Below are positions 1-37,384 of a DNA stretch of 37,384 nt, piece by piece (positions within the stretch are counted from its first letter, which is position 1; the number at the start of each line of letters is the position of its first letter). The translations under genes were made by a program, and so were the position numbers. The stretch is from a virus, in the IMG/VR virus record IMGVR_UViG_3300036945_000508, positions 1 to 37,384 of that record, one strand, 5' to 3'. The notes beneath the pieces are model-generated. The model made no database searches. It saw nothing but the letters and a program-made list of their open reading frames with translations, and was not told the DNA's origin.

Positions 1-127
1 TTACCTCGTAGCCTGCATCCTTCAATGCCGACTCGTAGGAAACGTCGTAAACCTTGTCTTGCGTCGATCCATCGTGAGGGAGCCATATCTGCGCCCGGTC
101 TGGCGTGTAGCCTTCTTGCCTCATCCA
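1..127. repeat. Terminal direct repeat, copy 1 (circular closure)
   Basis: Bases 1-127 are identical to 37258-37384. The repeat lies inside the large terminase reading frame and the frame is continuous across the join. This fits a circular assembly whose ends overlap by one 127-base k-mer, rather than a biological terminal repeat. The unique genome is then about 37,257 bp. Confidence 0.95.
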
Positions 128-1009
128 TGCGAGGTGCGTTGCAAGCGGCTGTCCGACTACCTCATAGTAATTCAGCACACGAATTTCCTTGCCGATGAAC
201 TGCGCCGCCCAGATAGTGAACGCGTCAGCCCTCGCTCCTGTTCCGCCGATATCCACGAATAGCCGGATTACCATCAGCGGGTCAGCAGAAACGCGGCCTA
301 TGCGCCCTTCCGACTTCGCCATTGCTATAGACTTGGCGTAGTACGCGCCCTCAATCACCGAAGCGTAACCGCCTTCCCATATGTGATCGTACTGTTCCGG
401 CTTGATCCTCAAACAGTCCTGGCGCTCTTGCTCGAGCACCGCGGGAAACCACGGGTTGTCCGACCAGTTGGCGCGGATGATTACAGAGTCAGTAGGCAAT
501 GAATCGCCTCTCAGCATTTCGTCCACCGGATCAGTCTTGCGCCTTGGGTTCCAGCTAAACCACAGTTCCGAACCATCGGCGCGTATCGTTGGGCGCAGCA
601 ATGAGAGAGAACGGGCCGAAAGCGTTTGCGCCTCCTCTACCCATGCGACCATATAGCCCTCAAGCGACTTGATCGACTCGGCGTTATAGTCCTGCATACC
701 CTGGAATGATATCAGCCCATCACCAGGCGTTTCGATAACCTCGTTAAACACCTTGAATCCGTCGCGCTCGCCAAGGCCGAACTTTATCAGCTTGTCCTCG
801 AGTAACCGCTTGGATGATTCTTTGAGGGTTTTCTGCACCTCACGGATGCATACCGCCCTAGTTCCGCGATCCATTAAGCTCAGTTCGATAAGGTTCTCTG
901 CGAAAGTGTGCGACTTTCCAGACCCGCGACCACCCCACGCGCCCTTGTACCGCGATGGCTCTAGCAACGGCTCAAACACATGCGCCGTTTCGATTGTTAG
1001 AGTAGCCAT
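1..1009 (-). CDS. terL: Large terminase subunit, N-terminal part (continues at 37257-36974)
   Basis: Packaging motor ATPase and headful nuclease. It pumps DNA through the portal into the prohead together with the small subunit. I translated it from ATG 1007-1009. Joined across the circle it is 430 aa, in the normal range of the Terminase_3 (PBSX-type) family. Walker A is GGRGSGKS at residues 26-33, Walker B is VAWVEE at 121-126, and the coupling motif FSWNP is at 151-155. The C-terminal RNase H-like nuclease shows an acidic VDIGG at 252-256, WLPHDG near 309-314 and a final GADS near 400-403. There is no clear Shine-Dalgarno before the ATG. An in-frame TAA lies four codons upstream, so no longer frame exists. 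The 83-bp gap to the small subunit holds a 28-codon frame overlapping this start, which could couple translation. Confidence 0.95.
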   Translation of the reverse strand, partial: MATLTIETAHVFEPLLEPSRYKGAWGGRGSGKSHTFAENLIELSLMDRGTRAVCIREVQKTLKESSKRLLEDKLIKFGLGERDGFKVFNEVIETPGDGLISFQGMQDYNAESIKSLEGYMVAWVEEAQTLSARSLSLLRPTIRADGSELWFSWNPRRKTDPVDEMLRGDSLPTDSVIIRANWSDNPWFPAVLEQERQDCLRIKPEQYDHIWEGGYASVIEGAYYAKSIAMAKSEGRIGRVSADPLMVIRLFVDIGGTGARADAFTIWAAQFIGKEIRVLNYYEVVGQPLATHLAWMRQEGYTPDRAQIWLPHDGSTQDKVYDVSYESALKDAGYEV

Positions 1010-1092
1010 AAGTAAAAGTTAGTACAAACAGCTTGTTTTGATCGCGTTGTCTCGAAAATACCGGGCTTTGACTTGTGTCCCATTGAAATTGC

Positions 1093-1632
1093 TTATACCT
1101 TGACTATCTTTCTCACGATTTGAGTGACTTCTATCCCGCCAGAATGCTCCACCTTATCGGTGAACATCCCAAGATGGCGGCCTATATCGACTAAAGCCGC
1201 TCGTTTGTCGTGCAACTTGATTTTGATACCTTGCGCCGTCTGGCTTATCTCTGAAATCGCGGCTGCTGTGCTATCATCAAGGTCTTCGCTACCAACGAGA
1301 GAGACGCCATTGCTGATAGTCGTATTTCCATCGTCGTCCGTGACTGCGATTCCTTCGCCCCATTTTACCGCCTTGCGCAAATCCGCAAACCCAATCTTCG
1401 CCAGTTCTGCAAGCACCTTGTCTTGAGTAATCCCGGTGCGTCTCTCTGCCGCCGACCTTAATCCAGCCACCCTAGCCGTAACATTGCCGTTGTCCATCAA
1501 CTCACACGCCTTGCGCTGCACACTCTCAGGCTTCATGTTAACCGCGTTATACGCCTGCCGGTAAGCCTCGCTCGCGTTCCCCTGTTCCACATAGGATAGG
1601 CAGAAATTTTCTTGCTTTTGCGTAAGCGCCAT
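1093..1632 (-). CDS. terS: Small terminase subunit
   Basis: This 179-aa protein has the Terminase_2 family signature. It starts MALTQKQENFCLSYV, then shows an HTH-containing segment rich in EAYRQAYN and KACELMDN, then the RRTGITQDKVLAELAKIGF stretch. The subunit recognises the pac site and regulates the large subunit. It is the first gene of the late block and lies immediately upstream of terL in the transcription direction. AAAGGA at 1643-1648 lies 10 nt before the ATG and probably serves it. A much stronger 12-nt Shine-Dalgarno lies further upstream (see 1651-1662). Confidence 0.93.
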   Translation of the reverse strand: MALTQKQENFCLSYVEQGNASEAYRQAYNAVNMKPESVQRKACELMDNGNVTARVAGLRSAAERRTGITQDKVLAELAKIGFADLRKAVKWGEGIAVTDDDGNTTISNGVSLVGSEDLDDSTAAAISEISQTAQGIKIKLHDKRAALVDIGRHLGMFTDKVEHSGGIEVTQIVRKIVKV

Positions 1633-1650
1633 GCTTGCCGTGTCCTTTGT

Positions 1651-1675
1651 GGATCACCTCCTCTCGGGGGTGGTG
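1651..1675 (-). promoter_or_regulatory. Extended Shine-Dalgarno inside a hairpin upstream of terS
   Basis: On the minus strand 1662-1651 reads AGGAGGTGATCC, fully complementary to the 3' tail of 16S rRNA. It is about 18-24 nt from the terS ATG, too far for normal initiation. It can pair with the preceding CACCACC (1669-1675 against 1655-1661, six of seven pairs, 7-nt loop). It may be a ribosome standby site at the front of the late operon. Confidence 0.5.
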
Positions 1676-1734
1676 GAGAACAGCTATTGCCTATCATCTA
1701 GGCGGTGTCGATTAAAATTGATGTTGGTTATTAC

Positions 1735-1762
1735 TTGCTTTATTTTTTAAGGCGTGTATACT
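1735..1762 (+). promoter_or_regulatory. Sigma-70-like promoter
   Basis: TTGCTT (1735-1740), a 16-bp spacer and TATACT (1757-1762). The predicted start is near 1769, about 33 bases before the ATG at 1802. An AT-rich run precedes the -10. It would drive the plus-strand genes at 1802-2307, which oppose everything around them. Confidence 0.5.
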
Positions 1763-1801
1763 TAATTCATCGAGCAAGCAAACAACCAAGGAGAAACGAA
1801 A

Positions 1802-2020
1802 ATGAAAACTTTAAAATTTGCAGCGGATACCACCGTATACGGCACCTGCGATGCCTGCGGCAGCGACATGCTGCCGGATGTTTTCCCGACGCATCCGGCA
1901 CTGCCGGGTTTTGCCGGGTACCCGGCGGGTACCATAGTCGACGGCGAGGTCTGGGTGCGCTGCGCCCGAGGCTGCTGCGGCGGCTGGCGGTCGGCGCCAC
2001 AACAGGCGGAAGCAGCATGA
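1802..2020 (+). CDS. Small Cys-rich protein
   Basis: A 72-aa protein with a strong ribosome-binding site (AAGGAG, 1789-1794). Cysteines form a CDAC pair near residues 16-19 and a CARGCC cluster near 54-59, a likely zinc-binding arrangement. I do not recognise the family. Its stop overlaps the next ATG (ATGA), so the two genes are translationally linked. They form an isolated rightward unit between the small terminase and the end of the leftward early block, where phages often carry late-acquired genes. Confidence 0.75.
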   Translation: MKTLKFAADTTVYGTCDACGSDMLPDVFPTHPALPGFAGYPAGTIVDGEVWVRCARGCCGGWRSAPQQAEAA

Positions 2021-2193
2021 GCCGCCCCCGATCCCACCGGCTGCTTGCCGCCATTGCCGATGTCGCATCCGGCATGACGGTATACGCAGCCGCCAAACTT
2101 CATGGCTTGGCGCAGTCATCAATTCACCGCGCCATCAAGCCGCCAGCAGAAAAGCCGCGCTGCCCGACTTGCGGCCACGCCATAAAAAAATAG
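2017..2193 (+). CDS. HTH plus zinc-ribbon small protein
   Basis: 58 aa, starting with an ATGA overlap. Residues about 8-42 look like a homeodomain-type helix-turn-helix (VASGMTVYAAAKLHGL then QSSIHRAI), the kind found in resolvases and small terminase-like proteins. It ends with a zinc half-site CPTCGH near residues 49-54. It is probably a DNA-binding regulator of its own unit or the neighbouring late start. The function is inference; the fold call is from pattern only. Confidence 0.7.
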   Translation: MSRPRSHRLLAAIADVASGMTVYAAAKLHGLAQSSIHRAIKPPAEKPRCPTCGHAIKK

Positions 2194-2201
2194 GAGCCAA
2201 C

Positions 2202-2307
2202 ATGCCAGCCTGTCCTTGTTGCGGGCAGCCGGTAAAAAACCCGCCAGGGTGAGCGTTACTCCACGGATTGTGTGGACATCACGGTTAAGAGGCTTGGCGG
2301 GTGTTGA
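2202..2307 (+). pseudogene. Possible frameshifted zinc-ribbon microgene
   Basis: AGGAG precedes ATG 2202. The zero frame gives MPACPCCGQPVKNPPG and stops at 2250-2252. Shifting by one base at the stop gives GERYSTDCVDITVKRLGGC, ending at 2305-2307. That completes a CxCC-then-C zinc ribbon of a common small phage type. The zero frame also contains A AAA AAC (2234-2240), a classic -1 slippery heptamer, but the -1 product does not complete the cysteine set. It could be a one-base deletion, a +1 recoding site or a sequencing error. Confidence 0.4.
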
Positions 2308-2566
2308 AAGTTTCCCGGTGACGTTATCCGGGGCTGTCATCGTGCCCGGTGGGGCCAGCCGTATTTAACGCCGCCGTGCGTTAATTCTTATGTGCTTTGT
2401 AACAACCATAAGTAAAACCTTATAGTTTAGGCCAAACATGAGCAGCCCTATGCCTTTGACCTTACTTAAGGGCTACCACCTGCAAGCAGGGAAGGTTGGA
2501 GGCATTGGGCTTTCACGTCAGGCGCTAACATGATTCGTGGGCCACTAACTATGCGCTGCGGGCAAT
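2308..2566. other. Intergenic region, no gene seen
   Basis: I find no reading frame with a credible start here. It contains a few short inverted repeats (for example CCTGCAAGCAGG near 2479) and separates the plus-strand pocket from the leftward block. The small-terminase transcript would have to cross it antisense to the genes at 1802-2307. Confidence 0.5.
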
Positions 2567-2591
2567 AAAAAAGCCACCTCAATGGGCGGCT
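2567..2591 (-). terminator. Intrinsic terminator (tR'-like)
   Basis: On the minus strand AGCCGCC (2591-2585) pairs with GGTGGCT (2578-2572), with one G-U pair and a six-base loop, followed by T6. It lies about 40-60 nt after the predicted start from the promoter at 2636-2662, so that transcript would stop early unless antiterminated. Confidence 0.75.
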
Positions 2592-2635
2592 GGTTTCGTT
2601 TCTTTTGGAGTCGGGTATACCCCGGTAATCAGGAC

Positions 2636-2662
2636 TGTATAGATAAATAGTGATTATGTCAA
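2636..2662 (-). promoter_or_regulatory. Candidate late promoter (pR'-like)
   Basis: On the minus strand TTGACA is at 2662-2657 and TATACA at 2641-2636, with a short 15-bp spacer. It begins right after the HNH stop codon and points towards the terminator and then the late genes. The perfect -35 supports it; the short spacer counts against it. Confidence 0.5.
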
Positions 2663-2665
2663 CAC

Positions 2666-3340
2666 CTATAAGAGCATACCCTTTCTCTGCATAAAATCTA
2701 TTGGGTCGCTCGTGTGTTTCTCCATATTGCATTTAGCCCTTAATAATTGGATATTCCAATCTTCGTTTGCTCCACCTAGAACGAGTGGCACTATATGATC
2801 TAAGTGGAAATTGTCTCCCAGATGTTCCCCGCAACATGCGCACCTTCCCTGCTGTAGTTTTAGTAATTTTGCAGATAACCCTTTGGATAAATTTCCTCCA
2901 TTCCCTAGCTTACGGGCATTTCGATTTTGTTTTATTATTCGGCAAGCTTCTGGATTGGCTGTTGCCCATGCTTTTGACTGAGCACGACGTTTCTCTGAAT
3001 TGGCTTTATACCGAGCAGAGTCTGCAGCTCTCATTTTGTCAATATTTGCCGCACGCCATGCCAAATTTGTTGCCTTCACTCTTTCTTTATTATCCACGAA
3101 CCAGGCCGCATATATAACTGGATTCCTTTTCTGTGCCTTTTCTGGATTATTTTTTCTCCATTTAGCCATCTTAACTCTGGATTTTTCTCGATGCTCATTA
3201 CGCCATTCCTCACTTCGTAACTTTTCTTTTTCTGGATTTCTCTCTCGGTACGCGGCAGTCCACGCCTTAGAGCACTCCTTACACCTTCCATTGGCATAAC
3301 GGACGGTATCCGATTGGCACCGATTACAGAATTTCACCAT
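2666..3340 (-). CDS. HNH homing-type endonuclease
   Basis: 224 aa. An N-terminal zinc knuckle (CNRC and CKEC, residues about 5-20) is followed by tandem segments of roughly 18 residues built on NPEK/KxRxxN (about 30-140), likely DNA-reading repeats. A C-terminal HNH nuclease follows, with CACCG near 173-177, HLDHIVPLVLGG near 184-195 and NIQLLRAKCN near 201-210. It is a paralogue of the gene at 17915-18427 and shares domain order and the ending FMQ..G.LL. It sits between the Q-like gene and the pR'-like promoter, a typical site for a selfish free-standing endonuclease. Its Shine-Dalgarno is partly in a possible stem (3350-3391). Confidence 0.88.
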   Translation of the reverse strand: MVKFCNRCQSDTVRYANGRCKECSKAWTAAYRERNPEKEKLRSEEWRNEHREKSRVKMAKWRKNNPEKAQKRNPVIYAAWFVDNKERVKATNLAWRAANIDKMRAADSARYKANSEKRRAQSKAWATANPEACRIIKQNRNARKLGNGGNLSKGLSAKLLKLQQGRCACCGEHLGDNFHLDHIVPLVLGGANEDWNIQLLRAKCNMEKHTSDPIDFMQRKGMLL

Positions 3341-3349
3341 GATATGTCC

Positions 3350-3426
3350 TAACCGACTTTTGAGTGAGTGTGTCGGCTCTCCAGCGGGTTAGCGCCTTCG
3401 ACTTGCGCGCTCTCCAGCGACCGACA
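3350..3426 (-). promoter_or_regulatory. Repeats and stem upstream of the HNH gene
   Basis: CCGAC (3353-3357) pairs with GTCGG (3372-3376). As an alternative, TAACC (3350-3354) pairs with GGTTA (3387-3391). Both involve bases next to the HNH Shine-Dalgarno. The 11-mer GCTCTCCAGCG occurs at 3376-3386 and again at 3409-3419, flanked by TGTCGG and CCGACA, which can also pair. This could be a switchable translation-control leader. Confidence 0.4.
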
Positions 3427-3446
3427 ATTCTATTGTACTCCTAAAT

Positions 3447-3821
3447 TTAACTCAGGATTCCCTTTCTTCTGAGGGATAAAACCAGCATCCCGAACGCATC
3501 TGACAGCGCCACCTCATAGGGATAGTTCGCACGCGGGAAACGAAACACTGCACATATCCCAGTATGCCGGTATATCGCGGACTTGTTGGCTGGTGGCAAG
3601 CTCTCGATGCTCCCATCAACCGCCCTCATTGCCGTGCTGTCCACCTGCTCCAGCAGTTCCTCGAATGTGCTGCTGCCCATTCCGGTAGCGAGGATTGGCA
3701 CGCGGGAATTGAAGCCGATACGTGGGTCATGGCGCATCCAATCCGCCCAATCCAGCAGCAGATTTTTCAACGTTTGATCCGCGTCCGGCTCTTGCTCTTT
3801 TACCGCTATCGCTTCCCTCAT
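3447..3821 (-). CDS. Candidate late regulator (Q/antiterminator-like)
   Basis: 124 aa. The N-terminal part has LLLDWADWMRHD near residues 21-32. The C-terminal half, AVDGSIESLPPANKSAIYRHTG onward, recalls the sigma-region-4-like helices in many Q-type and ArpU/RinA-type late regulators (alternating hydrophobics, LP, then a paired-helix region). It is the last non-selfish gene of the leftward early block and lies just before the promoter/terminator pair at 2567-2662, exactly where lambdoid phages keep Q. The assignment rests mostly on position. No catalytic motif is visible, so a crossover-junction nuclease is less likely. Confidence 0.45.
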   Translation of the reverse strand: MREAIAVKEQEPDADQTLKNLLLDWADWMRHDPRIGFNSRVPILATGMGSSTFEELLEQVDSTAMRAVDGSIESLPPANKSAIYRHTGICAVFRFPRANYPYEVALSDAFGMLVLSLRRKGILS

Positions 3822-3832
3822 TCCCGCCCCCT

Positions 3833-4024
3833 TTATTGTGTGGATTTTTCTTTGAAATATCTACATTTCTGCTTTGGCGTGTGCCCCCTTGTGCAATAAC
3901 GTTGGCCCAATAATACGCCCACAAATTCGCACCCAAAACAGAGTTGGAGCTCCGCCTCGTATTTAACGATCAGGGCGGGGTCGCGGTACATGTGCGCAGG
4001 TAGGGCCCGGCTATTATCGGCCAT
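3833..4024 (-). CDS. Small Cys-containing protein
   Basis: 63 aa, unrecognised. It has CFGC (residues about 29-32), then C near 44 and C near 54, a possible zinc site, with a basic C-terminal end. It overlaps the preceding gene by 11 bases, typical of this densely packed block. It may bind nucleic acid; nothing more can be said. Confidence 0.65.
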   Translation of the reverse strand: MADNSRALPAHMYRDPALIVKYEAELQLCFGCEFVGVLLGQRYCTRGHTPKQKCRYFKEKSTQ

Positions 4025-4238
4025 TGATACACTCCGCCATATCCTCCTCGACCCATGTCATGTCGACATGGGGGTCGTACCGCCCAACAATATCGCCCTG
4101 CCGAGCCGCCGACAATTTACGGTCGGTTTTGGTGGTGCGGGATACGCCGTTAACGTGATATACCGATATCAGGCATTTTTCGCGCTGGATCTTGTTGTAA
4201 ATTTGATGCGCCCGGTCTTCTATTTTATGTGCATTCAT
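4014..4238 (-). CDS. Small hypothetical protein
   Basis: 74 aa with a strong AGGAG ribosome-binding site 6 nt before ATG 4238. It is charged, soluble and unrecognised. The middle carries VSRTTKTDRKLSAARQGDIVG, which could be helical. It overlaps the next gene. The 63-base gap before it contains a CCCTAAC...GTTGAGC pair reminiscent of the attC-like elements elsewhere, but without matching arms. Confidence 0.7.
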   Translation of the reverse strand: MNAHKIEDRAHQIYNKIQREKCLISVYHVNGVSRTTKTDRKLSAARQGDIVGRYDPHVDMTWVEEDMAECINGR

Positions 4239-4301
4239 ATTTTCTCCTGGCCATGCTCAACAGGTTATACGTCGCTTTTTATGCCTATTTCAAGTTAGGG
4301 G

Positions 4302-4616
4302 TCAGTAAGGTCTCTGGTTTTGCCAGAAGTCACCCGAGTTTTCGTAGTACGCTTCGTTGTCAATGTAAAACCGTTCAGTGTCAGACATAACGCCACCAAG
4401 AGCCGTTGTTTGCCGTTCAATTCCTAACATAAATGGGTCATGTCGGCCTATTGGTAGACCATCATTTTTAGGGAGCCGTCGCAATATGTTATTGTATTTA
4501 TCCACGCTAATTGTGCCGTGATTGCCATTAGCGCAGTAGTAGAATAATCCATATGGCCCTACTCTCGTTTTCATCGCTGTCCCACACTTTAAGCACAGAA
4601 ATTTCTCTCCGCTCAT
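4302..4616 (-). CDS. Zinc-ribbon protein
   Basis: 104 aa. The N-terminal zinc ribbon is CLKC (residues about 8-11) followed by C.NGNH near 28-33, a topoisomerase/TFIIS-like half pair with a histidine. The remainder is polar with many Asp, Asn and Tyr. It overlaps the preceding 52-aa gene by four bases (ATGA). Probably a nucleic-acid-binding accessory protein; family not recognised. Confidence 0.75.
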   Translation of the reverse strand: MSGEKFLCLKCGTAMKTRVGPYGLFYYCANGNHGTISVDKYNNILRRLPKNDGLPIGRHDPFMLGIERQTTALGGVMSDTERFYIDNEAYYENSGDFWQNQRPY

Positions 4617-4771
4617 TTTTTGTCTCCCTCATTGGTGCTTTCTTCTGTTTGCGCCGTCTCGATCAGTTTCCGAGAAAATAAAAATAACGCATTATCAAAA
4701 GCATTTGTCCCTGGTTGTTTTGTCAACAATCCGCACTCCCTTGCGATCTTCCAAATTTCATCATCATTCAT
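4613..4771 (-). CDS. 52-aa hypothetical protein
   Basis: ATG 4769-4771 has GGAAA upstream; the frame runs to TGA 4613-4615, overlapping the next ATG. The product begins MNDDEIWKIARECGLLT. It is helical and acidic, with a short hydrophobic ALFLF core. The start also overlaps the stop of the gene at 4768-4941. It resembles short phage proteins of unknown role. Confidence 0.65.
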   Translation of the reverse strand: MNDDEIWKIARECGLLTKQPGTNAFDNALFLFSRKLIETAQTEESTNEGDKK

Positions 4772-4941
4772 TTTATTTCCTTTGCTTTATCTATCCGTTG
4801 CCGCACCCACTCCGCACCGCCAAGCAGCACCAGTTTTTCACGCTGCGCTATCGTCATACGCAAGGACACAGTTACCGTATCCTCGCCCTGTTTAATAGGC
4901 TTTCGCCCCTGGCCCCTACCGGGGCCGCCCCTTGTTACCAT
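4768..4941 (-). CDS. Small basic DNA-binding-like protein
   Basis: 57 aa from ATG 4941 (a TTG three codons earlier is possible). The start is favoured because it overlaps the upstream stop (ATGGTAA). The N-terminus is an AT-hook-like RGGPGRGQGRKP. It is followed by VTVSLRMTIAQREKLVLLGG, then WVRQRID, a ribbon-helix-helix-like pattern seen in phage Arc/MetJ-type regulators. Likely a small DNA-binding protein. Confidence 0.65.
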   Translation of the reverse strand: MVTRGGPGRGQGRKPIKQGEDTVTVSLRMTIAQREKLVLLGGAEWVRQRIDKAKEIK

Positions 4942-5075
4942 CCCTGCCAATTTCCGTCAACTACACGAACCTGCAAGAAAGACTGCCAACCAGCGCCAAC
5001 CCAATAATAAGCAGTTCTCCATTCGCGTCCATCTTGTCCAACCCATGAAGCGCTGTAATTTGTCTCTGTGTTCAT
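4935..5075 (-). CDS. 46-aa Trp/Tyr-rich small protein
   Basis: A strong site (AAGGGGG) precedes ATG 5075. The product is unusually aromatic, with six Trp and three Tyr in 46 residues, including WVGQDGREWRTAYYWVG. The pattern suggests a small beta-sheet domain. Its stop overlaps the next start. No family recognised. The leader at 5076-5167 separates it from the attC-like element, so it is the first gene after that junction. Confidence 0.65.
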   Translation of the reverse strand: MNTETNYSASWVGQDGREWRTAYYWVGAGWQSFLQVRVVDGNWQGW

Positions 5076-5167
5076 TTTGTCCCCCTTGTGTTGTTTGAGT
5101 GCGTATTGTTATTGTAGTGCTTGTTCAAACAAAAGCAAGGTTTATTTTGTGGTGCGTTATCAATCAC

Positions 5168-5252
5168 CCCTAACAATAAATTCCAGCGGACGGAATTAGT
5201 CGGGCGCTTCGTAGTTAAAAGTTGTACGCCGCCGCTGAATTAACCGTTGGGC
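5168..5252 (+). other. attC-like hairpin element 1
   Basis: On the plus strand CCCTAAC (5168-5174) and GTTGGGC (5246-5252) are the outer cores. Inside, AATTCCAGCGGACGG (5179-5193) pairs with CCGCCGCTGAATT (5229-5241) through AATTC/GAATT, AGCGG/CCGCT and CGG/CCG, leaving a single bulged C and a single bulged A on one arm. This matches integron attC design: YYYAAC/GTTRRR cores, an imperfect stem with extrahelical bases and an unpaired centre. The right core overlaps the 3' end of the minus-strand gene 5240-5527. Confidence 0.6.
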
Positions 5253-5527
5253 GTCATCGCCTCATCCCATGCGCCACGCCACCGAGTTATGAAATCCATC
5301 ACACTTTCCCGGCGAATTAAGTCGTATCCGTCCTTTTCTGTGACAGTCGCAATGCCACACAATTGCGAGGTGAGAGAACACGCGGAGAGGTTGACCGCAA
5401 AAAGCCGTTTTTTCAATGCCTCGTTGTCTCTTTGTAGTTGCGATACCTTGTTTGCCAGCTTGCAAAGTTCCTGCGCGTTTTCAACTTCCCGCTCATTCTT
5501 CGTCTTGTCTCCGTTTTTTGTGGGCAT
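5240..5527 (-). CDS. Coiled-coil small protein
   Basis: 95 aa. The central part (VSQLQRDNEALKKRL) is a clear coiled coil. It continues into a Ser/Cys-rich region and ends TRWRGAWDEAMTPNG. AAAGGA precedes ATG 5527 by seven bases. The leader carries the AACTACAACGAAAGG repeat shared with two other genes. The 3' end lies inside an attC-like core, so the gene looks like cargo of a cassette-type module. Function unknown. Confidence 0.7.
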   Translation of the reverse strand: MPTKNGDKTKNEREVENAQELCKLANKVSQLQRDNEALKKRLFAVNLSACSLTSQLCGIATVTEKDGYDLIRRESVMDFITRWRGAWDEAMTPNG

Positions 5528-5534
5528 GTTCTTT

Positions 5535-5557
5535 CCTTTCGTTGTAGTTGGGCGTCA
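5535..5557 (-). repeat. Leader repeat fused to a GCCCAAC core
   Basis: On the minus strand the stop TGA (5555-5557) is followed at once by CGCCCAAC and then TACAACGAAAGG, the ribosome-binding leader of the next gene. The same TGACGCCCAAC follows the stop at 17278-17280, and a related sequence ends the gene at 5240. The full hairpin arms are missing here, as if two modules had been joined directly. Confidence 0.55.
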
Positions 5558-5806
5558 TTGTTTTCTCACTAGACCAGACCGGAACTCTTGCCCTTCCGGG
5601 TCAATCACGATGAATTCCCCATTCTCCACGCGCACATCAACATCAACCCCCGTAGAATCTTTGAAGAGTTTTTTCACGCCTTCAATACCGTAGTCTCGTG
5701 GCAATGGTGGGCGCGGACAATTCCCGCTGTAGCCGTGGAACTTAAACATTTCTTCTCCGATCGGCATCGGTTCGCCACAAATCACACATTTTTGTGCTTC
5801 GGTCAT
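5555..5806 (-). CDS. Small protein with a CxxC motif
   Basis: 83 aa from ATG 5806, chosen because AAAGGATTT lies just upstream. It begins MTEAQKCVICGEPMPIGEE, a CVIC knuckle followed by C near residue 29, a probable small zinc finger. The C-terminal half alternates short beta-like segments (VDVDVRVENGEFIVIDPEG). It is flanked by a leader repeat on each side. Unrecognised, probably accessory. Confidence 0.7.
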   Translation of the reverse strand: MTEAQKCVICGEPMPIGEEMFKFHGYSGNCPRPPLPRDYGIEGVKKLFKDSTGVDVDVRVENGEFIVIDPEGQEFRSGLVRKQ

Positions 5807-5832
5807 TTCAAATCCTTTCTTCGTTGTAGTTA

Positions 5833-5900
5833 CCAGCAGACGGGTTGCCATCGGGCTTCGTGGGTGCTGGGTTATGCCGCTGCTGAATTAATCGTTAGAG
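5833..5900 (+). other. attC-like hairpin element 2
   Basis: On the plus strand CAGCAG-A-CGG (5834-5843) pairs with CCG-CTGCTG (5877-5885) with the same bulged A as element 1, followed by AATTAATC and GTTAGAG (5894-5900). The left outer core is replaced by the leader repeat (GTTGTAGTTAC), so this copy looks damaged. The GTTAGAG core overlaps the end of the gene 5888-6124. Confidence 0.5.
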
Positions 5901-6124
5901 CGCTCGCGTATTGCCGACTCAGCGGCCTCAACCATCACGCCGACACCCGTCCAAAAATCATTCGATTTGTCGTCTTTTTGGAGTGCCGCGCCAACTTCAT
6001 CCATAAGCTCATAGCAAGCATCGCGCTCGGCTTCCGTTGCGGCCTCCCACGCCGCCCGAGCCAGGGCCTTCTTGCTGATATCGGATAACGGTAATTTCGT
6101 TTTTAACCACTCTTCAAAAGTCAT
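5888..6124 (-). CDS. MTFxxW-type small protein
   Basis: 78 aa from ATG 6124, with a strong AAGGAG site and an ATGA overlap. It begins MTFEEWLKTKLP, then a helix AARAAWEAATEAERDAC-like region. The N-terminus resembles the plus-strand protein at 16502-16861 (MTFDQWMKKRVP, then a CWDAGVKAG segment). The two look like paralogues sitting in opposite early blocks. Role unknown. Confidence 0.7.
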   Translation of the reverse strand: MTFEEWLKTKLPLSDISKKALARAAWEAATEAERDACYELMDEVGAALQKDDKSNDFWTGVGVMVEAAESAIRERSND

Positions 6125-6306
6125 TTTTCGTCTCCTTTGTCTGTTCCCGGCTCGTAAGAAAATTTCGTGCATCGCTCGCCTGCCGCTTTCAATGTGAGCG
6201 TACAAATTAATTGGGGGAAATGGCTGGTTCTGTCTGTGCCTGATTGGCTATGAGCGCAGCTAAAACAATCCAGCAGCACGTCCCCGTTTATGTTTTTATT
6301 TCTCAC
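6121..6306 (-). CDS. Small Cys-rich protein (GTG start)
   Basis: 61 aa. The GTG start overlaps the NinG stop by 11 bases and the stop overlaps the next ATG. Four cysteines (CFSCAH near residues 14-19, C near 35, C near 46) suggest one zinc site. The sequence RCTKFSYEPG near the end is typical of small phage zinc proteins of unknown role. The tight overlaps on both sides support translation. Confidence 0.7.
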   Translation of the reverse strand: MRNKNINGDVLLDCFSCAHSQSGTDRTSHFPQLICTLTLKAAGERCTKFSYEPGTDKGDEK

Positions 6307-6838
6307 GTTCTAACCCCCTGGCAAGTGCCGAATATTTCAGCTTAATTCCTTCTATTTCCTCGATGCTGTAATGCTTTGGCTGGTGCGGACCCTCAAGAGA
6401 CTCCACAAAGTCAGCCCCGTACCGGGCAATCAGGCCAAGACGGTAATTGATGATGTTCCCGGAAAGATGGTCGTTACAGGGAGCACATTGCTTATGAATG
6501 TTGCTTTCCATGAAGCGCATTTCAGGGTTAGCGCCCACGCTGCGATAATGTCCGGCGTGATACTGTCCCTGATGATGCCGCCCGCACGAAATGCATGGCT
6601 GTCCGGCGTCCCGTAACCTTACATAGCGATTCACGGCTGCCTGCGCTTCCTTGAGCCAATCCTGACGGGTTTTGAGCCGTTTCTTCGCCTCCCGGTATTC
6701 CGTTCGCTTCTCCTTTTGTTTCGCGGCCATGATAATAATCACAGCGCAGGAAACAGAGCACGCAATTTGCGCGAAGCGGACGGGATGGAACTTGGCGCCG
6801 CAGGATCTGCATTTCTTGGCTCGCGGGGTCTTGGTCAT
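6296..6838 (-). CDS. ninG: NinG/Rap recombination nuclease
   Basis: 180 aa, the usual length. NinG (Rap) is a structure-specific endonuclease that resolves branched DNA during phage recombination. The N-terminal zinc knuckle CRSCGAKF (residues 10-17) is paired with C..SC near 27-31. A basic helical middle follows. The C-terminal HNH-like zinc domain shows CISCGRHH near 82-89, HAGHYRS near 94-100 and a CAPCNDHLSGN motif near 117-127. ATGA overlap with the gene upstream. With Sak4 and the SSB-like protein on the other strand, it completes a recombination set. Confidence 0.9.
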   Translation of the reverse strand: MTKTPRAKKCRSCGAKFHPVRFAQIACSVSCAVIIIMAAKQKEKRTEYREAKKRLKTRQDWLKEAQAAVNRYVRLRDAGQPCISCGRHHQGQYHAGHYRSVGANPEMRFMESNIHKQCAPCNDHLSGNIINYRLGLIARYGADFVESLEGPHQPKHYSIEEIEGIKLKYSALARGLEREK

Positions 6839-7407
6839 TTCCCCGCCCTCCTCAAATATTCCATGTACGGAAGCCGTATAAGCCGGTGGAATTTCTCAGC
6901 CGCAGACGGGTCGTGGTCTAGCTCCGCGCGACTTTCTATATCGCACATCGTCAAAACAGCATGGCGGCAGAATTTATGCGTAGGCATCTTTTCGTCTGGA
7001 TGTAAATCTCCGAATCCCCCGCCATCACCGCCTAGCGTCCTGTCGTAAACCGGCCGAATGAAATCGAAAAAAGATTCCAAATTGCACAATTGCCCGGCCA
7101 GCTTTGCCAACTCGCCGCCTTTGGTCTTACTGGGTGTCGACACACCTTGTCCCCCGGTATCATTGGATTTATCGCTATTTTCTGCGCGTTTTACAGCGAT
7201 TTGGTCGACAACCTGCTCATCGTCTCCAATCTCCACCAGCACCACCGCGAAACGCTGCCCAGCCGTTTTGCCTTTCTTCACCGTGAATTGCTTGAACTGG
7301 TGCTCCGGCGTTTCTTCATCCAGTTGGAACGTAACTTTCCGCCCGTTGTTGTGTGACTCGCCCCAGCCCAGGAGCATGATTTCTCCCTGGTATGCGATAT
7401 TGGTCAT
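6835..7407 (-). CDS. Conserved phage protein, possible OB-fold
   Basis: 190 aa. The N-terminal third (MLLGWGESHNNGRKVTFQL, then TPEHQFKQF and GQRFAVVLVEI) is beta-rich and resembles proteins near phage recombination genes. The rest has a linker (GGQGVSTPSKTKGGE) and a helical domain ending RLPYMEYLRRAGK. It lies directly upstream of ninG with an ATGA overlap, so a role in DNA processing is plausible. No catalytic motif seen; family function unknown. Confidence 0.75.
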   Translation of the reverse strand: MTNIAYQGEIMLLGWGESHNNGRKVTFQLDEETPEHQFKQFTVKKGKTAGQRFAVVLVEIGDDEQVVDQIAVKRAENSDKSNDTGGQGVSTPSKTKGGELAKLAGQLCNLESFFDFIRPVYDRTLGGDGGGFGDLHPDEKMPTHKFCRHAVLTMCDIESRAELDHDPSAAEKFHRLIRLPYMEYLRRAGK

Positions 7408-7628
7408 GCCTGTTCCTCTATATCCAACACGACAAAAGTATCTGATGATTTATTCCGCCTTGCCAATACAGCAACACCAGCGCCCAAAGCCGATTTTCTG
7501 AATGTGGTGACGTAGCAATATCCTTTTCCACCATCGCTGATACGCCCATCGTCGATAACAGCAGCTACCCGAATTGCCGCGCAGCCATCAGATAGACTTG
7601 AGCGGTTATCAATAATAATTTTGCTCAT
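7404..7628 (-). CDS. Small beta-rich protein
   Basis: 74 aa, overlapping genes on both sides by four bases. The pattern (AAIRVAAVIDDGRIS, then YCYVTTFRK, then TFVVLDIEEQA) suggests a compact beta sheet. Soluble and unrecognised. Likely part of the replication/recombination transcript by position only. Confidence 0.7.
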   Translation of the reverse strand: MSKIIIDNRSSLSDGCAAIRVAAVIDDGRISDGGKGYCYVTTFRKSALGAGVAVLARRNKSSDTFVVLDIEEQA

Positions 7629-7831
7629 TCCGGCACCTCGATGTGGATTTCAGCAGATTTTACAAGCAGCAAAAAACCATCATCATCTTCGTCGCTCATG
7701 TTGTCATCAGGATCGATGACTCCCGGAATATTCATGCAGTCCAGAATGTCCATAGCATTTTCCTGCAACTCTTCGGCGGTCGTTTCGCCGTCAACTTCAC
7801 ATTCAATTTTGATCGTTAAAATTACAATCAT
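7625..7831 (-). CDS. Small acidic protein
   Basis: 68 aa from ATG 7831, which has GAGGGG upstream and overlaps the preceding stop. Starts MIVILTIKIECEVDGETT, then an acidic DPDDNMSDEDDDG loop and a hydrophobic LLLVKSAEIHIEV strand. Strand-helix-strand character. The acidity recalls DNA-mimic inhibitors but nothing specific supports that. Unrecognised. Confidence 0.7.
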   Translation of the reverse strand: MIVILTIKIECEVDGETTAEELQENAMDILDCMNIPGVIDPDDNMSDEDDDGFLLLVKSAEIHIEVPE

Positions 7832-7920
7832 TTCTCGCCCCTCAACAAATAAACCAGCACCAAGCCGATACAGCCCCATACCAAAACCAGGAATGACCAT
7901 GCGATTAGTTCAATGCTCAT
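7828..7920 (-). CDS. 30-aa single-pass membrane peptide
   Basis: ATG 7918-7920 and TGA 7828-7830 both overlap the flanking genes (ATGA at each end). The product begins MSIELIAWSFLVLVWGCIGL and ends LLRGEK, so residues about 4-25 form one transmembrane helix with a basic cytoplasmic tail. The perfect double coupling makes chance unlikely. Role unknown. Confidence 0.65.
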   Translation of the reverse strand: MSIELIAWSFLVLVWGCIGLVLVYLLRGEK

Positions 7921-8357
7921 GCGGCTACCGCGTCCTCGAACCGGATCAGCAGAAACCGGCCTTCATTGGTGCATCCGTTTTCCTTCACGCGATACCTTGC
8001 GGCACTGTGATTACACACGCTATCAATCACGCCTTCCTTAATCCGCGTCCCGATAGGCAGCGGCGGCTGAATGTCTGTCTCAGCAGCCCACTTCTTTTCG
8101 GCCTCTCGGTGCAGGCCGGAAACGATGCTGCTCATGCAATCCAGTTCTTCAACGTCCGGCATAGTGAAATCCCATCCGGCGTAGCGGTCAAGTTCTCTGG
8201 CCAATTCGTAGCCGTCCATCGGGTGCCGGTAGTGCTCTGCAATCGTTTCGGCATCACCGTCCAGTTTCTCGGCAATCTCCTTCGCGGCTTCAAAAACCAT
8301 CTCTTTCGTAATCTTCGGTCTGTCCATTTTTTTTCTCTCTGTAGTAACTGCGCTCAT
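7917..8357 (-). CDS. Hypothetical early protein
   Basis: 146 aa. The N-terminal half is helical (ITKEMVFEAAKEIAEKLDGD). The C-terminal half contains IGTRIKEGVIDSVCNHSAARYRV and GRFLLIRFEDAV, a beta-type domain. Overlaps genes on both sides. It lies between the micro-ORFs downstream of the RNA element and the recombination genes. Not recognised; an internal ATG at residue 11 is a possible alternative start. Confidence 0.7.
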   Translation of the reverse strand: MSAVTTERKKMDRPKITKEMVFEAAKEIAEKLDGDAETIAEHYRHPMDGYELARELDRYAGWDFTMPDVEELDCMSSIVSGLHREAEKKWAAETDIQPPLPIGTRIKEGVIDSVCNHSAARYRVKENGCTNEGRFLLIRFEDAVAA

Positions 8358-8521
8358 GCTGCTGCGCCCATGACTTCCTGCGCCATCAAGCCGTAACTTA
8401 TAGCCGCGTTTTCTGGATCGTCGCGCACCGCTTGCTTGGCCTGCTCAAGCTCGCCAAGTTCAGCCAGTCCGTAATGCGCCGCTGTAACCCTGAAATCCTC
8501 TGCCAGCTTTTTCTTATCCAC
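8354..8521 (-). CDS. 55-aa helical protein (GTG start)
   Basis: GTG 8519-8521 has GGGGGAAA upstream, and the TGA overlaps the next ATG. Product starts MDKKKLAEDFRVTAAHYGL, then ELGELEQAKQAVRDDPENAA and a helical tail. It is amphipathic throughout and tightly coupled to the 30-codon frame before it. Function unknown. Confidence 0.65.
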   Translation of the reverse strand: MDKKKLAEDFRVTAAHYGLAELGELEQAKQAVRDDPENAAISYGLMAQEVMGAAA

Positions 8522-8606
8522 GTTTCCCCCAATATTTGCGCTCGTAAATCCGGTAAGAAATCAGCCAGATTTTCAAAGCAACCCATTCTATTAACTTGCT
8601 TATCAT
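8514..8606 (-). CDS. 30-aa basic membrane-like peptide
   Basis: ATG 8604-8606 has a clean CAGGAG site. The frame ends TAA 8514-8516, overlapping the next GTG gene by eight bases. The product, MISKLIEWVALKIWLISY then RIYERKYWGKRG, has an aromatic hydrophobic helix and a strongly basic end. It could insert in the inner membrane. It is the first frame after the structured RNA region. Confidence 0.55.
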   Translation of the reverse strand: MISKLIEWVALKIWLISYRIYERKYWGKRG

Positions 8607-8640
8607 TACTATTGCTCCTGTAAGCTGGTTAAACCCGGTT

Positions 8641-8823
8641 CGGTGGACGCACCTAGCCTAACTAGGTGAGCCTTCAGTAGTACCCGTATACGGAGCCACC
8701 ACACCCGCCAGCCTTTCGAGTAATGGGTGCTGGCTTCGCCGCCCACTTGTCCGATGTTCCATACTCTTAACCCCAGTTCGGTATCAGGTAACGGCGCTGG
8801 TGTGGTCTATCATTCGTCCACCG
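8641..8823 (-). ncRNA. Predicted multi-helix structured RNA
   Basis: Five complementary pairs nest without conflict. P1 is 8641-8649 with 8815-8823 (9 bp, CGGTGGACG). P2 is 8698-8705 with 8799-8806 (8 bp, ACCACACC). P3 is 8707-8712 with 8729-8734 (6 bp). P4 is 8737-8741 with 8792-8796 (5 bp). P5 is hairpin 8650-8656 with 8662-8668 (7 bp, CACCTAG). P1 encloses P5 and P2, and P2 encloses P3 and P4, giving two junctions with P5 abutting P1. The region is the only sizeable gap (8607-8896) in the otherwise gapless leftward operon. No T-run follows, so it is not a simple terminator. It could be a trans-acting RNA, a processing signal or a cis-regulator. Phage antisense RNA families such as C4 are the first thing to compare. 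Confidence 0.65.
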
Positions 8824-8896
8824 CTTCCTGTGTTGCTGGCTCCCTCTAACCGGGACTTCATGCCGCGCCAAGGTTCGGTGCGCGGCTCCATGCTGC

Positions 8897-9739
8897 TTAA
8901 AGCTGTTGCATGAACCTCCGCATAGCTTGGCTGGCTACGAACAGTCCAGCGCCCTTGTGACAGTCGTTAAAATCGCTGCCAGCATCAGGTGGCATGAAGT
9001 AAGGAAGTCCGGTTGCTTGCGCGGCCTTCTCGCCGGTTGTGCTGGTATCGTTATCCGCCACCACAAAGCCCCGCCCTGCGGCTTGTGCCATAGACTGCAT
9101 ATTCCCGGCGCTGAAACAGATATGAATCGAGCAACGGGCCTTTAAAGCCGCCATAACCGCACGGATTGAAAGCCCGGTTGCATAACCCTCGCACCAGATA
9201 TCAACACCGCCGCCGTCGGCGAGGTATTCCGCGCCGTTACACCGTTGCCCAAACAGGAACTTTTTGTCGCCGTCCCTGTTGATTAGCTGGCACCCGCACA
9301 CCTCGCCATTGAAGCGCATCGGGATTACCAGCAGATTGGTGTTTTCGTCCGGGTAGTAGACAAGGCCGGTTGCATCTGGGAAGCCCTTGCTATCCAGATA
9401 GGCGTGCTGCTCGAATTTGGATTGCTTGATAATGGATTGCGCTTTTTGCGCTGCCGATTTCTGTAGGCGCTGCTTTTCGGCTGAGTGTGATTTGCGGCTC
9501 TCGGCCATGCGCTTTTGCATCGCGTCATGGTCATAGGCGGTCATGGGCTTATCCATTACCCAGGTATCCACGCTGGGCATGGTGGCCCAGTTCTGGACAT
9601 GGGCGTAATCACCGTCGAAGAAGTAAGCGCCGTTGCGCTTATGTGGATGGTCAGCCGTCTTGGTGCGCACCCATTTACCGGAAACAATGCGGTCGATTAT
9701 CAGGCCGTGGGACTGGGCGAATTGCTGGAAGTCCATCAT
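8897..9739 (-). CDS. TOPRIM-domain DNA primase
   Basis: 280 aa; makes primers for phage replication. The TOPRIM core is visible: catalytic Glu in CEGYATG (residues 183-189), acidic VVADND (226-231) and a downstream GSDFND (254-259). The N-terminal region has SGKWVRTK and YFFDGDYAHVQNW, as in P4/phage-type primases, but no classic four-Cys zinc finger. A helical linker (about 70-110) lies between. ATG overlaps the helicase stop (ATGA). Primase-helicase pairing supports a replisome relying on a host polymerase. Confidence 0.88.
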   Translation of the reverse strand: MMDFQQFAQSHGLIIDRIVSGKWVRTKTADHPHKRNGAYFFDGDYAHVQNWATMPSVDTWVMDKPMTAYDHDAMQKRMAESRKSHSAEKQRLQKSAAQKAQSIIKQSKFEQHAYLDSKGFPDATGLVYYPDENTNLLVIPMRFNGEVCGCQLINRDGDKKFLFGQRCNGAEYLADGGGVDIWCEGYATGLSIRAVMAALKARCSIHICFSAGNMQSMAQAAGRGFVVADNDTSTTGEKAAQATGLPYFMPPDAGSDFNDCHKGAGLFVASQAMRRFMQQL

Positions 9740-11220
9740 GCCGCCGCCCGTTTGGAAAACGCAATATTCGACCGGCGAACGTAATTGATTACGTCATTGT
9801 TCGGGATTCCAGCCGATTTCTTCCATGCCGGTTCAATGCCGAATTTTTCCTTGTAAAGATAGAATGCGCGGTTTTCGTTCTTGCCAGCAGAGCGAAGCAG
9901 CCCAATCAATCCGTGATAAAACTGCTCCTTATACTCGCTGCTGAATTTTTCCTTTTTCGCGCCGGTTAATTCCTGCATTTCTCCCGGCAATGCGGCAACA
10001 AGACTCAACCGCTGGCGAACATGGCCGCAATGCAAACAGGTGTCGGCATTGGACGGCCAGAAGGCGCTGCACTTAGGGCATTTAGCCGCTTCCTTCTGCT
10101 TCTTGGTCGGCTCTTTCTTGGGCTTCTTGTCCACACCAGTCAGTAGCGAAGTCACTCCATTATTGAAAAACTCTTCCCACTCATCCTCAAAGCGTATCCA
10201 GTTGTTGCAATGGTCTTGCACCACGCACAGGCTCTTGCCTTCGTGTGATCTGGCCCCGCGCCCGATCATCTGAACATGCTGGCTAAAGCTCTTTTTCAGC
10301 GGTCTAGCCAGAATTACATGCTCAATGTCGGTCTGGTCGAAACCGCGGGAAAGCATGTCCACAGAAATCAGCATGTCGATACCAGAATCAGGCCGCGCAA
10401 AGTCTTTCAACACCGCCGCCTTGAACTCGTCATCAACACCGCTGGCAAGCTGGATTGCATTCACGCCAACATCCGCAAACTTCTGCACCAGTTCCGCGCC
10501 GTGAGCGATTCCACATGAAAAGCAGATTGCTTTGCTCTTGCGCCCAAATACCTCGCCGGACAATTTCAGGTAGTCGGTGACGATATCCCCAACGATCTGG
10601 CGGCCCCTGTCCTCTAATTCGTCCTTCTGCCACTCCCCGGCCACCACCTTCACGCCATCGGTGTTAATTTCATGCGCTACGAAAACGCGGAAAGGAACCA
10701 AGTTGCCAAGCCTGACTAGTTCGGCCATTGGAGGTGCGGACACTACGTTTGAGAAATACTTGCCGATCAGCGGATGGAAAGGGGTAGCAGTTGCGCCAAC
10801 AACCCGAAGCTCTGTGCGTGATTCCATCATGCGAACAATGCTTTTGCGCATTGAGGCGTGTAGCTCGTCAATGAATGCCACCGTGAAAGCAGGCCACGTA
10901 TCCATGCGCTCCAAGGTCTGAGCGCTGGCGACCTGAATCAAAGCATGGGGCTTATAGCGCCAGTGGTTCGCCATCAAAATGCCGTGGTCGATACCTTCAC
11001 TGTCCAGGTGCGCGGAAAATTGGTCGATCAGGTTGCGGCGTTCGCAAATAAAGATGGTTCTTGAATTCTTCTCAATCGCACTCTTGACCATATCCAGCAT
11101 GATTACCGACTTACCAGCGCCCGTACTAGCAGACAGCACTTGCCGCTTATGCCCGGCACGGAAGCCAGCGCGAAGGCCGTCTATAGCCTCGCTCTGGTAA
11201 GGTCTTAGAGTGATAGCCAT
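9736..11220 (-). CDS. Superfamily 2 DEAD/DEAH-type helicase
   Basis: 494 aa. Q-like LRPYQSEAI at residues 5-13, Walker A STGAGKS at 32-38, DELH box at 118-121, motif III GATATPF near 136-142, motif V SVDMLSRGFD near 275 and motif VI QMIGRGARS near 305-313. A C-terminal zinc ribbon (CPKC then CLHCGH, about 370-390) precedes a helical tail. Such SF2 helicases stand in for replicative or recombination helicases in many podoviruses. Likely unwinds DNA or branched intermediates. Lies between the ParB-like gene and the primase. Confidence 0.9.
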   Translation of the reverse strand: MAITLRPYQSEAIDGLRAGFRAGHKRQVLSASTGAGKSVIMLDMVKSAIEKNSRTIFICERRNLIDQFSAHLDSEGIDHGILMANHWRYKPHALIQVASAQTLERMDTWPAFTVAFIDELHASMRKSIVRMMESRTELRVVGATATPFHPLIGKYFSNVVSAPPMAELVRLGNLVPFRVFVAHEINTDGVKVVAGEWQKDELEDRGRQIVGDIVTDYLKLSGEVFGRKSKAICFSCGIAHGAELVQKFADVGVNAIQLASGVDDEFKAAVLKDFARPDSGIDMLISVDMLSRGFDQTDIEHVILARPLKKSFSQHVQMIGRGARSHEGKSLCVVQDHCNNWIRFEDEWEEFFNNGVTSLLTGVDKKPKKEPTKKQKEAAKCPKCSAFWPSNADTCLHCGHVRQRLSLVAALPGEMQELTGAKKEKFSSEYKEQFYHGLIGLLRSAGKNENRAFYLYKEKFGIEPAWKKSAGIPNNDVINYVRRSNIAFSKRAAA

Positions 11221-12045
11221 TTATGCAGCCGCTTTCAATTTCTTGGCGTTCAGGGTTAGCTGCTTGCGCATGGCGTTGTTTTCAGCCATTGCGGCATCAC
11301 GCGACTTAATCAGCCCATTGTTGAGGATTTTAAGTTGCTTGTTTTCGTCGGTTAGCGCGTTGAGCCGTGCAAGATAGGATTGCTTTTCATCTTCATCACC
11401 GACAAACAGCATTGTTGCAATCTGGCTTTTAAGACTTTCGTTTTCTTCATTCAGCGCAACCAGGGCGTCTTGCATCATTTCAGCACGCATTGCGGCTTCA
11501 TCATGATCTGGCTGAATTGGCGCGGCTGACGACTTCTTGCCAGTAATCTGCTCAACCGCTTTTGGTAGGCTTATCTCGCCGTGCGCAACCTGTTTTGCAA
11601 GCTCTGGGCTGGCTTTGGCTACCTTGTCGGCGCTTTTCTGTGTACGCAAACTCGCGCCAGATTGCGCGGCCCGGTCTGCCACGGTATCAAAGTGCAGCGT
11701 TGCACCTTGATCCACTTTTCTTTCCCCGCCATGTGTCTGAGCGTTGCCCCAGTCCTGAGCGCTGGCAACAATCGCTGCTTGCTGTCCGGCTGACAGGTGG
11801 CGCCTATGAAGGTTTGCAGAAAGCACGTAGGCAACGATATTGCCGCCGCCGAATCTCATCGTTTCCGGCTTTACACCAGCCTCTACACATGCACGGTAAC
11901 GGTTCCCGCCGTCCAAGATCATGCCTTCGTGAAGGATGATTGGCTCTCTTTGCCCGTTGGTTTTGATATCGCTTACAAGAGCGTTGAACTCGGCCCCGGA
12001 CATGCGCGGGAACAGTGTGCAAAGCGGATGAAGTTCGTAGCTCAT
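11221..12045 (-). CDS. ParB-like N-domain protein with coiled coil
   Basis: 274 aa. N-terminal ParB/Srx-type fold with the signature DGGNRYRACVEAG (residues 45-57). A predicted HTH-type region (LSAGQQAAIVASAQDW, then ADRAAQSGASLRT) is followed by a long C-terminal coiled coil (about 190-265, rich in EENESLKSQ and ENKQLK) and a basic end. There is no ParA partner, so partition is unlikely. In phages such proteins are CTP-using DNA-sliding clamps or nucleases of unclear role. The position before the helicase suggests replication initiation or loading. The start is coupled to the 39-aa gene. Confidence 0.82.
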   Translation of the reverse strand: MSYELHPLCTLFPRMSGAEFNALVSDIKTNGQREPIILHEGMILDGGNRYRACVEAGVKPETMRFGGGNIVAYVLSANLHRRHLSAGQQAAIVASAQDWGNAQTHGGERKVDQGATLHFDTVADRAAQSGASLRTQKSADKVAKASPELAKQVAHGEISLPKAVEQITGKKSSAAPIQPDHDEAAMRAEMMQDALVALNEENESLKSQIATMLFVGDEDEKQSYLARLNALTDENKQLKILNNGLIKSRDAAMAENNAMRKQLTLNAKKLKAAA

Positions 12046-12161
12046 TTCTGCCCCTGAATAAAAAAACCGCCAGTTTCAGCGGCAAAACGCATGGCTGGCT
12101 GGTTGGGCGGGAGTAAATCGCCACCGGCAATGCGGGTAAGATCGTTAGCGGTGAATGTCAT
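12042..12161 (-). CDS. 39-aa protein between regulator genes
   Basis: ATG 12159-12161 overlaps the upstream stop, and TGA 12042-12044 overlaps the ParB-like start. Product: MTFTANDLTRIAGGDLLP, then a Pro-rich turn and GGFFIQGQK. The coding sequence contains a short GC hairpin followed by T7 (near 12061-12083), so it may double as a transcription attenuator. Function unknown. Confidence 0.6.
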   Translation of the reverse strand: MTFTANDLTRIAGGDLLPPNQPAMRFAAETGGFFIQGQK

Positions 12162-12583
12162 TCGGCTTGGGCGGTTTTCTCTGCCAGCTTATTGGCCTTG
12201 CGCGCCTTACGAATCATGCGCTTTTTGTGTTTTTCGCGTTGCTTGCTTCGCTCTTCTTTTTTGAGAAAGAATATTGTCGCTCGTTGGAATAGTTCAGCAT
12301 ACTCTGGCGTATCACGACCATAATACGGAAAGCCAGGCCACCTACGAATATCGCAACTCTTGCACACCGCCGAAACATCAAGCGGCTTGGTATAATCCCG
12401 ATGGTCATAACAAAACGCCGGTTTCCCGCAATCAGTACAAGACACGGTTTTAGGGTGTGGAATCAAACCCTTTTTTATAGCCTTGGCTACCTGTTGGTGA
12501 ACATCGCCACGACGAAGCGTCCATGCTATCTCACGAATAAACCATTCGTTCCTCAGAATAAAACACTGATGCTGTTCATCCAT
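12158..12583 (-). CDS. Zinc-finger DNA-binding-like protein
   Basis: 141 aa. The central zinc module is CTDCGKPAFCYDHRDYTKPL (residues about 49-68) followed by VCKSCDIRRWPG (about 73-84), a C-C-H-C-C pattern common in phage HNH-like or treble-clef proteins but without an obvious catalytic His pair. The C-terminal third is a long basic helix (KKEERSKQREKHKKRMIRKA). Second gene after the leftward promoter, which suggests an early regulatory or DNA-modifying role. Confidence 0.7.
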   Translation of the reverse strand: MDEQHQCFILRNEWFIREIAWTLRRGDVHQQVAKAIKKGLIPHPKTVSCTDCGKPAFCYDHRDYTKPLDVSAVCKSCDIRRWPGFPYYGRDTPEYAELFQRATIFFLKKEERSKQREKHKKRMIRKARKANKLAEKTAQAE

Positions 12584-12734
12584 TTTTCGCCTTCTCCATA
12601 ATTTCCTTAATCTGGTACACGCGCAAGGGCGGGACGACCTTGCCCCAATCGCTCACGGCCTGGCGCGTAATCTTCAGCGCTTTGGCTATTTTGTACTTGT
12701 TGCCGAATATTTTGATTGCTTCACTTGTTTTCAT
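12576..12734 (-). CDS. Cro-like repressor (52 aa)
   Basis: ATG 12732-12734 to TGA 12576-12578. The product has a Cro/YdaS-type helix-turn-helix: FGNKYKIAKALKITRQAVS followed by DW (residues 10-30), then VPPLRVYQIKEI. First gene of the leftward block and adjacent to the divergent switch, exactly where a lambda-type Cro or repressor sits. There is no Shine-Dalgarno, and the best -10 box (12741-12746) would place the mRNA start at about the ATG, suggesting leaderless translation like lambda cI from pRM. It probably binds the dyads at 12766-12820. No second repressor gene is visible. Confidence 0.8.
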   Translation of the reverse strand: MKTSEAIKIFGNKYKIAKALKITRQAVSDWGKVVPPLRVYQIKEIMEKAKNG

Positions 12735-12740
12735 GGGCCA

Positions 12741-12770
12741 AGTATTTCATAATCCATATTATTCTGTCAA
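12741..12770 (-). promoter_or_regulatory. Leftward early promoter
   Basis: On the minus strand TTGACA is at 12770-12765 and AATACT at 12746-12741, with an 18-bp spacer. The predicted start falls near 12734, the first base of the Cro-like ATG. Confidence 0.65.
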
Positions 12771-12799
12771 GCGATACTTTCTAGCAAAGTGCGCTTGAC
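12766..12799. promoter_or_regulatory. 34-bp dyad joining the divergent -35 boxes
   Basis: GTCAAGCG (12766-12773) and CGCTTGAC (12792-12799) are perfect inverted arms. Inside them ACTTT (12776-12780) mirrors AAAGT (12786-12790). The two TTGACA boxes lie at the outer ends, so one bound protein could block both promoters. Operator candidate for the Cro-like protein or a host factor. Confidence 0.6.
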
Positions 12800-12822
12800 A
12801 TATCCACGAATATCTGGATAAT
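12795..12822 (+). promoter_or_regulatory. Rightward early promoter with internal operator
   Basis: TTGACA (12795-12800), a 16-bp spacer and GATAAT (12817-12822) form a strong sigma-70 promoter. The stretch 12801-12820 is itself an inverted repeat (TATCCA and TGGATA with an 8-bp centre), filling the spacer and touching the -10. Repressor binding there would shut the promoter. Confidence 0.8.
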
Positions 12823-12887
12823 GGAACCCAACGCTACGAACTACCCGAAACGGTACTAAGTAGCAGCAACAAACCCGCATCACGGTA

Positions 12888-13034
12888 ATGAGCCAAGCAG
12901 CAGCGGCCACGACTCAAGGTGACAGCCAGGACAAGACGGAAGCGGATAGCAAGAAAGTCAGCATTGATCTGGTGAATGCGCAGGCTGATGCGCGGTGGTC
13001 GGGAAAGTGTATCGGGATATGGCGCGATCCGTAA
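12888..13034 (+). CDS. 48-aa leader-region protein
   Basis: ATG 12888-12890 to TAA 13032-13034, the first plausible frame after the rightward promoter. Product begins MSQAAAATTQGDSQDKTEAD, then SIDLVNAQADARWSGK and ends GIWRDP. The composition is protein-like, but the ribosome-binding site is poor (CACGGTA). A 29-codon frame (13019-13108) overlaps its end. The left arm of the 17-bp inverted repeat lies inside it. It could equally be untranslated leader. Confidence 0.4.
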   Translation: MSQAAAATTQGDSQDKTEADSKKVSIDLVNAQADARWSGKCIGIWRDP

Positions 13035-13104
13035 AAGTTGCGCTACCGCTGGATTACGCTGCCAGCAAGCCGGAGACCAGCACCGGCCACCAGATCAATG
13101 CTGA
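12958..13104 (+). repeat. 17-bp perfect inverted repeat around 113 bp
   Basis: The 17-mer starting TCAGCATTGATC at 12958-12974 is the exact reverse complement of 13088-13104. Inner pairs include GCGGT/ACCGC and a GCCGG/CCGGC hairpin. No target-site duplication flanks it. In RNA this closes a long stem in the leader of the rightward operon, just before the ribosome-binding site at 13127. Confidence 0.7.
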
Positions 13105-13142
13105 TTAAACGGCACCCAATAACGCATCGGAGGGATTCGACC

Positions 13143-13385
13143 ATGAACGACTTGTCAGCAATTGCAGCCCTGCTTTACGACGCAGCCGACGAGCTGATGG
13201 CAGAGAACGACCGGGCCGAAGCGCGGGAACCGAACAGGGCTGTTGATCCGCTGGTTGAGCGAATGGCAGCGAATCGCCGGCGCATGAATCCAAGTTTGAT
13301 TGTGAGCGATGTTGGTCAGCCTAGACCGAACAATACCGGGCTGATCGTGGGTAATTTCGTAGCAGGATATGGAGCGAGAAAATGA
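13143..13385 (+). CDS. Small helical early protein
   Basis: 80 aa from ATG 13143 (CGGAGGG upstream). Helical N-terminus (AIAALLYDAADELMAENDRA), a basic VERMAANRRRMNP segment, then a C-terminal NTGLIVGNFVAGYGARK. The stop overlaps the next start. Unrecognised. First well-supported gene of the rightward operon. Confidence 0.7.
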   Translation: MNDLSAIAALLYDAADELMAENDRAEAREPNRAVDPLVERMAANRRRMNPSLIVSDVGQPRPNNTGLIVGNFVAGYGARK

Positions 13386-13585
13386 AAAAGATAGTGAAAT
13401 TGTATGTTTACAAAACGCCAGGTGGTTTTGGCGAACCTGATGGGATTACGACAAAATCCTATGACAGCACCAAGGCGATCTACCACTGCAATGACATTCT
13501 GCTCGACACGGTTGATGCTGAAATCGAATTCTCCATGCCGACCGACCGCCTGCTGTGCCTTGAGAATAAAGATGTGGCGGAATGA
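13382..13585 (+). CDS. Small hypothetical protein
   Basis: 67 aa. Starts MKKIVKLYVYKTPGG, a beta-like opening, then DSTKAIYHCNDILLDTVDAE and a short helical end. GGAGCGAG ribosome-binding site and ATGA overlaps on both sides. No family recognised. Confidence 0.7.
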   Translation: MKKIVKLYVYKTPGGFGEPDGITTKSYDSTKAIYHCNDILLDTVDAEIEFSMPTDRLLCLENKDVAE

Positions 13586-13665
13586 TCGCCGACACCCCCC
13601 TGCAACAATACCTCGCTGGCGCCGTAGCCGGGCTCGCGATTATTCTGATGCTGGTGCTGCTATGA
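13582..13665 (+). CDS. 27-aa membrane peptide
   Basis: Both ends overlap neighbours through ATGA. Product MIADTPLQQYLAGAVAGL followed by AIILMLVLL is a short polar start plus one transmembrane helix. It mirrors the 30-aa membrane peptides of the leftward block. Role unknown. Confidence 0.6.
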   Translation: MIADTPLQQYLAGAVAGLAIILMLVLL

Positions 13666-13811
13666 GCGGCGGAGGAATCACGCATGTGTTTTTTTGTAGG
13701 TACTGTCGCACCCCGCAGCCAGTCGATGGCAGAAAGATTACCCGGCAGTCGCCCAGGATTTACAGGTGCGCGGCTTGTCACGATAAAGCCATGAAAGCGG
13801 GGTTGCAATGA
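13662..13811 (+). CDS. Zinc-ribbon microprotein
   Basis: 49 aa, starting and ending in ATGA overlaps. FCRYCRTPQP (residues about 11-20) and RCAACHDKA (about 34-42) form a CxxC...CxxC ribbon with a basic RKITRQSPRIYR link. Likely binds zinc and perhaps nucleic acid or a host protein. Confidence 0.7.
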   Translation: MSGGGITHVFFCRYCRTPQPVDGRKITRQSPRIYRCAACHDKAMKAGLQ

Positions 13812-14044
13812 TAGTCGTCACAATAGATGTGCTTGATGGCAAGGGGTTGACGGATGTTGTTGTCAGGGATGGAATAGACGCGATGCGGCTGCGAGTGTTT
13901 TTTCGTGAGGCAATGGCGCTATTCGATCAGCGCGATGAACTACTTTCCGCCCTACTCTACGTCCAGCAGCAAGTCGAATCAGGCCAGGAAATCGCAATGA
14001 GCCAGGTCAACGCCGCGATCAGAAACGCGAGTGGGAAATCATGA
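13808..14044 (+). CDS. Small hypothetical protein
   Basis: 78 aa. A beta opening MIVVTIDVLDG leads into helices (REAMALFDQRDELLSALLYV, then QVNAAIRNASGKS). The last third resembles the helical ends of small phage proteins that associate with recombination functions. ATGA overlaps at both ends. Unrecognised. Confidence 0.7.
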   Translation: MIVVTIDVLDGKGLTDVVVRDGIDAMRLRVFFREAMALFDQRDELLSALLYVQQQVESGQEIAMSQVNAAIRNASGKS

Positions 14045-14127
14045 AAACCCTGCGCGACTTTATCTACTGGCGCCAGCGCGGTTATACGGTGCGTGCGGCA
14101 TGGAAGCTGGCGCGGATCACCCTGTAG
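14041..14127 (+). CDS. 28-aa basic microprotein
   Basis: ATG overlaps the previous stop; TAG at 14125-14127 precedes AGGAGG of the next gene. Product MKTLRDFIYWRQRGYTVR then AAWKLARITL is a basic amphipathic peptide of a kind often annotated next to phage recombination genes. Role unknown. Confidence 0.6.
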   Translation: MKTLRDFIYWRQRGYTVRAAWKLARITL

Positions 14128-14136
14128 GAGGCAATC

Positions 14137-14388
14137 ATGGGACGAATGTCGGAAGAATGGCAGGAGCAGCAGGAGCAGGAAGCGCAAGACGATAGCGAGT
14201 GCATGTGGTGGCAACAGCAAGGCAGGCAACACGAATTTAACGAACTTGAGAATGGAGAACGAAATGAGCATATCGACAATTGTATTGGGGGAATCGGGGA
14301 CGGGAAAGACCGCCAGCCTTCGGAATTTAACGACGGAAGGCACGCTGCTGATCCAGGCAATCAAGAAGCCCTTGCCGTTCCGTTCTAA
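14137..14388 (+). CDS. Gln/Glu-rich small protein overlapping the ATPase gene
   Basis: 83 aa with one of the best ribosome-binding sites here (AGGAGG). Begins MGRMSEEWQEQQEQEAQDD, then CMWWQQQGRQHEFNELENG. The last 125 bases run in another frame over the Sak4-type gene, which is unusual. The first 43 codons look coding; the tail may be fortuitous, or the gene may have lost an earlier stop. Confidence 0.5.
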   Translation: MGRMSEEWQEQQEQEAQDDSECMWWQQQGRQHEFNELENGERNEHIDNCIGGIGDGKDRQPSEFNDGRHAADPGNQEALAVPF

Positions 14389-14917
14389 TGGATGGGGGTA
14401 TTTCAGCAAAGAAAACACATCTGGCAATATCTTCGTCAAGGATGACAAGGATTCGATCATTCACTTGATGCACAAAACCACACGCAAGGTCATCGTGATT
14501 GACGATGTGCAATACATCATGGCGAATGAATACATGCGCCGCAGTCACGAAACTGGCTATCAAAAGTTCACCGATATCGGCAAAGGCATCTGGGAAATCA
14601 TGAACGCGGCGTCATCGCTGCCTGACGATGTTCGCGTTTACCTGCTCTGGCACAACCAGACCGATGAATCCGGCAATAGTAAAGCAAAGAGCATCGGGAA
14701 AATGCTGGATGAAAAAATCACCATCGAGGGCATGGTCAGCATCGTATTGCGCACCGCCATCGTCAACGGGAATTACCTGTTCGCTACTAAGAACAGCGGC
14801 CACGATACCACCAAGACGCCAATGGGGCTGTTTGAGGACGAAACCATCCCGAACGACCTCGCTAGTGTGGACGCAGCAATCCAAGAGTATTACCAACTCG
14901 GCCAGAAAGCGGCCTGA
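14264..14917 (+). CDS. Sak4-type RecA-like ATPase
   Basis: 217 aa from ATG 14264, which has GGAGAACG upstream. Walker A GESGTGKT at residues 9-16, Walker B VIVIDDVQ at 76-83, then MRRSHETGYQKFTDIG and a switch region YLLWHNQTDES near 125-135. This is the AAA_24/Sak4 family, phage strand-exchange or annealing ATPases that work with a cognate SSB for recombination. The next gene is an SSB-like protein, matching the known pairing. It acts on single-stranded DNA in the cytoplasm. Confidence 0.88.
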   Translation: MSISTIVLGESGTGKTASLRNLTTEGTLLIQAIKKPLPFRSNGWGYFSKENTSGNIFVKDDKDSIIHLMHKTTRKVIVIDDVQYIMANEYMRRSHETGYQKFTDIGKGIWEIMNAASSLPDDVRVYLLWHNQTDESGNSKAKSIGKMLDEKITIEGMVSIVLRTAIVNGNYLFATKNSGHDTTKTPMGLFEDETIPNDLASVDAAIQEYYQLGQKAA

Positions 14918-14938
14918 ACTTAACGAACGGAGAATGAA

Positions 14939-15574
14939 ATGAACTACAACCTAGACCCTAAAGCAGCATCAGCAGCCGATGTTATTTTCTCAAAGATTGA
15001 GCAAAAAGGAAAATATCTTGGAGTGCTTACCCGCGCCGAACCTGTGACCAGCAAGAAGGGAACGACCGGAGTTGATCTGTCATTTCGTGCCAATTCTGGC
15101 GAAACCGCCGACTACCTGACATTGTGGACGAACAACACAGACGGCAAACAGTTGATGGGATTTAACACCCTGATGGCGATCATGACATGCCTGCGCGTCA
15201 AGACCATAAACGCGGTCGATGGCGAGATTGAAAAGTACGACCAGGACCAAGCCAAGCGCGTGAAAGTCACCGTGCCGCTGTTCAAAGAGTTGATGAACAA
15301 GCCGATTGGGCTGCTGTTGGCGATGGAAGAATACCCGAAGAATGCAGGCGGCACGGGATGGAAGCCGGTTATTTCGGCGGCGTTTGATGAAAACGAATTC
15401 ACCGCAAGCGAGATTTTGAGCCAAGCAAGGACGCAAGAACTGCTCGGAAAGATGGTAATGGCGCTACATGACAAGCCGTTGAAAGGATCTTCACCTGCTC
15501 CCGCGCAAAATCACGGAGCGCCCAGCACAGGTAGCGACTTTGACGACTTCAAGGACGACATACCTTTTAACTAA
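14939..15574 (+). CDS. Single-stranded DNA-binding-like protein
   Basis: 211 aa. The body is beta-rich with an OB-fold-like pattern (KGKYLGVLTRAEPVTSK, then GVDLSFRANSG and LTLWTNNTDG). A flexible Pro/Ala/Ser linker (residues about 180-200) leads to the acidic tip DDFKDDIPFN, the classic SSB tail that recruits partner proteins. It follows the Sak4-type ATPase. CGGAGAAT precedes the ATG. Probably coats ssDNA for recombination and replication. Confidence 0.82.
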   Translation: MNYNLDPKAASAADVIFSKIEQKGKYLGVLTRAEPVTSKKGTTGVDLSFRANSGETADYLTLWTNNTDGKQLMGFNTLMAIMTCLRVKTINAVDGEIEKYDQDQAKRVKVTVPLFKELMNKPIGLLLAMEEYPKNAGGTGWKPVISAAFDENEFTASEILSQARTQELLGKMVMALHDKPLKGSSPAPAQNHGAPSTGSDFDDFKDDIPFN

Positions 15575-15613
15575 GAGGATGCCACCTCGATAAAAACAGA
15601 ATCAAACTTAACC

Positions 15614-15635
15614 GGCGCAGCCTAACCGCTGCGCC
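15614..15635 (+). promoter_or_regulatory. Hairpin beside the Gp157-like ribosome-binding site
   Basis: GGCGCAGC (15614-15621) pairs perfectly with GCTGCGCC (15628-15635) around a 6-nt loop, three bases before the AGGAGG of the gene at 15649. No T-run follows, so it is not a terminator. It may stabilise mRNA or tune translation between the SSB-like and Gp157-like genes. Confidence 0.6.
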
Positions 15636-15648
15636 ACAGGAGGGCATC

Positions 15649-16149
15649 ATGAATTTATTTGAACTGGTAGGCGAACGCCTAGCCCTGCAAAACAAGTTGG
15701 AAGTGCTGAATTTTGACGATGAATGTATCCTCGACACGCTGGAAGGCAACAGCGCAGAACTTGCTGCCAAGGTGGAAAATTATGGCTTCGTAATCAAAAA
15801 CCGCATGGCTTTCGTTGACGCTATGGCCGTCGAGATAGACCGCATGATGGCGCGGCGTGAAGCAGAATTGAACCGCATTGACGCTATCGAAAAATGGCTG
15901 CTTGAAAGCATGGTCGCCTGTAATTACACGAAAATGGAAGGGCCAGCATTCACCATTTCCGTGCAGAAAAATCCCGCCAAGGTTGAAGTGCTGGAAGAGT
16001 CGGCCGTTCCCAAAGATTACTGGAAAACACCCGAACCAAAGCCGCCCGTTTCTTCGCCAGACAAGAAGAAAATACTCGACGCCATGAAAGCAGGGGAAGA
16101 TGTTGCAGGATGCAGAATAACGCGCACAGCAAGATTGGTCATAAAATGA
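15649..16149 (+). CDS. Siphovirus Gp157-like protein
   Basis: 166 aa, the typical length. The N-terminal half is helical (LALQNKLEVLNFDDE, then ALVDAM-type heptads and MMARREAELNRIDAIEKWL). The C-terminal half is the conserved beta module: FTISVQKNPAKVEVL near 102-116, PKDYWKTPEPKP near 121-132, then DKKKILDAMKAGEDVAGCRI. This pattern identifies the Gp157 family (PF05565), which lies near SSB and recombination genes and was linked to phage resistance in Streptococcus. Its biochemical role is unclear. Confidence 0.88.
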   Translation: MNLFELVGERLALQNKLEVLNFDDECILDTLEGNSAELAAKVENYGFVIKNRMAFVDAMAVEIDRMMARREAELNRIDAIEKWLLESMVACNYTKMEGPAFTISVQKNPAKVEVLEESAVPKDYWKTPEPKPPVSSPDKKKILDAMKAGEDVAGCRITRTARLVIK

Positions 16150-16316
16150 GCCATGACCAAACCTACCGCCAGCGCATTATTGATATCATCACGAACCACG
16201 GCGCACCGATGCACATCGTTGAGCTGCGCAGCCATTTCATGCCTACTCGTTCATGCATAGAGAGCGTATCTAGCGCGCTAAAAGCCATGAAGGATTGCGG
16301 CCACGGGGAGGGATGA
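16146..16316 (+). CDS. Small winged-helix-like protein
   Basis: 56 aa from ATG 16146 (ATGA overlap). QTYRQRIIDIITNHGAPM, then HIVELRSHFMPTRS and ESVSSALKAMKDCG read as three helices of a winged-helix DNA-binding domain. It may be a regulator within the rightward operon. Family not recognised. Confidence 0.65.
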   Translation: MSHDQTYRQRIIDIITNHGAPMHIVELRSHFMPTRSCIESVSSALKAMKDCGHGEG

Positions 16317-16317
16317 A

Positions 16318-16512
16318 ATGTTAACACCTGGGTATGGCACGGGTTACGATTGGGGAAACATGAATTGGGCGCTTGCCAGATACCAAGAGACCGGGACGCT
16401 AACCGAGTTTATTGCAAAGGTGAAGCTCGATTATCCGAACGCCAACGCGCGAGACTATGAGTTGATGTGGCAGGCATTCGATATTTTTGCGGAGGAAAAC
16501 AATGACGTTTGA
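16318..16512 (+). CDS. Small hypothetical protein
   Basis: 64 aa. MLTPGYGTGYDWGNMNWALA, then YQETGTLTEFIAKVKLDYP and an acidic end. It is one base from the previous stop. Aromatic and acidic, mostly helical. Function unknown. Confidence 0.65.
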   Translation: MLTPGYGTGYDWGNMNWALARYQETGTLTEFIAKVKLDYPNANARDYELMWQAFDIFAEENNDV

Positions 16513-16861
16513 CCAATGGATGAAAAAAAGGGTACCCGCATACCGAAAGGGTGATGACTCAATGCTCGTGCGCGGGATGAGAGAATGCTGGGACGCCGGG
16601 GTGAAAGCGGGTAGCGAAACGAAGGTGGAAAAAATTGAAAAAGGACGGTGCGGAAATTTTTGCGAGGCGTGCGCTCGCCGTGATGATGAAATAACACGGC
16701 TACGATCTTTGATTAAAGAGGCGCACACAACCATGAATCATGCTGAGGTTTTCATCGGTAGCAGAGAAAAAATGCACTCGACTGGCGAGGAGTTGTACAG
16801 AGAACTTTTGTACCAACTAGAAGCGGAACTAGAGTTGAACGTAAAGTTAGTGGTGCCATGA
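16502..16861 (+). CDS. MTFxxW-type protein with Cys pair and coiled coil
   Basis: 119 aa from ATG 16502 (GGAGG upstream). MTFDQWMKKRVPAYRKGDDS, then a short helix, then CGNFCEACARRDDEITRLRS (about 52-71), where a zinc knuckle leads into a coiled coil through the end. The N-terminus matches the leftward-block protein at 5888-6124, suggesting shuffling of domains between operons. Confidence 0.7.
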   Translation: MTFDQWMKKRVPAYRKGDDSMLVRGMRECWDAGVKAGSETKVEKIEKGRCGNFCEACARRDDEITRLRSLIKEAHTTMNHAEVFIGSREKMHSTGEELYRELLYQLEAELELNVKLVVP

Positions 16862-17076
16862 TAAAGCCGATTGTTTACACGATGAGTAGATGCAAAAAGG
16901 ATGATGAATTGTATGGGCCTTTACACGCATCTTCAGACGGTGAAAATACACTCTGTGGGCAATCCTCAGATGAGAATTGGTGGATTGTTACAAATGGGTT
17001 TGATGGGGTTGTTACGTGCAAAAAGTGCATAAAGATTAATTCCGCTGTTGATACGAAGAAAGGATTGGGCTGGTAA
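16858..17076 (+). CDS. Small Cys-containing protein
   Basis: 72 aa, ATGA overlap at the start. MIKPIVYTMSRCKKDDELYG, then an NTLCGQSSDENWWIVTN stretch and CKKCIK near 53-58. A probable single zinc site within a small beta domain. The stop TAA starts the repeated leader (GGTAACTACAACGAAAGG), so the gene abuts a module boundary. Unrecognised. Confidence 0.7.
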   Translation: MIKPIVYTMSRCKKDDELYGPLHASSDGENTLCGQSSDENWWIVTNGFDGVVTCKKCIKINSAVDTKKGLGW

Positions 17077-17097
17077 CTACAACGAAAGGATTTAAAA

Positions 17098-17280
17098 ATG
17101 GCTACGACAAGGCAAATTGCTGGATGGGCAAAAACGGTTGAAAAAAGAATGGCCGGAGTTGCTAAAGAGCGCGACAAACTCGACGAGACAATTGCAGAAC
17201 TGGAGCAATTGCGAGGGAACTGTAGAGAGGCATACGACAACCTGCAAATAGCGCGGGACGCGCTGAGCGAAATGGTTTGA
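17098..17280 (+). CDS. Coiled-coil small protein
   Basis: 60 aa. Nearly all coiled coil: EKRMAGVAKERDKLDETIAE, then LEQLRGNCREAYDNLQ. The leader carries AACTACAACGAAAGGA, shared with the leftward coiled-coil gene at 5240. Its TGA is followed immediately by CGCCCAAC of the attC-like element at 17282. It thus has the same leader/coiled-coil/core arrangement as the gene at 5240-5527. Confidence 0.65.
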   Translation: MATTRQIAGWAKTVEKRMAGVAKERDKLDETIAELEQLRGNCREAYDNLQIARDALSEMV

Positions 17281-17281
17281 C

Positions 17282-17344
17282 GCCCAACGGCTGAATTCAG
17301 GGGCGGGCGGCTTTTCGCCCGGGCGGTGGAATGAATTGTTGGGC
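17282..17344. other. attC-like hairpin element 3
   Basis: GCCCAAC (17282-17288) and GTTGGGC (17338-17344) are perfect complements fitting RYYYAAC and GTTRRRY. With one flanking base the arms are 8 bp. Inner AATTCA (17294-17299) pairs with TGAATT (17332-17337), with five unpaired bases on one side only. A GC-rich tip CGGGCG/CGCCCG closes a short loop. At 63 bp it is in the size range of integron attC sites. It lies between two plus-strand genes, directly after a stop codon. Confidence 0.65.
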
Positions 17345-17373
17345 GGCACTTTTTCCGAAGCGAAAGGAATGTG

Positions 17374-17802
17374 ATGAGTGAAGTTCTTGATGTGCGCGGT
17401 GGCGCCAGGATTCGGGAGATTCGAGCGATGGCGGGACGGGCGATGCTGGACGGCCCGCACGACTACATGACCGACGAACTGGAAGGCCCACTGCTGGACT
17501 TGGCCGTAGCGAAAGCTGTGGGCTTGGCTGCGGTGATTCACAAGGTGGATAACGCCGTCGAGCCGTTCTTCGAGTGCTGCGTGCTGAACGAGAGTGGCCG
17601 GTTGCAGTACCAGTTCATCCCATCGCGCGGGTGGTGCCAAGGAGGCCCGCTGGTAGAGGAACATCGAATCAGCCTCACCGAACGCGGAGACAGGTGGGCG
17701 GCTGACGTGCGGGGCGGCTGGGCGATCGAGGCCGCCACCCCGCTGCTGGCGGCTATGCGCGCACTGGTGGCCCGGAAGATGGGTGCCACGGTGCGCATGT
17801 GA
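17374..17802 (+). CDS. ninX: NinX-like phage protein (DUF2591)
   Basis: 142 aa from ATG 17374 (AAAGGA upstream). The NinX signature runs through LEGPLLDLAVAKAVGL (residues about 36-51), FIPSRGWCQGGPLVEEHRIS (about 77-96) and ATPLLAAMRALVARKMG (about 121-137). NinX belongs to the nin-region accessory set of lambdoid phages; its function is unknown. Here it is alone, as the last gene of the rightward block, behind an attC-like element and before a convergent HNH gene, so it may have arrived as a separate module. An N-terminal 25-residue extension is unusual. Confidence 0.8.
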   Translation: MSEVLDVRGGARIREIRAMAGRAMLDGPHDYMTDELEGPLLDLAVAKAVGLAAVIHKVDNAVEPFFECCVLNESGRLQYQFIPSRGWCQGGPLVEEHRISLTERGDRWAADVRGGWAIEAATPLLAAMRALVARKMGATVRM

Positions 17803-17867
17803 CGCCGAACGTAGCTAGGCATCACTTTTGACGTATAACCTGGGAATGGCCACTAAACGCGGCGTCA
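17800..17867. repeat. Inverted repeat between convergent genes
   Basis: TGACGCCG (17800-17807) and CGGCGTCA (17860-17867) are perfect 8-bp arms separated by 52 bases. The left arm contains the NinX stop. Its start recalls TGACGCCCAAC after other stops, but one base differs (CGCCGAAC) and no GTTRRRY partner is present. It may act as a weak bidirectional barrier. Confidence 0.45.
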
Positions 17868-17915
17868 CTACCAGCGATAACCGACTCCAACGCCAGCGAA
17901 GTAATCCCGATCAAC
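17868..17915 (-). pseudogene. Remnant second 3' end of the lysis-region gene
   Basis: Directly after the HNH stop the minus strand reads, in another frame, VDRDYFAGVGVGYRW then TAG. This mirrors the C-terminus of the protein at 18524-19063 (SDRSGLVGGTLRYEW). It appears to be the original 3' end of that gene, left behind when the HNH element inserted and supplied a replacement end. Confidence 0.6.
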
Positions 17916-18427
17916 TAAAGTAAGAAGCCTCGGGATTGCATAAATTCTACTGGATGTTTCGCATGCTTTTGCAGGTTGCATGTTGGACAAAGTAACTGAA
18001 TATTATCATCAGTATTTGTCCCGCCTAGTGCGATTGGCATATTGTGGTCAAGGTGATAACCGGCTGATAAATCTTTCCCACAACACGCACACTTTCCGCG
18101 CTGTAGCTTTAGAAGCTTTTCGGCCAATCCCTTGGATAACTTTCCGCTTGCAGACTCTTTTACTCTACGATTATGCACATAGATGCGGCAATCTTCGGGG
18201 TTAGCCCTGTCCCACGCGGCTTTGTATGCCTTCACCTTCTCCGGGTTGGCTGCTCTATACGCAATACCTTTAGCAATCTGTGCTTCTGGGTTGGAGGCAC
18301 GATACTTGGCTTGATACGCGATTTCCTTATCAGGATTTTTCTTCCGCCACTTCATTTTGCGGATTGTGTCGCATGACTTGCAATACCTACCTACGAAAGA
18401 TGCGCCACACTTTTTGCATGTTTTCAT
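17915..18427 (-). CDS. HNH homing-type endonuclease (paralogue 2)
   Basis: 170 aa. N-terminal zinc knuckles (CKKCGASF then CKSC, residues about 4-19), shorter NPEK-type repeats (about 30-80) and a C-terminal HNH domain: CACCGKDL near 112-119, YHLDHNMPIALGG near 123-135 and NIQLLCPTCN near 142-151. Same architecture and ending as the gene at 2666-3340 but with fewer repeats. Inserted at the end of the lysis region. A 10-bp stem (18435-18480) buries its Shine-Dalgarno, the translation-silencing trick known for T4 I-TevI. Confidence 0.88.
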   Translation of the reverse strand: MKTCKKCGASFVGRYCKSCDTIRKMKWRKKNPDKEIAYQAKYRASNPEAQIAKGIAYRAANPEKVKAYKAAWDRANPEDCRIYVHNRRVKESASGKLSKGLAEKLLKLQRGKCACCGKDLSAGYHLDHNMPIALGGTNTDDNIQLLCPTCNLQKHAKHPVEFMQSRGFLL

Positions 18428-18434
18428 TTGATAC

Positions 18435-18480
18435 CCCTAGCCGGTAATTGATTGTTGTCGGTAATCCGCTCCGGCTAGGG
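18435..18480 (-). promoter_or_regulatory. Stem occluding the HNH ribosome-binding site
   Basis: CCCTAGCCGG (18435-18444) and CCGGCTAGGG (18471-18480) pair perfectly over 10 bp with a 26-nt loop. The AGGGG before the HNH ATG is part of the stem, so initiation from read-through mRNA would be blocked unless the stem opens. Confidence 0.7.
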
Positions 18481-18523
18481 AAACGGAAAGGCTGGCCAGC
18501 CCTGTCCCGACCTGTTAATTATA

Positions 18524-19063
18524 CTACCATTCGTAGCGAAGCGTACCGCCGACAAGTCCTGACCTATCACTAACCGCAGTCGCAGTTATGCCGGCATGCC
18601 AGCCTTTGACCTGTGCAAAAGTTTTCTCATAGGTAATCCATCCGACTCTATCCAAACGAGCGTTGACTCCATAGTTCAGGCTTACCCGGTTCGTGTTCTC
18701 GAAGGCTAGCAGCGGGTAAGCCTCGCGCCGGGTGATCGTCGTGCTTTCGCCGGTAGCCTCGTTTACAACCGTGGTCACGGTCTGCGGGCGTAGGCTGGGC
18801 TTAACCGTGGACGATGACAGCACATACAGGCTTTCATCCTGCTGGATTGCGTCAGGCAGTTTCAGCTTTGCCTTCGCCGGTTTCGCGTAGACTTTGAGCT
18901 TTGCCGGTTTAATCTCCACTTTTTCCACCGCAGCAATCGGCTTGCTGACAGTCGCATCGATCCACTGACCGACGGGCGCAGGGTCTGGCGTGAGATTGTC
19001 CCATGCGAGGTATAGTGATCCGAGTATCAGTAGACCGACGAGTGCTCTTGTGCGGTTATCCAT
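18524..19063 (-). CDS. Membrane-anchored lysis-region protein (spanin candidate)
   Basis: 179 aa. One N-terminal transmembrane helix (ALVGLLILGSLYLAW, residues about 7-21) is followed by a Pro/Lys-rich linker (EIKPAKLKVYAKPAKAKLKL) and a C-terminal beta-type domain ending GLVGGTLRYEW. It overlaps the holin stop by eight bases. An inner-membrane anchor plus periplasmic domain at the end of a lysis cassette suggests a spanin-like role, but the beta-rich end is unlike classic Rz and no Rz1 lipobox frame was seen. The 3' end appears to have been replaced by the HNH insertion. Confidence 0.7.
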   Translation of the reverse strand: MDNRTRALVGLLILGSLYLAWDNLTPDPAPVGQWIDATVSKPIAAVEKVEIKPAKLKVYAKPAKAKLKLPDAIQQDESLYVLSSSTVKPSLRPQTVTTVVNEATGESTTITRREAYPLLAFENTNRVSLNYGVNARLDRVGWITYEKTFAQVKGWHAGITATAVSDRSGLVGGTLRYEW

Positions 19064-19274
19064 TCGTTTTCTCCATCCATTCGCGACCCAACCATGGGGC
19101 CAGGATTAAAACAACGGCTGATCCGAACTCGCCTGCGCCCATGAGCGGCATGACGCCAAGCGGCCCAAGGTTCACCCCGGCGACAACGAATTTTGCGAAC
19201 ACCGCCGACCACGACAGGGCCACGAACAGCAGCGTGGTGCTTTCTTTTCCGCGAACCTTTGGCAGCCAGTTCAT
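19056..19274 (-). CDS. Holin-like membrane protein
   Basis: 72 aa from ATG 19274, which comes right after the endolysin stop. Two transmembrane helices: TTLLFVALSWSAVFAKFVV (about 13-31) and a second around FGSAVVLILAPWLG (about 46-62), joined by a short PLMGAGE turn; charged ends. Two-helix small proteins beside an endolysin are class II holins that open the inner membrane at lysis time. Next to an M15 endolysin, this is the best candidate. Confidence 0.75.
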   Translation of the reverse strand: MNWLPKVRGKESTTLLFVALSWSAVFAKFVVAGVNLGPLGVMPLMGAGEFGSAVVLILAPWLGREWMEKTNG

Positions 19275-19275
19275 A

Positions 19276-19710
19276 TCACACCCCCGTCGTGTAGGTAGTG
19301 CCATGCGGGCCGAAGTGTGCCGTCATTACCATGCGGCGCATGGCCGGGGCGAAGCTGATATGCACCCATGTCCCCTCATGGATTACTTTGTCGAAAGGGA
19401 CGGCGCCGGTCTCCAGCGCCTTGACGATGGCAATGGGCTGACCGTAATTAGAGCATGTAAAGTCCACCGCCAGCCCGTCCATGTGCGCCGATGATTTAGC
19501 TCCGCCGATAGCTGTATTCAGAGTTTTACAGCGGTAACCGGAGTTAACTCGGATCGGTTCACCCAGCAATTTACGCACCATCTCCATGCCGTTTGCAGCC
19601 AGTTGCAGGTTGTCGCGGACGCCATTGTCCGGCGTGTTGTCGATTCCCAAGCGCTGTGCCGTATCTGAGAAGGTCAGCTCTTCGAGGGTAAAATGTGGGG
19701 TCAGGTTCAT
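19276..19710 (-). CDS. Endolysin, M15 peptidase
   Basis: 144 aa from ATG 19710 (GAGGAA upstream, ATGA overlap). A zinc D,D- or L,D-peptidase of the M15/VanY-like (Peptidase_M15_3) family that cuts peptidoglycan cross-links. Zinc ligands are visible as H76 and D83 in SSAHMDGLAVDF and H117 in TWVHISF, with E112 as likely catalytic base. The substrate-pocket segment NSGYRCKTLN is at 56-65. There is no signal peptide, so it needs the holin for access to the cell wall. Confidence 0.93.
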   Translation of the reverse strand: MNLTPHFTLEELTFSDTAQRLGIDNTPDNGVRDNLQLAANGMEMVRKLLGEPIRVNSGYRCKTLNTAIGGAKSSAHMDGLAVDFTCSNYGQPIAIVKALETGAVPFDKVIHEGTWVHISFAPAMRRMVMTAHFGPHGTTYTTGV

Positions 19711-19868
19711 GGTTTCCTCAAGTACAAATTCGGTAGCTTGCACTTGCTGGCAGGCATGAGATATTGACCAACCGGCATGTGTGGACAGCATCCGTAGCCA
19801 AGTGGCGTCATTTTGTCGCCGGGCTTCTGGGCCCATTTTTTGCAGGCTGCGCAGGTTTTATTTTTCAC
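19707..19868 (-). CDS. Cys-rich microprotein 3 (GTG start)
   Basis: 53 aa. GTG 19866-19868 overlaps the preceding gene by 11 bases; TGA 19707-19709 overlaps the endolysin ATG. Begins MKNKTCAACKKWAQKPGDKM, then GYGCCPHM and SKCK, giving a CxxC...CC...C zinc-type set. Known families of such late-region zinc microproteins have no assigned function. Confidence 0.65.
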   Translation of the reverse strand: MKNKTCAACKKWAQKPGDKMTPLGYGCCPHMPVGQYLMPASKCKLPNLYLRKP

Positions 19869-20031
19869 AAAATCCATCGCATTCATTTACGTCGTCGCCC
19901 GCCGTGTATTCCACTGGGTGGTGGCATTCGTCGAGCCAAGACGATCCAGCTTTATCGGCGAATACCGCTACGCTCCAGTCGTAATACCGGCAGCGTCCGC
20001 ACAGCGATACAGGAGATTTCTCGATAGTCAT
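19858..20031 (-). CDS. Cys-rich microprotein 2
   Basis: 57 aa from ATG 20031, which overlaps the upstream stop. LCGRCRYYDWSVAVF (residues about 10-24), then DECHHPVEY and a DGFC end place five cysteines and two histidines in a rubredoxin- or zinc-finger-like spacing. Probably binds one zinc. It sits between the membrane protein and the endolysin. Confidence 0.65.
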   Translation of the reverse strand: MTIEKSPVSLCGRCRYYDWSVAVFADKAGSSWLDECHHPVEYTAGDDVNECDGFCEK

Positions 20032-20189
20032 TGTGCGCACCTTATGGCGAAATCCACGTCTGCCTCTCGCTCTATCGCGTCCAGATTTTCCTGTTCGGCC
20101 CGTGCGCACTTCGGGCAGAGATCCTCGTCGCGCTTTGGCCGGAACATCGCGGCGCAGGATGGGCAACAAAACAAGTTATCGAATTTCAC
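20028..20189 (-). CDS. Cys-rich microprotein 1 (GTG start)
   Basis: 53 aa. GTG 20187-20189 overlaps the previous stop (GTGA) and AGAGGAA lies just upstream. The product has FCCPSCAAMFRPKRDED followed by CPKCARAE, a complete CxxC...CxxC zinc ribbon, and an acidic helix. Both ends are coupled to neighbours, which argues strongly for translation. Confidence 0.7.
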   Translation of the reverse strand: MKFDNLFCCPSCAAMFRPKRDEDLCPKCARAEQENLDAIEREADVDFAIRCAQ

Positions 20190-20473
20190 TTTTGGTTCCT
20201 CTCGATAATCCTGTCCAGCTTCAGGCCGATAGCTTTCATGCTGTCGCGGAACTCCCTAAATGCTTCGGCTTGATCGCTGTCCTGCCGCAGGTCTACACTC
20301 TTTTGCTGCGTCTGCGCCTGCTCTAACAGGGCTATTCGGGTATCAATTTTGCCGATGTACACAAATACCGACCCAGCGATAAGCAGCGTCGAGATGATGT
20401 GCGAAATAGAAACAGACTTTTCCAAGTGCCACTGCCTGTGGTGCCCGCCCTCTTCGTCCATGGAAATCGGCAT
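20186..20473 (-). CDS. Single-pass membrane protein with coiled coil
   Basis: 95 aa. A soluble start (MPISMDEEGGHHRQWHLEKS) precedes one transmembrane helix (ISHIISTLLIAGSVFVYIG, about 23-41). A coiled coil follows (residues about 50-92, rich in Gln, Asp and Glu). AAGGA lies nine bases before the ATG. Its place at the start of the lysis cluster suggests a holin/antiholin partner or an i-spanin-like anchor. The predicted N-in topology fits the latter. Confidence 0.65.
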   Translation of the reverse strand: MPISMDEEGGHHRQWHLEKSVSISHIISTLLIAGSVFVYIGKIDTRIALLEQAQTQQKSVDLRQDSDQAEAFREFRDSMKAIGLKLDRIIERNQK

Positions 20474-20475
20474 TT

Positions 20476-21231
20476 TTAGTCCTTTTTGTTGAGTTGCGAA
20501 TCCGGTGCTTCAAAATTCATGTCGACATACCCGCGACACACCTGTTCCGGTAGACCCACATTGCGGCAGAATTTCAGTCGCTGAGTCTTGGGATCGAACA
20601 CGAAACCGAACGGCACGTAATCCACCAGCCCGACTACCCATGGGGTGTTCGCGGCCACGATGCCAAACTTGTAGGTCTGCGGATTTTGAAGCTGTATCCC
20701 GATTAGTCCTCGGGCGGATTCGTGTGGTTGGATATTGAGCCCCACCGTATCGGTGCCGGCCTGTGTTTTCGGCAACTCGATATTGACCCCAACGCATGTC
20801 CCTCCCGGGGCCGTGTCGTAGCAGTCGAAATGCCCGCCAGCGGCCCAGCCATTGAAGTCCTTGTAGGCCGTGCCGTGTACTCCAACAATGTCGTGCACTC
20901 CCCAGGAGCCAATGTTCGGCCCGGTTCCCCGGGCTACTCCGTAGATTGCGTATGAGGCACCGGCCCAGGTGCTGGCTGAGAAATCCATGTTGGTCTCGGA
21001 AAGAATACCTGGCAACAATTCGTTGCTGGCGCCATCCTTGCGGTAGGTGATGAACGACGCCTTTGAGGCATCCCCAGAGGCCACGATAGAGCCGTCGAAG
21101 TTGGGGCCTATTTTTGCCGTGGTTGTCCAGACTGGGACAACTTCTTCCGCGTAGGCAAAGTTAACAAGGATTAAACACAGCGCCACCCACGCCAACAAAA
21201 GAACATGAAATAAGACGGTGTATTGTTTCAT
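20476..21231 (-). CDS. Exported protein with signal peptide
   Basis: 251 aa. The first 28 residues form a textbook Sec signal: basic MKQYTVLF, hydrophobic LLLAWVALCLILVNFA and cleavage after AYA. The mature part has a repetitive beta pattern (WGVHDIVGVHGTAYKD, GTCVGVNIELPKTQAG, VGLNIQPHESARGLIGIQLQ) of the type seen in tailspike or beta-helix proteins, and four cysteines in its second half that could form disulfides. Virion proteins normally lack Sec signals, so this is likely secreted to the periplasm or outside. The start is coupled to a 12-codon frame (21228-21266). Confidence 0.7.
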   Translation of the reverse strand: MKQYTVLFHVLLLAWVALCLILVNFAYAEEVVPVWTTTAKIGPNFDGSIVASGDASKASFITYRKDGASNELLPGILSETNMDFSASTWAGASYAIYGVARGTGPNIGSWGVHDIVGVHGTAYKDFNGWAAGGHFDCYDTAPGGTCVGVNIELPKTQAGTDTVGLNIQPHESARGLIGIQLQNPQTYKFGIVAANTPWVVGLVDYVPFGFVFDPKTQRLKFCRNVGLPEQVCRGYVDMNFEAPDSQLNKKD

Positions 21232-21266
21232 GCTTTTTTTGCTGCCGCCAAAGAGATAATTATCAT
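21228..21266 (-). CDS. 12-codon coupling ORF
   Basis: ATG 21264-21266 has AGGACG at the end of the tail gene as its Shine-Dalgarno. The frame (MIIISLAAAKKA) stops at TGA 21228-21230, overlapping the next ATG. The exported-protein gene lacks its own good site, so ribosomes finishing this frame may restart there. Confidence 0.35.
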   Translation of the reverse strand: MIIISLAAAKKA

Positions 21267-21267
21267 A

Positions 21268-22089
21268 TTAATTCGTCCTGAATGTTATGCCATCTAGTGA
21301 AATAAGAATTCCAGCTCCAAATGACGAAGAATAAACTCCACCTAAACTTGCGATATATACTTGAGATGCGGCGGCTCCTCCATTGTAAGCAATAAAACGT
21401 GTAGTAGCAGATGGTCTGTATCCAACTGGAAGTTCAAAAATAGCTTCAGCAGTTCCATCACGAACATACCCTTCTAAATGGACAACACCAAATGAATCTT
21501 TCCAGTACCCGGCTGTTTTATTTGCTCCACCGACGTTTATCCAGCTATTCAGCAGCGTTGGCGAAACGCGGGCTTCGACGGCGATGCCGCCCGTTAACGT
21601 GGAAACTCCCGTTACGTCGAGGGTACCGGCAACAGTCCCGTCCAGCATGGCAAAGCTCTGAGATGACGAGCCTGACGCATTTGATGCGTACAAGCACCGC
21701 CAATTTCCACTTCCCAAAGACTTCACCAAAACCACCGTACCATCTGCCGTTGTGATGTTCACTGCGCCGGGAAGAATCAAACTGGTGGCATTGTGCGTGA
21801 GCGTCAACGCGCCGCTGAAAATCAGCCACTTGTAAATGCCCGCCGATACCGTACCCAAGCCGGTAATGGTCGTCGTGCCTGAAACTGTGATGAACGTGCC
21901 GGGTATCGTGGATAGATCGGTCGTAGTCGCGCTGGCAATTGTGCTGTCACTTGCGAGTTGTCGAACAACCGCCTGGATCATCCTCAAGTTGTCGTCAAGA
22001 TTGGTACTCAGCGGCGTGGTGCCTGCCGGCGCGTTGCTGGATTCTGTCGTGCTCCAGCTTGCTAGTGTGGTTCCTACGTCTGCGGCCAT
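21268..22089 (-). CDS. Tail fibre-like protein B
   Basis: 273 aa from ATG 22089 (AGGGGG upstream), chosen because MAADVGTTLASWSTTESSN aligns with the start of the paralogue (MPADIASTLASWSTTEASN). An ATG at 22155 would add 22 residues and overlaps the upstream stop. The N-terminal ~130 residues are shared with protein A. The C-terminal part, WINVGGANKTAGYWKDSFG, then LEGYVRDGTAEAIFELPVGY, is a trimeric beta domain of the kind found at the tips of tail fibres. Likely adsorption or receptor binding. Confidence 0.75.
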   Translation of the reverse strand: MAADVGTTLASWSTTESSNAPAGTTPLSTNLDDNLRMIQAVVRQLASDSTIASATTTDLSTIPGTFITVSGTTTITGLGTVSAGIYKWLIFSGALTLTHNATSLILPGAVNITTADGTVVLVKSLGSGNWRCLYASNASGSSSQSFAMLDGTVAGTLDVTGVSTLTGGIAVEARVSPTLLNSWINVGGANKTAGYWKDSFGVVHLEGYVRDGTAEAIFELPVGYRPSATTRFIAYNGGAAASQVYIASLGGVYSSSFGAGILISLDGITFRTN

Positions 22090-22154
22090 GTTGCCCCCTG
22101 ATAGTAATTGTTTTAGATAGCGGTAAAACGCGATAAGGAACCGGATTAACGCCA

Positions 22155-22604
22155 TTAAGCCGGATTTAACAGGGCCACAAGTTCGGCGCGTAGCAGTTGA
22201 GCATTGGCGTTAAGTGCAGCCAGATAAGCCGTGTCTCCTTCAGACATGGGGCGGATTTTGCGCATGTCGATAGCCTTAAGCTCTGTTTTAATTTCTTCCG
22301 CACGAGTAGCAACAATCAGCGCAGCATGTGCGTCCAAGTCCGCCGCTGTTGGTACGACAATACCTGCCCGTACCGTAGCAATCAGCGCAGCGTGGGATGG
22401 CAGGTCGGCGCCAAGATCGGCTTCCAGCATATCCATCTGTACAGCGGCGTAGCTGTGGCAACGGACTTGCACCTCTTGTGTGCGCCGCACCGTATCAAAT
22501 ATTCCTGGCGAAATCTCACGCTGCGGGAGTGTGATGACCTCTACCCAAGTAGCCTCTACGCTGTTGGTCTTGGTGTCGTGGATGAGTTGTTTTAAGAGGA
22601 TCAT
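22155..22604 (-). CDS. Conserved tail-region protein between the paralogues
   Basis: 149 aa. Begins MILLKQLIHDTKTNSVEATW, then VRCHSYAAVQMDMLEADLGA, a pattern frequent beside phage tail-fibre genes. The C-terminal half is helical with repeats of DAHAALIVATRAEE type. It overlaps the stop of protein A (ATGA). May assist fibre assembly or be a minor tail part; function not established. Confidence 0.6.
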   Translation of the reverse strand: MILLKQLIHDTKTNSVEATWVEVITLPQREISPGIFDTVRRTQEVQVRCHSYAAVQMDMLEADLGADLPSHAALIATVRAGIVVPTAADLDAHAALIVATRAEEIKTELKAIDMRKIRPMSEGDTAYLAALNANAQLLRAELVALLNPA

Positions 22605-23566
22605 GATGTAGCGCCTTTAATTACGGAGAAGCTAATTATTACTGCCTCAGAAAACGACGAACCTGAGATGTTTGTTACCCTAATTACTGCGCTCCCACCT
22701 GTCGTAGCTTGCGTTTCAATTCGATAATTTTGTATGCCTATAGCGCCATCCTCATATCCATTTACAATTAATACATCTGTATTTGATAAAAGGGAATTCG
22801 TTAATCTAAATGAGACAACCGCACCGGCCGCTAAAGCAGCGGCATTCATCGTAATCCGTCCGGCTGCCTTATTCAACGTAACGCCTGTTCCCTTATCTGT
22901 CGCCTGCGTAACCGTTCCTCCTGCGCCTGCGCCGTAGCCTAGGGTGCTTGATGCGCCTGTGATAACAGCGCCTCCCGTCAGCGTTGAAACGCCCGTCACA
23001 CCAAGCGTACTAGCAACAGTCAGCGCATTCGCCGCAAAGTTCTGTGAGGCTAATCCGGCGAGTAAAGCTTTCTCAGTATCCAGCTCGTTCAGTGCAGCCT
23101 GTACCGTGGTGGCTGCAATGTTCCCGGCGGGAGTGTTGGCAATCCCTTCCGCCCCAACCGTGAACGCCAGACATTTCCAATTGCCCGCCCCTAGCGATTC
23201 AAACAGCCCGCTATTCCCTGCGACCGTTGTGATGTTCGCAGCACCAGGCAGAATCAACGAGGTGGCGTTGTGTGTAAGAATTAGCGCACCGCTGAATATT
23301 AGCCATTTCGACATTCCAGCGGATAGAGTACCAAGCCCGGTAATGGTCACGGTGCCAGAAACGGTAATGAAGCGGTTCGCAACCGTGGAAAGATCGGTTG
23401 TCGCGGCACTCGCGATTGTTCCTGTATCGGCCTGCTGGCGGACTACGGCCTGTATCATGCGAAGGTTTTCGTCCAGGCCGCCGCCGATGGTAGTGGAACC
23501 GTTCGGCGAGTTGCTAGCCTCTGTGGTGCTCCAGCTTGCGAGTGTTGATGCGATATCAGCGGGCAT
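22601..23566 (-). CDS. Tail fibre-like protein A
   Basis: 321 aa. N-terminal ~140 residues are paralogous to protein B (RMIQAVVRQ, TTDLSTVANRFITVSGTVTI, SLILPGAANITT). The C-terminal domain differs: TGVTLNKAAGRITMNAAALA, then SFRLTNSLLSNTDVLIVNGY and SEAVIISFSVIKG, a widespread jelly-roll-like phage fibre tip. AGGTG precedes the ATG. It is the first gene after the terminator at 23579. Confidence 0.78.
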   Translation of the reverse strand: MPADIASTLASWSTTEASNSPNGSTTIGGGLDENLRMIQAVVRQQADTGTIASAATTDLSTVANRFITVSGTVTITGLGTLSAGMSKWLIFSGALILTHNATSLILPGAANITTVAGNSGLFESLGAGNWKCLAFTVGAEGIANTPAGNIAATTVQAALNELDTEKALLAGLASQNFAANALTVASTLGVTGVSTLTGGAVITGASSTLGYGAGAGGTVTQATDKGTGVTLNKAAGRITMNAAALAAGAVVSFRLTNSLLSNTDVLIVNGYEDGAIGIQNYRIETQATTGGSAVIRVTNISGSSFSEAVIISFSVIKGATS

Positions 23567-23578
23567 ATGTCACCTGTT

Positions 23579-23600
23579 AAAAAGCCCGCTGGTGCGGGCT
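23579..23600 (-). terminator. Intrinsic terminator after the ejection genes
   Basis: On the minus strand AGCCCGC, ACCA loop, GCGGGCT, then TTTT: a perfect 7-bp GC stem. It separates virion assembly genes from the tail-fibre and lysis genes, which may let the phage make fewer fibre/lysis transcripts. A 30-codon plus-strand frame (23619-23711) sits beside it. Confidence 0.85.
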
Positions 23601-23697
23601 GTGTGGGTATAATGGCGCATGGATATAATTGACTTCATGCTGATAAAAGCCGGGGTAGTCCTCGTTATCGTTTTTATTTACGGCATTTATCTCGGCT

Positions 23698-25626
23698 TTA
23701 CTGGGCGCTAGCCTCTGTAGCCAATGCGCGGAATGCCGGATTACCAAGCAGCGCACTGACGACTTCTTTACGCCGTTTAGCAGGCAAAGACAGCAAACCT
23801 TTCGCAACTTCTGGGTCTGCCAGAGCATCTCCAAGCAAGCCGGTTATTTTCTTGTTTGCACTGCCGTACAGCACATCCCTGCCGCCACCAAGCAGACCGG
23901 CTATCCGGCTGACCGGGCCAAACTTCGTCAGCAATCCACCCAGCGCGGACGGTTCCATGTCGGCATTGAATGCAAGATTCTGGAATGTGCTGGAATTGAC
24001 GGGAGCGCCGGACCGTTGACCGTTGACGATCAATTGCGAGTCTGACAGCGCGTCTGTGAGTTTCTTCATCTGCTCCGGCGAAAGCGTATTCTTTAGCGTG
24101 GCGCCCTTGAAGTTGGTGGCTTTCTTAGCCATGCCATCGCCCAGGTCGTGCAAGACTGCCGCCAACTTTGCATGGTTTAGCTGCCCAGGTATCGGCACGT
24201 CACGGTAAATCGCCGGAATGTACTTGTCGGCAATGGCGTTGCCCAAGTCCATCTGGTTGATGGGTTTTGACATGTCGGCGAAGTTTTGACGGGCGTTTCC
24301 ATAGAGCGGGGATATTTGATCAATCTCTCCCATCAATTTATCCTTGATGCCCATATATGCGCCAAGCTCGTTTTTGCCTATGCCTGACACCGGATTACTT
24401 CCCTTGCTTATAATGTCATCGAGCGCCAGTTTGATGTAATGCAAACCCTGTAAGCTTGTTAGCGGGTCGACATTGACGCCGTTGTTAAGCATCAACTGCT
24501 TGGCATCGTTTACCGCTTTTTGGAATTGAGGTCGAGTCTGTAGTGCTCTCAGACCTTCATAGGCCATATCTTGTGTAGGCTCTCCACCGACAGCAAGGAA
24601 GCCGGGTTTCTGTGCGTCTGTAGCCTGTTTGGCAACGTCTATGCGCATCTGGTCTGAGTTCATCGCTTTGCCATACAACGCATCCGCTGCGGAGCTACGT
24701 GAATCGACCAGATTTGCAATCGCAGTTTCATCCCCGCCCATGCTGCGAACGGAATTAGCCAGCGCCTCGCGTTGTCCTGATAGCCTGTCCTGAAACACTC
24801 CAGGGTTGCGTTCTGAGAATACACGGCCAAGCGTGGCTAGATCCGCATTCCCTGCGGCTTGCCCAGTAGTCGGGGTGAATCCCGGCGTTTTACCCTTGTT
24901 GGCTTCCAGATTGGCTATAACCTCGTCGGCCTTGTCGCCAAGGCGAGACTTCAGGAAATCGGAAATAATCCGCGCCCTACCGCTTTCCGTCATCGGCGCA
25001 GCAGCTTTCCCGATCGCACGCCCAGCAAGGCCGATACCTTTGGCAGCAACCGGCAATGCGCCACCTACCGCCAAGCCGAAGCCAGCCGAAGAGGGGTCGA
25101 TCATTCCTGCCTGAATAGCGCCGGTTGTTGCGCCAGCGCCTGCCCTGATGGCCGTATTGGCAAGCAAGCCGCCACCAGCGCCGCCAAGTTTGAAGCCGCC
25201 GCTTGCAAGGGCAGGCGCGTATTTGGCGAGCATTGGAACAGATGCCGCGCCTTTAGCCAGCAGACCGCCGACCGGCATGGTTATTGCCACGTTGCCCGCC
25301 AACCGTCCGCCTTGCGCGTTTAGGTCTGATCCGAATTTTTCCTCATATTCAGCCTTTCCTTGCGCGTTCATCGCCTTGATTCTGGCGTTTTCTTCCTGGC
25401 CGCCAAGGTTTGATGCGAAATCCGCGCCCGTGTCGATTACGTCTTTTATACCGCGAACAGCACCAATTCCAGTTTTCAGATAGCGCTGGGCTATGTCTAA
25501 CCCGCCGCGCTTTATGTCGTCGTAGATGCTGGTTTCTGCAAGTTCTTGTTTGGGCGCATCAATAGCGTACTGAGTCCACGGGCCCGCTTCCTGTGGCGCG
25601 CTTTGGTATTGCTCCCAAGGTTTCAT
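23698..25626 (-). CDS. Internal virion/DNA-ejection protein C
   Basis: 642 aa from ATG 25626, preferred over a TTG six codons earlier because it forms an ATGA overlap. Starts MKPWEQYQSAPQEAGPWTQY. A long Ala/Gly-rich, amphipathic helical region (about 115-225) has membrane-active character (GGLLAKGAASVPMLAKYAPA). The rest is helical. Large Ala-rich proteins downstream of the tail nozzle in P22-like phages are ejected with DNA (gp7, gp16, gp20 roles). Sequence identity to a named one is not clear. Confidence 0.75.
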   Translation of the reverse strand: MKPWEQYQSAPQEAGPWTQYAIDAPKQELAETSIYDDIKRGGLDIAQRYLKTGIGAVRGIKDVIDTGADFASNLGGQEENARIKAMNAQGKAEYEEKFGSDLNAQGGRLAGNVAITMPVGGLLAKGAASVPMLAKYAPALASGGFKLGGAGGGLLANTAIRAGAGATTGAIQAGMIDPSSAGFGLAVGGALPVAAKGIGLAGRAIGKAAAPMTESGRARIISDFLKSRLGDKADEVIANLEANKGKTPGFTPTTGQAAGNADLATLGRVFSERNPGVFQDRLSGQREALANSVRSMGGDETAIANLVDSRSSAADALYGKAMNSDQMRIDVAKQATDAQKPGFLAVGGEPTQDMAYEGLRALQTRPQFQKAVNDAKQLMLNNGVNVDPLTSLQGLHYIKLALDDIISKGSNPVSGIGKNELGAYMGIKDKLMGEIDQISPLYGNARQNFADMSKPINQMDLGNAIADKYIPAIYRDVPIPGQLNHAKLAAVLHDLGDGMAKKATNFKGATLKNTLSPEQMKKLTDALSDSQLIVNGQRSGAPVNSSTFQNLAFNADMEPSALGGLLTKFGPVSRIAGLLGGGRDVLYGSANKKITGLLGDALADPEVAKGLLSLPAKRRKEVVSALLGNPAFRALATEASAQ

Positions 25627-27050
25627 GGTCGCGCCTTTTTCCAACGTGCGGGGTCTGCGGGATTTCCGCCCATGAACACATAGCCGCCCTGAACAGTTCC
25701 GATTTTTGGTGCGGATGGTGCGGATGGTTGAGTATTGGGATTAACCGGCTGCACCGCACCAGGCATATATTTCTTCTCAATCTTGTCCAATGCCCTACGG
25801 TTAGATTCAACGTCAAGCGTAGAGTCTGTTGCAGTAGATAGCCACAATTTCAATTCAGCATTAGAGTCCATCTGCTTGGCAGACATGCCGGTCGCTTTCA
25901 TTAATGCAGCCAGCAATGCAGGGCGTGTCATTGCAATATCGTTGCGCGCCGATTGATTGTCAGTGCCGAACATTTTGCCGGCCATTTGCCCTGCACTAGA
26001 AGATGATAGGTATGCACCGGCATTGCTACCCCATTTTTTGTTTGTGCTGGTTACCCCGCCGCCTTCATCTAGCCTGTTGTAGGCATCTCGAAGCGATGAA
26101 ATAGCAATGTCAACATCGGTAGACCCTATGGCTTTCTGCTGCGCCAATGCCTGCGCTTTTAGGTCTGTAGGGCCACCAGTTAGGGCAACAAGCTCCGTCT
26201 CTCCGTCTCTCCCAACTCGATACCCAGAAGGCGGCTTGTTTCCTTGCGCGAATGCATCCCTTCGCATAGCGGCGCTTTCTGCGTTTGCTTCGCGTGTCCT
26301 AGAATCCACCATATTTTGCCCGCGCATTGAAACCATGTCCCCCGGCGTGTAGCCCTTCTTCACCCCGCCCGTAACCTGGCCCCCGGTGAACTTGTTTATG
26401 CCGATGCCGGTGTTAGTGCCGTTATCCGCAAAATGTAGTTCAGTTGCAGCCTCGTATTCCATCGGCTGGCCGGTGGTTCCGTCCTCGAACAGCGGGGCGT
26501 ATTTGATCGCGCCACCGACGTTGACTTGCTTCCAGTCCTTTACCTTCGGCGCGAGCTTTGCAGCCTGGTCGTAGTAAGCCTGGGCTTTGTCACCGTAGCC
26601 TTTATTGGTCAGCATGTCGCCAACGCCCATCAGCCGCTGATATTGGGTTGTTTTCGCGCTTGCTGGCTGGCGTTGTGGCGCTGCCTGCGGGTCGAGCGTA
26701 GACATGCCGCCGCCGAAGGCATTAACAGGCTGTTGCGGCTGCATCTGCTGCGGTTGTTGCTGCTGCCCGCCGTAGGTTCTCAATGCGTTGCGGATATCGT
26801 TCTCTTCGGACAATTTCCGCTGGATTTCCTGCATCTGCATCTTCTGCAATTCGGCCTGCTGCTGCTGCATTGCCAGTTGTTGCTCAAGCCGCTTATTCTG
26901 CGCCATGCGGTCTTTTGCCTGCATCGCATTGCCATAACCAGCCGCCAGCCCCTGCCCCAGCGAAACAGGGCGCAATGAAGGCCCGCCAGACCCAAGCAGG
27001 CCCATGCTGAAGGCCATTTCAGGCGTGTCGAAATTGTCGAGTAGTCCCAT
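25623..27050 (-). CDS. Internal virion/DNA-ejection protein B
   Basis: 475 aa. MGLLDNFDTPEMAFSMGLLG opens the protein, then a Gln/Met-rich coiled coil (QQQQAELQKMQMQEIQRKL, about 55-75) and a Q/P-rich linker. A helical centre and a C-terminal module GTVQGGYVFMGGNPADPARW follow. The same opening MGLLD recurs in the zincin protein just upstream. The gene overlaps protein C. Probably part of the set that enters the cell with DNA. Confidence 0.72.
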   Translation of the reverse strand: MGLLDNFDTPEMAFSMGLLGSGGPSLRPVSLGQGLAAGYGNAMQAKDRMAQNKRLEQQLAMQQQQAELQKMQMQEIQRKLSEENDIRNALRTYGGQQQQPQQMQPQQPVNAFGGGMSTLDPQAAPQRQPASAKTTQYQRLMGVGDMLTNKGYGDKAQAYYDQAAKLAPKVKDWKQVNVGGAIKYAPLFEDGTTGQPMEYEAATELHFADNGTNTGIGINKFTGGQVTGGVKKGYTPGDMVSMRGQNMVDSRTREANAESAAMRRDAFAQGNKPPSGYRVGRDGETELVALTGGPTDLKAQALAQQKAIGSTDVDIAISSLRDAYNRLDEGGGVTSTNKKWGSNAGAYLSSSSAGQMAGKMFGTDNQSARNDIAMTRPALLAALMKATGMSAKQMDSNAELKLWLSTATDSTLDVESNRRALDKIEKKYMPGAVQPVNPNTQPSAPSAPKIGTVQGGYVFMGGNPADPARWKKARP

Positions 27051-27070
27051 TTTATATGTACCTCATCCGG

Positions 27071-27994
27071 CTATTTTAATAAACCTCTGACTATTTGCTG
27101 ATTTACCGGCACATCAAACATGGAAGGCGGGTAACTGGCTGCGCGTTGCTCTGGGGCCATGTTCATGCGCGACTGGGTTAATCTTGCTTCGGCTTCACCG
27201 GCTAGACGGCGATATAAATCATATTTCACTTTGCTGGCATCCCCTTTCGGGTCAATCCCTAATTTTTTCACCAAATCCAGCGTGCTCTGATCTGTTGGAA
27301 AATCTGACTGACTCCCTCCCCTAGCAAATCCCTCGCGCTGCTGGATGGCGTGTTGGAGTTCGTGAAGGGTGGTAGATTTAGGTAAAGCATTTTCTGGACT
27401 AATGGAAATTATGTTGTCTGTGCTCGAATACGAGCCAGCAACTGGGCCTAGGCCACCTTGATATTGTTTTTTTATTTGCGGCACATTTTCTGAGTACGCG
27501 CCCCATAATTCAGGATGATTAACATAGGCTCGCGCATCTAGTGGTGCGTCATTATTCCCGCGTTCTGAAAACAATTTTCTATCAAACTCAGCCGTGTTAT
27601 CGCTAATCTCAAACCTAGGTTTACCATCCGCCATGCCGAAGAACCATCCTGTATCAGCGTGGATCTTTGCATCCGGTACGCCTTGTGCTTTCATGGCTTC
27701 GGCTATTTTCAGCTTGGCAAGGTTCGCCGTTTTCGCCATTGGCCCGGCAAAGGTTAGGGCAAAGTTCATTGCGCCTTCGTTAGTGGTCGGGTCAAGCCCG
27801 CTAAACAAACCCTTCTGTGCGTCCGTAGGCTCCCTGCCTTGTAGTAGGCCGGTCATTGCCTTCCCGCGCTCTGCTACATTCCCGGCATAGCCACGAATCC
27901 CCTTGGTGGACTTGTCGCGCATCAGCAATCCGCCCAATGATGGCCCGTTGCCCCATTTCGCAGCTTCCTCCTGCAAAATGTCCAGCAAGCCCAT
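27071..27994 (-). CDS. Ejection-region protein with zincin metalloprotease motif
   Basis: 307 aa. The motif TTLHELQHAIQQREGF places HExxH at residues 211-215, the zinc-binding and catalytic core of zincins. A downstream LAGEAEARLTQSR near 262-274 supplies the likely third ligand. The C-terminal stretch ending DVPVNQQIVRG resembles large polyvalent-protein-associated domains. The N-terminus has MGLLDILQEEAAKWGNGPSL, like the next ejected protein. ATG overlaps the previous stop (TAATG). It may cleave a host protein or process the virion. Confidence 0.75.
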   Translation of the reverse strand: MGLLDILQEEAAKWGNGPSLGGLLMRDKSTKGIRGYAGNVAERGKAMTGLLQGREPTDAQKGLFSGLDPTTNEGAMNFALTFAGPMAKTANLAKLKIAEAMKAQGVPDAKIHADTGWFFGMADGKPRFEISDNTAEFDRKLFSERGNNDAPLDARAYVNHPELWGAYSENVPQIKKQYQGGLGPVAGSYSSTDNIISISPENALPKSTTLHELQHAIQQREGFARGGSQSDFPTDQSTLDLVKKLGIDPKGDASKVKYDLYRRLAGEAEARLTQSRMNMAPEQRAASYPPSMFDVPVNQQIVRGLLK

Positions 27995-29574
27995 TATTTG
28001 CCTCCGGTGAATAAGTTGTACCCGGCCATCGCCCCGCCGAGAATATCAGATGTCGGATTAGTGAAATAGGGCTGAGAAGATGAGCCGCCATAACTACCTT
28101 GAATCAAGCGCCCGTATTTCTCCAAGTTGTTGAATGGCGTGTTTCGATGGTCTTTTGCCATCGTGTACAGGTCTTTAGATGCGGACAATTTGCGGTTCGC
28201 GGCGTTCTCGTACAGCCCCTGCTGGTTGGTGTAGTCCTGCATCCGCATGGTTGTGTCGATATTTCCCAAAGCCCGGGGCATCTCACGCGCAAATTCAGAA
28301 TTCAAACCGCTGTTGCCGTACGAACCCGATTGACGGCTGGCCGTGTTGAATTGGCCTTGCATGTTGCGGGTAACATCATCCTGCGCGGTCTGGATGGTTT
28401 TGCTTAAATATGGATTGTCCATACCGAGCATGGGATTGCCGTTTTGGCCGATTGCTGTCTCATACATGCTATTGACGGCTGAAATTTCGCCATGACTCGG
28501 CCCGCCGCTGTTGTCCATGGCTGTCTTTGCGCGGCCAAACAAGTCAGTCAGATAGGGCTTTTGTTCCGACCAAGGTTCGGTCGTGGTCGTGATCTTGCCG
28601 GATTCTTTGCTCCCGCCTATACCGCCGAGCAGACCGCCGCCAAGCATCCCGGCAACTTGGCCGCCTGTAAGCCCTGTGCCAAGCAATCCACCGGCGCCAG
28701 TGCCAAGTAGATCTTTTCCAATCAACCCGCCGCCAGCGGAAACCGTGCCACCAGCACCACCAGCGCCAGCTCCAGCACCAGCACCTGCCGTAGCCGCGCC
28801 AGTCCCGGCACCACCAGCACCCGCACCACCAGCACCAGCCAAACCTGCTCCCCATGTTCCCGCTAAAGCAGATCCCGCCAGACCACCAGCGCCGGCCAAA
28901 CTCCCGAGTGCGGAGCCTCCTGTGCCAGCCAGCGCGCCGGACAGCCCGCCAGCCCCGTAAGTAGATAGCGAAGTCGTTCCGGTTCCGGCCAATCCTCCTG
29001 CGCCATAGGTAGATAGCGAAGGAATCGCGCCGTCCCCCAGCAATGAACCTCCCGCATTGAGTATCGACCCGCCGCCGGCACCGGCTCCAGCAAGTGATGC
29101 ATATGCGCCATATCCTCCTGCTGCCAACATTGCAAGTTTGATTATTGGAGGAGCTTCCGAAATAAATTCCATCCCCTCCTTGGCGATGTCTTTTATCCCG
29201 CCCGCCAATAGGTCGAACGGACCGCCGCCATCATTAGGGAATGCATCCCAATTCACATTGGAACTTGCGGTATAGCCATTAGATACCTTGGAAGGATCAA
29301 GCATATTTCTGCTTATACCAGTATCTACAGTCTGTAGACTTGCCGCGACATCTTCGTCTGTTCCGGTAAGGCCCAGACCCCTTCCTATGATAGAAAGATT
29401 TGCAAGAGCGATTTCTCTCTGATGCTGCGCTTCTGGAGACGGCCCCTCTGCACCACCAAAATTTGCTTGGTCTAATTGTGACAAAGACATCCCGGGAACC
29501 CATTTAGTTACCGGGGCATATCCGTCTACTATGATCCGCCCATCGGCGTCTTCCATGTATGTTTGATTTTCCAT
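27994..29574 (-). CDS. Internal virion protein with Gly/Ala-rich centre
   Basis: 526 aa. The N-terminal ~130 residues are ordinary. The middle (about 155-325) is low-complexity Gly/Ala/Leu, including two near-identical LSTYGAGGL repeats. The C-terminal third (MQGQFNTASRQSGSYGNSGL, then DYTNQQGLYENAA) resembles an ejection or tail-associated protein family in podoviruses. The glycine-rich segment could form membrane-inserting or flexible structure during DNA entry. Confidence 0.72.
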   Translation of the reverse strand: MENQTYMEDADGRIIVDGYAPVTKWVPGMSLSQLDQANFGGAEGPSPEAQHQREIALANLSIIGRGLGLTGTDEDVAASLQTVDTGISRNMLDPSKVSNGYTASSNVNWDAFPNDGGGPFDLLAGGIKDIAKEGMEFISEAPPIIKLAMLAAGGYGAYASLAGAGAGGGSILNAGGSLLGDGAIPSLSTYGAGGLAGTGTTSLSTYGAGGLSGALAGTGGSALGSLAGAGGLAGSALAGTWGAGLAGAGGAGAGGAGTGAATAGAGAGAGAGGAGGTVSAGGGLIGKDLLGTGAGGLLGTGLTGGQVAGMLGGGLLGGIGGSKESGKITTTTEPWSEQKPYLTDLFGRAKTAMDNSGGPSHGEISAVNSMYETAIGQNGNPMLGMDNPYLSKTIQTAQDDVTRNMQGQFNTASRQSGSYGNSGLNSEFAREMPRALGNIDTTMRMQDYTNQQGLYENAANRKLSASKDLYTMAKDHRNTPFNNLEKYGRLIQGSYGGSSSQPYFTNPTSDILGGAMAGYNLFTGGK

Positions 29575-29583
29575 GTTTACCCC

Positions 29584-29913
29584 TTAATTGCCTGTCAAAT
29601 ACCGGCATTGAACCCACGTCCCAGGCGTACCGGATACCGTGCACTGCCAGCCGTGAATAATGTATTTGGATGCCGCAGCGCCAAGCTCAGATGGGGTGGA
29701 ATTGCGCACAAAATCCCCTTGCGCATAGGTTCCAGTCGTCGGCGCCGCCGTGGTCGCATTCGTTACCGCTCCAACCCGCCCTTCGGACAAGCTGTTAAGC
29801 TGGCTGGCGTGCTCTCGAAAAATCAGGGTGAGCCGGTATTTGAACTTTTCCAGGCTGGCGGAGGTTGAATCCACAATGGCCGGAAGGCTCGGGTCTGCGC
29901 TGACTTTGCTCAT
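29584..29913 (-). CDS. Small tail-associated protein
   Basis: 109 aa. Helical start, then GAVTNATTAAPTTGTYAQGD and a C-terminal SKYIIHGWQCTVSGTPGTW followed by VQCRYLTGN. This short beta-rich end is common in phage tail adaptor/fibre-like proteins. It overlaps the nozzle gene stop (ATGA). Probably a minor tail component. Confidence 0.65.
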   Translation of the reverse strand: MSKVSADPSLPAIVDSTSASLEKFKYRLTLIFREHASQLNSLSEGRVGAVTNATTAAPTTGTYAQGDFVRNSTPSELGAAASKYIIHGWQCTVSGTPGTWVQCRYLTGN

Positions 29914-31358
29914 GCCGTCCCCTCCGGTTTAACGGTTGGCGAATAGGCGGTCATTTCCACGTCGCCGGTGAACTCAAATTTAAGCCGGTGAAAACGAGAA
30001 GACCGCAGCACGTCGAACTTTCCGTCGCTCATGGTTACTGTTGCGCCAGTTGTCAGCGTGTCACCGGCAACCGGCCGGTAATAGTTCGTCATTGTCGCAG
30101 TGGTTGGAGAATCCACATACCGCGCCCTTACCTGGGTGAGTAGTGAATAAGCATCGTCGTCGCCGAAGTCGCCGGTCGTGATCGAGCTTGTCAGGGATGC
30201 GCCGGTCAGCGAGTAAACCTTGTGTGCTGTGTCGAACAATGCCGGAACCGGGCTTTGCTCGTTGAAAAACGCGCTGTCATAAGAAACTGCGTTGATATCG
30301 TCGTAGGTGGCAAAGAACGTGCCCAGGTTCTCATAGGTCAGCTGGCCGGATAGGAATTCCACACTGGTTTCCACATCCCGGTTAGCCCTGCCCCACTTTT
30401 CGGTTTTGTGGTTGTACACCAGGCACGAATTCAGCGCTCCGGAAGTACTCGCTGTGTTGGGGTAGTAGAAATAAATCAGCGCGTTCTTACGATCGTAGGT
30501 GCCGCGTATCTTGTATTTGTATTTGGCGTTTAGGTCTGCGAAAAACCATTCCTTGATCTCATCGCCGATAGGTATGGGCCGGGAACCGTCAAAGCGATAG
30601 ACGTTCTCGTAGCCGATGAAAACATGGTATCCGCCAACGTCAACGACCGCTTCCTGAGATACCGCGCCGATTTCTCCTGGGATGAGGATGAAGTCCCATA
30701 CCGCAGGCGCGCCGACATACCGTCCCAGCCACAGGCCACGCTGCTTGTAGACCACGATATCAGAGCCGAGCTTGCGAAGCGCCTTGATATCGCCGGACAC
30801 GTCCACCAAGCGCCCGGTTGTGCATTGCGTGGCAACCGATGGCGTCCAGTCTGTGCCGTCCAGATAGGCGCTGCACCACCACCGATCCGATTGGTCGCCG
30901 TAGGTGGCCTCAACCGTGGCGGCGACAAACACGAATCCTGCCACAAACTCGATTACCGTTGCTTTCGGTGCTCCTGCCACGGCGGCGAATGCGCCAGCGG
31001 TTGAGGATTGCATGGCGTCAGCCCGATTAACCGCATACGTGATGTTGCCGTGCTGGGCAAACCGCCAAACCGAGTCAGCCCCTCCGGTGTAAACCGCCCC
31101 GCTCACGTCCGTCCATGATGCTGTGCCGGTTTCGTAAATTTTCGTGGCTGTACCGGCAAACATGCGGGAGGATGCGTCCAGCTTGATGCACAGCGCGGCC
31201 CCATTACAGGCGGCGGAAAGAGCAGGAAATCCCAGGCTGACCAAGCTCGCTGCGCCCTTGTAGCCCCTGATGGTCGGCAACATCATTGAGCAGTCCGTGA
31301 TGATGCCTGGAAGAGACGGGTCGAGGTCTGGCGCGAATCCGGTGAGTGGTATCAGCAT
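29910..31358 (-). CDS. Tail nozzle / DNA stabilisation protein
   Basis: 482 aa. Repeated WD-like beta blades (for example WRFAQHGNITYAVNRADAMQ, LVVYKQRGLWLGRYVG-type segments, VGGYHVFIGYENVYRFDG and ENLGTFFATYDDI). These mark the beta-propeller family that includes P22 gp10 and T7 gp12. It closes the portal channel, keeps DNA in and attaches the distal tail. It lies directly after the adaptor gene, as expected for short-tailed phages. Confidence 0.82.
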   Translation of the reverse strand: MLIPLTGFAPDLDPSLPGIITDCSMMLPTIRGYKGAASLVSLGFPALSAACNGAALCIKLDASSRMFAGTATKIYETGTASWTDVSGAVYTGGADSVWRFAQHGNITYAVNRADAMQSSTAGAFAAVAGAPKATVIEFVAGFVFVAATVEATYGDQSDRWWCSAYLDGTDWTPSVATQCTTGRLVDVSGDIKALRKLGSDIVVYKQRGLWLGRYVGAPAVWDFILIPGEIGAVSQEAVVDVGGYHVFIGYENVYRFDGSRPIPIGDEIKEWFFADLNAKYKYKIRGTYDRKNALIYFYYPNTASTSGALNSCLVYNHKTEKWGRANRDVETSVEFLSGQLTYENLGTFFATYDDINAVSYDSAFFNEQSPVPALFDTAHKVYSLTGASLTSSITTGDFGDDDAYSLLTQVRARYVDSPTTATMTNYYRPVAGDTLTTGATVTMSDGKFDVLRSSRFHRLKFEFTGDVEMTAYSPTVKPEGTA

Positions 31359-31361
31359 TGG

Positions 31362-31991
31362 TTAGCCCGTCAGAATGTTGGGTCTACGGGATGACGGCAA
31401 ACTGGTTGCCAGCGTGGCAATGGATCTGTTCGCGTTTTCGTTGTTCGCGCACTGCTGAAGTGCTTGCGAGTAGCGTTGCTGATACCGGGCCATCCCTTCG
31501 TTGTCTCTAAGCTCGTCGGCAGCCTCGACCAAAGCGCCGTAGAAATACAGGTCAGGGTAGGCGGTAAGTAGGGCATTCGTGGAAGTTGTCGCCAGGTCGT
31601 ATTCGGCGGCATAGCGCAGCGTGTAGGTGTAGGCGATATTTGCGGGGGCGTCGGTCTTGATAACAGATCCGTCCAACGTCCAAAACTGCGGCCCGCCGTT
31701 GCTCGATAGCGCCTGCATGTGCTCAGGCAGACAGTACGGGATTTCAATGCGTGGGAGGTAGGTTGTGAGATACAGCGCAATCGGCGTACCAAACAGGCTA
31801 GGAAGGGTCAATGAGCGGCTGCCGATAGTTGCCGTCAGGGTGGATTCAGTTTCCTGCGCAACTGTCCTTACGTCACGGTTAAGGCGTTTCTCGGCCAACG
31901 TGATGTAATCGACAATGTTGGCCGTCAGGTCTGCACGGTGCAGCCTTGTTGCTATCGCGGCCTTCAGTTCTGTGTAAGTGGTCAGCGCCAT
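31362..31991 (-). CDS. Head-tail adaptor
   Basis: 209 aa, the usual size. Starts MALTTYTELKAAIATRLHRA and has the adaptor signature DYITLAEKRLNRDVR, then LPEHMQAL, YAAEYDLA and YFYGALVEAADELRDNEGMA. This matches the SU10/T7 gp11/P22 gp4-type adaptor, a dodecamer ring beneath the portal to which the nozzle docks. No sign of the extra hydrolase domain of P22 gp4. Confidence 0.82.
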   Translation of the reverse strand: MALTTYTELKAAIATRLHRADLTANIVDYITLAEKRLNRDVRTVAQETESTLTATIGSRSLTLPSLFGTPIALYLTTYLPRIEIPYCLPEHMQALSSNGGPQFWTLDGSVIKTDAPANIAYTYTLRYAAEYDLATTSTNALLTAYPDLYFYGALVEAADELRDNEGMARYQQRYSQALQQCANNENANRSIATLATSLPSSRRPNILTG

Positions 31992-31994
31992 GCT

Positions 31995-32240
31995 TTAGGC
32001 TTTCGGCTTTCTGCCTGGGCGTTTCTTTACCGCGACTTCGGCATCAATGGATGCTGGCTCTTGAATGGCTTGGACTTCTTCGACCGCTGGCAATTCTAGC
32101 GTTACTTCCGCCGCTTCGCCGGGGAACGCTTCCGCTTCGTCAATCCAGCCATGCACGCGAATGTTGGCCTCTTCGCCGGAATCATAAACATGGGTAAAAC
32201 CGTGAGACTTGTTTTTCATGCGCTTGGGGTACATTTTCAT
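31995..32240 (-). CDS. Small basic-tailed head-region protein
   Basis: 81 aa. MKMYPKRMKNKSHGFTHVYD, then an acidic Ala/Glu/Val centre and a basic AT-hook-like KKRPGRKPKA tail. GGAG lies close to the first ATG; the third codon ATG is an alternative. Occurs between coat and adaptor genes in similar phages. May contact packaged DNA or serve head completion; unproven. Confidence 0.65.
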   Translation of the reverse strand: MKMYPKRMKNKSHGFTHVYDSGEEANIRVHGWIDEAEAFPGEAAEVTLELPAVEEVQAIQEPASIDAEVAVKKRPGRKPKA

Positions 32241-32302
32241 TGCTCCGCGATGATCCCAGCCCGGTTAAGGGCTGGGGTTACTGCTTAGTTTGCCGCTACC
32301 AG

Positions 32303-32629
32303 TTAGTTTGCCGCTACCAAACCTTTTTCTTCAAGCAGCGCCTCAACTTCGGCCATGCGGGTTTGGAGGTTTTTGATGACGTACAGCAGCGAAATCGCCT
32401 CCGCTGCGGTTGCCAGGCCGTAGGGCGAGGTGGTGGTCAGAGCGGACAATGCATAATCCGGCGTACCAGCGGCGTCCGCAATGGTGATAGTGGTCAATTG
32501 TGCGGTCAATGCTGCCGGTTGATCCGTGGGGGTGGCGCCGTGGAACGCGATTTTTTCGGACGAGGAACTGCCGACTTGCGCGCCGGCAGGGCTGTTGTAT
32601 GTCACTTGCTCGTAGTCTTGTGCTGCCAT
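32303..32629 (-). CDS. Head-fibre/decoration-like protein
   Basis: 108 aa from ATG 32629 (AAGGAGAAC upstream). NSPAGAQVGSSSSEKIAFHG followed by ATPTDQPAAL is a hallmark of the phage head-fibre-like family. The C-terminus (SLLYVIKNLQTRMAEVEALL) is a short trimerising coiled coil. It directly follows the coat gene and is probably a capsid surface decoration. Confidence 0.7.
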   Translation of the reverse strand: MAAQDYEQVTYNSPAGAQVGSSSSEKIAFHGATPTDQPAALTAQLTTITIADAAGTPDYALSALTTTSPYGLATAAEAISLLYVIKNLQTRMAEVEALLEEKGLVAAN

Positions 32630-32678
32630 GGTGTTCTCCTTGAATTGAGAGGGGCGACATTTAGCCGCCCCTAGATGG

Positions 32679-33896
32679 TTAGTTCGTGATCTGGCAAGCC
32701 CAAGCCGGGCGAAGAGTCTTGAAGCCGTACAGGATGTCGATACGCAGCAACATTTCATCGTTGCGGATATCGGAAGCCTGCCACACCCTCAAGCTGATGC
32801 CGTCCTGATTGCGGCGAACGCATTTGATCGCGTCGTCCATGATCGGCAAGTCGGCAGTCACGAAGGTGAACGCGTCCTTGTGGTACATCAGATTGCGGCG
32901 GTAGGCAGTGGAGGCCGTACCCACGAACGTCAGCACCTGGCTGTTGTATGCCGTGGTCGCCAGCGCAGCGGATGCCGAAGAGCACACGTTTTGCTTTGCG
33001 CCGGTAAGGACGGTAGCAGGAGAAACAGTCACGGCGCCAGTGGATGCGGCTGTGGCTACGTACTGTTGCAGGAAGCCCAAGGACTTCTTGGTCTCAGGGT
33101 GGCACGCATAAACACCAGCCACGGTGAACACGTCGCCAGCATTAATATTGCCGTCCGTGCTGTTCATGGTGATATTCACGCCGCCATCAGTCACTGCCGC
33201 GCTGGCACTGGTGGACACGGTAACATCAGATCCTACGGTGTGAACGCGGGTGCGCTCGTTTTCGTAGAAATCGGCCATTGCGCTGCGGGAATAGAAACCC
33301 TCGCGGAAGGCTTCTTTGACGTCTGCGCCAGGCTGGAACAGCGCTTTGTTGCCGTTTACGATGGAGGCCATGGTGGTGGAGTCGAGTTGCAGCACGCGGC
33401 CACCGTCTTTAGGTGCCAGCATCTGATTCAAGCGGGCACGTGCATTGCCTAGGGCGGTGATATCTGCCGATGCGCCAACAACCGTGCCAGCAGTGCCCAC
33501 GAGGTTGTAGGTTTCCTTTGTTGCGGTGTCGATGCAGTCCCCGTCAATTCCTGAAATCAGCGCGGCCATTGCTGGATCGATGTACCGCTGGCTCAGTTCG
33601 TCGATATCCAGCGCCAGTTCGGCAGCGTTGAAACGTATATCAATACCGTCCTGAGTCGCAACGGTTACGGTCTGCGTCGAGCTGGTAACGTCCTGCACGT
33701 CCATGACGCGGGAGCCTTGGCGGCGGGTGAATTGGTTGGGGTCGCGGACTCGCAGCGTGCTGCCGATCTTGCCGCCAGTTTTGGCGAACGAGTCGTCATA
33801 ACTGCGGTTCACGGTGCCGATGAAAGTTGCTTTTTCGTGGGCAATCCTGAGTGCTTCTCTTGCTACCATATCAATTACTGAGTTGGTGTTAGCCAT
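32679..33896 (-). CDS. Major capsid protein, P22 coat type
   Basis: 405 aa. It follows the P22 gp5 pattern: N-arm and E-loop region (FIGTVNRSYDDSFAKTGGKI, then LRVRDPNQFTRRQGS), A- and P-domain segments (LQLDSTTMASIVNGNKALFQ, REGFYSRSAMADFYENERTR) and an inserted Ala/Thr/Val-rich domain (about 220-330) like the P22 I-domain. It ends RIDILYGFKTLRPAWACQ. AAGGA precedes the ATG. Forms the HK97-fold shell. Confidence 0.92.
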   Translation of the reverse strand: MANTNSVIDMVAREALRIAHEKATFIGTVNRSYDDSFAKTGGKIGSTLRVRDPNQFTRRQGSRVMDVQDVTSSTQTVTVATQDGIDIRFNAAELALDIDELSQRYIDPAMAALISGIDGDCIDTATKETYNLVGTAGTVVGASADITALGNARARLNQMLAPKDGGRVLQLDSTTMASIVNGNKALFQPGADVKEAFREGFYSRSAMADFYENERTRVHTVGSDVTVSTSASAAVTDGGVNITMNSTDGNINAGDVFTVAGVYACHPETKKSLGFLQQYVATAASTGAVTVSPATVLTGAKQNVCSSASAALATTAYNSQVLTFVGTASTAYRRNLMYHKDAFTFVTADLPIMDDAIKCVRRNQDGISLRVWQASDIRNDEMLLRIDILYGFKTLRPAWACQITN

Positions 33897-33929
33897 TTTG
33901 TCTTTTCCTTCAAGTGCGCCTCACGGCGT

Positions 33930-34787
33930 TTATCGTTTGGAGATTTGGCGGCGGCGGAATTCAGCAAATTCCTTGTCCGTCATTTCCCCGGGGCTTTTGG
34001 TTGCGGTTGCTTTGCTCGCGGCGATGCGTGTAACCGGCTTTTCTTGCGGTTCCGGCTTTGGCTTCACCGATTGCTTGGCGACCAACTGATCGTACATGTA
34101 GGCTTTATGTAGCAACTTAACAGCGCGTGGGTCTGAGAGGTTCGCCAGTTCTTGCGCGGCGTACCCCAAAGTTTGCCCGTAACCGTTCAGTGCCTTAGCC
34201 GTTTCTGGCGACCAGTTGGGAATTTCACGCGCTACCACCGCCATAGCTTCTTGGAGTTGCTTTGCAGTTGCCTGCTGCGAGTCCATAGCCTGTTGCCGTT
34301 GTTTCGCCGTGATGTTGCTTACTACGCCGTCCCGTTGGGCTTGAAGTTCGCGCATTTGGCGATCAAGCTTCATTGCCTGCACTGGATCGGAGTCATACAG
34401 AGCGTTCCAGTCGATTTGACCGTACTGCTCGAGCTGCTTATCCAGTGAAATAGCCTCGGCCACCTCCTGAACATATTGTTGCTGCATCTGTGCGCGTTGC
34501 TGGATTTCTACACGTTCAGCATCAACCGCTTTGCGCTGCTCTGCCAAGGTTTGAGTCTTCTGCGTGTAATCCTGCTGGCGCAAAAATGCTTCCTTCAAGG
34601 TTTTGGGAACCTTGTACTTTTCGCCTTCGTACTCGATTTCTTCGCCGTCCGCGTCAAGTTCCGGCGCGGTTGTTTCTGGCGTTTCTTCGATTACATCTTC
34701 CGGCGATGAGCTTGTGTCTACTGCCTTGGTCGGTTCCTCGGCAGCGGTTGCTACTTCGGAGTCCTGCATTTCTGCGGGTTGTTCCAT
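33930..34787 (-). CDS. Scaffold protein
   Basis: 285 aa. Acidic, disordered N-terminus (about 1-50), then a region around EEIEYEGEKYKVPKTLKEAF found in podovirus scaffolds. Long charged helices (AEQRKAVDAERVEIQQRAQM) follow, with a basic C-terminus (AEFRRRQISKR) that would bind coat subunits. Location between portal and coat is the standard scaffold position. Expected to leave the prohead during packaging. Confidence 0.85.
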   Translation of the reverse strand: MEQPAEMQDSEVATAAEEPTKAVDTSSSPEDVIEETPETTAPELDADGEEIEYEGEKYKVPKTLKEAFLRQQDYTQKTQTLAEQRKAVDAERVEIQQRAQMQQQYVQEVAEAISLDKQLEQYGQIDWNALYDSDPVQAMKLDRQMRELQAQRDGVVSNITAKQRQQAMDSQQATAKQLQEAMAVVAREIPNWSPETAKALNGYGQTLGYAAQELANLSDPRAVKLLHKAYMYDQLVAKQSVKPKPEPQEKPVTRIAASKATATKSPGEMTDKEFAEFRRRQISKR

Positions 34788-34887
34788 GATTAATCCTTTG
34801 GTCGTCCGGGTTTCCCCGGCCAGCGCCTCCCGGCGTTAGGTTGTTTGGCAGTAAAAGCCTTTAGGCTATAAACCGACTGCCCGCGGT

Positions 34888-36969
34888 TTAATTCGGTTGC
34901 TGCATCATGCCATCGGCAGGCATCATCGGCATGGGTTGCGGCTGTTGCTGTGACAACACGTCGGGGCTTGACAACACCTGTTGCAACGTCTGCATTACCA
35001 GCGCCTGAACCTGTTCCGGCCCGAATGCCTCAGATGTCGCCTTAATGCGGTCTGTCTCTTTTCCGTATGCGTCGATATCCAGCTTGCGAGCCTCAAGCGC
35101 CTTGTCTTTTTGCGCCTCATCAAGCTGCTTAGTGAGTTGCGCGACGGCCTCCCGAGCTTGCCCGTCCATCTGCTGCATCTGCTGCTGCAACTGCTGGATT
35201 TGCGGGTTTTGGCCCGCCGCTTGAGGCGGAAGCATGGTCTTGAGCCGGTCGGAAATATCATCAGCGCCAGGCCAATCGAGATTTTTCGCAATCAGGTCGC
35301 CGACGAGCGGCGCGGCAGCAGGGAACGATTGAACAAAGTTCATCATCTGCTCGGCGGATTCTTCGCGCTTGGTCGTGTAGCTGGGGCCGGCCGCAACCGT
35401 TACATCGTACTTGCCCACAGTAACGTCATACAGCTTCATGACGCCCTCGGCGAACTCCTGCTGTTCCTGCTGCTCAGTCTCGCCCATCGGGCCTTGCTGT
35501 GCCTGCATTCCAGCGCCGTCTTGACCCGGGCGCTCTGCCATGTGCTCTTGATTAATCTGCACCGACTCGTTTTTTCCGTCCTCGTGCATTATGCGGATGA
35601 TGCGCGGGGCGTTGTACACATGAGGTATCAGATCAACAATCACCCGCCCAGCGTGGCGGATGGCGCGGGAAAGATTGTCCACATAGTTGAATGTGCTCAC
35701 GTCACCCTCGCGCTGGCGGGCAATGATAGCCCGGCCTGATGTTTCGTTACTCCGTGCGCCCAGGCTAGCATCGAAAATACCCATGATGCTCTTCATATCA
35801 TCGGATGCGTTCATGGCTTCTTGCAATGCACCGGCAGGAACGCCAGCGAACGCCTGGCGCTGGGGCGGGGTCTGCCCGTCGTACTCGATATAGGGGTGGC
35901 TGGTCGTGTTCGCGCTGGCCCATTTCCCGGCATCCGTGTTGAACGCCCCTTTTGGCCCGATGAACGGCGCTTTTGGTGCAAGGGCGACAAGTTCAGTCGA
36001 TGCGGTGCGCCAGAAGTTGAACATCATCTGCGCATCTTTTGCCGAGCGAATCAGGCTGAAAAAATGACGCTTGCCTTCGACGTTGATCTCGTCACCATAG
36101 ACCGGGATGATGGGGATATAACACCCGGCCCACTTGTTCTCTTCCAGCACTTCATGGCCGGTGATAATCCGCTGTGTGACCTTGTAGCCCTTGGTTTCTC
36201 GCGTGCCGGTAACGCTCACTCCCAGAAGGTCGAAGAAGTCGCGCATCTTTTCGTACTCTTCGGCGTACATCACATTGCCATTGGACATGCGCAACAGGGT
36301 TTTTGCCACCTCGTCCCGAGTCCAGTATTCTGCAATGCGGATCTTGTTTTCAGTAACCCAGTTTTCCTCTTCCTTGCCCTCGCTGAATCCCAGCGTCGAG
36401 GCCTTTGGGTATTTGCGCTTGAACTCTGATTCTTTCATCATTTCCGTGATGAAAGCCACATTCCAATCGCTGGAATCCGCGGCTTGGCTCTGCGGATCGC
36501 CGTACACGTTGAGCGGGTTGGTCACTCGCTCGATGCGGATATCCTGGTCGAACACATCGTCACTTGCGTAGTCGGTGGTAATCCTGAAATAACCATAACC
36601 CGCCGTCACGGCATGGTCGAGCGCGGTATCGTAAGCAATATCCGCGTTGGATGAGTACTCGATGTTGCGAATCAGCCCATCGAGGATCTCCGCTGTTTCC
36701 TGGCTGGCTTCATCGTCAACTGGATGGCATTTGATGCTGGGCTTGTTCTGCCGTGCGTCGTTCGTCACCTGGCGGATGAAGGACGGCATCCGGTTGATCG
36801 TCAGGCATGGTCGGCCCTCTTTCTCCCGCTGCGCCTTCACGGCATCCGGCCACTGTTCACCAAGGCGAGCGAATTTCATGTCGTCAATCCACGCCTTGCG
36901 ATTGTCGGCCTCAGCCTCTTCGCACTGCTTGAATGCTTCCTTGCCTTCTTTTAGTACGTCGTCAGACAT
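34888..36969 (-). CDS. Portal protein, P22 type
   Basis: 693 aa, close to P22 gp1 (about 725). Clear P22-portal motifs: GRPCLTINRMPSFIRQVTND (residues about 52-71), DALDHAVTAGYGYFRI-type segment near 115-130, NPLNVYGDPQSQ near 151-162, ETSGRAIIARQREGDVSTFN near 404-423. The C-terminal Gln/Met-rich helical barrel (about 590-693) forms the long tube inside the head. It is the dodecameric DNA channel and packaging docking site, next to terL. Confidence 0.92.
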   Translation of the reverse strand: MSDDVLKEGKEAFKQCEEAEADNRKAWIDDMKFARLGEQWPDAVKAQREKEGRPCLTINRMPSFIRQVTNDARQNKPSIKCHPVDDEASQETAEILDGLIRNIEYSSNADIAYDTALDHAVTAGYGYFRITTDYASDDVFDQDIRIERVTNPLNVYGDPQSQAADSSDWNVAFITEMMKESEFKRKYPKASTLGFSEGKEEENWVTENKIRIAEYWTRDEVAKTLLRMSNGNVMYAEEYEKMRDFFDLLGVSVTGTRETKGYKVTQRIITGHEVLEENKWAGCYIPIIPVYGDEINVEGKRHFFSLIRSAKDAQMMFNFWRTASTELVALAPKAPFIGPKGAFNTDAGKWASANTTSHPYIEYDGQTPPQRQAFAGVPAGALQEAMNASDDMKSIMGIFDASLGARSNETSGRAIIARQREGDVSTFNYVDNLSRAIRHAGRVIVDLIPHVYNAPRIIRIMHEDGKNESVQINQEHMAERPGQDGAGMQAQQGPMGETEQQEQQEFAEGVMKLYDVTVGKYDVTVAAGPSYTTKREESAEQMMNFVQSFPAAAPLVGDLIAKNLDWPGADDISDRLKTMLPPQAAGQNPQIQQLQQQMQQMDGQAREAVAQLTKQLDEAQKDKALEARKLDIDAYGKETDRIKATSEAFGPEQVQALVMQTLQQVLSSPDVLSQQQPQPMPMMPADGMMQQPN

Positions 36970-36973
36970 TGAT

Positions 36974-37384
36974 TTATCCCATCCATGACACGGATTGCGG
37001 TGCAGATGCTTTTTTAACCATCATCGGCTCTTCGTATACCACGCACATCATCCCGAACGAATCGGCGCCATGTGATGCCCAATCATGGTCAGGCCCAAGC
37101 CCGATGTTGCGCGCCTCGTCCTTCTTCTCGTGATACCAGCCAAGAGCGTCCATGCCTGGTTGCGTCTTGGCCTCGTTGAACCAGATGGCCGGGAACATTC
37201 TGCGGCCTGCCTCAATCCGAGCCTTTGCCGCGCCTTTGCCCTGATTGGGAACTACCGTTACCTCGTAGCCTGCATCCTTCAATGCCGACTCGTAGGAAAC
37301 GTCGTAAACCTTGTCTTGCGTCGATCCATCGTGAGGGAGCCATATCTGCGCCCGGTCTGGCGTGTAGCCTTCTTGCCTCATCCA
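36974..37384 (-). CDS. terL: Large terminase subunit, C-terminal part (continues from position 1)
   Basis: This is the nuclease half of the gene annotated at 1-1009; bases 37258-37384 repeat 1-127. In joined numbering it covers residues from about 296 to 430. WLPHDGS holds an acidic residue at 313, and DHDWASHGADSFGMM holds acidic residues near 393 and 402 that complete the metal site with D253. It ends at TAA/TGA position 36974, five bases before the portal ATG. Confidence 0.95.
   Translation of the reverse strand, partial: WMRQEGYTPDRAQIWLPHDGSTQDKVYDVSYESALKDAGYEVTVVPNQGKGAAKARIEAGRRMFPAIWFNEAKTQPGMDALGWYHEKKDEARNIGLGPDHDWASHGADSFGMMCVVYEEPMMVKKASAPQSVSWMG
37258..37384. repeat. Terminal direct repeat, copy 2
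   Basis: Exact copy of bases 1-127; see the first entry. One copy should be removed for circular coordinates. Confidence 0.95.

Follow-up and report, generated by a model that had tools for sequence, protein, structure and literature searches.

The closest described counterparts of the locus studied here are the attC sites in phages reported by Qi et al. 2023 (PMC9892861), where five of the six sites recombined with IntI1, and the CALINs in phages of the same study (PMC9892861). We analysed a stretch of viral DNA of 37,384 nucleotides (the IMG/VR record IMGVR_UViG_3300036945_000508, hereafter the window), which resembles these CALINs in that attC sites and cassettes are located in a phage without an integrase. 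It also resembles one of their cases, MW202573, in that both contain a P22-type portal and Gp157, and the two best attC matches in MW202573 are located just after Gp157. The swapping of small accessory genes between phages, for example methyltransferases, is usually ascribed to illegitimate or homologous recombination.

An integron recombination site in a phage genome

The first-pass annotation of the window had described an attC-like hairpin between two accessory genes. The hairpin is located where it was placed, with the cores GCCCAAC (17282-17288) and GTTGGGC (17338-17344) on the plus strand, outer pairing that reaches 8 bp with one flanking base and a total length of 63 bp, and it starts two bases past the TGA stop codon at 17278-17280. 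To assess the identity of the site without circularity, attC sites were collected by pattern from bacterial genomes and 68 of these were aligned to build a covariance model, R1, whose seed patterns are biased toward the attC type of Xanthomonadales/Burkholderiales. This check, which the annotation had proposed, gave a strong match of 38.3 bits (E 1.7e-9), the top-scoring attC in the window. The cores satisfy RYYYAAC and GTTRRRY, and the L''/L' stem contains an extrahelical base (ATT-C-CA/TG-AAT) along with central spacers that are unpaired, as in attC sites. Folded separately as single-stranded DNA, both strands are more stable than shuffled sequences (z about -2.65), and the plus strand, which is the bottom strand of the attC site, is more stable than the minus strand (-19.0 versus -15.8 kcal/mol). 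An intrinsic terminator was considered as a candidate at this position and rejected, as none was predicted in 16800-18500 and the site does not combine a stem and a T run in the manner of such a terminator.

On the evidence of its sequence and fold, the segment 17282-17344 of this phage is a true integron recombination site, and more than a chance resemblance. Its direction had escaped the annotation: reading it as attC places it on the minus strand (GCCCAAC-AATTC-ATT(C)CA...TGAAT-TCAGCC-GTTGGGC), where it opposes the genes on the plus strand. The proposal of a captured cassette is supported, with the difference that the cassette of this site is on the NinX side (17288-17809) and does not include the upstream gene. 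The features of this region are:

14093-16149, plus strand: genes for a Sak4-like single-stranded DNA annealing protein, SSB and a Gp157/Mu Gam-like protein, upstream of cassette A (PHROGs, tblastn, annotation)
17098-17280, plus strand: small gene ending just before attC A (ORF list), with the leader AACTACAACGAAAGGA at 17075-17090
17282-17344, minus strand: attC site A, with R'' at 17338-17344 and R' at 17282-17288 (R1, 38.3 bits; folds as DNA)
17288-17809, minus strand: proposed cassette A, between the G|TT crossover points, with the NinX gene antisense to attC
17371-17802, plus strand: gene of cassette A, Phage_P22_NinX family (PF10765, phrog_4389; Pfam E 1.1e-13, PHROG E 3.1e-25)
17804-17810, minus strand: far-end core of cassette A, GTTCGGC, a simple site without hairpin (GTTGGGCGTCA motif scan, one mismatch)

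Cassette A is bounded by the direct repeat TGACGCC[C/G]AACG at 17278-17289 and 17800-17811, and its GC content is 64% versus 51% upstream and 53% downstream, which is in the top 0.35% of windows. The ATG of the NinX-family gene may be at 17374. The far-end core is one base off GTTRRRY, and the GTTGGGCGTCA scan of the window gave six matches versus 0.8 expected. The R'' core of site A pairs at 4/4 positions with its own hairpin and at 3/4 with the far end, which counts against the cassette reading at this site. The DNA of 16800-18500 had no match among 50,697 phage records, and thus no empty site was found for cassette A; nor were close relatives of the window with an empty site found.

For the NinX protein, no close relative was obtained from plasmids, nor from viral contigs by pattern scan, and only one marginal match from 395 genomes of the family of a Lysobacter, while two cyanophage records match over 45% of its length. 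The exact subtype AACAATTCATTCC...TCAGCCGTTGG is absent from genome_contigs, and a similar pattern in viral contigs was detected only in L003/L018. The gene order of the 14093-16149 block is similar in the phage record L010, and in MW202573 Gp157 precedes the attC sites. No significant attC match was obtained in seven relatives that have the SSB gene in common with the window, and none was located within about 7 kb of the RecE-bearing loci in 13 genomes of the family of the Lysobacter.

A second site in the window

Site A is not the only attC in the window; a second one at 5168-5252 had been overlooked. The features around it are:

4295-5246, plus strand: proposed cassette B, with GTTAGGGG (4294-4301) and attC B as its boundaries
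4302-4616, 4613-4771, 4768-4941 and 4935-5075, minus strand: the four small ORFs of cassette B
5168-5252, plus strand: attC site B (R1 with default filters, 31.4 bits, E 2e-6), inverted, opposing minus-strand genes
5240-5527, minus strand: gene reading into attC B, with its stop inside the site (...PNG*; ORF list, core scan)
5547-5553, plus strand: simple core GTTGGGC(GTCA), lacking a hairpin, where the leader of gene 5240-5527 has its 5' end

The score of site B refers to the full site in the default-filter run, while with filters off only a partial match of 14.3 bits was obtained. The sequence (CCCTAAC ... ATT-C-CAGCGG-A-CGG/CCG-CCGCTG-AAT ... GTTGGGC) has, on inspection by eye, both extrahelical bases as well as a variable loop of some length, and its cores CCCTAAC/GTTGGGC fit the consensus except for the first base, which is C instead of R. 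The R'' side of cassette B, CCCCTAAC, complements the far end GTTAGGGG at 8/8 positions and not the hairpin R', GTTGGGC.

Some other elements recur in the two regions. The 16-base leader AACTACAACGAAAGGA is identical at 5534-5549 (minus strand) and 17075-17090 (plus strand), where it precedes two distinct small genes of opposite operons, and a third copy with three mismatches is located at 5816-5831; the leader may be the mark of an exchange module of another kind. The proteins encoded at 2666-3340 and 17915-18427 (both minus strand) are related, with about 40% identity; each attC region has one of them at a distance of no more than about 2 kb, and the one at 17915-18427 is an HNH endonuclease.

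In most of the phage records, attC sites point opposite to their genes

To compare gene and attC directions, we established which strand is the top strand of attC in bacteria, using the model and ORF caller that were also applied to the phages. The phage set consisted of pattern scans of viral contigs plus MW202573, with independent records counted, and gene strands were taken from a simple ORF caller, backed by PHROG hits. Inverted attC sites were identified in 20 independent phage records, including the window, versus six with the canonical direction, including TJE1, while the bacterial loci comprised 132 canonical and 13 others (phage versus bacteria, Fisher p 1.3e-12). The gene direction equalled the attC direction in 106/119 bacterial loci from the genome_contigs scan and in 26/30 loci from the family of an Ottowia MAG, where two of the four exceptions resemble class 1 integrons misjudged by the ORF overlap rule. 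Both attC sites in the window oppose their genes and differ from the same-direction arrangement usual for a cassette, as do those in 19 further phage records. MW202573 is itself inverted. The canonical counter-examples in the phage set (TJE1, L005, L009, L014/L015, L150 and L154) were retained; the record L014/L015 (IMGVR_UViG_2834908352_000001), classed as viral, contains a real integron, which has intI and a canonical array.

In many of the phage records, PHROG matches on neighbouring genes back both the phage identity and the gene strand. L152 (6391-10049) and L153 (21-2913) each contain nine or more inverted attC sites, in most cases with one or two small genes between them. Defining a CALIN as at least two clustered attC sites without intI, the relatives L010, L151, L152 and L153 carry CALINs, while the two single sites of the window are about 12 kb apart. 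Among isolated phages, the attC type of R1 was confined to P1 carrying class 1 integrons and to one Salmonella record. Gene stops fall within the following site or abut it, at three positions (-2, 5 and 12, one per frame), so that an inverted site is able to terminate translation in all three frames. These arrays are a recurring family of integrase-less phage gene-cassette arrays in which attC points opposite to the genes, and the first-pass annotation had missed that site A typifies this repeated arrangement.

Cassette ends and exchange between phages

Once cassettes are integrated in an array, the final bases of an R' core are part of the cassette that follows, and the R'' of a mobile cassette is therefore expected to be complementary to the core at the far end of that same mobile cassette. 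Among the phage arrays, R'' complements its own far-end core at a mean of 3.51 of 4 positions (31/45 perfect), and its hairpin partner at a mean of only 2.13 (1/45 perfect; shuffle mean 2.23), the excess of own-end over hairpin-end complementarity being significant in a sign test (p 4e-8). The bacterial integrons show own-end complementarity in the same direction. This signature is seen across the set and in cassette B, while cassette A reaches only 3/4. In the 69 sites of the phage set, 91% of cells are paired and there are 198 double-sided changes versus 57 in shuffles; covariation is strong in the inner stem, and pairing often breaks down at the outermost positions, as predicted for shuffled cassettes and opposite to what a terminator hairpin would show.

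Movement as a unit bounded by G|TT is seen in two pairs of phages, for cassettes other than those of the window. L008 and L018 have one cassette in common, which is 274 bp long and 100% identical from GTT to GTT, with unrelated flanks, and in a similar case L004 and L020 have another cassette in common, at 88.8%. The cargo of the other phage cassettes includes N6/N4 DNA methyltransferases and a gp49/66 protein. Judging from these sequence comparisons, the phage units are cassettes assembled by site-specific recombination at G|TT, and not terminators.

Source of the integrase and proposed mechanism

In agreement with the first-pass annotation, the window contains no match to the integron integrase model TIGR02249, and such matches were obtained in 0/20 inverted records. 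A complete integron has intI and attI, and neither the window nor any inverted record contains intI. Since the phages have no integrase, a host integron probably provides it in trans. attC sites of the R1 type are present in 162/401 sampled genomes of the Ottowia MAG's family. A Betaproteobacteria-1 RNA (RF02932) at 8703-8828 on the minus strand (74.7 bits) suggests a betaproteobacterial host for the phage. An abiF RNA (RF03085) was also matched at 2239-2301 on the minus strand, with 39 bits, just above the gathering score.

We consider it probable (roughly 0.8) that the window is from a phage with a P22-type portal that carries integron gene cassettes, built at G|TT of the folded attC strand by a host integrase acting in trans. 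It would carry a NinX cassette ending at the attC at 17282-17344 and a second cassette ending at the attC at 5168-5252, each the product of site-specific recombination of the integron type, with G|TT in a folded attC strand as the crossover point and with an integrase that most likely comes from a host integron. The unit of the phage operon would be a 5' attC hairpin, a ribosome site and a 3' gene, whose stop is often placed in or against the next site. The attC sites in the phages may still be active.

Only the bottom strand of attC is efficiently recombined, and in genes antisense to attC this recombinogenic strand is the coding strand. The inversion could be explained if the coding strand is exposed in transcription, and if it is placed on the lagging-strand template where replication is co-directional. 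In Vibrio cholerae, bottom strands on the lagging template lead to higher cassette excision (PMC11023631). The inversion might alternatively be due to better expression or to a founder pool of cassettes in phages. A broader reading, which we put forward tentatively as possible rather than probable, is that phages keep a shared pool of accessory cassettes mobilised by host integrases, in which inversion exposes the recombinogenic strand in single-stranded form within the operons; the phage array would then be the rapidly shuffling equivalent of the stable integron of bacteria.

Alternative explanations

The sites could instead be inert remnants of host integron fragments that were taken up by illegitimate recombination, as has been proposed for some phages by Qi et al. 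2023 (PMC9892861). Each site of the window has a single cassette, cassette A is degenerate at its far end and no integrase is present, all of which fit such an origin. However, arrays of up to nine cassettes recur in unrelated phages, the cassettes complement their own ends, an identical single cassette is found in two phages, and a captured host fragment would be expected to retain the canonical gene orientation. We consider inert remnants unlikely.

Slightly less likely still is that the genes are shuffled by single-strand annealing by the phage (Sak4/RecT), or by another recombinase, with attC-like hairpins serving as short homology. The arrays of the window, L010 and L151 do adjoin genes for Sak4, SSB, RecT or RecE, but the junctions are located exactly at GTT, whereas annealing would cut anywhere in the roughly 60 bp of similarity, and the cassette-specific complementarity of the ends is preserved. 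It is very improbable that the hairpins are conserved transcription terminators or mRNA hairpins that merely resemble attC, to which the GC-rich stem and a TTTTT a few bases past site A could point: site A matches attC at E 1.7e-9, and the outer arms pair between the two ends of each cassette, not within the hairpin. The annotation had named the lack of an attC model hit, together with a conserved terminator in related phages, as what would speak against attC; the model hit is strong, and the hairpins in related phages are instead placed between different cassettes, with complementarity of the cassette ends.

Comparison with known systems

The reading as integron cassettes implies a site-specific route for the exchange of phage genes, with a readable signature in many uncultivated phages and driven by an enzyme that the phage does not carry, which links the flow of phage accessory genes to host integrons. 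A cassette pool with reversed polarity also offers integron researchers a means to test how strand exposure controls cassette mobility.

The sedentary chromosomal integrons of Xanthomonadaceae/Burkholderiales share their attC sequence type and cassette-end signature with the phage arrays, but differ in that cassette and attC are co-directional in 132/145 bacterial loci, and in that the phages have no intI. Insertion of one cassette with a single attC at a secondary GTT site, attG, is expected to give one attC and one simple core, and cassette A, with one attC and one simple core, may resemble insertions of this type. In the literature searched, with subscription papers and preprints outside its scope, there was no description of systematic inversion or of cassette exchange between phages. 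In Qi et al. 2023 (PMC9892861), the arrays of TJE1 and PH101 were called typical, and systematic inversion, single sites and inter-phage exchange were not described. While attC sites in phages have thus already been published (PMC9892861), their systematic inversion and the exchange of cassettes between phages look new.
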